In this document: positions 1-64,000 of the stretch, one piece after another | Numbering within the stretch: the first letter of the stretch is position 1 | How the letters are laid out: every line of letters starts with the position of its first letter | NCBI RefSeq assembly: GCF_042242105.1 | Contig: NC_092033.1 | Coordinates: forward strand, 7,972,908-8,036,907 | DNA from: Pempheris klunzingeri | Lineage: Eukaryota > Chordata > Actinopteri > Acropomatiformes > Pempheridae | Direction of reading: 5' to 3' | DNA length: 64,000 nt | Program-made: the position numbers and the translations under genes | Notes under the pieces: generated by a model | What the model saw: the letters and a program-made list of their open reading frames with translations, nothing else | What the model was told of the DNA's origin: nothing | Database searches by the model: none

Positions 1-80
1 AAGACAGAAAGTTCTGAGTGAGTGATAATGACTCTTTTACAACTCAAGCAACAGCTGAAGATGTTACTGTGTCTCCAGAC

Positions 81-81
<1 letters not shown>

Positions 82-135
<54 letters not shown>
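82..135. repeat. compound (TC)n(AC)n microsatellite
   Basis: About 11 TC units run directly into about 16 AC units. It is simple-sequence DNA with no gene around it; the surrounding 1-797 stretch shows nothing else recognisable. Confidence 0.95.
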
Positions 136-138
<3 letters not shown>

Positions 139-797
139 GGTCCTGACCTTGCTGATGGCAGCTGTTGACGTCACTCCACACACACATGGACACACACTGG
201 ATACATACTGTAGGATTACATAGACAGCATGCAGAATAAATACGGACCAAAACCTAAAATGACCCTCTCATAAAGCTCAAATTATTCTTTCTTCAGTTAT
301 ACAAACATATCAAAACGCAATGCGATAAAAAAAAAAAACAGCATTGCAGAAGCATGCTGACAACAAAGTAAAGTAACCAGTGTTATAAGCACAAGATGAA
401 CCTGTTAGCTTTACTGTGTAACATTTCCTCATTTGAGCCCTTCACTGAACCTTTGCCCTTGTGACGTGCTAATTCCTGAAAATCACTTACTGGTTAGGCA
501 TCAACCTGAGCCTCCAAATAAACTTTTCCGAGTACTGTTCTTGGCTTAGTTACACATTGGCAGAGTGTGATGTTTTCATTTCTTTTCTGGTCTAACCTTT
601 CAAAGCTTCTTCCTGTTCTACAGTTGAGTTATCTCCATAACAATGTTTCTGTGTTGTAACAGTCTTGGGATATCACGGACTACCTGGAAGAAATCAGGGA
701 ATTTGAACAACATTGGAAGATGTAAGGATTTCTGGTTTCATTTGATTACCTGTCAGTATTCCCCTGTGACTCAATCTCCTATGTAATCCAAAAGCTT

Positions 798-870
798 CGC
801 CCAACGTGGGGCTCGAACCCACGACCCTGAGATTAAGAGTCTCATGCTCTACCGACTGAGCTAGCCGGGC
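798..870 (-). tRNA. tRNA-Lys (CTT)
   Basis: A complete 73-nt tRNA gene read on the minus strand. The acceptor stem GCCCGGC pairs with GTTGGGC (two G-U pairs), and the D-arm GCTC/GAGC, the anticodon stem TGAGA/TCTCA with loop CTCTTAA (anticodon CTT, reading AAG codons) and the T-arm GTGGG-TTCGAGC-CCCAC are all intact. A box and B box (GGTTCGAGCC) match the Pol III internal promoter. Its 3' flank (lower coordinates) is shared with the copy at 3127-3199, so the two derive from one duplication. No clear run of four T follows immediately; the nearest pyrimidine-rich DNA is further downstream. Confidence 0.96.
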
Positions 871-1359
871 TGCTGACTGAAAAAAATAGGTATTGAGATG
901 GACCGGTTTAGGTGGGCTACAAATATGGAGGATAGTGTCTAGACGCATAGCTACCAAGTAAGTAGCTTTGAATATTTATACTTAACTGCACAACTTTTCA
1001 CTCATTGTCAGACCAACCAAATGCAGAGACTGTTTGTGTGTATTGATGCCAGAAATGTGCTTTGATTAAGGGCAAACTGTAGTAGTTTTGTTACTGCTGC
1101 TACTTTACTTGCCCTTGGTTTTGACCGAGAAAATGGATGTTTGAATCTTTTGTATCATCGACAAAGTTCCTTTAATAGATTATTCGACTATCAAAATAGT
1201 TAGGCCTGCTTATGACCATATGGTTAAATCTACAGTGCCCTAGAACAATCAATCAATCTCTACAACACATATAACAAAAACTCCCCTAGAAGTATGGAAA
1301 TCTAGAAGTGGTGTTTATGTGTAACTTGTGAAATCCAAGCAGAAACAGGAGAATTGCTG

Positions 1360-1472
1360 GTCAGGATGGCCGAGTGGTCTAAGGCGCCAGACTCAAGGAC
1401 TGACTCCTTCCTCAGTATAAAGGGATTTCTGGTCTCCAAATGGAGGCGTGGGTTCAAATCCCACTCCTGACA
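1360..1472 (+). tRNA. tRNA-Leu (CAA) with intron
   Basis: A class II tRNA with acceptor stem GTCAGGA/TCCTGAC and discriminator A. The anticodon CAA is at 1394-1396, followed by G37. A 29-nt intron (1398-1426) sits at the canonical position after base 37, and the second half resumes with TTCTGG. The long variable arm (TCTCC...GGAGG) and T-arm GTGGG-TTCAAAT-CCCAC are intact. It decodes TTG leucine codons. In vertebrates tRNA-Leu(CAA) genes regularly carry such an intron, removed by the tRNA splicing endonuclease. A T7 Pol III terminator is at 1476-1482. Confidence 0.96.
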
Positions 1473-1475
1473 TGC

Positions 1476-1482
1476 TTTTTTT
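1476..1482 (+). terminator. Pol III T7 terminator of tRNA-Leu
   Basis: Seven consecutive T start 4 nt after the discriminator base of the tRNA-Leu(CAA) at 1360-1472, which is the standard Pol III stop. Confidence 0.85.
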
Positions 1483-2060
1483 GATGCGGATTCGATACAG
1501 ATATCCCTCCTTTCCTTGAATAGAACTCACACGTAGAAAGAAGTCATGAGAACATACAACACAGCCAAATCAACTGTACACTGAATGAGCTGCACAGGTG
1601 ACAAAGGAATCACCCTTGATCATTCGACCATCATGAGATCTAAGACCCAGAATCCACTCTGGCCTAGTGGGAAACTTATGTGTAAAAACAGATTTAAAGC
1701 TGTAAAAACTAGAATTCTTGAAAAATGTATAACATTAATTAAGTGTTTTTATCATTGCCAACGTCACTACAGTGTTGATGGTGCTTTGAAAGCTGGCAAT
1801 GACAAAAAAAAAAAGCTTAAGGGGCTTTTACTCAGGGACACTGGGAGCTGACTGTCTGAAAGAGTTATTTAACTACTCAGCCCAACTCCTCTAACAGTTC
1901 CACCCAACATGGTTCAAGGTCTTTAGAACTGTAAACTATATTCTACAACAATTTATTTATCTGTGAAGATGGATCAGAGGTGAATCTTTGCTGCTGTCGT
2001 ATAGTTGCTTGAGACCACTGAAAGGGTTGGATATGCCCCCACTTTCTAAGTTTACTTCAT

Positions 2061-2131
2061 CACCCAATGTGGGGCTCAAACGACAAGCCAAGAGTCTCAT
2101 GCTCATGCTCTACCGACTGAGCTAGCTGGGC
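2061..2131 (-). pseudogene. decayed tRNA-Lys(CTT) copy
   Basis: Clearly derived from the neighbouring tRNA-Lys. The 5' half and the ends remain, but the anticodon loop has been rearranged: a short duplication of the CATGCT motif and lost bases remove the normal anticodon arm. The T-arm stem no longer pairs. It lies between the two tRNA-Leu genes of the cluster. Transcription may still be possible, but a functional tRNA is not expected. Confidence 0.8.
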
Positions 2132-2257
2132 AGCTGCTGTAATATATTGGGTTCATGAAATCTTTGCCCATTTTGTACAGTTATTTTTGTTGAAGGAAAA
2201 CTTGTTTCACATTGGCAAACGAAGTAATATCTGTATCACCATCCATCACGTAAAGGC

Positions 2258-2370
2258 TGTCAGGAGTGGGATTTGAACCCACGCCTCCATTTGGAGACCA
2301 GAAATCCCTCATTTTTCAGGAAGGAGTCAGTCCTTGAGTCTGGCGCCTTAGACCGCTCGGCCACCCTGAC
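2258..2370 (-). tRNA. tRNA-Leu (CAA) with intron
   Basis: Same architecture as the copy at 1360, read on the opposite strand: CCAGACTCAAG, then an intron of about 29 nt that begins GACTGACTCCTTCC and ends GGGAT, then TTCTGG, the long variable arm, and a T-arm with TTCAAAT. The acceptor position 7 is G instead of A, giving a G-U pair with the 3' strand. No T4 tract lies directly behind the 3' end (plus strand shows only AAA), so termination may be less efficient. Its 3' flank shares a GGTGATACAGATAT stretch with the other Leu loci of this window. Confidence 0.93.
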
Positions 2371-3126
2371 AGATACCACCTTCTTTTTAGTCTGGACTTC
2401 TCAATCAAGAAGAAGCGGATCACGTCTGTTTGGCAACATCCTCCTTGGTCCAAATTCTTCAAATATGTTTACATTCTATCTAAAAGAAACTTGAGAAAGT
2501 AATAACTGCCATTAAGCTATTGGTCATTGTAAGCTTTCAGTGGAGCATGGTGGTATTGTCCTTTAGAGGGTCACTCAGGACACTCTTGTGCTTTAGTGCA
2601 GGGACTTCAGGACTTTGCATTCTAATGTCTTGAGTGTGTCTGAGTCTCCACTCAAAACACCAGCGTAACTGTAGACCACAAGTGTGTGAGGACCCACATT
2701 ATGGAAACTGTGTGATTGTCCATTTTTATCTTCTCAATAATTCACTCCAAAAACTCGTCTGTCTTAGTACTACTTCAAAAGCACCCCACTGAGTTAGCCA
2801 GGCTGTAAGTCATGTGCAGCATGTGACCTGTGTGACTTGTCGATTCCAGACTCACGGAGAGATTGGTGCGTCAGGGCCCTCGGGATTCACTTATCAGCAG
2901 ACAGTTCTGAAATGTAACTCAAGGACAATTTGATCCATCAATTTTATTCAGAGTCTTTAGAAGTTAAGTTCTAAAGAAGTTATCTGTAACGGTGGATAGT
3001 GTTAAGACTTCCATCTAGGCAGCAGTTGTGTAATTACTTTAAGATTGCATTATGCCCTCTTTTCTGACTTGCCTTCATTTGATTATCTGCCATTATTCCC
3101 TTGAAACCTATGTAATCCAAAAGCTC

Positions 3127-3199
3127 CGCCCAACGTGGGGCTCGAACCCACGACCCTGAGATTAAGAGTCTCATGCTCTACCGACTGAGCTAGCCGGGC
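3127..3199 (-). tRNA. tRNA-Lys (CTT)
   Basis: 73 nt, identical in all stems and loops to the gene at 798-870, with anticodon CTT and intact A and B boxes. The 3' flank (3070-3126) is a diverged copy of the 720-797 flank (TTCATTTGATTA... and CCTATGTAATCCAAAAGCT), which supports a local duplication of the tRNA together with its surroundings. Confidence 0.96.
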
Positions 3200-3235
3200 T
3201 ACAAACTAAAACTTCTCATGAAAAAACAAAAGATT

Positions 3236-3236
<1 letters not shown>

Positions 3237-3329
<93 letters not shown>
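3237..3329. repeat. (TATC)n tetranucleotide array
   Basis: About 23 nearly perfect TATC (GATA on the other strand) units immediately beside the tRNA-Lys at 3127-3199. Perfect GATA arrays of this length are typically highly polymorphic. Confidence 0.97.
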
Positions 3330-3670
3330 CACAGAAGAATGGACGGACTGATGAGTGGCTGGAGAGATGGACTGGTGAACAGACAGAAAGGTGAAGGATG
3401 GATGGGTGGAGGAGGGGGTTTGACGTCTTTGATCCTCCCAGCAGAAATAATCAACAAAGCCCTGAAGCAGGCCAGCTAGACCTAAATATGTGTGTGCGTC
3501 TGTTTGGTGTGTGTGTGGGTGGGTGGGTGTGTGTGCACCGTAGGGTTTTTTGGGCTGCACGCCAAGACCATCTCCCACCAGGAGAGAGATCAAAGACTCT
3601 CTCTCTTTTTCTCTCTGTCTCTATCGACCTCTCTCACTCATATTTCTCACACTCCTTCCTCCCCCTCCAT

Positions 3671-3676
<6 letters not shown>

Positions 3677-3717
<41 letters not shown>
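3677..3717. repeat. (CT)n microsatellite
   Basis: About 20 CT units within a longer pyrimidine-rich stretch (3590-3770). Confidence 0.95.
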
Positions 3718-3720
<3 letters not shown>

Positions 3721-5292
3721 AACACTCATTATTGCTTTTTTGATTTCTTCGACTTTCTCTCACTTTTTTTTTTTACCTGAGGGCATAGAGACGGGAACAG
3801 TTTCCTATGCAAAGCAGCAAAGAAAAGAAATGAAAAGAGCAAAGCAGTGAAAAGAAGTGGGATGAGATGTAAAATAGAAATTTCTGGTTGCACTAATATT
3901 TAGGAAAAAAACACACTCAAACATATACACACACATACACACGCAAAACTGCTGACCTGTGCATCAATGCCCGCTTGGTTGCCAGGTTGTCATGGGAGCA
4001 ATTGTTCTAGCAGGTGTGTCTGTGTGTGTGTGAGAGTGTGTTTCGGACGTCCAGTTAAATCAGACACTCAAATCAACACTTGCATTTCAGACGTTCAGTT
4101 CTGATTGAATAAGCCCATTAAACACTACACTGAATGTCTGTTTTTTCAAATTAAAAGCCTCACTGTGATTGAATCTGAGTCTCTTTGAAAAGTCTATTCT
4201 CTTATCTGTGACATTTTAAAATAAAGCACTATTGTAAATTGACAAATCAAACGTAAGGCATCCAATTACTTATTCACTTACTTATCATTGGTTCACAGTC
4301 TGGTCAAACCATTATGTCTGTTAACTGTAATGCATATATGACGCTATGCTCACAACAGACTCTTTTATACAAAAGGATTAAACACATGTACAAGCCCCTG
4401 GTTGACTTCCCAAAGGTCAGAGGTAAAATGGCGAGGGCCAATCCATAAAATCACGTGTTTACCCTTTAATAAACAAAAAACAGCCAGTGCACTGAACTAC
4501 ATTAAACCCTGGTGAAGAGGAAGTAAAACTGCACTTTTACATCTCACACTCACATGACAGCTGCTGCTACAAAATGCCTGATTAAAAAAAACATAGCAAA
4601 AGACTGGTTGCATAATGAAATAGCATCTATTATCTCACAGCACCTTTCTCCATCGTGACGCTCACAGTAATCGTCAGAGCACTTCTCATGGTTATTGTTC
4701 GCTCTGTGTTGTTACTGATCTGGGAATTGAAGCTCATTTGCACTCTGTCTGTCTCACTCTGCATAACAACATCAGCTAAACGTCTAAAAATGTAAATGTA
4801 ATTGTGGAGATAATGTTATTTTCCTATTGAGACTCAACGAATGCCGCACTAAGTGAGTTGAGCTGCGAGTCGCTGTTTGTCATTAAACCAACTCAGAGGG
4901 TCTCCCTCGCAAACAAGATCTAAACTTTCCCTCCATCTGTATCTCTGTTCCCTCAATCCATCATTTCATGCCAGTAGCAGTCTGAAGATGGTCATATTTT
5001 CTCTCTTTCTTTCTGTCATCCTTAGTAATATGCAAATAGGCAACTAAATCCCATAATCCCAGTCAGCCTCTGTTCTGACCCCTTTCCTTCTTTCCTTTCT
5101 AGTCTTTCTGTCCTGCTTTTCTCATCCCTGTTCTCCTCTCTTGTCCCATATCGCCTCTTTAGCTCCATCATTCCGCTCTCTCCTTCCCTGCATCCCCTTT
5201 TCTCACACCATCCCCATCGCTCCTTCTTTCTCTCCACCATTTTCCCTTTTCTATCCCTCTTTTCCGTCCCACTCTGTCGTGTTTTTTCTCCC

Positions 5293-5294
<2 letters not shown>

Positions 5295-5326
<32 letters not shown>
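5295..5326. repeat. (AC)16 microsatellite
   Basis: Perfect AC array. It is followed within 350 nt by two more AC arrays (about 5421-5476 with interruptions, and 5604-5630), so this 5.3-5.65 kb block is almost entirely CA-rich. Confidence 0.95.
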
Positions 5327-5329
<3 letters not shown>

Positions 5330-5440
5330 CTCTCTAGCAGTAGTCATTCTACTTATAGCCTCGCCATAAATCAACCTGTCATTCTCCGTCATGCTCGCTG
5401 GATCTCACTGGGGCTCGTGGACACACACACACACAAACAT

Positions 5441-5477
<37 letters not shown>

Positions 5478-5599
5478 AAGGGATAGCAGTATGAGCCCAC
5501 ACATACACAAGCACAGACACGCAAACACTGACAAATATAAAAACACACTGACTCACACATTCAGTACAGGTGTATTGACTGCGCTGATAAAAACACAAA

Positions 5600-5635
<36 letters not shown>

Positions 5636-6555
5636 CCAGCACCCATGCAAACACAGATTTCGGCTCTCTCACACACAAACTCTCTAGGGCAAGCTGAGAC
5701 GATCTAACCACACTCAAGATTGATTGAGAGGGAGGGTGAATGATTATGGGAAACAGAGATGTAGGCAAAGATAACAGGATGATGCCCACCTGTCCCTGTG
5801 CCACACACACTCACATGAACACACACAGCAGCTGAAATAATGTCCATAGCCTTCACCTCCTGCTGCTCTGTCTGTATTTTCCACTCTGTTCTGTCCATCC
5901 GCTCTGTCTTTGTCCTAAAAGTTACATGCATATGCTGTCAAATGCATTTCATGTGTTTTCCGACACTTGAACTTCAGCCACTCGTGTCAAAGTCCTGGTC
6001 TTTGTATGCCAAATCATCCACCCTGACCTCCTCCCTGTGACTTTAGTGCATAATAAGGATGTCACGCTTTCCACTATATGCGATTCAAGCAGCAATTTAT
6101 TACAATTCCACCAATTCCAAGTCCTCCACATCATATTTGGGAAAAGGAAATTAGCTGCATATAAATGCATCATGTAGGAGATAGGGTTGTCCTTTCCACA
6201 TTTGCCTCTTTTTGCTACTCACTTAATCTTTTCTCTACTCCACCTCTTCTTTTTCCAGGCTGTTCTTCTCTTCTTCTACCCATATCAACATCTTTTCCTG
6301 TCTTCCTCCCTCTTTCTCCCCTTACACGTCTTCCTCCTACTCGTCTCCAAGCTCTCCATGACCAATGCAAGAGCCTCATAAAGACCCTTAGGAGTCAGAG
6401 GATTTCATGGGGCTTTGTGTTTGAGCTTGTGTACGTGTGTGTGTGTGTGTGTGCTCGCTCGCGCACGTGTGTGTGTGTGTGTGTGTGAGTGAGTTCAAGA
6501 CAGCACATGTGGCATGCAAGGTCACGTAATCCTGCGGCCTCCAGATACTGTTATT

Positions 6556-6556
<1 letters not shown>

Positions 6557-6614
<58 letters not shown>
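6557..6614. repeat. (AC)29 microsatellite
   Basis: Perfect 58-nt AC array. A complementary TG array lies just upstream (6429-6487), and another AC array follows at 6665-6694. Confidence 0.96.
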
Positions 6615-6616
<2 letters not shown>

Positions 6617-6661
6617 CTCTATGACCTGCACTGCCCTTGCATGCACAGATTGTGCATGGAT

Positions 6662-6696
<35 letters not shown>

Positions 6697-7778
6697 TGTC
6701 CTCGTACAACCCACAATGCCTTCAGTGTTATCAAGAACACAGTACAAAAGTAAAACCGATACTTTCTGGTTAAAACATAGATTGAATGCTATAACGCTTT
6801 GTTCTTTTTGAAGGATTTTCATATAGTTAACACATTGTACAAAAAAAATTAATAAACTGAGCCAATTTGAGCCAAACAGCATTGCCTGTGTAGCCAAAGC
6901 CTCATACAGCTGATCCCTCTTTGCCACAGAGCTCCATTGTTGTCCAAAAACTATTAAAAACACATCAGTGAGCCCCACTGTTGCGATGGGTGAAATATTT
7001 CTTTATTATGATAAGTATGGGCACTGTAGTGTGCTTCCAGATCTCTGATTTCTTCAGCGATTGGTCTGCTGTTGTTCAAACTGGCGGCTGTTTCTGCCAG
7101 CTACAGAAACAACTGACCAGTCAGAGCTTAGTCGCCAGGATTAAGAATGGGGACGTCATCTTCCTGCATATCTGGCTAGCCACACTCGTGAGATTGTGCT
7201 CGAGATCGGCACAGCTGTACGAGGAGTTACACAAGTAATTGGCTAACAAGAACAATACGTGTGGCTGCAGGAATGAAGAGAAACAAAATGTCAATCCAAC
7301 CTCATGATCAGGATAGCATACACGTTGCTGCTGCCATAAATACTCACTGCAGCAGAAAATGGTCCCAACATGCTCTGTTTATTCCTGTCTGAGTCATGTT
7401 TGCTAAAAACTACAGTGCCCAGCTGTTTTAGGAAATCTCTGAGCTTCTCATCAAAAAATAAAACGGTATATTTTTGACATTTTTAATGATGTATTTTTTC
7501 AGTAGGGATCAATGGGCTTGAGGGTGAGGGCCACAGACAGAAAATAATGGGAGATGCATTACCACACCGCTGGTCTGTACACGCAGTACAAAAGGAAAAA
7601 AATGCAAGCACATACGGACAAAGACACGAATACACAGATATAGATTTCCAAGGTCGCAATTCAGGCATTCAGTATGTCTCTTATACAAGTCCTCCTCTCT
7701 GCGCTCCACTGCTCTCCTCCTCTTCCTCCTCTGTATTCGTCTCTCCGCCTCCCTTTATCTCTCGCCGCTGTCTTTCAC

Positions 7779-7782
<4 letters not shown>

Positions 7783-7833
<51 letters not shown>

Positions 7834-7838
7834 CACAG
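7783..7838. repeat. (AC)n microsatellite, one interruption
   Basis: 22 AC units, one GC interruption near 7827, then 5 further units. Confidence 0.95.
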
Positions 7839-8330
7839 TCTCTCCAGAGATGAGTCCATTGCTCTGACCTCTCTCTCTCTCCTGGGAGGGCTGGCTGTCT
7901 GCCCAGCTCTCTCTTTTTTCTCTCTTTGCCTCGCACTTTCTCCTTTTCCTCTGTATCTTTCTTCTTCTTCTTCTTCTCTCTTTATCTATTGATCTATTTT
8001 TCCAATCTTCTTTTGTCCCCCCTCTTATCCTCTCCTCTGTTGCATGTCTCTCCTGCTCTTGCATCCTCTTATCTCTTCATCCCCTCTCCACTTGATTCCT
8101 CACTTCTCCTCATCTTTCCCTCTCTTCACCCTTTTCTCCATCTCCATCTTTTCCTCCTTCACCTCATCTTCTCCTCTCTTCCTTCCCTCCTTTACTATTT
8201 CTTTCTAGGCTTCCAGGGTGTTGGCACGGCTGCAGGGCTCTGCCTGGGGCTCTTCGCCCAGCTCATGCTGCGTCTCTCTGGGCACGGCGCCCACAGAGGG
8301 TGGGCAAGGCTGAAGGGAAAGCTGGAGGGG

Positions 8331-8334
8331 TGTG

Positions 8335-8367
<33 letters not shown>
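8331..8367. repeat. (TG)n microsatellite
   Basis: About 18 TG units with one CG interruption at 8341, directly after the GC-richer island at 8206-8330. Confidence 0.94.
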
Positions 8368-8557
8368 TCGTCTGTATCCAGTGATGGGGAAAGGGGGAGG
8401 TAAGAAAGTGAAGAGAGGAGCATGGGGAGAGACTGAACAAAAAGAGACGGGGGTTGTTGACAGAGACAGGGAAACTGAAGAAAGACTGGAGAAGAGCAGA
8501 TTTCTGTTGAGTCACGCTTTGCTGACTAGAGCGTGATCGTGGCGACAATAGCACTAG

Positions 8558-8560
<3 letters not shown>

Positions 8561-8621
<61 letters not shown>
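8561..8621. repeat. (GT)30 microsatellite
   Basis: Perfect 60-nt GT array. Confidence 0.97.
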
Positions 8622-8623
<2 letters not shown>

Positions 8624-9425
8624 AAACACAGAGAGGGTTTGTTCTCATTCTGTTACAGTAACTACACACGTACAAAAGTAGAATTCTGCTTTACCACAAC
8701 CTGGGTCTTATATTTGTAGCCATTTGTGGCCATTTCGAATGTTTACAAAAGATTATGGCTGACAGTTTAAACAGCATGGCAATCAAGTAAATATAATAGA
8801 AAACTAAGAAAACCATTAAATAGTGATATGTGAGAAATTGTAACCAGTGAAGAAAATGTCAATAATTGACCAAATTGAAAAAAAATCAGCTTTAGTTATG
8901 ATGACACTGTGCTAACCAAGTCAGTTCCTGAGATTTGGCAACACAGTTGTATTATTGGAGGAATCAATCCTGCCTCACTGACGATCAGACAATCTGACAG
9001 TTTGTCAGTTTAACAGTAACCCGTTTCTTAGGAGGTAAAATCAAAGTTAACTGTCTGTCATAATCTCTCATTGCACAGATGAACTATATGTGCAAATACA
9101 TAACTACATAAAGTCCAGTGGGTTAAATTTAAACTGAGAACTTAAAACCAGTTTGAGTAATAAATAACACATTTTTTTGTCTTTCAAACAACCTGTGTGA
9201 TCATCTGGATGATCGTGCTTCTTATTTTTATGGATGCCACTGAGTTCCTAGGAAATACATTTTGTTTTTGTTGCTGATGGGATCGAAGGCCAAAACTACA
9301 AGATAAGACCCAAGTTGTAATAATCTGGAATAACCCTTTAAAATTCCTGAATTATTATACTTAGAATGAGCCTAACCAACAAGAGAAACTATGTGTGTGT
9401 GTGTGTGTGCCTGTTGTCAGCATCA

Positions 9426-9458
<33 letters not shown>

Positions 9459-11709
9459 GACAGAGAGAGCATCAGCACACCTGAACCCAGCTGCATGCAG
9501 AGAACAACAATTCCCCTGCTGGTCACTAATGGTGCAGCCCTGCTGGAGTGGAAGCAAATGGCCTGGACCCAACCATGCATGATGGGAGGGGGGGAGAGGA
9601 GAGAGGCACTGGTCAGATGGAGAGAGAGAACGTGAGATAAAGGAAGGTTGGAAGAAAGATGGCTGTGCCTTGTGAAATCAGATTGATGAGAGCAAAACAA
9701 AAAGTCATGGAGAAGAAAAGAAAAGATATGTGGGGAAGAATTTACACCAGTGTATAAAATGTCACCTTTAACTCCTCATATCTCCCCATTTTTCTCTCTT
9801 CCAACAGTTTTCCTCTCTTCCTGCTGTCCTCCTCACTTCTCTCCATTTCTATCACCCCATCTCTACCTCTCATCCTGTCATTTTTCCTCTTGTCTCTTCT
9901 CCCTCTCCTGTCCAGTCTGTCATTGGTGAGCTTCAGTGATGTAGCGCCCTCTGTCTGTGTCCACTATTACTGCAGCAGCACATTTCAACCCTCCTGACCG
10001 AGGGAAATATAACAGAAGAGACGAATGTCGTAGTAACAAGGTTAAGCTGCCCAAACACATGTTGCCACATTCCACATTTTCATACTAAAAAGAAATATAA
10101 TATTATCTGGTGGTAAATCTTGAGTTATGATTATTTTGTCAAACTATTTCTAAGAAATCAGGAATGAACTTTCAAGCTCTTACTTTGACACTGTTTTGAT
10201 GAAGAGGAGAAAAGCAAATTGTGAATGAAACACGCAGACAAACAAAAAAGAATCCACTGGTCTTGTAGTAGAGCTGATTAGAGCTGTAATGATTTACAGG
10301 GGGGAAAATGCATATATTTACAGTGACAGTTTCCACTGGGTGTCCACAAGGTTCTGCTGTCACTGTCTCACGTACACAGGACGCCCTTGCACCAATGCCA
10401 ACAAGACAGATGCATGTACATTTATTGAATGTAATGAATAACACAATTCTGATCTTGATTCAAGCTGCAGCGGCAGACGCTGATGTGAAATATATGCTGC
10501 TGCCCGTAATAAAATATGCAGGATGAAATTCAGGAGCTACAGAAGTGTTTTTAACCCCAGTGCATCCAAAGATTAGCAGAGTGTGAAGCAGCTGCCCAGT
10601 AACACCACAGTCTGATAGTAGTAGATGATGAATTGGAGAACATTGTTGATTCAGCGTTCAGATTTTGAAAGCCAGGCTCAAACAGATTTTGTGTCTCTGC
10701 CACCATCCGTCATTGATTCAAACACAACCAGACAGAGATTCAGCAGCTTTATGAAAAGGATGCTTGTTTGAGACTCAGGGAGATGCCAAGAGCTCTCTGT
10801 TGCTGAGACAAAAAAAACCCTCTGGTGTTATTAAAGACAAGCGTGGAAAGAGAGCTAGAATACCCTCCTCAGGTAGAGGTGCTCGTTCTCGACTTTACTC
10901 AGCCTCTTATCAATTCAGTAATGCTTTGAAGAGCAGTGACATTGTTTTCCCTCTAGCATGATAGAAGTGAGGATAATACAAACTGTAATCTGTCCACAGC
11001 AACCTGCAGTAACTGTACACTGCAGGAGGAAACGTCAGTAATCCATCCAATGCCAACGTTACAATACAGCAATAAAATAATTGCACTGATTGTGCAGTGG
11101 TTTTGGCCCTCGATTTATGTGATTAACTGCAGTCCGTGCACTCTGTAAATGTTCAGTGGACAGTATTAAGTAGCTCAGCATCATAAAAACACAGCGACAC
11201 AGGACAGACAGAGGTGAAACTGCAACAGTCTCCTTGTTATCCAAAAAGCTAATTTGGCAAAGAGTCACTGTCCTCTGTTAACGCAATGCAGTGCTCTGGT
11301 CCTGTCAGTCCAGTCTACAGGCAACCTCAGCTACAGTCAGTGCACTCATTAATAAATCATTTCAGCCAATCAGTGATGGATGTGTTTTGAAGAACTAAAC
11401 AAAAAAAAAAAGTGTGTGTGCGTCAGAATCAATGTTGTCCACCACTACTTCTTCTTCTTTTTTTTTTTTTCAGACAACTGACTAATGTTTTGTCAATTCA
11501 TCTTCTGCACACACACCCACACAAGATGTGGTACAGATGAAGGAGTGAGGATGGTCAGAGGAGAGAAACTGGAAAAAGAAAAGAGAGAGAACGTAGAGAT
11601 GAGAGAAAAAGAGACAAATAGAGGAGGATTGACAACAGAATGACTGAAAAAACAACGATAGTGAGAATAGATTTGATGCTCTCTCTCCCTCACTCTTTCT
11701 CTCTCTCTC

Positions 11710-11742
<33 letters not shown>

Positions 11743-12574
11743 CACGTGCTGACAGATTTGGTATTGCCTCAGTTCGGAGATTGGCTACAGAAAAACACAC
11801 GCAGTAATTATCTAGAAAGAGCACCTGGGCACTGGGAATCTCATTATATTATAACCGTCCCTCCAACAGACACACACACAGAAGAGAAAAGGCAAAAAAA
11901 TGAAAAGAGAGGAATCGAAAAAGAGAAGAATGAGACAAAAAAAGGAAGGAAGAAGAGTCAGAAGCCTCTCCAGTTGTTAATGTGTTTGCTTAAAACTCAC
12001 TGTTGTAAGGATGTGTGGATCATAGGCAGACGTATCATATGTGGTAGAAATGATCAAACTCAGGGATTGTGAAAGAATAATTTAAATTGCTCTATTACCA
12101 TTTCCCTTTATTTCACTTCAGTTTATTTCAAAGCTCTTTATTTATACGATTGCCTACATCGTGTTGTAAAAGCAGACAGGCAGCAGCAGCGACTGCAAAG
12201 TGATCAAAACCCATGAGGCGTGAAAGACAGAGCCACAAATGTGCAGTGAAATAAAACCCAGTGTTCGCGTCTCTCCTCTCTCCGTCTGTTTTCTTTGATC
12301 TGCTGTAGTAGCAGACAATGACCAGTAAGAGGCAGCGTTTCCTCTCATCTGACTGACTTAAAAATGCTCTCTGTAGTTCTTTTATCATCTTCACTCTTTC
12401 TTCCTCTGTGTCTTGGCTTCTACCTTCTTTACCCCTCTTTTTATCCCTCCTCCCGCTCAGTCCTCAAAGTGCATGCACACACACCCCTCACCTGTTTTTG
12501 CCAAACTGTGTTGCATCTGCAATGAATGTGCTCACCCTGTGTTGATGTGTAAGTCAGCGGGTATACAGATTTCA

Positions 12575-12580
<6 letters not shown>

Positions 12581-12617
<37 letters not shown>
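12581..12617. repeat. (GT)18 microsatellite
   Basis: Perfect GT array; a smaller GT array of 14 units lies at 11715-11742. Confidence 0.95.
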
Positions 12618-12619
<2 letters not shown>

Positions 12620-13000
12620 CGTGCGTGTATGTAGAGGACCACCCTGCTAATTTCAACAGCTTCATTCATTTCTGTGTTTTGACTGGCCGACAGCGACGGG
12701 GTGAAATGATTTACAATGGGTCAACACAGCAGGAGGGCTCAGGACACACAGTCAACGGCCAAACCCCGTCAGGCCATCTAAGGTCGTGTGGCCGACAGTA
12801 GTTAGCTGTGAAAACATATTATAGTATCACCTTTGGGATATATCAGAAGTCTGACGTTCAAACCAAACCACAGTTCCTGATACAAAACACAGAAGATATC
12901 AAAGTACTGATACTTAAGAAGTCAGTTTTCCTCGTGGACGAAGCTTGACTGAATACACTCCGTCCCCAGGCATGCCGCGGTTACTGTTACTGACACGATC

Positions 13001-13040
13001 CAGCGCACTCAACCAGTAAAGCATGAGACTATCAATCCAT
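13001..13040 (+). pseudogene. tRNA-Lys D-arm relic
   Basis: The stretch aligns with the D-arm and 5' anticodon arm of tRNA-Lys (ACTCAACCAGTAAAGC, then ATGAGACTATCAATC). The 3' half is gone. The assignment gains weight from the downstream flank at about 13115-13190, which is a diverged inverted copy of the flank of the erc1-intron tRNA-Lys near 52400-52480. Confidence 0.4.
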
Positions 13041-13693
13041 CGAATCACTTTCCCCTGGATGCGTAGGACTCAGACTAAAGTATGAAGACTCTGTCAATTC
13101 AGTGACCACTGTCACACAAAGCCAGGACGGCTGCAGTTCATGTAGGGTGCTGTTCTGTTAACCAACACAGAGAAGTTCATTCATACAGCACGTATATCTC
13201 ATTAGGAGAGGATGCTTTACTTCTGAGGTGAAATAACCGTCTACAGTTTTCTTTATCGATGAACTTTTCCTGTGAGGTATAAGGACTGTTGACCCAAACA
13301 TATGACCCCCCCCCTTCAGTATGTTATTGCAGCCAGGAAATCTGGCCTGTTTCTATACCACAGCAGCCTCAGTCGAATTCTCGAAATTGAATTCTCTATA
13401 CCTTCATACATGAACCTGTTGATACTGATTTCAATAACTGGTCATTGCCTGCAGCTATGGCAACCATTTATTTTCTTGATAATAGACCTGAAACCAGAAG
13501 TAAGGACTGCGACCAATTGTGCTGCTGTTTTTGAGAGGGTGATTCAAACAGCAGAATGAAAAACTAATTGCTGACGTCCTTGAGCTACAGCACAGGAGCG
13601 TCTGCAACTGCACTTGAAATATGATAAGAGGATAATGCTGAGAAGATGGACTCTATGCAGACACAAACTTGGATCTATTTTCCTGTAGTGTAG

Positions 13694-13766
13694 GCCCGGC
13701 TAGCTCAGTCGGTAGAGCATGAGACTCTTAATCTCAGGGTCGTGGGTTCGAGCCCCACGTTGGGCG
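13694..13766 (+). tRNA. tRNA-Lys (CTT)
   Basis: Complete 73-nt gene, identical in sequence to the other intact Lys copies: acceptor GCCCGGC, anticodon loop CTCTTAA, T-loop TTCGAGC. A TTTT tract at 13773-13776 follows as Pol III terminator. First gene of the plus-strand cluster 13.7-15.9 kb. Confidence 0.97.
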
Positions 13767-14389
13767 CTGCAGTTTTAGAGCCAAACAGAAAGGGGAGAGT
13801 ATCTGGAGTATCCTACACACCACCAGCCAAGATGAACTTCTAAAACAGTAATATTAATGAAATGAATTAATTAAAAGAGCATGTGCAGGTGAACTTGACC
13901 TCTGATGAGAGGACACCACTGACAAGATCACTGCTTTGGTTTGAGACCCACAATACCAGAGGTTTGTGCATTGGGAACTTTGAAAGTGATTCAGATACCA
14001 GCTGCTGACCTCCTTGAGTTATTTAAAAGTATTTGATATTAAACTTCAAGAAGACAAAGATGTATGTTGCTAGGAAAAATTGATGGCTGACTGATTTGTA
14101 CTATTGCATGTTTTCAGCTAGTATCAATTAATGATACTTTCACACCTCAAGATTTTAATACTGCACATTATAAATACTGCACATTAAATAGTGATCAGTA
14201 ACAGCTGATATTGCTTCTAGCGATCCATGATTGGCCAAAAAATCACTATCAAAGCGCCCTTATTTATAAGAGTGTCTGTAGCTGCATTTGATGTCCTGCT
14301 ACCCTGCTCTACTGAATGCTGACAATGATCAATAGTTTAATGGCTGTTGTCACATTTTTCAAGTCTCCAAAGACTTCATAGCATCAGCT

Positions 14390-14503
14390 GTCAGGATGGC
14401 CGAGCGGTCTAAGGCGCCAGACTCAAGGATTGTCTCCTTCCTGAGCACAAGAGGGATTTCTGGTCTCCAAATGGAGGCGTGGGTTCAAATCCCACTCCTG
14501 ACA
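14390..14503 (+). tRNA. tRNA-Leu (CAA) with intron
   Basis: 114 nt including an intron of about 30 nt after CAAG (begins GATTGTCTCCTTCCTGAG, ends GGGAT). The class II variable arm, T-arm GTGGG-TTCAAAT-CCCAC, acceptor GTCAGGA/TCCTGAC and discriminator A are intact. A T5 terminator is at 14506-14510. The 3' flank GATGGTGATACAGACAT is shared with the Leu loci at 1360 and 2258. Confidence 0.96.
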
Positions 14504-14626
14504 GATTTTTACATGCACGATGGTGATACAGACATCGCTCCTTTTGTTCCTGTGGGAAAAAAGTTTCCTTTAACAAAACTAAGAGTAGAATGTGGGTAAA
14601 CTGTATACATTTTTACAGCTAAATCA

Positions 14627-14697
14627 GCCCGGCTAGTTAGTCAGAGGAGCGTGACGCTCTTAATCTCAGGGTTGGCGCTCAAGCCCCACGTTGGGTG
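14627..14697 (+). pseudogene. decayed tRNA-Lys(CTT) copy
   Basis: The 5' and 3' acceptor strands and the anticodon loop CTCTTAA survive. The D-arm is altered (GTTAGTCAGAGGAGC), the anticodon stem carries TGACG in place of TGAGA, and the T-arm has lost bases (GTTGGCGCTCAAGCC), so the B box is poor. At 71 nt it is two bases short. It is unlikely to give a functional tRNA. Confidence 0.82.
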
Positions 14698-15455
14698 CTG
14701 GTGCTTTTGAAGAATAAAGGTCGGACTGCTAAAGCAACTTTGAGGTTTGTCTGCAGCTAAACCTGACCAGTTATTGTCCTGTCACTATCCCAGCCCTCTG
14801 CAGGCTAATCACACCACATGTAACCTCACACAAATATAAGACAGACACAACACTTAGAGAGTGAGCTGTGAGCAGAGGTTTTACATATGACAGCAGCAAC
14901 ACGGTAAATGTTGTTTATCTTTTTTATTTTTTTATGACAGTTTGAAAGTCTCCCCCAAACTGCAATATATGCCCATAAACTCACTTCTGGCTCTACTGTG
15001 TTGAAATATTTATGACACTGAAAACACTGAGCCTGATGTCTATTAAAGTAAGAACAGGAGCACAAAGAGAAACAGCCAAACTAAAATGTATATTCTTTAT
15101 TCACAAAATTCAGATTTGATAAATATGCTCATGTTATATTAATGCTAACAGTCAAAAAGTGAAATTTATTCAAATGAAAGACATCAACAGAGATTAGAAC
15201 TGAGATGTAAAGGGAGAACAGTGAGGTGAAGAGAGACAGAAAGAGAAAAGTCGGAAAGAGAGACAGTGAAAAGCAGAGAATAGGCTTATTGTTGGGAGCA
15301 CATGTTAAATAAGATTATTGTCCCCATCTGTTTGGATTTGTGTTCATCTGTATTTGTGTGTGTGTGTGTGTATGTATGTGTGTGTGTTAGAAAGCTTCCA
15401 ACCCAGTGCAGGTGTGCTGTTGATAGTTTTATCAGCGCTGGATCAGGGCGACTGA

Positions 15456-15515
15456 GAGGAGAGGAGAGGAGAGGAGAGGAGAGGAGAGGAGAGGAGAGGA
15501 GAGGAGAGGAGAGGA
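15456..15515. repeat. (GAGGA)12 pentanucleotide array
   Basis: Twelve perfect GAGGA units (60 nt), giving a pure purine/pyrimidine strand asymmetry. It is the only long perfect pentanucleotide array noticed in the window. Confidence 0.97.
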
Positions 15516-15718
15516 AAAAGGCTGCTCCTGATATGAGTATTTGTGGTTAAGTTATTCAATTCATATCCTCTTACAACACGATGCAGAGCCAAATAAAACA
15601 CAACATAGTGTAAACTTTGGAAAAACACAACATTGTACCATTACACCAAAAAGTCATGGAGTGTATTTCACACATGAATGAATGGGGCAGTTCATGCAGA
15701 CATGCTACACACTGGATA

Positions 15719-15775
15719 GCTCAGCTAGCTCAGTCAGCAGAGAGGTGTGAAGAGTGGTGTTTGTGATCCAACCCT
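15719..15775 (+). pseudogene. very degenerate tRNA-Lys relic
   Basis: Only the A-box region is recognisable (TAGCTCAGCTAGCTCAGTCA, with an internal TAGCTCAG duplication). The anticodon and T-arms are no longer identifiable with certainty. It lies about 100 nt upstream of the intact tRNA-Lys at 15826. Confidence 0.35.
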
Positions 15776-15825
15776 CTGAATGTTCATGCAGCAATGAAAT
15801 CTTGCCCATATTACCATATTGAACA

Positions 15826-15898
15826 GCCCGGCTAGCTCAGTCGGTAGAGCATGAGACTCTTAATCTCAGGGTCGTGGGTTCGAGCCCCACGTTGGGCG
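15826..15898 (+). tRNA. tRNA-Lys (CTT)
   Basis: Complete 73-nt copy identical to the gene at 13694, with all arms intact and anticodon CTT. A TTTT terminator follows at 15905-15908. Last member of the second cluster. Confidence 0.97.
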
Positions 15899-16937
15899 CT
15901 GGAGTTTTGAGGTATATCAAAGGCAACTACACTTAAGATCTAATGTTCTTGGATATATATGATATATACAACACTGGGCAGACTATGGAATAATGCAGTA
16001 CAACAGTGCCACAAACTAAAGCCTTCACATTGATCTGAAGACTAAAGCCAAACTTTGCTGAGCGATCAATCTCTAAAACAGATTCTGCATAACTGAGCAT
16101 GAGTTAGAATCTACTGCAGTGCTGCTAAAGTGGTAACTGAGTGTATTTAGACCAAACTTTTCAATGGATGTCACTTCTTGAGGGACGACGAAGGCCAAAA
16201 TGTGGCCTGCAACAGTCTGAGTAAGGCTCATTTCAGCCTTGCCGAATGCCAATGTCAAACTGAAGCAGCTGTTGATGACTTGCTGCCCTAACCGGCCGGT
16301 TAAGAGGAGTGAGGAGTCAGCAGTCAACAACGGTATAAAACACTCAATAAAATAGGTTTTTCAAACATTGTGAATCACCGAAACCATGAGAGTTTGTTCA
16401 CCATACGGGCATAAATGTGCACAAAATATATTAGGATGATTGGTCCAGTTTGAGTGATTAGCCACAGACAGACAGACACACACACACATGGCCAAATGCA
16501 TGATCCCCTCCAGGTTAATTTTTGAGGAAGTTAATTTAAAAAATGAATATATTCTGGACATTTGGGACCTGTGCTCTTGACAATATGATGTAAATAACTG
16601 TAGTTGTGTAAAACTCTACATGTCATCGTTCCATTTTGTTTGGAGAAGGAAATTATCAGGCTGAAGTAGTGGACTTCATGTAAATGAAGCCAGAGGAGGC
16701 GTTTGACTCACCAGTGCTCAGTAATGCTCCTGTGGTCTGATGCCGTGTGTCTTGTGGCTGTTTGGTTTTTGACTGTCCCCTTTTACCAGCCTGCTGGATT
16801 TATAAAACCCTTCAGCCTCTATAAAGTCTCCAATAAACCACGTTTACTATTAGTGTAGGACACTGCTAGCATACAGCTAGTGACCGCTGCCGCTGACCAT
16901 ACACACACTCTGACCGACACGCTGACACACATGCACA

Positions 16938-17073
<136 letters not shown>

Positions 17074-17962
17074 GGGACGTACTGGTCAGACACTTTTTAA
17101 GGGCTGCTGGAGTCAGGACCTCTGCCAAACTCTAACCCCATGTCACCCCACCCTGCCGCCCTGATGACATCACTGCATAGCCCTGAACCACCGGCCCAGA
17201 AAGGCCTAAGACATTCTCACACACACACACACACACACACACACAGCCTTTGAGAATGCAGCGAGCACAGACACCATAACAAATACCACAGGGTCACGTT
17301 TTGAGTGCGTACATACATGCGGAAATGCGTACACACACACAGCACTTGACCATAATGACTACTGCATGGCTGCAATGCATTGTCACAAAACACACATACA
17401 CACAAGTCATACTCACACACACACACATGCAGACACACAGAAATGGAGCAGCTTAAATGCAGGCTGCAGTCGTGAACTAGTTCTCTGATATGTTTTTAAG
17501 TAGCTGAAACAGTTTAGTGAATAATAAGCATCACTCTCTTTTTTGGCATGATGTCATGTCATGGACAGTCCTGGTGTACAGTGCACAACTAAGGCTATAA
17601 ATGAAGCTCATTTTTATTTTTAATCTGTTTATATCTATCTCATCTATTTTCTTGATTCATTGATTAATAGTTTTGTCTATAAAATGTTATAAAAAATTGT
17701 GAAAGATGAACACTGAACCACCAACGAACATCGCTAAAGCTGAGGCCAAAGCTTTTCAAATACCTTGTTTTGTTCGAACAGATTTAATTCCTCATGATAT
17801 AAATCAGGCAGAAGCACAAACCCTCACGTGAGAAACCAGAACCAGTGAGTGTTAAACAATACATCCATAATCAATCTAGTTGCACATTAATTTTCTAAAA
17901 ATATATTAATCAGTTGTTTCAGCAACTAACTGATCTTTCTCTGCAAAGTCAGCACCACCCTC

Positions 17963-18006
<44 letters not shown>

Positions 18007-18633
18007 CAGGAGTGGAGGGGTTAAGCCGGCCGCTGTCATGCACTGTCCTGGGAGGAATTCCCAGGATCCAAGTCAACCAATGAGAGACCAGCGTTTAAAA
18101 TACTGGCTCTTCAGCTGGAGAGGCCATCCTCTACAATTCAAGCACCGTCTGTGTGTGTGAGCCCAAGTTAAGTTATTAGGGCTCCCTAAAATACACACTT
18201 TACACACTCATGCAACACATCCAGTGTTACAGACCCCTCCCCCGCTCCAACACTTCAAATCCACTCATACATTTACACACGGAAACACACATTCACACAC
18301 TCAATATCTAAGTGTCCCGTTTTAGCCTTTTTTTCGTGCTGATTTTTCACGTGGGAATTTGTGAAACGTGTACGTGGAGTGTTGTTAAATTTCCACATCC
18401 ATTGTGTCTGAACATGTGGGACACACACTCAAACTTAACAATACACTCTTGAACGACCTTGAGAATTCACTGATGCTTGCAGACAACCAATCGTCTCAAA
18501 TATCTAGTGTGGAGACACACACGGACACACACACTTACTCCCCTTCCCTAATTACAGAGTCCTGAGGGACGAGACACTCAAGCAGCACTTCAGTGTTTGG
18601 TTAAAGAAAAGGTCTCTCTCACTAGTTAGAGGG

Positions 18634-18634
18634 C

Positions 18635-18667
<33 letters not shown>
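18634..18667. repeat. (CAGA)n tetranucleotide array
   Basis: About 8 CAGA units in a row. Confidence 0.92.
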
Positions 18668-18669
<2 letters not shown>

Positions 18670-19185
18670 GCAGGCAAAGTACAACAGTAATGAGGAATTG
18701 TTCAGAATGCAGATTTGATGGCCTTAGACACATTTATTAATTGTTACCTGTTTTTATATATTTCTGCAGCATGGATTAGTTAACAAAGCTACTTCTTCAT
18801 CAGCAGCAAACCATTATTTTGAGAAAGAAATGTCTAATTGTCTATTTTTCAGTCTTTCAGCTAAAGTAGCAAAGGTTTTCATGCAACAGTGGTGGAATGG
18901 CAGCTCAACGTCAAGTCAAACTGATAAACATGACAAACAGAGACAGGAAGTAAAGAAAGAGCAGAAAAGTGAACAAAAGGCATAAAAGGAAGAGAAAAGC
19001 TAAAATGGCACAAAGAGAGAAATAATGTCATGAATGAAGCAACGGGAGGGAGGAGACAGAACAGAAGTTGACTTGGTAGACAGGGAGGGAGGAGGAAGAG
19101 AGATTATCTCTCTCTAATGGCTAACTTGTTGACAGCAACACTTTTCACCACCTCTATCTACACATCTAACATTACTATCTGCCCT

Positions 19186-19186
<1 letters not shown>

Positions 19187-19247
<61 letters not shown>
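19187..19247. repeat. (CA)30 microsatellite
   Basis: Perfect 61-nt CA array. Confidence 0.96.
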
Positions 19248-19249
<2 letters not shown>

Positions 19250-20565
19250 CCTCTCCTCCTGCAGGGTTTATCAGCCCTGACTGTCAGTCCGCTCTACAGC
19301 TCAGGTGGGTTTCAGAATTTAAAACCATGAAAAGTGCAAAGCGAACCGGAGACGTCACCGCCAGAGACGACCTCGGCTTCCTGTCAGCTCCTCTGCAGCC
19401 GTCACGTCACATGTTGGAAATGAATCTGATCGTCTGCTTTCACATAAAACTCACTTCTCTTTTTTTAAGTCTGCTGAGTGATTGTCTCCAGTTAAATAAA
19501 TGTGTTTTTATGATGTATCGCGATGAATTGATGAAGAGGCTTTTATTGAGTTTGCTTGCTTTTTAAAGCATACATGCCTTTGCGATGATCTTTTCCTGCT
19601 GAATTTACTTTTCATTAATGTTTTTGGCTCTACTGAGAAAGGCATGCTGCTCTTAATGACACACTTTATGAAATAACGCATGTTTTGGGGGTTTTAATGA
19701 TGACACTGATCAGATTTTCCTCTGCCTGCATTTGGGCTAAATGTGCGTGGAACAAACTGGCTTTTTTTTTTGTAGATCTTGCCAAGTTCTCAAATGCAAA
19801 CAAAAAAACCCCCAATGTCTGATGCTCAGATTAGTTCATGGGATCTTTAGAGTGTCTGTGAAATGAACAGGGGCCAGAGGTCTCCATAGAGCCTAAATAG
19901 TGACTTTTGATCTGTGGATGTCTCATTACCAAACAGGAGAGGGCAAACACACACACACGCCTACAACTAATCACCCATAATCAACAAACGCAGCGCATGC
20001 ATGCATATTATTACATGTATAATGTCCGTTTAAATGCTACCTTAAATAAATCTGAATACATGTTCGTTGTTGGGTGAAAAAACCCAAAGAAACCCATAAT
20101 TTAAACACACCACAGTGAAGCTGGGTGTCTGTTTTTCCCAGAGAACATTTAAAGTTATTTGAGCGTCACGAACTAAAAAATGTCCACAAAAAAACATTAA
20201 TTGGAACACAGTTTGATTGCACAGCTGACCTCTGACCTACAGCAGCCACCTATTGCACACAGTACAGCCATAATTTAACATGAAGTTTATACAGGCCAGT
20301 GAACCAACATGTGGAGCTCCAGCCATCTGTTATCCTGCTCCTCTAGTGTCACCAGGACAAGTTTTCTGTTTGTGATACTTGAGTGTAAAGCCAGAGTTAA
20401 AGGCAGACTTGTGTCAGTGTGTCTAACAGCCTCTGGACCAGATGAAGGCAGAGCAACTTATACTGAGAGAAACATTTGTGCAACATTTCGACCAAAATAG
20501 TCCTGGTCTCCACCGCAGAGCGAGAGGGCTGCCTTCATTTAGGCCGATGGGGTTGGCAGATCTCT

Positions 20566-20652
20566 CTCACACAGACACACACACACACATGCACACACAC
20601 ACACACACACAGACACACACACACACACACACTCACACACACACACACACTC
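20566..20652. repeat. interrupted (CA)n microsatellite
   Basis: CA-rich tract of about 85 nt with GA, TG and TC interruptions, suggesting an older array than its neighbours. Confidence 0.9.
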
Positions 20653-21110
20653 ACCACTGTCATATGGGAGCCAAAGTCATGAAATAAGCCCATTCTGTAA
20701 GTAGACTGTGACAACGGAAACATTGTGGGGACAAAACGTCTACAAGTTCAAATGGAGCAAAGTCCAAAACGCAGTGCACCAAGTTCAAAGCAACTTTTTT
20801 TTCACAGTGACTTCAGATGTGTTTATGCTGTTCAGAGCGCACAAAGTAACTCACATCACTGTTAAAGTTCAGATCTATCATTTAAAGTCCATTAACTCTT
20901 GTGTAATGTATTACAACTGTGGGGACAAAGATGATGGAGCCAAAAAAAAAGTGACTACAAAGTGTCAGAAGGTCGAAATACATGTGTTCATTAATACATG
21001 TACTCACAGAGTGTGTCGTTTTGATTTAATTACCTTCTTGTGTTTTGTGGTGTCAAATTGAGAACTTTTCTTTTCTTAATTAAGTTTTAAAAAATGAATG
21101 CAGTTCTTAC

Positions 21111-21706
21111 CTGGTCTACAGGAAAAGTTTCTCCTCCGGCCACCCGAAGCTCTCCAGTCCGAAAAGTGCCGACTCTGAGTCCGACTAGGAAGCTGCAGAC
21201 AGATCGGTGTTTTTATTGAAAGGGAAACCCCTTCAGGCAGATCCCACAGCAGCCTCACTGAGTGATAACAGATACAAATTCTTCCAAGCGCCACTTTTGG
21301 CGCACGTCCTCGATCACCTTCACGGAGAAATACCACACGAAAGTCCTTGTCTAAGTCTCCAAAAGTCGATTTATGGGAGTGTATAGAAGTGTAACGCAGC
21401 CTCCGGCGATCCGCGGACCTGTCAGTGTCCCCCAAAGTCCCAACTTGTCATGTGGAAATGTGGAAATCGAGGCAGAAATCAGTGGCACGCGTTGCTCTGT
21501 GTGTACGACTGTGTGCGCGGTGTCCTCAGCAACAGGTGTCAGAAATAAAGTGAGATTTCTTCACGGCCATCACAAGTTTCCAAACGCTCTCCAACTAATT
21601 ACGCACGCAGGGAAAACGAGGAGGAGGAGGAGGAGGCAGGGAGGGAGGAAAGGAGTGTGCTCGCCAAAGTTTTTACGCGTCGAGCAACACGAGAGAAAAG
21701 TTTGAG

Positions 21707-21746
<40 letters not shown>

Positions 21747-21900
21747 TGAAACAAAAGAGCCCTGAAGTTCAGCCGGTTTCTGTTTATGCGCAGAATGAGG
21801 ACTCTCCTCTGCTCTGATGTGGAAACCGCTCGCCTGCCCACCGGCGGAGAAAGAGAGGGAGGGAGAGACAGCTGCCTCACACAGAAGCTGGAGGAAAGAA
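21111..21900 (-). other. probable first exon and promoter, minus strand (wnt5b candidate)
   Basis: On the minus strand this stretch ends in TGTAGACCAG|GTAAGAACTG, an almost ideal splice donor at 21109-21110. The 800 nt before it are richer in CpG than the surroundings (clusters around 21290-21500 and 21660-21690) and include a CT tract (GA on plus, 21709-21743). I see no convincing coding frame: the longest minus-strand frame (from an ATG at 21435) reads through the donor and resembles nothing I know. The best reading is a 5' untranslated first exon with its promoter near 21.8-21.95 kb. In tetrapods ERC1 is followed in the same direction by WNT5B (with FBXL14 nearby). erc1 ends at about 27.5 kb in the same orientation here, so wnt5b is the leading candidate, but no Wnt coding exon lies in the window. 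The exact transcription start is unknown. Confidence 0.5.
21709..21743. repeat. (GA)17 tract in probable 5' exon
   Basis: Perfect GA array (CT on the minus strand) inside the CpG-enriched putative first exon. CT tracts of this kind are common in vertebrate 5' UTRs and promoters. Confidence 0.93.
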
Positions 21901-21943
21901 AGGTGTGTGTCTCTCCAACATTCACCAGACATCAGGGATGAGT

Positions 21944-22204
21944 AAAACCTCTGTCAGGAGTGGGATTTGAACCCACGCCTCCATTTGGAGACCAGAAATC
22001 CCATTGTGGAGGAAGGATGAAGTCCTTGAGTCTGGCGCCTTAGACCGCTCGGCCATCCTGACACCTCTACTACTTGTATACAAAAAAAGAAAAAAACAAA
22101 ATAAAATACTAAAGGTAATTTGTAATTAGTCCTGCTTGTCCTGGAAGTCAAAGTCTGTTTGTCCCTTTTAAATTTCTTAAGTTTATTAACTATTGAAAAA
22201 GGTT
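21944..22204. repeat. tandem duplication, unit 1 (tRNA-Leu plus flank)
   Basis: The tRNA-Leu at 21952 together with about 140 nt on its upstream side (AAATACTAAAGGTAATTTGT, then AGTCAAAGTCTGTTTGTCCC) recurs at 22475-22736. The copies differ mainly by scattered substitutions and small indels in A-rich parts, indicating a fairly recent duplication. Confidence 0.88.
21952..22062 (-). tRNA. tRNA-Leu (CAA) with intron
   Basis: 111 nt on the minus strand with acceptor GTCAGGA/TCCTGAC. CAAG is followed by a 27-nt intron (GACTTCATCCTTCCTCC... ending GGGAT), and the variable and T-arms are intact. AAAA on plus at 21944-21947 is the minus-strand T4 terminator. It lies only about 50-250 nt upstream of the likely promoter of the 21.1-21.9 kb exon, in the same orientation. 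Confidence 0.96.
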
Positions 22205-22474
22205 ATTGTTGCTAAAGCTCATTTTAAAGTTCATACTTGTATTCGGAGGTCCTACTAGAGCAGCTTTACATGGTTTAATGTTCAAAATGTACATTATTTT
22301 TCTCATAGACGACTCGGCTGCTGGACAGAACAGTCTGCTGCTCTGCTCTCGCCTGTGACATGTTTGTTACAGGGAGCTGGCGTTATTGAGGAAAAAACAA
22401 TGGGGGGGATTCAGGAGGTTTTCAGTGGGCGGGCTGGAAGAGGTCACCTGATCAAAATGGAGGAAAATTCATGC

Positions 22475-22736
22475 AAAAGATGTGTCAGGAGTGGGATTTG
22501 AACCCACGCCTCCATTTGGAGACCAGAATTCCCATGGTGGAGGAAGGATGAAGTCCTTGAGTCTGGCGCCTTAGACCACTCGGCCATCCTGACAACTCTC
22601 TCAGGTGCGTTCAAAAAAAGAACAAGTATAAAACAAAATAAAATACTAAAGGTAATTTGTAATGTGTCCTACTTGTCCTCGAAGTCAAAGTCTGTTTGTC
22701 CCTTTTAAGTTTTTTGAATGTATTTACTATTGTTAA
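22475..22736. repeat. tandem duplication, unit 2 (tRNA-Leu plus flank)
   Basis: Second copy of the unit at 21944-22204. Its homology to unit 1 stops where the LINE fragment begins (about 22737). On its other side the TCAAAATGGAGGAAAATTCA flank is shared with the third tRNA-Leu at 24056 rather than with the first. Confidence 0.88.
22483..22593 (-). tRNA. tRNA-Leu (CAA) with intron
   Basis: 111 nt. The intron is nearly identical to that of the 21952 copy (GACTTCATCCTTCCTCC), but the 3' intron end reads GGGAA rather than GGGAT, next to the exon TTCTGG. D-arm AGTGGTCT and T-arm TTCAAAT are intact. AAAA on plus at 22475-22478 gives a T4 terminator. Confidence 0.95.
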
Positions 22737-23846
22737 AGGTGTGCTCCAATTATCAGGGTGTCACACTGCTCAGCCTCCCGGGGAAAGTCTACTCCAGGGT
22801 GCTGAAAGGAGGCTCCACCCGATTGCCGAACTTCAGATTCTAGAAGAACAATGCGGATTCCGTCCTGGTCGTGGAACAGTGGACCAGTGGACCAGCTCTT
22901 TACCCTTGTGGGGCTGTTGGAGGGGTCATGGGAGTTCGCCCATCCAGTACACATGTGTTTTATAGACTTGGAGAAGGCCTATGACCGTGTCCCTCAGCAA
23001 ATCCTGTGGGGGGGGGATACTGCGGGAGTATGGGGTATTGCTACAAGCTACTCAGTCCCTGTTTAACCAAAGTGAGAGCTGTGTCCGCATTCTCGGCACA
23101 AAGTCAAGCGTGTTCTCAGTGGGGGTTGGACTCCGCCAAGGCTGCCCCTTATCATCGATCTCAAGGCGCAGCCGAGGAGAGGAGAGTATCCGGTTTGGTG
23201 ACCTCAGAATTGCATCTCTGCTTTTTGCAGATGATGTGGTTCTGTTGGCTTCCTCAGACCGTGACCTTCAGCATGCGCTGGTGCGGTTTGCAGCTGAGTG
23301 TGAAGCGGTCGGGATGAGGGTCAGCACCTCTAAGTCTGAGGCCATGGTTCTCTGCCAGAAAAAGGTGGATTGCCCCCTCTGGGTTGGGAGTGAGTTGCTG
23401 CCCCAAGTGGGGGAGTTCAAGTATCTCGGGGTCTTGTTCACAAGTGAGGGTAAAATGGAGCACGAGATGTTCCTTGTAGCAGTAATGCGGCCGCTGTACC
23501 GGTCTGCTGTGGTGAAGAAGGAGCTGAACCAGAAGGGGATCTACGTTCCCACCCTCACCTATGATCATGAACTCTGGGTAATGACCGAAAGAACGAGATC
23601 TGAAGCTGAAATGAGTTTCCTCCGTAGGGTGTCTGGGCTCAGCCTTAGAGATAGGGTGAGGAGCTCGGAGTAGAGCCGCTGCTCCTTCACATTGAAAGGA
23701 GCCAGTTGAGGTGGTTTGGGCATCTGGTCAGGATGACTCCTGGTCGCCTCCCCTTAGAGGTTTTCCGGGCATGCCACTCAGGGAGGAGACCCCGGGGCAG
23801 ACCCAGAACCCGCTGGAGGGATTACATCTCTCGGCTGATATGGGAC
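22737..23846 (+). mobile_element. 5'-truncated, broken LINE (non-LTR reverse transcriptase)
   Basis: Frames on the plus strand match the reverse transcriptase of a LINE family very common in teleosts. Visible pieces are the GVTLLSLPGKVYSRVL start block (LLSLPGKVYSRVLKGG), the FRPGRGT block, DLEKAYDRVP, VGLRQGCPLS and the catalytic LLFADDVVLLAS (FADD at 23224-23235). These are followed by SKSEAMVL, EFKYLGVLFTSEG, ELWVMTERTRS, and a C-terminal RPRGRPRTRWRDY-type tail near 23790-23825. The pieces fall in different frames with stops. Short stretches are deleted after VGLRQGCPLS, after TSEGKME and before YVPTLTY, so it cannot encode a working enzyme. The 5' part (including any endonuclease domain) is absent, as expected for target-primed insertion. 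I cannot fix the clade; an I/Nimb- or L2-like type are both possible. Confidence 0.9.
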
Positions 23847-24055
23847 CTTTAACTACTGAGTTTAACTGACTCTAATGCAAATAATCTGCTAACTGACAGT
23901 CAGTGTCACAGGTCTAACCTGTGGAGCTGTTTCAGCGTTGTCACAGTCACAGTTAATTAGCATGTTGTCATGACTTTAGAGTACAGTTCAGATATTCAAA
24001 CTTGTTTTACACATATTTTACCAATCAAAATGTAGGAAAATTCATGCAAAAGGTG

Positions 24056-24168
24056 TGTCAGGAGTGGGATTTGAACCCACGCCTCTATTTGGAGACCAGA
24101 AATCCCTTTTTGCAGAGAAAGGAGTCAGTCCTTGAGTCTGGCGCCTTAGACCACTCGGCCATCCTGAC
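24056..24168 (-). tRNA. tRNA-Leu (CAA) with intron
   Basis: 113 nt. The intron (GACTGACTCCTTTCTCTGC..., ending GGGAT) resembles those of the 1.4 and 2.3 kb genes more than its two neighbours. One change lies in the variable arm (CTCCAAATAGAGG against CTCCAAATGGAGG elsewhere); the arm can still fold. AAAA on plus at 24048-24051 gives a T4 terminator. Confidence 0.94.
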
Positions 24169-26408
24169 TGTTTAAACTAAACTTAATCTGGATCCTTTGA
24201 ATTTTCAATGTATATAGTGAGGACTCATAGCTTAGTTTGAACCCGAGTCAGTGTGTCTCTTACACATGTTTGAACGTGGCAGCGTGGGACAAATATTCTC
24301 TGAAAGCAATAAAGGACAGATGGAGGAGAAACATAAGATAAAGAAAATGTCCTCCAGTGTCGGTGGATGTTTGGACTGTCAGTGGCTAACAGCTTATTTT
24401 AGCAGCTCCACTCCTCTCACATTGTTTTTATTTCCTCTCAGAAGTTTTTCCTACTGCTCACTGCCTCCTTGTGTCCCTTCCATCCTGCCAGTTCTCTCCA
24501 TCTACTCCTCCCTCCCCCCTTTCCTCCATTCATCCCACCTACAGCCCAGTAATTCATTTACTTTACTAACCGTTTCTGTATACAAAAAAAGCAAACACCC
24601 CAAACCAGCAAGCAACACGTTTATGCCTTCAAACCACAACTGAAATCATGAATTATTAAGCTTGAAAACACGTAATATAGACTGAATGTGTGTTTTAAGT
24701 TGAGCTGCTGTTTGTTTTGGTCTCAGCCCTCCCTCTACGCTCCTCTCTCTGTTTTCTCTTTCTCTCCATCACCCTCTCCTTCTTTTTCTTCTCACTCATG
24801 TGTGATGTGATGTGTGATGATTGAAACCACATCTACCCAAAGCCAACGCAAGCCCTCCCCACTTCCTCTGCAGTCACTCAATTTTTATTCCTCCTCCTGG
24901 TCCCTCATGTGTCTCAGGCCTCCACTACATGTACAGTGCAATATGCTGCGTGTACATATACAGTATGTATGGAGAGACTGTAAGGAGATATGTTCTTAAC
25001 TGTGCACATGTTCAAACGCCATCTCAAGGACATTTTTTGTCTTGTGAAGCACCAATTTCAGCAGGATCTTACTATAAAAATGTTTTAAAATTCACATTTA
25101 CTAATAAAAGGCCTTAAAAAGTATTGAATAATCTTAAAGTCTGTTTGGGAATATCCTAAAAATGTATTTATTGAATGCTGTAAGCCTGCCGTCTAAAATC
25201 CACTCATTTAACGTTTGACAAAATCAGTTCAGAGTTAACATCAAAAGTCTCTGTCATCCCGTTACAGTTCAGCTACAGTGAACCCATCTGAGACTCCGAC
25301 TGTGAGACAGTTGTAGTGATTAATATATTATTATTATTATTATTATGAATAAAGAACAAATAGATTTAAACTTCACAACGTAAAAGTGAAAAAGATTTGT
25401 TTTTCTGTTTGTTTTTTTGTTGTCCGGGCTGTTTCAGTCATGTGCTCCAGCAGTGCCCATCGACGGGACGCTCAAAACTCAAGGCGATTTAATATGTACA
25501 CTTGATTTTGTCGCTTTTCCAGTGCAAACAGACTTTGTGTCTGGATCGTTCTCAGTATTAGCAGGTTTTGGGAATGTACTATGAAATTGGGAGAGAGTAT
25601 CTGATTTTAAACCTGCAGCTGAATCAAGTAGTGATCCATCTTGAAATGCTGAAGAGGAAGCAGGAGATTCAGGTTTGATTTGCTTTTTAAGCCACCACTT
25701 GTACTTTTTCCACTTTCTAGGTCATTTTCAAGTTCATAGAGCTTCATAAGAGGTGGATGTTTAGAAGACCTGCACGCCTTAAATGTACACATGAGTACAT
25801 ACTGTATGTTGTTGGTGTTTAAATATGCAATAGTTTGGATACTTTTTGTTCTGAAAGACATGAAGATGAAATGACGGCTGGCGCTCAGTGGATTTCTTTC
25901 CTATCTGACCCCCACCCACCCCACCCTGTTCCTCCATCCCATAAATCAGGGAGCCATACATGCGTATCTCTTCCCCCTCCTCTTTCTTGCTCTGTCCATC
26001 CCTTCTGTCTCCCTCCACTGGCTTTTATTAGGACAGTAGATGGAGAAAGCAGAAGCGACCTACACAAACCCAGGTACTGACACAAGGACAGAGCGTTGCC
26101 ATATGTGAAGGTAAACACCGGCACATATGCTACATTTACAGACTGTCAGGGAGTTCGTCCTCAGCGTGTCTGATGTGTTTTATTGTGTGAGGAACAGAAC
26201 GGCCTTAATAACCTGATGATGTTTTTTCAAAATTCTTCACAGGGGGGAGTCAGAGGTCAGGCCGGGGTCAAGGGTCAAGGTCAGCCGAGCTGGGCGGGTC
26301 TGTTAAACCAGATTTTCTAGTTGAATGAGTAGAACAACAGATTACACTGAGCTGCTGCCATATGCAAAATGCAAACATAAAGGCAGTGTGGGAGTGTCTG
26401 TCTGTGTC

Positions 26409-26439
<31 letters not shown>

Positions 26440-26535
26440 TTTGGGCACTTTCTACATTCACCATTATAATAGGTGAACCCTAACCCTATTACTTTCATTT
26501 TATCCAACTTTATATTTCAACTAAACTGCAACTCA
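24169..26535. other. intergenic stretch without recognised genes
   Basis: AT-rich DNA with a pyrimidine-rich patch at 24.4-24.55 and 24.72-24.8 kb and a short TTA/ATT run near 25330. No exon or RNA gene was seen. It separates the tRNA-Leu array from the erc1 3' end. Confidence 0.6.
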
Positions 26536-27106
26536 GAGGTAAATATTGTACTTTTTACTTCACTGCATTTGTCTGACAGCTTTATTTACTTTTCAGATTA
26601 GAATTTTTCAAAACTCCGCAGTCTCCGAATTTGGTGATTTTGATTTCAAACTGAAGGATCATGTGTTTCGTTGTGAGTTCAGAGAGTTCTCCTACATCTG
26701 AAGCTAAATAAACTATTTAATCCTCAACCAATAACCTGAAATATGCACCGTCACAAAGCTGAAGACAGGCTGTTGTTGTTTTCACAGGACGGCGACGCCA
26801 CAAACCTCTGATCATCTCACAGAACATGATGCATTGCTGTAGGTTAAACTACCCAACAGTGTATGAAGTAGTTCATATGAACTCAGCGTGAAACATCTAC
26901 AGCAGCAAAATACAACACACACAGTAATAAATCAGTAATGTTAATCCAAAAAGCAACAAGAAGAACATTTTGCTGATAACATTTACACACTTTTACTTCA
27001 GTAAGGTTTTGAATGAAGGACTTTCTTGTATGCAGTATTTTCACTGTATGATCCTGCCCTTACTTTACTTACTAGTAAAAGATCAAAAGACTTCTTCCAC
27101 CACTGC
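26536..27106. mobile_element. common teleost interspersed repeat (non-autonomous, full-length-like)
   Basis: The stretch opens with a TTTTTACTTCACTGCATTTG block, continues through GATGCATTGCTGTAGGTTAA and CTACCCAACAGTGTATGAAG, and ends with TTTTGCTGATAAC, TTTACTTCAGTAAGGTTTTG and CTTCTTCCACCACTGC. I recognise this block order from memory as a repeat found very widely in teleost introns and intergenic DNA. It has no coding capacity; family name not assigned. It lies about 430 nt beyond the predicted erc1 poly(A) site. Confidence 0.75.
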
Positions 27107-27552
27107 AAAGCCAAAAAATGTTTCAAGTTACTAAACAGGTCAGGTTTGAAACAGGCCTGTATATCTGACTTGAGTCCAGGCTGAAACAATGCATTTTTAG
27201 ATATTAAAGACAATAGAAACGATGTTGCTGGACGCTGTGTGTGTGTGTGTGTGTGTTTGGTAAAGAGCTGGAACAGGATGAGGCCTGGGGTACGGAATAA
27301 TGTCGTTATTGTGGGCGGATAGGAAAATAAACCACCAGTGACCAGATAAGAGGCACCGTTCAGTCTGCGTGTGGAAGATGGAGAGAGCGAAGGAAAAGGG
27401 ACGGAGAAGTCTGAAAAAGTACATGAAAGGAAAGATGTTCCAAGCCTTTTATCATTTGTACTCAGGTCATCGATAAAAACCTCCAATATCTCATTTTACT
27501 GAGATAAATGAAATGACAATCCTTTGACAATAAAATAAAGATAAATTCATGT

Positions 27553-27558
27553 TTTATT
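27553..27558 (-). promoter_or_regulatory. candidate distal poly(A) signal of erc1
   Basis: TTTATT on plus is AATAAA on minus. Cleavage would fall near 27530-27540, giving a 3' UTR of about 2.05 kb. Chosen because it is the last clear hexamer before the interspersed repeat at 26536-27106. Confidence 0.5.
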
Positions 27559-28665
27559 TCATTCTCTCATTCCGATTTTCAATCCACAGCAAAGTCACGG
27601 TGAGTCCCAGTCTTCACCATTCCCAATGACAAAACATTATCAGTAAAAAACAGACAACAAAATACCGGATTTACAACACGAGCTCATATCGGACGTTTCA
27701 TTCCAAAATAAGAACTATTTGTTAAATGTTACGCAAACTCTTCCCATTCATTAAAGCTTTCAGAGATTCATCTTCATAAAACACATAATGTTTTGGAACG
27801 AAACTCCTCATTTACACTCATGTGGCTTGGAGCTTTTTTTTTTTTTTTTAAACACACAGCTCACTGAAGGTGCTGAGAAAGAATCTTTTTTGTCCCATTC
27901 AGAGAGCCTTACGATGGTGTAAAATCAGATCTGAGTGTGCAGCGTAAATCCTCATCTTTAGGCTTTGTGTCCGCCAGGTATTTCTTTTAAGGGTTAAACA
28001 GCTGCATGTGTGCGACGCCGGTCACGGCTTCGGCGCTCACTACAGTACAAGACCGAAACAAAAGCTTATGATTGAAGTTGGAACAATTTGAACCCCTGGT
28101 GCTCTGTGCTGTAAGCGTTTAAAACATGCTAAGGCTGTCAGCGCTGTGGGGAACATGCATCAGAGTGTCATTTCAACTGTAATGAACGAGAACAAGAAAC
28201 CGAATCTGAGGAAAATGTTCCCGGTGGACACAGAGCCTCATGTAGGTGCAGTATACGTTCCCGATAACAGTCTCCTGATTACGGAACAAATCTGCGGTTA
28301 CTTGCAAGTCACAGAAAAAAAAAAAAAGAAAAATTTTGACACATACATACCAACCAATACATGACAATACTTTCAATTAAACAAAGATTAGTATTTTATA
28401 TATTACCAAAGGCAAAAAAATATATAGCAATGATTTTTCATTCCCTCCCTCCCAAGATAAACAAATAAAAGCAAAAGATTTTTCAATAAGGGAATAAGGG
28501 AAGTTCAGATTTCTCCACATTAACTCTAAAGGATTGTCACAACAAGGGTGAGTGATCTGAACTAATTTCAGCATGGACACCATAAGTCAACATGTTTTTC
28601 TTCGGTTAAAAAGCAACACAAAACATCTACACTGGTGTGTTTTAATAAAGGGAGTATTGCGAGGC

Positions 28666-28671
28666 TTTATT
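28666..28671 (-). promoter_or_regulatory. candidate proximal poly(A) signal of erc1
   Basis: A second AATAAA (minus strand) about 930 nt after the stop codon. It would give a short 3' UTR form. Confidence 0.4.
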
Positions 28672-29599
28672 GTAGTAGTTTGTGCCTTTCATCAATAATG
28701 GGGAAAAAAAAAAATAGATGAAAGTGTCATGTTCCCCTGACGAAAGCTGTGTTTCTGTTAATTAAAGTCCTTCTCTTTACAATTTACACAACTATCTAGA
28801 GATTACTGCTGAAAGAAACTGCAAAGCTGGGACATTTCATCAGATATCAGACAAAAAAAAAAAAAAAGAAATTGAAAAGAAACTAAAAGTTAAAAAGATA
28901 GCAGCAAATGATGTAAAGAATCAAAGGCAGCTGAAATAAACACACTTTAGTATCTGAACCAATCAAATAACAATGTGGTAACAGCGTGTAAGTCTGGCAT
29001 CACAACGAACCTGGCAGCTCTCGCTCACACTTTTTTTTTCTTTTCTTTTACAGCTTCAGAATCTTTTTCCTCTATAAAATACATCAAGTCCAACTGCTGA
29101 TTGCCTGGAAGGACACAAGATGGCCGCTGTGACGTGTCACAGATGGCGAGTGCAGTGAAGGCTCCTTCTGTTCCGGAGTAGTCAGGGAAATACGTGTTAA
29201 CGTCTCGACAAACATCAACTATTTCCGTAGAACTTGCATGCCAACAAAGCACTGAACTGAAAAATGAACAATATTTTTCTCAGCTGGCTCTGTTTGTTTA
29301 AAACGATAGCGACTAAAGACACAGCGGAAGGAATATTTTTTAGTAATGACGTGACCGACCCCCTTTTCAGTCTGTGAAAATGACGAGTGAAAAAGAGCAG
29401 GTGGGAAAGAAAGTCCTCATCCTCACGTCCAACACTGCACTGATTTTAGCACTATATCAGGGGATTATGGGGGCTAGCTGGAGACTTCTGATGGTCCTGT
29501 GTGTGTGTGTGTGTGTGTGTGTGTGACTGAGTGTTGAATGTTTGGTGTTTGCTTGCTTGCTTTCTGACTTGCCAATCAATGCATGTATATGTTTCTGTG

Positions 29600-29737
29600 T
29601 CAGCAGCTGTCCTCCAGAGCGTTGACGACTTGTTCCAAAATGTCGGGGCATCGGTCGGCGATCTGCTGCAGGACCTGATTGGCGTACTCCTGGAGCTCCG
29701 CCCCCTCTCTCTCACACAGCGCTAACTCCGCCTCCAA
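29600..29737 (-). CDS. erc1: erc1 last coding exon (C-terminus)
   Basis: Encodes LEAELALCEREGAELQEY..., ending in PDILEQVVNALEDSC and TGA (stop at 29600-29602): 45 codons. The acceptor on minus is CCCCCTCTCAG|TTGGAGG (AG at 29738-29739), phase 0. In the ERC family this segment is the end of the FIP-RBD-like region, a short coiled coil with the conserved NxxLQQIADxCPDILEQVV core, all of it present here. Mammalian ERC1 ends in EESS where this fish protein ends in EDSC, so the final residue is a cysteine. This is the standard (epsilon-type) C-terminus, as opposed to the GIWA ending encoded near 49.4 kb. Confidence 0.96.
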   Translation of the reverse strand: MEAELALCEREGAELQEYANQVLQQIADRCPDILEQVVNALEDSC

Positions 29738-29825
29738 CTGAGAGGGGGAAAGAGACAGGAAGAGATTTAGACATTTTGTTAACCAACATCTTGTGACAGA
29801 GTAGACATAGTAACATGAAATCTAA

Positions 29826-29958
29826 AGAAATAGTTTTGACGTTTCAGGAAACACTTTTTTGCATTATTGCTGAGAGTGGAAGCTGGAGCCAGAAGCGGGT
29901 TAGCTTAGCTTAGCATGAGGACTAGAAAGAGAGAGAAACAGCTAGCTAAGCTAACTGG
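29826..29958 (+). mobile_element. fragment of a common teleost repeat
   Basis: Contains AAGAAATAGTTTTGACGTTT, TGAGAGTGGAAGCTGGAGCC, GGGTTAGCTTAGCTTAGCAT and GAGAAACAGCTAGCTAAGCT in this order. From memory this is a widespread teleost interspersed repeat whose usual copies have an extra middle segment and end in a CTAGCCTGG-type sequence. This copy is shortened internally and diverged. It begins 89 nt upstream of the acceptor of the last erc1 coding exon. Confidence 0.7.
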
Positions 29959-32900
29959 CAACTCGCTATAGCTTCATATTTTATTTTATGAGAGTGGTGG
30001 GAATTCTCATAACACTCTCCAAAAGAAAGTACAATTCCCACAATGTAATATGTTATTCCTCAAAAATGAGAAAGAGACTCAACAAAAAGAGATACACAAA
30101 GGGGGATAAAAGGATTTTTAAAACCAATAGCACATGAGCACTGGGAGAAAGATAAACTGTCCTTGCAGACATGTGGATTATCAAGGAGTGTGTTTCAGGT
30201 CACACACACACACACACACACTGTAATCTGAAAACACCACAATGTAGTTCTTTCTGCCCATACAGAGTGGAACATTTCTGTGAGAGAGCGCTGATGTTAT
30301 TTTCTTTGGCTGCAGCCGCGCTGAGCCGTCAAACCTAACTGACTTAATGACCAATACATCTGTATCAATAAGAGCGCCGCTCAAACAGTCATGTAACACA
30401 AGCCCACATTTATGTTGGTGTGTGTGTGTGTGTGTGTGAGAGAGGCCTGGGTCAGATATTGGCAAAATATTTCCTCGTTAAGCCTTAACCTCTTCCCTCT
30501 GCTCTCATCTCTTAGCCAGCAAACCTCAGTGGTATTTTATATTACAGTGGCTTTATTCATGTGTAAAACTGCTGTAAGAAATAATACTGTTACTGATTAG
30601 TGAAATCTGCCCAATAAATCACATACAAATATGATCCTTTATCCATATATTATGTTGTAGTATTTACTGGAGAGGTTTTAGGTCAGTTTCTACACAATAC
30701 TGAACGTATTGTTTGTACATAATTTCAATGTGGATTTAGTATTCAGGAGTGGACATCACAGACTGGACATGTACCAAGCAGGCAGGGTCTATTTAAAGAC
30801 ATTATAAAGTTACATTGTGGGAAATGAAGGATGTGTACAGGAATAAAAGTCAGGACATCGCAGATCTGCTGCATCAATTTTGATAACCCTTTTTAAAAAT
30901 CTGCCTCTTAAAAATGCCCCAACTTCATAAAAGTGCAATGTGCAACTGAGGGATATCCTTTTAGATGGATGCAAATACTCATACAGTCATTCTGTAGTGA
31001 TTATTTGGATACCATGCAACAAAAAGTTAGCAGTATACACAATAATACTTAAAAGGGGGCTCCATCTGTGTTCCTTTCTGAGTTCTTCAAATGGAAAGTC
31101 CCAATCAACTGTAAGGAGAGGCTACAGTGAAGATTTCCTACCTTTGATTTAAGACTTTTCAGGTCTGAATACAAATGGAACAATAATGTGAACTCACAGA
31201 AAGATATAAAAACCTCAAAAACTCAAAAAAAGAATGTATCCGCCCTTAACAATAAAGGAAACTCATTGTTTACTTAATAAAACAGCTTTGTTTTACAGAT
31301 TAACTTATTTTACAGATATTCATAATCGTGATGAATAGTTTGAATAGTTATTGAAGAAGTTTGAAATGCACTTTCATCTGTGCTGCTCACTGGTGACGTG
31401 AAGAAAAACAGTCATTTACAATACGTGCACTGAAACAACATCTGTGAAATATTTGCAAATACTATATATGACAGACAGAAGGAAAGAGGGAGAAGAAAGG
31501 AAAGGAAAGAGGGAGCGACAGAAGAGAAGACTGAGGAGAGAATACAGATAAGGGTGAAGACATGAATGGCAGTGAGGAAACAGAGAAAAGCAGCTCAGTC
31601 ACTCCTTTCCTGGTGATATAAGTAAGAAAATACAGTATACTAACATTCTCCATAACACCCAAATATCCTCATGTACACATACAGACAGATTTGTCTTGGC
31701 AGGTAACACAACTTAATGGCTTTGCATTTTAGTTGAAATCTCCCTGAAAAACACAGCAGTAAAGATAAGACTGTGAGACGACTGAGAAGAGATAAATGGT
31801 TTAGTATGCGTCTGCTGTCTTCTGCTCTCTGACTCACACAGCCTTGACCTACAGCACACAGAGACACCTGAAAAGGTGACAAACACAGCACAGATACTGA
31901 CCCACACCTAAAACAGGATTATATACTCAGAATATATCAAACATGAGCAACTGGTGTGACATTAAACATAGAAAGGCTGTAAGACAAAGACTTGAATTGT
32001 GTTGGAAAAACAACACAAGCTGTAAAATAGGATTTAGAGATCCAGGCAAAGTGGCTCCTTAAAATGAACCAGTTTCTCGTTGCACTTCCCTTCTCACAGA
32101 TTACATTTTTTCATTTTGAATTTTTTACAAAAAGCAAAGATTAGAGAAAATAATAAAAAAAACGTATGTTGTACAACAACTGTTTTGATTTTTTTCTATC
32201 CCATTATTCATCATGTGACCTATCAGAAGGGAACTGACCCCTAAGTTGACAGACATTAATACTGAACGTGAAACGTGAAAACTGCATGTGTACACACTCA
32301 TGGTGAAGTCACTGCCTGGACCCTGAAGCAGTTCTTAAAATGTTCTTCAGATAATGTGGTTAAATTGAGGACATGTTTAAAGCCTGGCTGACTACTTGCC
32401 CTAATGGACTTTATTGCAAAATTGTGTCTCACAGAGTCGTCACATCCCAAATCACTGAAATAACCTGGTGAGGAAAACTGACAGGAATGTTAGCCAAAAC
32501 TCAACAAAATGAGACTTGGCTTTCCTCAGAAAATGATCATAATCTAATCCTACACAGAGAAACAAGTACCCATGTTGCTAAGCAATAAACCTCCCCTCTT
32601 TATAGCTCGTTTATAGCCCAAAGAAATTAAATATAAACAATGTTGCATGATTTGGTTTCCAGTTGTGGGGCATACGTTTGGATGTTGTGGTTATGAGCTC
32701 CCATGGATCAGATCTCATGTAATCACAGTGTGTGGCCAGAGAGAAATGTAGATGAAATAATATAAGTAGGCAGAGAGTTAGTGTTGCCAGAGCGTGTGTG
32801 TGCGTTTCACTGTGTGTTTGTGTGAGGGTGTGTGTGTGTGTGTTTAGGAGATGCATTAGTGAATGTGTGTGTGATACAGTGGTTTGGGTGTTTGATTTGA

Positions 32901-33018
32901 CAGTTGTGAGAGAGCACAGCATGAGGCTAAAGTGCATGTTGCAAACTCAAGTTCTGATTTAGTGAGTGACAGACAGGACTGTGGGAAGCAGAGAGACAGA
33001 CAGAGGTATGGGTGAGGT

Positions 33019-33021
<3 letters not shown>

Positions 33022-33065
<44 letters not shown>
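33022..33065. repeat. (TG)22 microsatellite
   Basis: Perfect TG array, followed 110 nt later by the complementary (CA)41 array at 33176-33258. Confidence 0.96.
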
Positions 33066-33067
<2 letters not shown>

Positions 33068-33174
33068 ACACTGGCACAGAGAGAGAGAGAGAGTTAGTTG
33101 AAGATGATTTTTACTGCAGCCATTAAAGCTCCATTATCACGTTGGATCATTATCTGCCTTATCAGGGGCTTGGA

Positions 33175-33175
<1 letters not shown>

Positions 33176-33258
<83 letters not shown>
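33176..33258. repeat. (CA)41 microsatellite
   Basis: Perfect 83-nt CA array in the last erc1 intron; another short TG array follows at about 33318-33336. Confidence 0.97.
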
Positions 33259-33260
<2 letters not shown>

Positions 33261-36200
33261 GCCTCATGCTTTTGCTCAAACACATACGTTCACACACAGG
33301 TTATTAACTTGAGAATGTGTGTGTGTGTGTGTGTGTACGCTGACCCCTTGACACACATTGCAGGGCTTGAACCTCTTTGCAGAGGAATGCTAATGTTTTC
33401 TAAAGAAACCATAACTCAGCAGAGAGATAGAGACAGAGAGATTAACAGAGGGAGAGCAACAAACGGGCAGAGGCAGAGAACGAGAGCGAGCGATGGTACA
33501 AATATGTTATTTCACTGGAGCGCATTAGCCCATCCTTGAGCAGGTCAACTGCCTGGTGCAGACACACATCTCACAAAGTTACTTGACTTCAGTTTTTCAT
33601 TTACAGATGATTCCAAGGCCAAAGGTGTGTTTTTTATCAGTAAACTGTCTCTGTCCACTTCATGGCTGTGCATTTTAAACATGTAACATCACCTTGTTTT
33701 GACTGGTTGGGGGGAAATTATGTTCTGTGAATCATGAGGCCCAGTCCCATCCCATCTCCTTTGGTCAGGGCTGCTTACAGTGAGGCCCACTGACCCACTC
33801 CAACTAACAACTGCACCAAGTGCTGGACAGATGATGTAGTTACTCCTGAGATTGCTGGAGATTAGTTTCTTTTTTTATTTAGAAACAAGAACCTTTATTT
33901 TGAAATAATACTGCTAACTGACAGGCCATTTAGAAAGCAAGAACTGAAGCAATCGCACACATTAATTCATTAATGGTGAACTTGAGTTATAAGAAAGAAG
34001 AAGCCTTTTGATATTTTTGATGTAATTGGAGCCATCTTGTAAGAATTTACACATTGTACTTTATACTTAGAGAGTATAAATATTACATTAGAAATATTTG
34101 CACAAAAAAACACATCTGAAACAAATTTCAACCAATCTTAACTAACTCTGGTACATAAAGTACTTGGATGACAATGTAAAAAAGGTGAACATTAGCATAT
34201 ATCAGATAAAAGAAGCACTGTCAAAATGTGGAAGGTAAGATAGTAAAAAGTGAAAAGGTCGACTGCTTTTGAAAACTTTTATGGCAGACTCGCATTTAAA
34301 CAAAACCAGCAGGAAGATATAGAGGACGAAGAGGATGAGGGTCAGGACACAGAAACAGTCTGGAGGGCAAAGTTTGACCTAATATTCCTCAGCAATAACG
34401 CACCAAGCTGCAGGAGTAAAGATACGATCAGGAGGTTTAAAAAGCCTCCAGACTCCTCAAGAGCAGCTCTCAGCAGTGGAATAGAAACACCATTATGACA
34501 TTATGAGTGAGAGCAAAGGGATAAAGTATAACAGGCTAATATAATCCTTGTCTCTCTGCCTGTCTCTATTTAAACCATTAGGTTCTTGCAGGCTTACACT
34601 GTACGTAAACTGCTTTATAAGCTGGCTGCCTGTACTGCGCCAAACCCAAAAGTGCCTGAGCTGTGCGAACGAATGTGTGTGAATGAGTGTGTGTGCATGC
34701 TCTGTCATAGTCCGGTACAGTTGCAGTCCAGGCAGCTCGGCTAACGAGCTGCACTGGGAATAGAGCTTGAGGAATTGTACCTAAAACTGCTCCTGGAGGA
34801 CAAAAATACTGCACTCCTTTAGTACAAACAGCTGAGGGAAAATACAAGGGAAGTGTTGTGGGCGATTCAACATGACTTGGTAATTTTATTTGAACATGTT
34901 ATTTAATCAGCCAAAGTGACTATAGGAACATATTCATATTTATAGGCTCGGCCTCTGGGAGCAGTTAGTTAGGAGAGGGTCCAGTGCCTTGCTCGTGAGC
35001 TCTGGTCTACAACTCCCCACCCAGCATTTTATTCAAGTCTGGGAACTCCATTAGTTCAACTCTCCAACACTCACTTTTGCACCTACTAATGCAAGTTAAG
35101 GTACGCATAGAGGCAGGCTTGTGAATGTATGGTAACTAGAGTAGAATACCTTCACAGAGAGCAGGGCATTGGAAGCATATAAAAAAGGCTTAAACTGTAA
35201 ACTGGCCCTTGAGGAGTAACTACACAAGGCTGGACTTAATGGCAGTAATGGCTGCAGAAATATACTGTGTATGACTGTGTGGAGGTGTAACCTCCCAGCA
35301 GGACAAACTGAAAAGATGGAAGTAATTCAGTTCAAACGGATTCACAGAGGTAAGGTTGTATATGAGACTTTTTAGGTTTAGTTTGGTCACTCAAATGGAA
35401 ATAAATAATACAATCTGCAGGTGCAACAAAGGGAAGCCTGAGGTGCTTCTAAATACAGCTGATCCAAACCGTTTAGCTCAAAGTAAACCATGCAGGGAGG
35501 ATCCAAAACACTTCCCCGAAGCTCAGCAATTTATTTCAAAATACAATGAGCTAAAATGAGTCCAGCAGTTTACTCACATTAAACAAAGCTTAAAGTGGTG
35601 TGTGAGAGAAGCTGCAAAGTCTGTGGCCAAAGACCACATGGGAGCATAACTGAGGGGAAGGCTTACACAACATGTTCAACCTGTTCAAACCAGCACAGAT
35701 TTTTCCCTTTTAATGTTGTTTTATTTGGCCAAAAACAACCAGGAAAACTAGAAACAGTTTGATTTATATACTCAAAGTTGCTTTCATATCCTATAAACAC
35801 GGCATAAGTTAGACTGGTGAAGATTGTGTTGTGCATGACATAGCAAATAGACAAACCATCAATAATTAATGTTATGATGGTGAAGGGAGCCATCGTCTCC
35901 AATACGACCGTTAAAATACATCTTCAAATACATAAATATGGAGAAGCGAAATAAAATATCTGTTAAAAAACATGTTCAAGCGGACAAAACTTCTTTTAAA
36001 GCACCTTCTTTGAATTCCACTGTACAATATTCATTTTAACAACCTGTTCGCTTTGTCTGATTTCTCCTCCAGTGCTTCACAAAGCCTAAAAAGAAACAAC
36101 CCCCACAGATTTTATGTGTAAATCAGATTGTTTGGCTACATAGCACAGTGTGTGCATGGTGTTTGTACACTTTGAAGTTTGCTCGGTGTTTGTAAAAGTC

Positions 36201-36774
36201 ACAGTGATTTTATGGTTGTCCTGAAATGAATTCCTCCAGCATGGCCATGTGGCAGCAAAAAGAACTTAAACTTGTTAAAGGAAATGCCTGCAGTAATAAC
36301 GCAGGAGGCACACTGGACTTCCACAATGGCTGCCATTGTGAACTAAGAATTAACGGCTTCAGATACACACGGACAAGAAAGTGTGAGAGTGGAGAGAATG
36401 TGAGTGTTTTTTTCTCTGTGTGTTAATTTAAGTCCCTGACCTTCACCTGCCACCATCACCAGCTTGTCTTCCAATTACAGACAACAGTGGATGGAGAGAC
36501 GGAAGAGATAGGGGCTGGAAAAGAAAGGCAGTGATTGAAGTGGGAGCTGAAAGAGAGGTAGAGAGTCAGAGAGAAAAGGGGGGAGCAGATTGATCAAGAG
36601 TGAGTGACAATGGTAAAGAAAAGATAGTGAGGGAGAAAGAAGATTTAAAGGAATAGACAAATGGAGGAGAGGAGAGAGAGGACAGAAATCAAGACGAGGG
36701 GGAGGAGAGAGTGATAACCAGAGACAGAGGGAAAAGATCAAGGCAGAAAGACAAAAAAAAGACGAATACAAGTA

Positions 36775-36794
36775 AAAAAAAAAAAAAAAAAAAA
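36775..36794. repeat. poly(A) tract
   Basis: About 18-20 consecutive A on plus, following a purine-rich block of roughly 300 nt. It could mark the tail of a retroposed sequence, but no element body was recognised. Confidence 0.7.
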
Positions 36795-38036
36795 GGGTCA
36801 ACTGGTAAAGCCATTAAGCCTGGATTCAATAAATCTGCATAAAAACCCAGCAGTTAGTCTGTAATGACCTGCGTGTGTGTGTGTGTGTGTGTGTGTGGCT
36901 GTGAGGGTCGGACATGTGTGTGGGTGCGTCTGACTGTCTCCTTTTGTCTGTGTCTCTGAGTGTGTCTTCTCTCCATGTGTGTTCATGTGTGTGTGTATGT
37001 GTGTGTCTAATGGTCATTGAGGACCTCTGCGTCGTATTTAGAGAGAAAACAATCATCCTTGGAGCAGGAAGCTGAGCTGCCTAATGAAAGCCTAGAGACC
37101 CCTGACCACAAGGCAGCACAAATGGATGGGTCTGAGCTCGACGCAGCCCCCCTCCCAAACCCCTCTGCGCTACCTCCTCCGCCCGCTATCTCCCCCTCCA
37201 CTCCACTCTAGTCTTACGATTTAATTTGCACAAAGACAAATACACTTTGTTTTCAGGCTTTTGATGCAAATCAAATGTCTTCCCAAGTAACAGTGACAAT
37301 TAAAAAGCATCATCATGATGGTGCTTTTTATTCAATCCACTCAGGATCCTGATCATTAAATATTTAAACAGCGTGGCCTGTCCTGCGCTGTCTAACTTAT
37401 TTTGTCATTGTTAGAAGATTTTTTTATGAGGTCAAAACTTGAGGCATGGATTGTTTTTTCCTCTTTAGGTCTTTAATTCATGCTTACTTTTCAGAGCGTC
37501 ACTTCTCAAATGAGTCAAGTCCCAAAGTCAAAGTCATGTTGCCAGTTTTTTAAGAGTCATGTCTGACTCAAATCCCACTATCAAATCTCCAGTCTGCAGT
37601 TCTAAATAAACACAAAACAAAAATGAATTTAAAAATCACATATTTTCTCTTCTCATAACTTGCATCAGATTACAGTAAGTCATTGACGTCTCTCTCACTG
37701 TATCTCTCTCTTTTGCTTACATTACCTTAACCACCTCAGTCGGACAAGCAAACAGGCAGACACACTGTTTTCAAACACAGTCAGCATAATGGAAACTTTT
37801 TGTCACGCACGCCTACACACAGAGATGATCAAAATAACAATAATTACTCTTTTTATGTTTAGATTCCACACACACATATAAAACAAGACTATCAGTACAA
37901 CTGAAATGCCGTGGTCACTACACTACACTACACTATCAGCTGTGATGTTTAAGTTCCAGCTCCACCTCTTCCTGTTTTTGTATCCCCTGTCATTCAAAAT
38001 TAACCCAATCTGTGACCTTGAAGCCAAGCGGGTCGT

Positions 38037-38221
<185 letters not shown>

Positions 38222-41200
38222 CCTTTGCTTTGTAGTCTACCAGCCTGTGAAGAGGGCATCACTTTGCCACAGGGCATCAGGCAGCAGAGCTGAAACAACA
38301 ATGATTGCATGCATTTGAAAGCAAAGGAGCTGCAGGACAAGCTTTATTTATCTAACATTTGAGCAGCGTTTGGAGTTTTTTTTGTGCAGAGATAAGTACG
38401 TTATCATGTCAGAGCTTTAGTGAAGAAATGTGCCTCTGTACATAACCAGAATGATCCAACTTACACCACATATGAGAATGACTATTGTGCTGTCAGTCTC
38501 ACTGCTAGTATCTCCACATCTGGTTTTCTCGTCTTCATAAAAATCAAATGATGGCCCTTAGATCTTTATTACGTTGAATCAGCTTTATAGTGTTTTAACA
38601 TCAGTAGGGATTTGCAGAGCAGAGTCTCAAGTCACCGGGGCTGCAGCAGCACGTTGGTGTTGTTTTCTTATATTGGAAGTATGTTAGAAAGTCATTTGAG
38701 TCACTTCAGTTGACTGTACAGCTGCCAGGTCTTGGAAACCTGCTGTATAACTTTAAAAATGTCAGTGCAGCAAGCCAAAGTGTGCCCCTGGTCCTCGCTG
38801 AGAAAGCTTCTATTTGGAGATTACACTGTAACAACAATGACATTTGAAGTCTGTAATTGAGCGGTATTTTCCTTCATTACAATGACTTGTAGAGTTGTAA
38901 ATATGTGGACTCAGTTTTCACTGAGGTTTCTCCAGCTTGAGTTGGCTCAGAAACACTCGCAGTCACTCACTGGGAGCAGTTTTTGTTTTAGCAGATAGCT
39001 GACAATTCATACTGGATTCATAAGAGCAGCGATACAATGTCCAACTTAGCCAATAACACTTAATACATTTTTTTTCCACAAAACCAAACACACGCAAATG
39101 TACACGTGCATAGACACTAATAAACTCACAATCCTACACACACACGCGCGCTCTCGTACGTCCACGCATACAAACACACAATATGCAAAATGTCATGATA
39201 GCTTTTCCACACAATGAAACGTGTACAGATAGACACGCATAGAAGCGCACATACACACAAACCGCCAATTCTTATAGTTTCACACTTAAGGCCAGAGAAA
39301 GAGAGACTTCCTGTGTGTGTGTGTGTGTGTGGAATATGATGCCAGTTCTCTTCAGTGCTCATTAGAGACGTCATTGAGCCATAAAGGTTATTATTATGAC
39401 TATGGCACAGAAAACAGCTCTTTTAGTAAAACCTCACTTTTGGAATCAGTGTTACTTTTGTAGTTCAGCTGAGGTTAAAGAGAGACATGGAAACAAATAC
39501 ACAGGAACAGACGACCAAAAAAATATTTTCAGCAAATCCATCATTTGGAAGCTCACCTTTCGCTAACATCGCCCTTCTCTGCTTGATGGAGCTCCAGCGT
39601 TTGGTCGAAGACACGCCATGTAAAGACCCACTGAGTTTAATATTAATCTAGTAGCCTCACTGAGGTCAGGCCAAGCAAATATCAGTACAGAACTGATAGA
39701 AGAAAGGAGTCAGCCATTCAAATGTCACGTTCAATGAAAATGAGCGGCAGCTGGTATCAGTTTAACGTTCTGTTGCCATTAGCAACGGCTGCTGCTGTCT
39801 TATTTGAGTGCTAAACACAAAGTACAGCAGAGGCTGTTGGGCTATTTCCTATTAAGTAATAAGTATTTTGCAAAAAACTACAACTACCAACCTCAGTGTG
39901 GTAACACTAGAGGAAACGTCAGCTGATCACCAAAGTCATTTGGACACGTTCTCTGTGAACCACAACAATCTGTACAAGATTCACATACAAAAGACATGCA
40001 ATAATCATCTGCATCTAATCCAAGATATCACATTTAATTGGAGCAAACACTTGCATGAATTAAAAAGCGCTTTAACAATACGTTTCATTGTTGTATTGTT
40101 CGGTAAAAGGCGCTCGTCTCACGTCACAATGGATTAAAACAGTTCAACATGCATTTTGCTCAAAATCTGCTGACGGATGCGGTGCTGTGGTTGTTGTGCT
40201 GAGATGATATCTTCTATTTTTGCCACAACAACTGTGAGCGTTTTTGTTTATATTTTGAGTATTGTATTGTATTGTAATGTGAAATCTTTTGTTCTGTTAC
40301 ATGTGCTGTGGAGAAACAATCCAAAACAGTTTCATTTTAAAACCTCAGAAATGTAACTTTTATTACGGAGACAGTTTACTTTTGCTGCTTTGAAAGCATC
40401 CAGCCTGTTGATAACTTACATCACATCCTTAAAAATGCAACATCAGGCCTTCAGTCTATTCAGTACTGCCAAACCTATCTACAGTAGTATGATCAGTTTA
40501 GCTTATCAGTACAGAAAGCAGGGATTTCACTCTGTAAGGTCTGAAATCACTGCAGAGGCTCCTTGAGGGTTTTTTTGCTCTTAAAGCAGCCAGTTATCTG
40601 TACTGGGAGGTTCCCGGCTGATAAACCCTCAATACTGACTTGTTCTCACCCACCAGCCTTTCCTCTAACATGCGAACCAGGCTTCTTTGACGGCTCTCGC
40701 CCCAGTTTAAGTAAAAGGCGGGTTAGACCACAGACGCCTTGTTAGTCAAATGTTTGAGCTGGTTACAGAAGCAGACCCTCAGGTACACGAGCCTCCAGTG
40801 GTCATTCATGACTGTTGTACCTTCATATTAATGCACGTGTGGGAGTGGGATACGTAGGTTTCCGTATGTGTCTGTGCGTCTGTCCATGTGTGTGTTTTAC
40901 ATGCTATTTTAGTGTGATCCTAATGGCTTTACAGAGTGCCAGGCATTTTAACAGAGCCAGGGAGAGGCTTGTAAAACACACACACACTCACCACAAGACA
41001 GAGAGGAGAAGCTGGCACGCTGGAACATGGTCGTCTGGAGGGAGTCTGTGTGTGTGTGTGTGTGTGCATTAAGAGGGTCAGCCAGGGTTATGGTGACACA
41101 TGATGAAGGAAAACGAGAAACACGGGCCTGAATGAAAGACAGGCAGTGTGTGACTGCGATTGTGTGTAGGCAGGGTCGGGGTCTAAAGCAGACACATGGC

Positions 41201-43851
41201 GCCAAAGTGGCACTGCCCGGGTATGGGTGGGTTTGGACAGAGAGGGAAGGAGAGGCAAAAAGATTGAAACTGTGATGTTGTTAGGGGAAACATCTCTCCA
41301 AAAACAGAGAGAAAAAACCCAATTGAATTCTAAAAACACACTACCTCTCAAACCTACACTGACATGGAGCGTGTGAGAGTAACAGGTAACGCCGATGGAG
41401 GAAAAAATTAGGGAAAGAGGAAAGTCTTCCTTAGGGAAGACACAAAAAACAAAAGTTGGAAGTTTAGAGAATGATGGCAGAAATGGAAGAGGACATGATG
41501 AAGACGATGAAAGGGAAGAAAAGTTGAGTTTTCACCCAAAACCTCAGAATAAAATTAGTGTCCTTGTTGGTCTGCAAGCATTATAATTAACAGCGTCTTT
41601 TTTCTACCCAACTTTGACCAAAGAATTCAATGAGCACTCTCTAAAATAACTCTTTCTTGGTTTTATTTCTAATTTTGTATTTTAGGATAAGCTCAGACAT
41701 GCTAAAAAAAGTATTTATGACAGTCTTCAGACAATGAAAAACTTGGAGCATCCAGCGTTTGTGAAGGTCTTAAACCACTTACTGACGATCCAATGCTTTT
41801 TTGTTGCTGTTAGAATTTTCCAAATCATACAATGGTGTTTTAATAATATATGATAATAAAATGATAAAATTATTTTTTTCCCTGCCTTTACATGCATTCA
41901 GTAGTTTCATTCACCTCCACTCAGTAACAAAATCAGGGTGGTGACACTGATGGAGGACTGATCACAGCTAACATGCTGTTATGTTCTGTCACATTATGTT
42001 GTGTTGAATGGTAATGAACCTTTGTTTATGCTTTTGTTATGCTAAACACCTCTTGCAGTCTACAGGGAGCACCGTTCACTTCCTATCTTGTACCAAAAGT
42101 CAACATTGGTTTCTTTTAACCATGACCACAATGACTCCCTACAGTAACCTTATCAAAGTATTAAGCTACACTTAACCAGCCCTTAACCATTGAAATACAT
42201 CGCAAATCAGCGTGATAATATGAGTTGTTTTGTAGCATCCTTTAGGGACATATGTTGCAACTGCTTTATACTGTGCAACACTTATTTAAGGAAGACACAG
42301 GGTTTTCTGTAATGGAGGACTTCACTCAAAGGGCAGAATCAAATCTGCACAGGGCAACTAAACAATTCGAAACACTGTAGCGTGTCTTGAAAATGTTAAG
42401 CACTAATGTAAAGTGTAAGTGATTTGTGGAAAATTTATGTGAATGGTCTTTTTTTCCTCATTTCGGGTTAGGGTTAGTAAATTAGGCTTGGATGTAGCCT
42501 TGAGCACAGTTCGGTTTAAATGTTTTCAATATTCTTAAATGTTTTTATAAATATAAGGTAGGAATAAAGTACTGCAGGCTAGTTGGTTGGTCGTCTAAAC
42601 GCATTCAATCTTGTTAGATAAGCTTTCACAGCAGCCCACATAATTAGTTTTAATTTGGAGAAAGTTCATCTTAAAAAAATGTGCATCACCGGCCACTGGA
42701 CCACAGATTCCTGTCTGCATTTCTTATGTGAAAACAGGCTGATGATGAAAAATACATATAGTAATTGTCTGTCCGTGAAAGTCACCCAGACCATTTCTCT
42801 GTGCCTTTAATGTACATAGTGATTAAATGACAAGTTAATTCAGAATATTCAGAGTTTATTTAAAGTGACACCACACCATGCTGTGCCATATCTGTAACAC
42901 TCATGCTAAACAGAGACATTTCCCGGCATTAAGACATACAATAGGGCTTTCATGAGGACTGTAGGAAACTAGTCCTGCTGTACCCTAACCACACACTCTG
43001 TCACATTGCTCTGTGAGCGTGTGTGGTGTCTAGAGTTACCATTTTTCAATGTATACCACATGGAGCAACCCTGTATCGCCTGATATGTTTTCAATATGGA
43101 GAAAAAGAGACAGAGGGAGGGAGCCATAGAAAGCCACCAAATTTTAAAATTTAATAATATACTGTTTATATTCAATATCTGAAAACACATCTGGTTACCA
43201 TGACAACGGAGCTACAGCGAGGAGCGAAGCGAGCTGGTTAGCCAACCTTTCTTCGCTATGTTCTCTACCTTTTCTTTCTTTACCATCATTGCCCTTTTCT
43301 TTGCTCTCTTCCCACTCTCAGATGACAACTCTTTCGACAGTTGAATAAATATACTCTTCTCTCCCCTCCTTGCTCCATAAATGAACCGACCCTCCTCCAG
43401 CTGCCAAAAGCTAGAAGCGGAGTTTACTCCCTGTAAAATAAAACGTCTGAAACAGTATTTGTTCCGCAGCCAGGAGCTTGTCGTCAGGTGACCCGTTGGA
43501 GTAAATCTTTTCAATAATGTCAAAGGCTGCGCCAAAAACCTGCCAGGCCGACCAGTGTGTGCCCTACTCCTAAACACACACACACACACACACACCCACA
43601 GAGTGAAAGCAATCACACAAACTCACAGACGTCATCACATGTGTACCAGCAAGCACACAAAATACAAACTCAGTGGCTGGTTTTCTGAATTGATGAATTG
43701 GGAGTGACAAAATGTCTTTTTCCCATATATTTTTTTTTAAAATGAGAACATTCACACACACACACTTGCAAGGCATGACTGACAAGTGAGGACTTTACTT
43801 TGCATTCCTCATCTGTCAAAGGTACACACACTCACACACACACAGACTCAC

Positions 43852-44037
43852 CTGTTCCTGCGTCATGCTGTGCAGCTGCGTATGCCAGGAGGCGGAGTCA
43901 GAGCGGTGATAGGCGGGGGGCGGGGCGAAGTCCTGCAATATGATTGGGTCTCGCTCCTGACACAGTGAGGTCAGGTGACTGATGTACAGCTTCAGTTTGC
44001 TGCGATTCTGATTGAGGTCCAGGAGAGGAGAGAGAAT
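43852..44037 (-). CDS. erc1: erc1 coding exon, start of FIP-RBD-like region
   Basis: 62 codons reading ILSPLLDLNQNRSKLKLYIS..., then HLTSLCQERDPIILQDF, a proline-rich linker (APPPAYHR) and WHTQLHSMTQEQ. The acceptor on minus is TCCTCCTTCAG|ATTCTC (AG at 44038-44039) and the donor is GAACAG|GTGAGT (GT at 43850-43851); both ends are phase 0 and 186 nt divides exactly. The block (L)xPLLxLxQNRSKLKLYIxHLT is the signature of the ERC1 C-terminal region related to the Rab11-binding domain of FIP proteins. The proline-rich linker is the part that differs most from the mammalian sequence. Confidence 0.96.
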
Positions 44038-47000
44038 CTGAAGGAGGAGGGAAATGATAGGGGATTCATTTTACTGTTCACTGTTCAATATAAGAACAGA
44101 AAAGTCAATAATGTCCATGAAAACCATTGTGCTGCATGCCGAGCTGAACCAGGACAGAAACACAAAGTCTTACCAGAGAGAGAGACAGAGAGAGAAAGAG
44201 GCGGTCTGAGAGCAGTGAATGCTGTTAGTTAAGCTGCTGCTGTAAAATACTTTTTAAAATAAACTTTTAAGACACACGGTTAATCGTATATTTGGCCGTG
44301 TTAACTACATGTCTATGTATCTTCTGAAGTCTGTCTTCTGTCTAGTGTCTGGTTAACAACTAAAGTGAGAGAAGCCTAAACAAGGGCAAACTTATCAAAC
44401 ACAACAACAACACTTTTCATGTTTGTGCCATGAAATGTTTTACTTTGGTCACGAGCCCGGTTTGTTCTAGGACTTATAGCATGACCAGACACACACACAT
44501 GTACAAACAATAGAGAATCATCCCTCTCTTGTCCTTTCTGAAGAAATTGTATACAACAGAGACACAGACTAAAAACTGCAACATATAATTGTTACACAAG
44601 TGAATTTCTCTCGTTTGTTTGCAGAGAATTGATCCAGACGGCAAAGTTAACTGCTTTGATAAAAACCCAGAGAGGTACGAAATCTGAATCCCACATTTAA
44701 TAGCAACATTTGTCTCACAGCGGCCATGACTAGTGAGTGTGTGAGTGCGGGAATGAGGAGCTAAACAGATATACATACACATAGTTTGGGGGTAGAAGAC
44801 AAGACCCCCCAGAGACAAACACACACAGATAAGACATACAGACACACACACACTATTCTCCTCAGCAAATAGAGGGATTTCAGTGCAGAGGAAGCATGTT
44901 AAGAGGTCTCTGTGCTTCATGCTTATCATCACTCAACACACACACACACAGACACACACTAAGACACAGACACACAGACACACAGACACACACACACACA
45001 CACACGCTCAAGTGTTTTGATGGCAGGATCTATTCACTTAATGCAGTAATGTAATTTTCCTTTTACTCTGTCTCAGCTGTTTAATCTGATTCTCTTTCCT
45101 ATTTAGGTACAAGAATTTTGAATATCCCTGTAATGTTATTTACAGTTTTGACTTTGACTTTTATTCTTCATGCATTTAACTCTGTGAGTAGTGTGGAGGC
45201 TTTCACTCTGTACGAATTATGTCAGTTTTATATACAGTATGTGTTCCTGATTTGTCTGCAGATGTATATTGGGATACGTCAAGCAAACTTTGCTTGCTAG
45301 TTCAGCAGTTTCAACACCACTCTAAATGTGCAAGGAATATTAAATTGTTTGTAACCATAGCAACCATACTGCCGGTCCGTGACATGTCAGCTGACTAGTC
45401 ATACTAAACAAGACAGTGTTTTGTTTTGCTTTGGTGCATTTTTTGCACACGTGAAATAATAAAATATAACACGGTATGAAAAAAATATGGGGGCACTTCT
45501 CGTGCATGCTGTATTTACTGCAGTAAATAACGTGACTCTGATGCTGCCTCATTGCTTGCATAATGTACTTAAAATGCAAAAACAAACAAAAAACGGAACA
45601 GAAAAGGTATCTATCCCAGACACACTGCTTTAACATATTTTTCAAATCTAAAATCCAGCCTCAGCTGTCAAAACAATAAAAAACAAACTGCAAATAGGCA
45701 ATTTTTAAAACATATAAAACTCCACATACATTTCCAACATTCATTATTCAATAACTTCACATGTTTGAGTATCCTGGCAAACTGAAAGAAATGAAAGAAC
45801 TGGATGTGGGCGGTTTTTGTGGAGGAAAAAAAAAATCTTATTGCACGCTATTCTCCAGCAGCATCGCGGCAACAATGAAAGCTGACAGTAAATCAAAGTA
45901 ACTGTCACTTCTGGTTCTGAGTCCTTACCTTATTTACTGCAAACACAGCACCCACCCACACACAGACACACAAAAACAGATGCAAACTAGGAGTAATGTT
46001 TTGTGTTTCTCCAGACCATCTTCACTGGTGTGTTCATGAGTTGGTTTATACCTTGTTTTTTTACACAAACAGACACAGACACACTGTTATATAGACTATG
46101 TGTGAGTGCACACACAGTGTGACACGGAAAAACACACACACATCCAGGATCCCTATCAAAGTCGTAAATAGCGCCAGTTACAGTATTTCCCAGTGCCAGT
46201 AGGTTACAGTCCATTTCGAAATACATTACTGAACATTTCCCTCCGGAGGAGAGAGTGAGAAGTAAAGAGTAAAGTAAAGTCAAATGATGGAGTTATGATG
46301 TATGCTGACAGTGGCAATGCAACAATGACTTCATCACTCCAAGGCTCTTGTGTGAAGTGAAAATATTTCTTAAAATCAGGCTTTACTGCTTTAAAAGCAT
46401 ACTCAACATATGTGCAACAGCTGTTTTCTCACACTTTCTAATCTCGACTTTTCTGTCAGAAAGTTTAAAAAAAATGACTGTATGTACTTTCCAGACCTGC
46501 AGCAGAGCTCTGTGGATCAAATACAAGACAAATGAGAAACAGACAGAAAGAATGGAAGGAATGATTGGGATATAAGGAATACATTTAGAGAGAAACAACA
46601 ACACCAGATACTTTCTTTTCCTTTTCAAGAACTATCTAATGGCTGAATCAAATATCTAAAAATAAGGCTGAATTTACTTCAGCAATGATAACGTGAAATA
46701 TGAACGAAAAACGCCAACCTCTGAAAAGTCTTTGCAGCATTTAAAGTCTTTAAATTTACTGATTTTATTAAAGTTTACAGCATGCATGTTTTCATTGTAT
46801 TACACAACCTGCAATAATCAACGTATGCAGTGTGTGTTTAATGAGTCTACAGTGTTTTCCAATGTCTTACTGTACTATGAAACAATCCCAGAGGAGACAT
46901 AATTTCATACAGAGCTGTGAGTGTGTGTGTGTGTGTGTTTGTGCCTCTTTACTAGCCTCCCATGGCTTCCTACCAGACTTGTACTGTACTATGAAACAAC

Positions 47001-49360
47001 TCCAAAGAGAGACATTCAGCTAGCCTGACTCACCGGCCACTTTTTTAAAAAGCTTCTATGGCCACATTATACTGTGAAATTGGGGTTTTTCTTTCTCCAC
47101 TGAGACGCACACACACAAGCACAAGTACATTTATTTGACCAGGAACAGCATCTATAGAAGCTACACCACATAGTGAGGAGTGACCGGTCAACAGCTCAGA
47201 CGGTAGCTGTGCAGGGCTGAATAGCTGAAACAATTAGACGAATAATCAATTTGTCAATCAATATAGAATTAATCTGCATTTTGATAATCCATACATTTTT
47301 TTGAGTCACTTGTTAAAAAAAACATTTGCACTGTCAAGCCTCTTAAAAGTTAGCAGTTGCTGCTTTTCTCTGTTCTATAGACTAATTGATAGTGAATATA
47401 ATTGTTAAAGCCAAGGTTAAATACAAGCAAACATAAATAAAAACGGGTATGACCAGGGTAGCATTTATAAGAGTTGTATGACATCGTTGTATGACATCGT
47501 TGAAAAGGTGGGGCTTAAATTAGCCACAATGCAACTTGACCACTGATGATAGTCTGGTTGATTCATTATAAATAAATAAATCAATAATTTAACTAAACTG
47601 AGATATTTTTGTTACCATCAGCGTTGCCATCATCCTCAGTGGATCAACTGTTTGAGCTCTTGCTTAGCTTTGATATAGCATGTAAGAGCTTTGACTCATT
47701 CCTCATGAAGTCTTTTTAAAATACTGAAAAACCTCACAAACCTGAAATCCTTTATAGAAATAAACATTTACACCTCTTCTCTGTCTTCTTTCACTGATGC
47801 ATCTAATACCACTGAAGGCCATTAAAAATGCAAAATACTATAAAAAATGAACCCAATAATGCTCAGTGTGTGTTAAGAGTGCTCTCCTGTGTTTCTCCGC
47901 TACAGTTGTTTCTGAAGCATTTCATTCTCCAACTGTAGCACAGAATTCCCTTATTGAAAGAGACACAATCACTCACTGTTCTGATGTAATGCTCTATGGC
48001 GAATTACCCGCCTTACGCACCAAGGAGAAGTGTGTCTGTACTGTGCATGTGTGTGTGCAACTGCTCGTGAAGGAAAAGAAACTGAGTGTCAGCTGTGTGC
48101 GTGCTGGCTGGTCTGCCTCTCTCAGCAGGGAGGTGCTACTGCTAATTAATAACCAGGGTCAAACTTAGATCCGTTCGTGAACATTTGGGCGTTTAGCATC
48201 CCAATGGGAAATCCCACTGGAAGAACTGAGCTACCCTTAAAGCAGCATGTGCTCCTCATATGTGGTGGATCAAACCAATACCCACGCTTTTGATAAAGCG
48301 ACAACAAACTTAAAAATTACTTTTTAATGCTTCAAAACTTAAAGCAACCTTTACAAATTTCTACTTCACTTATTTCAAGAATTTTACAGGAGTTAGAGAC
48401 TTTATGCAAGGCTCTGCGACTAGTGTTAATATATTATATTATTCAAGAAAACGTAGATTTGCATTAGAAAAGCATAAAGTAAAACTTCTTGTCTTAGACT
48501 TAGACTCTATTCCACATTAGTTGTGTTAAAATGGATTTGTAGCAGTGTTTTTTGTTTCTGCTTCACTTGAAGTTTGTCATGCATATGTGATTGATGACCT
48601 TCAGGGCCCCATTGTATAATTAAAAAACAGTACAGGGGCAGGGTCAAGGGAAAAAAATTTCCTTTTATCATTCTTAGAAAAACTAAACTTTTTACTTTTT
48701 ACACTTTGGCAAAGCAGCAGCTTTCTTAAATCATCCGCTACAGCCCACACGCCGAGTAGGGTCAGCTGAGAGGTTATCGTGTTATAAAAGAAGTTAAAGC
48801 ACAAAGCTGACAAATGAATAAGAAAGAATGATGCACTGATAGACAGAGAGATTAGTAACAAAGATGATGTAGAAGATGATAGAAAAAATGTGATAAAATA
48901 AGAGAGATGAAGGCAAAGTTTGTCCAGAAAACGGTATTAATGGAGGTAGAAGGAAGTCTAACTAGTGTGGGATGAAAGTGAAGAAAATTAAGTTCAGAAA
49001 ATGAAGACTGTGGAAGAAATCACCAGCAGAAGAAGAAAACGAACTGAGGTCAAAGGATGAGATGTGACATTGAACAGATAAATTCGAGAGTTGATTCGAT
49101 GGCATTCAAGAGCGAAGATCAATTGCGGTCACTCACACGAAATCTAAACAACCGAAGTTACTAAGATTTACCAAGAGTGAACGTCAATGAAAGAATGGAT
49201 GAAATGAGCGTGCCGAAAAAGATATGGAAGAGGCGAAATGAGAGATTCACAGCACCAGAACCAGATCACAAAGTCACGGATGAAACAAAAGTAAGAGGGA
49301 TGGAAGACGAATGACGAGCACATCCAGAAGTGATCGGATCCAGATAAAGAGGACGCTCAC
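44038..49360 (-). other. erc1: erc1 intron downstream of the alternative exons
   Basis: AT-rich intron with a CA-rich block (44936-45005). From about 48840 to 49300 the plus strand is strongly purine-rich, so the erc1 pre-mRNA is pyrimidine-rich just downstream of the candidate microexon. No other exon was recognised. Confidence 0.8.
44936..45005. repeat. interrupted CA/CAGA microsatellite
   Basis: About 70 nt of CA with several GA and TA interruptions. Confidence 0.92.
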
Positions 49361-49381
49361 CCTTCTGTACAAAACGGCGAA
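49361..49381 (-). CDS. erc1: candidate in-frame 21-nt erc1 microexon
   Basis: On the minus strand a strong acceptor (CTTCTTTCTCTCTCTCAG, AG at 49382-49383) is followed by 21 nt and a good donor (AGG|GTGAGC, GT at 49359-49360). The 21 nt translate in phase as FAVLYRR. Exons on both sides end and begin in phase 0, so inclusion would insert seven residues between ...KPSPDQ and ILSPLL... without changing the frame. The UCUCUCUC tract just before the AG, with a UGC slightly upstream (ATGCCTTC), is the arrangement described for neuronal microexons controlled by PTBP1 and SRRM4. I do not recall this peptide in known ERC1 isoforms. It could still be a chance pair of splice-like sites. Confidence 0.5.
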
Positions 49382-49411
49382 CTGAGAGAGAGAAAGAAGG
49401 CATGTGATTGG

Positions 49412-49438
49412 CTAGGCCCAAATGCCCTCCTCATCATC
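49412..49438 (-). CDS. erc1: erc1 alternative C-terminal exon (GIWA, RIM-binding form)
   Basis: Reads GAT GAT GAG GAG GGC ATT TGG GCC TAG: DDEEGIWA and stop. It sits 322 nt after the donor of exon 49761-49868, directly behind an AG (49439-49440) and in the correct phase, so the spliced product ends ...NNHKPSPDQ-DDEEGIWA. In mammals the brain forms ELKS-alpha/ERC1b and CAST/ERC2 end in exactly this kind of EEGIWA tail, whose last residues bind the PDZ domain of RIM1/2 at the presynaptic active zone. The peptide match is decisive. The acceptor itself is weak (ACTAACCAATAG, little pyrimidine tract), fitting regulated use. The end of the exon is unknown: it may run to a poly(A) site or share the donor at 49360. 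Confidence 0.88.
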   Translation of the reverse strand, partial: DDEEGIWA

Positions 49439-49760
49439 CTATTGGTTAGTTCAGTCCGACCGCAGCGTGAGTTTGGAGAAAGCAGGAAGTTAGTTTGTCA
49501 AAGCAGAAAATTGTAGACAAACATAGTAAGAGCAGAAATGTTGGAAAATTAAAAAAAAAAAAAACACTAACTAGTAACAGTTAAATATAGATACTTAGAG
49601 AAATAAGTAAATGTTACACTAAGACTTAGACTTGCTAATGGAAACAATAAGAAGATTGAGTTATTTCAGAGCATGCTTTTCATCCACATAAGGTGAGGAT
49701 ATTAGTTTTAAGTGGTGTGCAGGAGCAGGTGAAGGTTCAGTATCTCTGCGGGGAGCTGAC

Positions 49761-49868
49761 CTGGTCTGGGGAGGGCTTGTGGTTGTTGGGCTGCTCTGAG
49801 TTTGGAGAGGAGACCTTCAGGTGGTCATCCTCGTAGTTGTCCGCCATCAGCTTCATCCGATTTTGAGT
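49761..49868 (-). CDS. erc1: erc1 coding exon, common branch-point exon
   Basis: 36 codons: TQNRMKLMADNYEDDH, then LKVSSPNSEQPNNHKPSPDQ. The acceptor on minus is CTCTAG|ACTCAAAAT (AG at 49869-49870) and the donor is GACCAG|GTCAGC (GT at 49759-49760); 108 nt, phase 0 at both ends. The TQNRMKLMADNY block is near-invariant in ERC1 and ERC2, while the Ser/Asn/Pro-rich remainder resembles ERC1 rather than the His-rich ERC2. From this exon the transcript can go to the GIWA exon, the candidate microexon, or the FIP-RBD exon at 43852-44037. Confidence 0.96.
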
Positions 49869-50284
49869 CTAGAGACAGAGAAAGACACGGTCACAAACTA
49901 TTAGATCTCCTTGTTATTCACACCAAAGACAAAAAATGATTTTACATGTGGTTCGGCAACAGAAAATAACATCCACATTTGAGAAAACAACACAACGCTG
50001 TGTGTGGGTGTGATGAGAGGAAAACCCTAGCCATGAATTCCTCCAGGAGTTAATTTGCAGAGAGAAAGTAGAGAGGAGAGTGTTGGACGACTGCCATGAG
50101 CTTTGCCTTCATTAACACACATTTTGTGCATGTGTGTGTGAGAGAAAGACACAGAGACAGAGAGAGTCAACAGTGAACACAAGAAAAAGACAGAAAGAGA
50201 TAATTCCCAACTCCCCATGTATGCTTGAGCTTTAAATGTTAGGTTGGTTCTGCTTGTGGTCAAAGAGAACAACAAAGAGATTAT

Positions 50285-50286
<2 letters not shown>

Positions 50287-50328
<42 letters not shown>
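50287..50328. repeat. (AC)21 microsatellite
   Basis: Perfect AC array in the erc1 intron. Confidence 0.95.
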
Positions 50329-50330
<2 letters not shown>

Positions 50331-50849
50331 ACATGCCACCTGTTGAGTAGCTTGTTAGCTGCTGCAGAAAAATAACAGACCTGCTAACTTGCCACTTGGG
50401 AAGAGATCCATAAAGACTAGAACAAATATTAGACTACACACACACACCACACAAACGCATGTACACACACACACTTAAAGGAGGACTATGATTTGCAAAC
50501 ACACATCATCAAACAGTGTGTAGACTTTTGTTCCTCTCCTCTCTTCTCTCCTCCATCATCCTCACCTCTCCCATCTTTGCTCCGCTATAATCTCTTTGCT
50601 CTCCTCCCTACTGTCCTTTATTTTCTCCTCCTTTCCTCTCATCTTGTTTCCTCCCTTGTTGCGCCATCTGTTTCACATGTTATAGTTATACTTCAAGCTT
50701 TACAGTAAGCCTGGAAAGAGCGAGCGAGAAAGTGAGAGAGAAAGCGGGGGAGGGAGTCTAAAAGTGTCAGTCTTGTACGATCTAAATCCCCTTAGCCTCT
50801 CACTGAGCCCTGCAAGGAACGGGGGCTTACATGGGCCAGACTGAGGTTT

Positions 50850-50850
<1 letters not shown>

Positions 50851-50891
<41 letters not shown>
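50851..50891. repeat. (GT)20 microsatellite
   Basis: Perfect GT array, complementary to the AC arrays at 50287 and 51273. Confidence 0.95.
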
Positions 50892-50893
<2 letters not shown>

Positions 50894-51271
50894 ACATAAA
50901 CTGAAAGAAAAATGTGAATGCAAACTTTCATATGTGTATGTTTGAAAGTTAAATGAAAAACTGCATTTTTAAGTAAGTGAGTGTGTGTGTGTGTGCGCGT
51001 GAGAGCGAGAGACAGCAGGAGATACTGGTGGTAAAAAATTATTTCATAAAATATTTGTGTGTGCGGGATCATATAAGCACATGTGTGTGAGTGTGTTTAT
51101 GTACATAAGTCAAGTTGAAGACAGCCTCCCCTGGCGTGCACACACACATTACTCATTTCCTCCTTTTCTAAAGGCAACTTTAAAATAAACACACACATAT
51201 ATTTAAAACAAACATGGAAAGTAAACAGTTCATCTTGAAACCACATAAGTATGGTTTCTACTGCACCTGTA

Positions 51272-51306
<35 letters not shown>

Positions 51307-51854
51307 ACCGCTGTGGAGTGATGTTTATTTGGCTCTGTCTCTTCCTCTCCTCTCCACAATGCCCTTCGACCGGTAAACTATTTGAATTATTTATTCATTA
51401 TCTAGTCTCCACAAACCGCCAGTGTTGTGTTTCATGTTATTGACATCACAGCAAAACAATGAAGGAAAAAACACAGATAAATAAATTACTACCCAAAAAA
51501 ATCTCAACAGACACCGGTATTATATTATATAAACTACGTCATGAACACATGGCGTTTCAGTTAAAGTTCAGATATCAACCTGTTTGGTGTTTCAACTACA
51601 CCACAGTGATGCAGAGATGCGTGGTGGAGTAAATAAAGTCACCTGCACACAATGCTTGAACCACCATGTTGAGCAAAGCAAACCTGCAGTTCAACGTTAA
51701 AGCTTATTGAACTTTGACGTACTTCCCTGTGTTATCTTGCTATACACTTCTGGACAACACCAATCTTATAGACTGCATAAACGTGCAATTTTGCTATTCA
51801 CCTAATGATACTGCGCAACTGTTTGCCATAGTGCTCCACAGTACAAAACAACTG

Positions 51855-51927
51855 CGCCCAACGTGGGGCTCGAACCCACGACCCTGAGATTAAGAGTCTC
51901 ATGCTCTACCGACTGAGCTAGCCGGGC
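51855..51927 (-). tRNA. tRNA-Lys (CTT), inside erc1 intron
   Basis: Complete 73-nt copy, identical in sequence to the intact Lys genes of the other clusters, with anticodon CTT and intact A and B boxes. AAAA on plus at 51845-51848 is its T4 terminator. It lies in the sense orientation of the host gene. Confidence 0.96.
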
Positions 51928-52239
51928 TGCATTTGTTGGAATAGTTGGTCATTTTCAGAAGTTCACCAGCGCTCATGTGCTCAGCTCCACAAGGCTGGTC
52001 TGACTCCTCATGCCCCACACTTGAAAGAAAACTTTGCTTAAAACTTCCAAATGCTGGGGCTCTGTTGTGCCATATGTGCACGATGGTTTATCAGAAAAGC
52101 ATGCGAGAATAAACACAGATGTCCGCAGTTTATGTGACAGTGAACACCGAACCTTGATACATTCATTTAAATCCTTGCGTCATTAGTGCATTCAAGGGAG
52201 AGTAATTTGATTAGAAGGCAGAGTAGCCCAAAACTCCAG

Positions 52240-52312
52240 CGCCCAACGTGGGGCTCGAACCCACGACCCTGAGATTAAGAGTCTCATGCTCTACCGACTG
52301 AGCTAGCCGGGC
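52240..52312 (-). tRNA. tRNA-Lys (CTT), inside erc1 intron
   Basis: Complete 73-nt copy with all stems intact. AAAA on plus at 52230-52233 serves as T4 terminator. Its upstream flank (about 52400-52480) is a diverged copy of flanks seen near 52970-53030 and, inverted, near 13115-13190. Confidence 0.96.
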
Positions 52313-53137
52313 TGCTTGCTAATTTCAAAACCTCAAACTGAGTGAGTGCTTACCACCTCTCAACAAACATTTAGCAATAAAGAAAGCTATAGTAGGTTGT
52401 ACATGCTGTGTGTATGAACTTCTCAAAGCTGGTGAACAGAACAGCACTCCACAACAACCATCGTGGTCTTGCATTGTGACAGGCTTCATGCCTGCTACAC
52501 GGTCATCCCGAGGCCTCTGTTCAAGCACCACCTCCTAATGTGCATTAAAAATGCAGCCACTTTATCAATCTGAATGAGATCAGTCTGACAACACAAAAGG
52601 GTTGTTCAGAGGTAGAGTGAAGTTGGCTCAAGCTTCGCCACAATACAATGCAACGCCACCTGGAAAGCTGCTGCAGTGGCCAATCAAATATATATGCAAG
52701 CAAGCACACATTCCTGGTCAATTACTTCCCACTGTGAATATTGTAGTTAAACTGTCCACAGCCCAAAACACCATCGCTTCGCATAACAGCGAGAGGGGTC
52801 AAATTTCTGGGGTGCATCAATTCTCGTGCTGGGAACACTCAGAGGGCCGGAGGGTCAGGTTTCCGGTTCAGCTCTCCTCACAACACACAACATACGGTGA
52901 TGTAATATAATATACTACGTGATGTGTGTCTGCACTCCTCATACTGTGTTTGTTGATGTGGGTTAACAGGACAGCATCCAACAACACTCGAAGATTTCCT
53001 GGGTTTTTGTGACAGTGCCGAACTGACACAGTGGACATCCTGTAGTCTGTTTGTTTCCACATCCATCTGTCCCACTCAGGCAAGCAAGAGGGAAAGTGAA
53101 ATGATGAGTGGCTGGAGTCTGTAGCACAAAACACCGC

Positions 53138-53211
53138 CGCCCAACGTGGTGCTCACACCCCACGACCCTGAGATTAACAGTTTCACACTCTACCGACTGA
53201 ACTAGCCGGGC
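53138..53211 (-). pseudogene. decayed tRNA-Lys with GTT in the anticodon position
   Basis: Third Lys-type copy in the erc1 intron. The acceptor strands still pair, but the D-arm carries changes, the anticodon loop reads CTGTTAA (GTT instead of CTT), and the anticodon stem is weakened (GTGAAA). The T-arm has lost the TTCGA motif (GGGTGTGAGCACC), destroying the B box. It is 74 nt long. Transcription by Pol III is doubtful. Confidence 0.85.
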
Positions 53212-56200
53212 TTCTTACACCATGAAAAGAGAGGCATCGCAATTTGTCTCAGGGATCCTCTTCTCCTGTCCTTGTTATTTACAACTACAACAAGAATCTT
53301 TTGCTATTTCAGTTTTTTAGGATCTATGCATGTTGCCTGTCTGGTCACACTCCTAGTCACTTATCCCTATATTTAGCTCTTTTATATCCCACTGCTGTGC
53401 AAGTCTTCAATTCAGTTTTGTCCTCATCAGCAGTGCTGCTAGCTTTGATTTTGAGTGATGGGCGTACTAAAAAAACATTAACAATGAACCTTAAAAAAAC
53501 AGACCGATGGGGAAAGGGAGAAAGGGCAAGAGGGAAGGAGTGAGAAGTCGCAGTTAAGTTGAAGAGGATAAGTTGTGTCGATAGGGTGTCTGATCTTTGA
53601 TCTCTCTTCACATGACTGTCCTATATCTCCCCACCCTTCTGCAAACACACTGCAGCAGCCTTTGTGCCCTGCTTTCTCCTCATCTTAGAGCTTTCTCAGT
53701 CTAAATAATCCTCCTGTTTCCCTCTTCCTGTCTTTATCTCTCAGCTCTCTCATACACAATACTGTCTATGATTAAGTCTCTCTGTCCTGTAACAAAATGT
53801 ACCTTACACTATTCTCCTTTTATCCCTCCTTCTTGAATGATCTCTCTTTCTACATTGGATTTAGGTCTCCTGCTCTCCTCCATGGACACAGTATTTTATT
53901 TTCCCCTCTCTTTCTTTTCTCTCCCTCTTGACTTTTGAGCTCCTTAACATGCCCTTGTATCCGTGACTAATTCTCTCTCCCACTCTTTTCCTCCCTCCGC
54001 TCTGCAACATGCCCTCATTTCCATATCTTTCCCTCTCTTCTTGCCCTCTCATTGTTCACTGGTTTCTTTTGTAGTTTTAGTTAAATTTATCAAAATTTTT
54101 GACCATGAGTTTTCTCCTTGTTTGCTGCCTTTTTTTATTTTTTTGTTTTTTCCCTTTCCATTCTGTACTGACTTTCACAATCTTCTCAATATCCGAACCA
54201 CACATGCAACAACGTTTGGAGTTGGAATTGAACTAACATGAATATCTAAATACCTTTCTCCATGTGGTATATAATAAATTCTCATATTCAAACATGAAGG
54301 CCTTGTTAGACCAGCATCTAAAATTTTCCCCACTGACCAATAACAAGGAAACACACAGCTGCATTGCAACTTGTTAGCCGTGTGGCATCATATAATCATT
54401 ATATAAAAAAGTTTTGTTGTATGTTTAATCATAGCACACCATTTACTTTGCCATAGACAGCAGTGTCACAGTTTGGCCATTAGTATTGCTTGTTCGTGAC
54501 TCGGGCTCCTAACTTTAATGGGTACTTCCTTGGCCCATGGTACACACAAAGTTTCATGAAAATCAGGCCAACAGTTTTTCCATGATCCTGCTGACAAACA
54601 GGAAAACGGCACTGAAAAACATTGACCTTTTAGTTGGCTAAGGTAATTATCACTCTCTCTGTGTGTCTTTCTCTCTTCTCCTGTCTGTCCTCTGTCTATA
54701 TTTAATACTGTTGAACCCAAAACACTAAATCCCTAAACATGAACTGGAGGACGAGAATGAAGACGAAAAGAGGAGGGAAATAAAATGAGACAGAAAAGGG
54801 AGAAAGGTGGGCAAGGACAAAAGTGGTATAAGGAGAGAGTAAAGGTGAGGGGAAAAGAAAGAGGGTAGGAGAGGAGAACAAAGAGAAATGAAGGAAAGGA
54901 AAAAATTAACCCCCCCCCCCCAAAACCTCCTCTCTCATTTTCCTCACTGGCCTTTCTTTACATCTTCCCCTTTTCTCTAATTGTCAGGAATGCTGACCTC
55001 AGCTCACTTGTTTCTGTGCCAACTCTCTCATTCTCACTTAATCTAATCATCACACCATTATTTCACTCCTCCTCCCACATTGTTCCCCTCTTTTTCTTCT
55101 CCCCTCCATCTATCCTTCCTGCGGCTCTGCTGTAACCCGCTGACAAGGGACCGAATGAGAAACAAATGAACACGGAGTGAAGTGAGGGGAAAAAACTGCT
55201 GAGTCATGCTTGGAAGAAAATAATTTCACCGTGATAAGGCTCAGGGGAATATTAGATTAGATTATTGTTTCGCCTTTCCCTCCAGTGGTGAAAGGAGAAC
55301 CTTTGTTGATATCTGTGCAATTATCAATAATGAAAAGTTGCTGAGTCATGATTGGACAAGAACTATTTCATCATGATAAGAAATTAGATTAGTTTTTTTC
55401 TCCGTTCCTCTGTGAAAAAGAGAAAGTTGTTGATAAGTGGAAAATTACAAATGACAATGAAAAATGTCTGAGTTGAGCAATGAGGGGAATTATTTCATGC
55501 TGATAGGTCTCTACGGAGTAAGAAATTGAGTTAGACCCACATTTTTTCACTTTAGACAGTAACAGGAGAGGTCATGGTAATTGTGAACAAATAACGATGA
55601 ACAGTTAAGTGTGTAAAGAGGGAGACAAATGAATAAAACCCTCATGACTCTAAAACAGAAACAAAACTTGTGATATAACAGAAGTTCTCAGACTTTCATG
55701 CACGTGCGTATAATCTGTAACTAAGTGGGTCACTGATGAACTGATAATTGATTGAGACTTCTGTCCCGAATGCCAAAAATATCGCTTTAAAGCTGCAGTC
55801 ACAGCTAAATTAAAGCCATCACACTTTCACAGGATTCAACATTTCAGAGCTCTGAGGTGGTTGAGGGTGTCGCCTCCATCACACACACAAAGTCTGGTTA
55901 TATTTTAGAGATTTCAATGTGTTTTTTTGGATCTGTGATTAACTGCTAGTTAACTATTCCCTGTGTTTGTTGAGTATTTTTGTATTTCTGCAATATCATT
56001 TAAGACTTTTGTGGGTTTGGTAAAAAATAACACTTCTCCAGGAACTTGGAAAATAAGAAACCATCGTCTTACAGCTGTGACATGATGAGCAAAAGTCTTA
56101 AAAATACCAAATTTTGGCCACACAGGTGCGGAACAATGGGCAAGGCCACGGCCACACATACACCACCTGTAAATGTTAACCACATGTGTGTCTTGCAGAG

Positions 56201-56998
56201 GCAGATGGTGGTGCTGTATATCCCTCACCTCCCCCAGTCGTCTTTCTCTGGTTCCATTTCATAAAATATTACAATCAGCCCCTCATCTCTTTGCTTTCAC
56301 ACACAACTTCTCTCTCTCTCTCTTTCTCTCTGGATTTTAGTTTCTGTTTCACCACCGCACTGCTGAAGAAAATAAAAAATGAAATGGAAGTGAAGAAGAT
56401 GGAGACTGTGAGAAAGACAGGAGGAGAAGAGGAGTGAAGAGAGCTGAGGTCACTGTGATCTACAGCCTCTTGCCGACACTGCAGCTGGGGGTCAAAGGGC
56501 AAAACACAGGAAACACTTTCAGGGACACACATATATTCTTTCACACACACACACAAGTGTGTTTTTAGACAGCTAGTTTCTTCTTTCTACTGTAGCTGTG
56601 CAGCATAGGTTACAGTGGTGTTTTGAACCTAAATTCAGACCAGACGTGAGGTGTCAGCAACATCTGAACACTAGTCAAAAACACTATGACCTCTGATTGA
56701 CCGTCAAGTGACGGCCATCAAAATCAGTCTAGAGAAACTTCAAAAAGTGGCGGTGTGGATTGTCTGAACTGAACCACATATCATTACTTCACAAAACTTC
56801 AACAATGCTGCGTTCTGTTTACACCAAATGTATTTAGCCTTAATATCAGTTTACAGCTCACCAAATCATTTACTTCATCACTGATTTACACTCACTTGTG
56901 ACTTCCCTGTCCATCAGTCCGGCAGTTTATCAGTGGCAAAATGTGCGTATATGACACTCTGAAGGAGCGAGCTAAAAATACTCCACCAGCCTCAAGCT

Positions 56999-57002
<4 letters not shown>

Positions 57003-57036
<34 letters not shown>
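57003..57036. repeat. (AC)17 microsatellite
   Basis: Perfect AC array; a second one of 15-16 units follows at 57156-57186. Confidence 0.94.
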
Positions 57037-57043
<7 letters not shown>

Positions 57044-57152
57044 GGAATATTGAGGAAGTCTCTGCTGTGATCCATCTTTAAGGGACTGAAAATTATGACA
57101 CCATAGAGAAAAAGAAAGACACACCAAGAGGGGAGCAAAACCACTGACACCC

Positions 57153-57189
<37 letters not shown>

Positions 57190-58655
57190 TACACAGCATA
57201 GCAGCAGACAGTACAGTCTCTGTGTTGTCAGTAACCACCTTCGAGACCCTGAGGTGTCATAAATGACTTCAAATAGGACGGAGAGAGAGACGGGGTGATG
57301 ATGAGGATGAAGAGAGGAGGGTGATGCATGCTATAATGACTTCATGTGACACAGGGTCTCTCTAACACCCGCTGCTAATACCAGTTCAAAAACTTTTTGA
57401 CACACACATGATTTTTCTCTTTCTTAGGCATGCAACATCTGTCTCAGTGAGTCCCTTTGAGCTTATTCTATCCATTAAGTGGATTTTTGGCAATATTCAA
57501 TAACTGGAACTCTTTAGCAACAAAAGAATTACACCTTATCTATTTGCATTACCATTCCTTTACCATTATTTGAACAGCAGCGTGGTTTCACAGTTTGTGA
57601 ATCAAGGGAAACAAGAGTAAACACAAAGCTTTTCAATCTCTTGATGTGTGACTGTTGGTCCCACGTATCCAGAAATAAAAATGTATGTAGCTGTGTGGGT
57701 TAGTGGTTTAACAGACCGTCCTATCCTATAAGCTAATGAAACAGGTCAAATTAAAAAGGAGAAACGGATATGAACTGAAAGTGAGATGACATAAGTCAGA
57801 TGAAGGGAAGAACCACTCTAGTGGATTCTGTGACTTTTGACTGTTTGTTCATAATGCTTATTGAGGTGAGTTCTCTTTTAAAAGCCAATAGGGTTTGTTT
57901 TTTTTCAAATCTCATCTGCACAGTCTACTTGTTGTGTTTCTGCTGTTTTCTGTTTTGTTCTACTAAATAGATAAATAAATACAGAGGGGAGAACAGTGAA
58001 GAAGAAATCCACCAAACTCCCAGTAGACTCATCCACTAAGGGGCTGGTTAATTCACTAGACCCACGAGAACCTTTACAGTGTGTGAGTGTGTTCCTGAGT
58101 GAGTGTGTGAATAGACCTCTGTGTGGAACCACAGAGGCATTTGGTCATGTTTATATCCTTGTTTTTGGCCTGTGTCAGTGTGTGCACATCGGTATGTGAG
58201 TGTGAATGTGTGTGAGTGTGTGTGTGTGTGTGTGAAGGTGTAGCCATACCACCAAAGTGACATGTAAGGTTGTGTGTTTGTGTATCTGCGGACAGAAACT
58301 GCAAATAAATAGAAATTCATATGAAAGTGTTGTCACCGGAGATGTGTGGAGTATCTGAACTCTGTGTGTGTTTGTGTGTGTGTGTGTGTGTGGTGAGTTT
58401 GGGAGGGGTGGCTTAATCCTAAATTTACCTTTGGTGGTCGGAGGACTGTGGTCACATCTGGACTCAGTTTCTCTCTGCTTCTCCTGGTTTCTTTGCTCCC
58501 CTCGTCATTGCTACCTCACCTGTGCTCCTTCACTTTTTACTCCTTTTTTCTGTGTTTTCCTCTCCACCTCTCGTTTGAATAACTGACCAAATATCTTTCC
58601 TAGTGTCCACTTGGATGCCAAATAGTGTGTGTTGATGTGTGCCCAGTAATCCCAC

Positions 58656-58803
58656 CTGCTGTTTGAGCTGATGAACCAGACTATCCTTCTCCCTCTTCAG
58701 AGCTGCCACCTCTTCCTGGGTTTTCTTCTTTTTGGACGAGGAGAGCTCTAGCAGGGCGATGTTGGCGTCTTTCTCACTTATGGCTGCCAGCAGTGCCTCT
58801 TGC
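58656..58803 (-). CDS. erc1: erc1 coding exon, end of main coiled coil
   Basis: 148 nt: one base completing a codon from the previous exon, then 49 codons, QEALLAAISEKDANIALLEL followed by SSSKKKKTQEEVAALKREKD and SLVHQLKQQ. The acceptor on minus is CTGTACAG|GCAAGAG (AG at 58804-58805) and the donor is CAGCAG|GTGGGA (GT at 58654-58655). The heptad pattern continues the long ERC coiled coil. The EALLAAISEKDANIALLE block is nearly unchanged across vertebrate ERC1 and ERC2. The upstream exon is outside the window. Confidence 0.97.
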
Positions 58804-58983
58804 CTGTACAGAGAATAATCATACATTTTGTTAGCAAAACAGGAAACTTAATCAAATTGATTTAATTAAACTTGATGCTATTGTTCGTTGAGGACATTAT
58901 TTGCATTGAGAGCAATAGAAATGATGTGGTGTTGGTGTAGTTTTTTCTTGCTCGATTAATGCTATTAAAGAGACACCATAAAG

Positions 58984-59371
58984 GGTTGGTTCACCCAAAA
59001 TAACAAAACACATTTTTTTTCATTTACATCTAGTGGTATCCAGCCATAAAGATACATCTGGATTTATCTTCCCAGGTTTTGAAAAAAATGACATTTAAGC
59101 TATTTGAGAGCGACATGTTTTTCTCAAGGTCTGCAAATACTTCTGTGGATTATCCAGAGTAACGGGGACACAAGATGCTCCTGTTAATTTCTTTTTTAAA
59201 TGTCACTTTGCATCATATTTTGCACCACATAGAAATTCCAGTCACCCCCCTTGTATTGGGGTGGAGACAGAAATCCTAGAAATGGATATTTCAAAATCTG
59301 GACAAAGGAAACCAAAACTATCTGCACTGCTGGATACTAATTTCAGTGTACTCTAATGTTATGGTGAACCC
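58984..59371. mobile_element. teleost foldback/MITE-like repeat
   Basis: The left end reads GGTTGGTTCACCCAAAATAA, then CTAGTGGTATCCAGCCATAA. Near the right end an inverted, diverged version appears (CAAAACTATCTGCACTGCTG, GGATACTAA, ending TGGTGAACCCA). The internal part includes TCTGTGGATTATCCAGAGTA. I recognise the GGTTCACCCAAA...AGTGGTATCCAGCCAT block from memory as a very common non-coding teleost repeat. It lies about 180 nt upstream of the erc1 exon at 58656-58803. Confidence 0.68.
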
Positions 59372-62300
59372 ATCACATGTCAACAAGTGGAGGCAAGTCC
59401 TCTTAATCGGAGCACCACTTTGTGATTTAGGGGGGGAAAAGTGGTGTATTTTCACAAAAATATTGTGCTTCCTGGTATGACGCATTCCATGCAATTAAAA
59501 TGTTTGTTCATGGTGGGGATCTTTATGGTATTTATCTACTAATCTTTCTCTTTGTCCCTTGTTTCCCTGGCTTCCAACAATGTACTGATGGCACAGTGTG
59601 TTTAGCTCCAAAGCTACTCAAATTAGCCATTAACCACACTGTGTTTAACTAACTTTAACTTTATTTAACCACACACACACACACATATAGAAATGCCTCC
59701 AATCTCTGTTTCCATACAGGTATTACTCTCTAGTCTTTCCAGCACTCATTCCTCTCTCTATCTCGTCCCTCTGTCTGGATGGTTGGCCTGACAGATAGAT
59801 AGCATTCCATGTGGTTGGGAAGCAACAAGCCACATCCCATCCATCCCACACCTCCTTCCCATTAGCCACAGATCTGGCCAATCTGGGGACACCCAAGGCT
59901 CAGTTTCTCGGAATTCTGTCCATTTCCAGAGAGAGTCTAAATCACAATGTTTTTTCCCACAATCCCACAGGGCTCAAAGATTGGCTAGACACGATCATAC
60001 CTATATGTAAACACACACACACAGAGATGCAAACTTGCATATGAAAGAGTGAAAGAAAAGACATTAAATTAATTAAATTAAAAGAAATATGGAGTAAAAG
60101 CAAAAGGACATATTTCACATCAACTCCTCCCTTAAACCCCACCGCTGTACCTACAGATAAGCATGTATGAAGGCACACACACACAGACGTACAATTATCC
60201 AGATACACTCACAAATCCACACTGACACACAGAGACATATTTCATTTACATTTTTTACATACCTTGAGCTTTTTTGTCCATTTTCTCTCTTTACTCAACA
60301 CATAGTTGCACTGTTTCTCTGACTCTCACACACAAACACACATATATGCACAGATACAGCGGTGCAGTGAGGAATGCAGTGATGAAAATGTCTAAATGAA
60401 GACAGATTACATGTTTGGACTGTGCGAAGACCCACAGATTCTTTGGTCAACCTCACTGACCATACTGTCAGTGTACAAGTGTCGCATCATGCATGTGGAC
60501 TGCAGCAATCCTGTCGGGAGCAGGGGCTCTGGGAGTTGAGACCGGGGTTGGTAGATCGATTCCCTGGACAAGTCTGGTCACTGTCAGACTGCTCAGTGCC
60601 TCTTAATCAAAGATTTTCCTGGTTTGTGACTATGGATGCAACATTTTGAGATACTGTAATGATAGTGCACCTTTACATTTTATGACACATACCCAAGGAT
60701 CATCCTTCACATATTAATGTATTGATAGAACCACTACTATACATATACTATCATAGGAACAGGGGGGATATTGGACATACAAGTTTAATCTTTCAACATG
60801 CTCCACCTTATTTTTGGGGAGTGTGTTTGGCCACTTAAATACTTTTTTAGCTTAAGCCAATGTGAGCTCTTGGACTCTTTCTGCTATCAGAACATTTCCT
60901 TTCTTCCATATTGTGACACACTGGAACACTGTTGCAGTTTTTTTCCTTTTTTCATATTAAGTGGTACGCACACACAAGATTACAAACACAAATACACACA
61001 TATACACACAGAAAGGCTAATGGAACATTAGTCTTGTTAAAGCTAACAGTGCGTCTAGTTTTATACCATATCTGAGAGTTACCTGCCAGCACTTGGCACT
61101 TATAAACCCCGGTGATAAAATGATATTTATTCCAGATGCACTCGTCTCATTCTGGGCCCCTTTCAATGGTTCTCTCTTCATTGCTGTCTAACACACACAC
61201 ACTTAAAACACTCTCTGCTTGGCCTTCTCAGCTTGTGCTAAACACATGCTTATGACAAGTGCTGGTTGTGGCTACTGCTGTTGCTATGTGATCATTAAAA
61301 TCCATTTCAAGTGCAGCCCTCTTTTGCCAAATCTTTAGATAATTCTACTGTCAGAGGGCACTTAAAAACATAGTATGCTCTCAGCTCTGCTGGCACTGTG
61401 TCCTCACCATTGAAAGTAACAAAGAAAACGTCGCCAGCACGGTGAAGAAGAAAGGTTCCCAGTGGACATGTAGCCTTAGATCTGTAACTTTTTTTTTTTC
61501 AAACCTTTTCTTTCTGCAGCAGTATGGGATAAAGGAAGGTCTACTACCAGTGAGCACTGAATAAAGCTTGTTAAAGAGGTTTCATACTTCCTTACTTTGG
61601 AAACATTGTTTTGTCTTAAATGTTGTGGTAATTTTGCACTGCACATAATGAGATATGAATCAGTGTGTGCAATGATGTGACATATTTGTCTTTGTATTGA
61701 TCAGGTGTCCCTCTGCTCTTTGACTGCTCAGCTATCTGAGATCTGTTGTTAGCTTGCATGCACCCCCCAAAAAAGCAGTGCATCACGTACACGAAGCCTC
61801 TTTATTTATGTCGATAAGCCTGCATTGGAACAGATGGCGCTACTGCAGTGGACTCCAGCAAAGAATGCAGGACCGAACCTGAATCTGGCCCAACTTAAGT
61901 CGCAGACAATGCAATGTCATCCAGCAATGCAGTTGACAGTGCATTGACGAGTCAAAAATGTACAAGGTCACATTCCTTCGATATTCGATATTGGATGATT
62001 CTGCAAAACTGGGATTATGTTCAATACAAATACTAACACTGTCTGTGCTTGACAACTACAACAGGCTTAAGGTTGGGATTGGAAAAAGATTGTGAGGATG
62101 TCAAATAAAATAAATTTGGCAACTAAACTAAACGAACTTTTGTTAAGGTTGGAGAATGAGTGGGGTTGTGGTATTGTGCGTCTGGTGTGGGGCACAAATT
62201 TTGTACTCTGCACCTGCAAGTTCAATCCACCACTCTAACCACCGAAAATGTAAAATTGCAGTAAGAAGAAATCTCAGTAATGGCATGCAGAAAACTAGAA

Positions 62301-62888
62301 ACAGGCTGAATTATGATGGCGTTTCATCCAGGTGATGATGGTATTAAGTAATAAAACAGTCAGATATTTATATGAACATTTTACAGGTTATTCAAAGTTT
62401 CCATTTACATTATATTCACTTCCCACTTCCTTTCAGGCTCTCTCGCTCTCTCGCTCATGTATCCACTTCCAGTATCTCTTGCCCACCCTGCACTTCTCAT
62501 CTCTTTCTCTTCTCCTCCCCCTCCATCCATCGTCACCCGTTCTATCTCTCCCCCTCTTCTCTCTCTCCATCTGTAAAGAAGCCAGGAGGCATTCTTTCCG
62601 TCGTTCTGCGGTCGTGTGCCATGATGTCATCACCGTGGCGACAAGGTAGACAGTAAGCAGATACACACAACCGCACCAGGCACCTGACCCCAACCCCAAC
62701 ACACACACACACTCAAGGAATCTCTCCTTCCTAAAACCACTTAAGGCCCCTCACTTTATCAGTAACACTAATGCCTGGTCTTAGATCACTCACATATTTC
62801 TGCACACACACACGCACGCACACCAAAGCAGCTTCCCGTGTGTGCTGCGTTATCTCTTTCATGCTGACACCCTCTACAGCAATCTAGG

Positions 62889-62890
<2 letters not shown>

Positions 62891-62921
<31 letters not shown>
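62891..62921. repeat. (GT)15 microsatellite
   Basis: Perfect GT array in the erc1 intron. Confidence 0.94.
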
Positions 62922-64000
62922 CAAGTAGCAGTTGTATGTCTGTGTTTATGACAGCATGTCTTTCTGTAGCATGCGCTCACAAGGATGTACTTATGTGTAC
63001 AGTGTGTGTCAATGTTCACAAGTTGTCTGTGTGTATTCAAGGCTTTATCCTGTGCATACGTACGTGTGTGTGTGTGTGCAAGAGTGTGTGTAAAGTAGAT
63101 TCAGTCCAGTGTGACACTGGCCAGTCTCTGTCTAAGACAAACACAGAGCTATTTTAGAACTAATCCCCTCTCTCTGCTCTCTGTTTCCGACTGAACAAAG
63201 CAGCTCTCCATTGTTTTCTGTGACACTGTCTGGTCTGGTTACCCAGGAGGCTGCTTGTAGGACGCCAGAGTTTACTCTTTAACCCCTGTAGGACGTGGTG
63301 CGTGTCAAGCTTGACCTCGTTTCTGTGAAGGGAAGTTTCCCCGCAACTTGCTAGGCCTCAGAGAACCATAATATGCAAGACTTGTTAATACTTTTTAATG
63401 TTATCTAAATTTTGAGAACGGTTTTGTCAAAACATACTCCACCCTCACTGGCCAATTTTGAGAAACTGAGGCGAGTGAAATCAGCAGATTCACTTGGCTG
63501 GCGGCGGGAGATTTAGAGAAATGGGATAATCATATTTACTGAAATCATGAGTCTGCTACGTGCTTCTATTTGCTTTAAACAACGGAAGACTGAAAGAGTT
63601 TTGGTATTATTATATTTAACTTCATTCATATAAATTCACCTGGAATCAGCCTTAATTGTGGACTTATGCAGCAGTTCATAGGGACTGGATCTGCCCTCCT
63701 TTTTGTCAGATCTTTTGAGCCTGCGATTTTATTGACAGTATAGTTAAATCAGTTGATTTCAGCAGCTGAAACAGTGTAACAGCATCAACATATTGCACTT
63801 CTTTGCTTTGGTTTTTAATATTTAAGTTTATTCTGGCTACAGCTATGAGGAATCAGGAATGTGACCATCTGGATACAAGCTGAGGTCTGATTGGCTTCAG
63901 CTGGGTCACCTGAGGGAAGGTAAAATACGCTTAAAGCATGTGTAACACCTGATGTATGAGACTGAGGATGTGTTAATAAAAACCATTTCCACATTTCTAG

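Follow-up and report, generated by a model that had tools for sequence, protein, structure and literature searches.

Both mammalian ELKS genes give rise by alternative splicing to proteins with a longer (A) or a shorter (B) C-terminus. According to the cited passages of PMC5830537, the B forms of ELKS1 (ERC1b) and of ELKS2 (CAST/ERC2) end in GIWA, this end binds the PDZ domain of RIM, and B is dominant in neurons, ELKS1 A being mostly peripheral; a figure legend of the same article gives GIWA as the end of C. elegans ELKS also. Excitatory synapses of ELKS knock-outs have a smaller releasable vesicle pool, which in the same passages is rescued by fragments devoid of the RIM-binding end, so that this tail is not to be assumed essential for the releasable pool. 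Both A and B variants bind active Rab6, as indicated in the cited part of PMC7360120. The fish gene described here is similar to mammalian ELKS1-B in that a GIWA C-terminus and a longer A form are encoded by one gene and would be chosen by splicing, and it shares the GIWA end with ELKS2-B and with the C. elegans protein.

With regard to regulation, mammalian ERC1b is presented in a review as having an additional exon subject to PTB repression outside neurons (PMC10913846, in the section concerned; its legend gives ‘non-neuronal’ twice, probably a slip). An Erc1 exon is altered in Ptbp2-null brain and is a PTBP1 target in HeLa CLIP (PMC3896118, eLife), an Erc1 cassette exon of the mouse embryo was validated by RT-PCR (PMC2898759) and Srrm4-mutant mice show splicing defects in Erc2 and other genes (PMC3464207); the relevant parts of these three articles leave the exon unspecified. 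Erc1 variants are also treated in PMC3798291, whose cited part does not settle the last exon of the B form. The string EEGIWA was absent from the literature matches listed.

We analysed C22:7972908-8036907 of the Pempheris klunzingeri genome (646 Mb), a stretch of 64 kb hereafter called the window, in which the gene of interest lies on the minus strand. Profile searches identified in this gene the Cast family (PF10174, E 3.6e-30) and, further downstream, the RBD-FIP domain (PF09457, E 5.5e-9, over the cut-off). The Cast match covers an upstream coiled-coil coding stretch, with approximate limits 58799-58656, and more Cast exons are located on C22 past the window edge, on the same strand. The constitutive exon 49868-49761 encodes TQNRMKLMADNYEDDHLKVSSPNSEQPNNHKPSPDQ and closes with HKPSPDQ in phase 0; ELKS1 8ij9 has the same residues QNRMKLMADNYEDD. 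A query made of the coiled-coil stretch and the start of this exon gave a 98-bit match to 8ij9, the solved Rab6-binding region of ELKS1. The A-form tail is encoded by a first exon of 186 nt (44037-43852, ILSPLLDLNQNRSKLKLYI...) and by a last coding part carrying the FIP domain (29737-29600), which ends in ALEDSC followed by TGA. An assignment of the gene to the ERC1/ELKS1 type is thus supported by the FIP exons, the tail sequence and the 8ij9 match, in agreement with the preliminary description, which had named it fish erc1 and had proposed the FIP-RBD form as the alternative product. Past the last coding exon, a reverse-transcriptase fragment (RVT_1, E 6.2e-10) was observed on the plus strand at 22966-23670, probably from a non-LTR retroelement.

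After the last shared exon and ahead of the A-form exons lies, in phase, a segment encoding DDEEGIWA and a stop codon. The minus strand reads ...ccaatag|GAT GAT GAG GAG GGC ATT TGG GCC TAG from 49438 to 49412; the intron separating it from exon 49868-49761 measures 322 nt, and the two would be joined in phase 0. In the six frames of the entire window there is a single GIWA with a stop directly behind it. Re-reading of the letters confirmed the octapeptide, the stop, the phase, the distance and the preceding AG exactly as first reported, and the end of the peptide corresponds to the motif reported as ligand of the RIM PDZ domain (cited passages of PMC5830537), which agrees with the initial proposal of an alternative GIWA-stop exon. 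The same octapeptide is encoded on C5 and C11, and DDDEGIWA on C2. The B form of human ERC1 ends in DEEEGIWA, from which the fish peptide differs.

We searched the whole 646-Mb genome with a degenerate pattern for DEEGIWA, GAYGARGARGGNATHTGGGCN. Three matches were obtained, for a random-sequence expectation estimated by hand at ~0.1, and none with the reversed pattern used as control. They are located on C22, C5 and C11, each about 2 to 9 kb from Cast-family exons. Since the three matches all fall in ERC genes and the reversed control gave none, the DDEEGIWA-stop at this locus is not a product of chance. The fourth Cast locus, on C2, was missed by the pattern; the 48 Cast-family matches listed are all on C22, C5, C11 and C2. 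Across the four paralogues, every difference within the eight GIWA codons is at a third position and a single one changes the residue (E to D, on C2), and the stop codons are TAG, TAG, TGA and TAA.

From their tail features, the loci on C22 and C5 look like ERC1 and those on C11 and C2 like ERC2. Among the 10 FIP-family matches listed genome-wide (13 candidates scored), those at ERC loci are on C22 and C5 only, and this family search found no FIP exon at C11 or C2. The latter two have His/Pro-rich penultimate exons, which we take to be an ERC2 character; on C2 this exon carries a very long His/Pro/Gln-rich run, much longer than that of C11. We also looked for a shared downstream last exon of C11 and C2 by blastn (plus strand, E up to 1e-3), and the three rows obtained were all simple repeats. 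Introns near the gene end are far shorter on C5 than in the window copy. Conservation as used below was measured across these four ERC paralogues of one genome.

The preliminary description had taken the exon to be 27 nt long. We found that this length covers the coding part only. Within 200 nt after the acceptor, each of the four paralogues carries exactly one GTRAG, at +78, +78, +66 and +68, and each lies inside a GGTGAG; in the window, the predicted 5′ splice site is the GT of GAAGG|GTGAGC, at 49360-49359. GGTGAG occurs in ~2% of sampled 86-nt stretches of the window minus strand, so that its presence at the exon end in four out of four paralogues, although these are not independent of one another, would not be expected by chance. 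Furthermore, blastn comparison of C22 with C5 gave an 89-nt block (77.5%, E 8e-14) that starts five bases ahead of the exon and closes with GTGAGC. This block is stronger than that of the first A-form coding exon (E 1e-4), but weaker than those of exon 49868-49761 (E 7e-15) and of the FIP exon (E 9e-20). For the 120 nt past the stop, the window and C5 aligned with a score of 35, reached by none of 1000 shuffles (best shuffle 34). The score of the intron past the donor was reached by 206 of 1000 shuffles, and those of five control flanks by 251 to 528 of 1000. No such likeness links the untranslated half of the erc1-type copies with that of the ERC2-like ones: over the 120 nt past the stop, the five other paralogue pairs showed nothing above shuffles (371 to 688 of 1000 reaching the score). 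Because the donor is kept and C22/C5 conservation ends at it, the exon is most likely a cassette of 78 nt with an in-frame stop, 49438-49361, with 51 nt from stop codon to donor, rather than a terminal exon. At the sequence level, acceptor and donor sites are present in all four paralogues.

These limits bear directly on whether the GIWA exon might instead extend into the intron and be polyadenylated there, as was implied in the preliminary description, which asked for the 3′ end of that transcript to be mapped. Taken alone, the window is compatible with such an end, since its 5323-nt intron holds seven AATAAA/ATTAAA hexamers, the earliest being an ATTAAA ~1.0 kb past the donor, with AATAAA occurring from ~2.2 kb on. 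The corresponding 684-nt intron on C5, however, is devoid of AATAAA, ATTAAA, AGTAAA and TATAAA, the C5 likeness stops at the donor, and mammalian ERC1b is described with an additional exon (review PMC10913846, section concerned). An alternative terminal exon is therefore unlikely, given a donor conserved in all four paralogues. If the exon is a cassette, its inclusion might serve mainly to control message level, with little GIWA protein made from this copy. With both FIP exons spliced on, 237 nt would separate the stop from the last junction, and nonsense-mediated decay, for which the usual limit is 50-55 nt, would then be predicted. Nevertheless, the distance from stop to donor is 51, 51, 39 and 41 nt in the four paralogues, which is inside this limit if a single junction follows (51 nt in the window if the last exon is joined directly). 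Moreover, the octapeptide is identical in three of the four copies with silent changes only, which decay alone does not need, and the B form is dominant in mammalian neurons (cited passages of PMC5830537); we regard a role chiefly in level control as very unlikely.

Splicing could also use an AG inside the exon, at 49382, whose tract is 94% pyrimidine and much better than that of the GIWA acceptor. The resulting micro-exon, 49381-49361, would add FAVLYRR through 21 nt in frame with ILSPLL and would keep the FIP tail. Although a like tract and AG are retained on C5, using that AG there would leave 17 nt, with a stop reached after six codons, so that no peptide is conserved, and we give this tandem acceptor hardly any credit. 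Finally, the poor acceptor of the window might point to a relic, an exon kept by descent in a copy that has lost its splicing. Codon changes relative to C5 are silent only, and phase, stop and donor are intact, against what a relic predicts; of a loss of splicing we find next to no prospect.

For the cassette reading, the acceptor region deserves closer description. The acceptor AG (49440-49439) is pyrimidine-poor, with 41% in positions -20 to -4, the corresponding values being 59% for C5, 53% for C2 and 82% for C11; in line with the preliminary description, which had called this site weak and had suggested regulated inclusion, the acceptor is probably regulated. It is preceded by an AG-free zone of 126 nt (49566-49441), a long zone of this kind being the usual sign of a distant branch point. 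On the window minus strand, 0.2% of AG-to-AG gaps reach at least 125 nt; the zone measures 105 nt on C5, 75 nt on C11 and 63 nt on C2. A candidate branch point CTAAC, with its A at 49490, is found at -52 in the window and at -50 on C5, beside other candidates. Over the 120 nt upstream of the acceptor, homology between window and C5 is not above shuffles (298 of 1000 reach the score), and for this reason the shared upstream CTAAC and GCTGCG[AG]TCGG can be called suggestive at most.

A CU tract followed by AG, 49399-49382, occupies part of the untranslated half of the exon and may be a PTB site or a second acceptor. A like tract is present on C5. The ERC2-like copies on C11 and C2 differ from the window gene in this respect, their GIWA exons having no CU tract, as they do in the FIP exon. 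We scored PTB-type motifs with our own short list, against background windows of 338 nt at all four loci: the exon region stands only at the 92.6th percentile within its locus for the window, at the 99.4th for C5, the 12.4th for C11 and the 49.2nd for C2. The Rbfox motif GCATG does not occur from 200 nt before to 300 nt after the window exon; like spans hold two on C5, one on C11 and one on C2. The poor acceptor, the AG-free zone and the in-exon CU tract fit a PTB repression of mammalian type, by analogy with the ERC1b exon. PTB control in the fish would thus have a precedent in mammals, in the account of the cited review section (PMC10913846).

Taking these results together, we consider it very probable that 49438-49361 is the neuron-type B exon of ERC1/ELKS1 in this fish, a 78-nt cassette with an in-frame stop acting as an A/B tail switch. 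When the exon is skipped, exon 49868-49761 would be joined to 44037-43852 and then to 29737, and the protein would end with the FIP domain (A form). Inclusion would give a protein ending in DDEEGIWA (B form), whose GIWA end has been reported to bind the RIM PDZ domain, and would leave the FIP exons untranslated or partly skipped. Inclusion is expected in neurons, with the acceptor presumably used through a distant branch point, and elsewhere PTB may repress the exon via CU tracts around and within it. The DDEEGIWA tail would then be predicted to bind RIM. A more elaborate scheme, which we put forward tentatively and hold to be rather improbable, would make the exon of both erc1-type copies a double device: its coding half would set the tail, its untranslated half would be a silencer tied to PTB, and survival of the message would be set by the downstream exon joined. 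Dependence on the joined exon would follow from the stop-to-donor distance, at most 51 nt in all four genes.

The fish exon is real and conserved, and its biology is essentially known, since the A/B switch is established in mammals (cited passages of PMC5830537). The kept donor and the conserved untranslated half make the exon model 49438-49361 concrete, and both erc1-type copies indicate that a fish retains the option of either a RIM-binding or a FIP-domain tail for ERC1. Gene prediction could miss so small an exon, and fish annotations that contain the FIP form only could therefore lack the presynaptic isoform.
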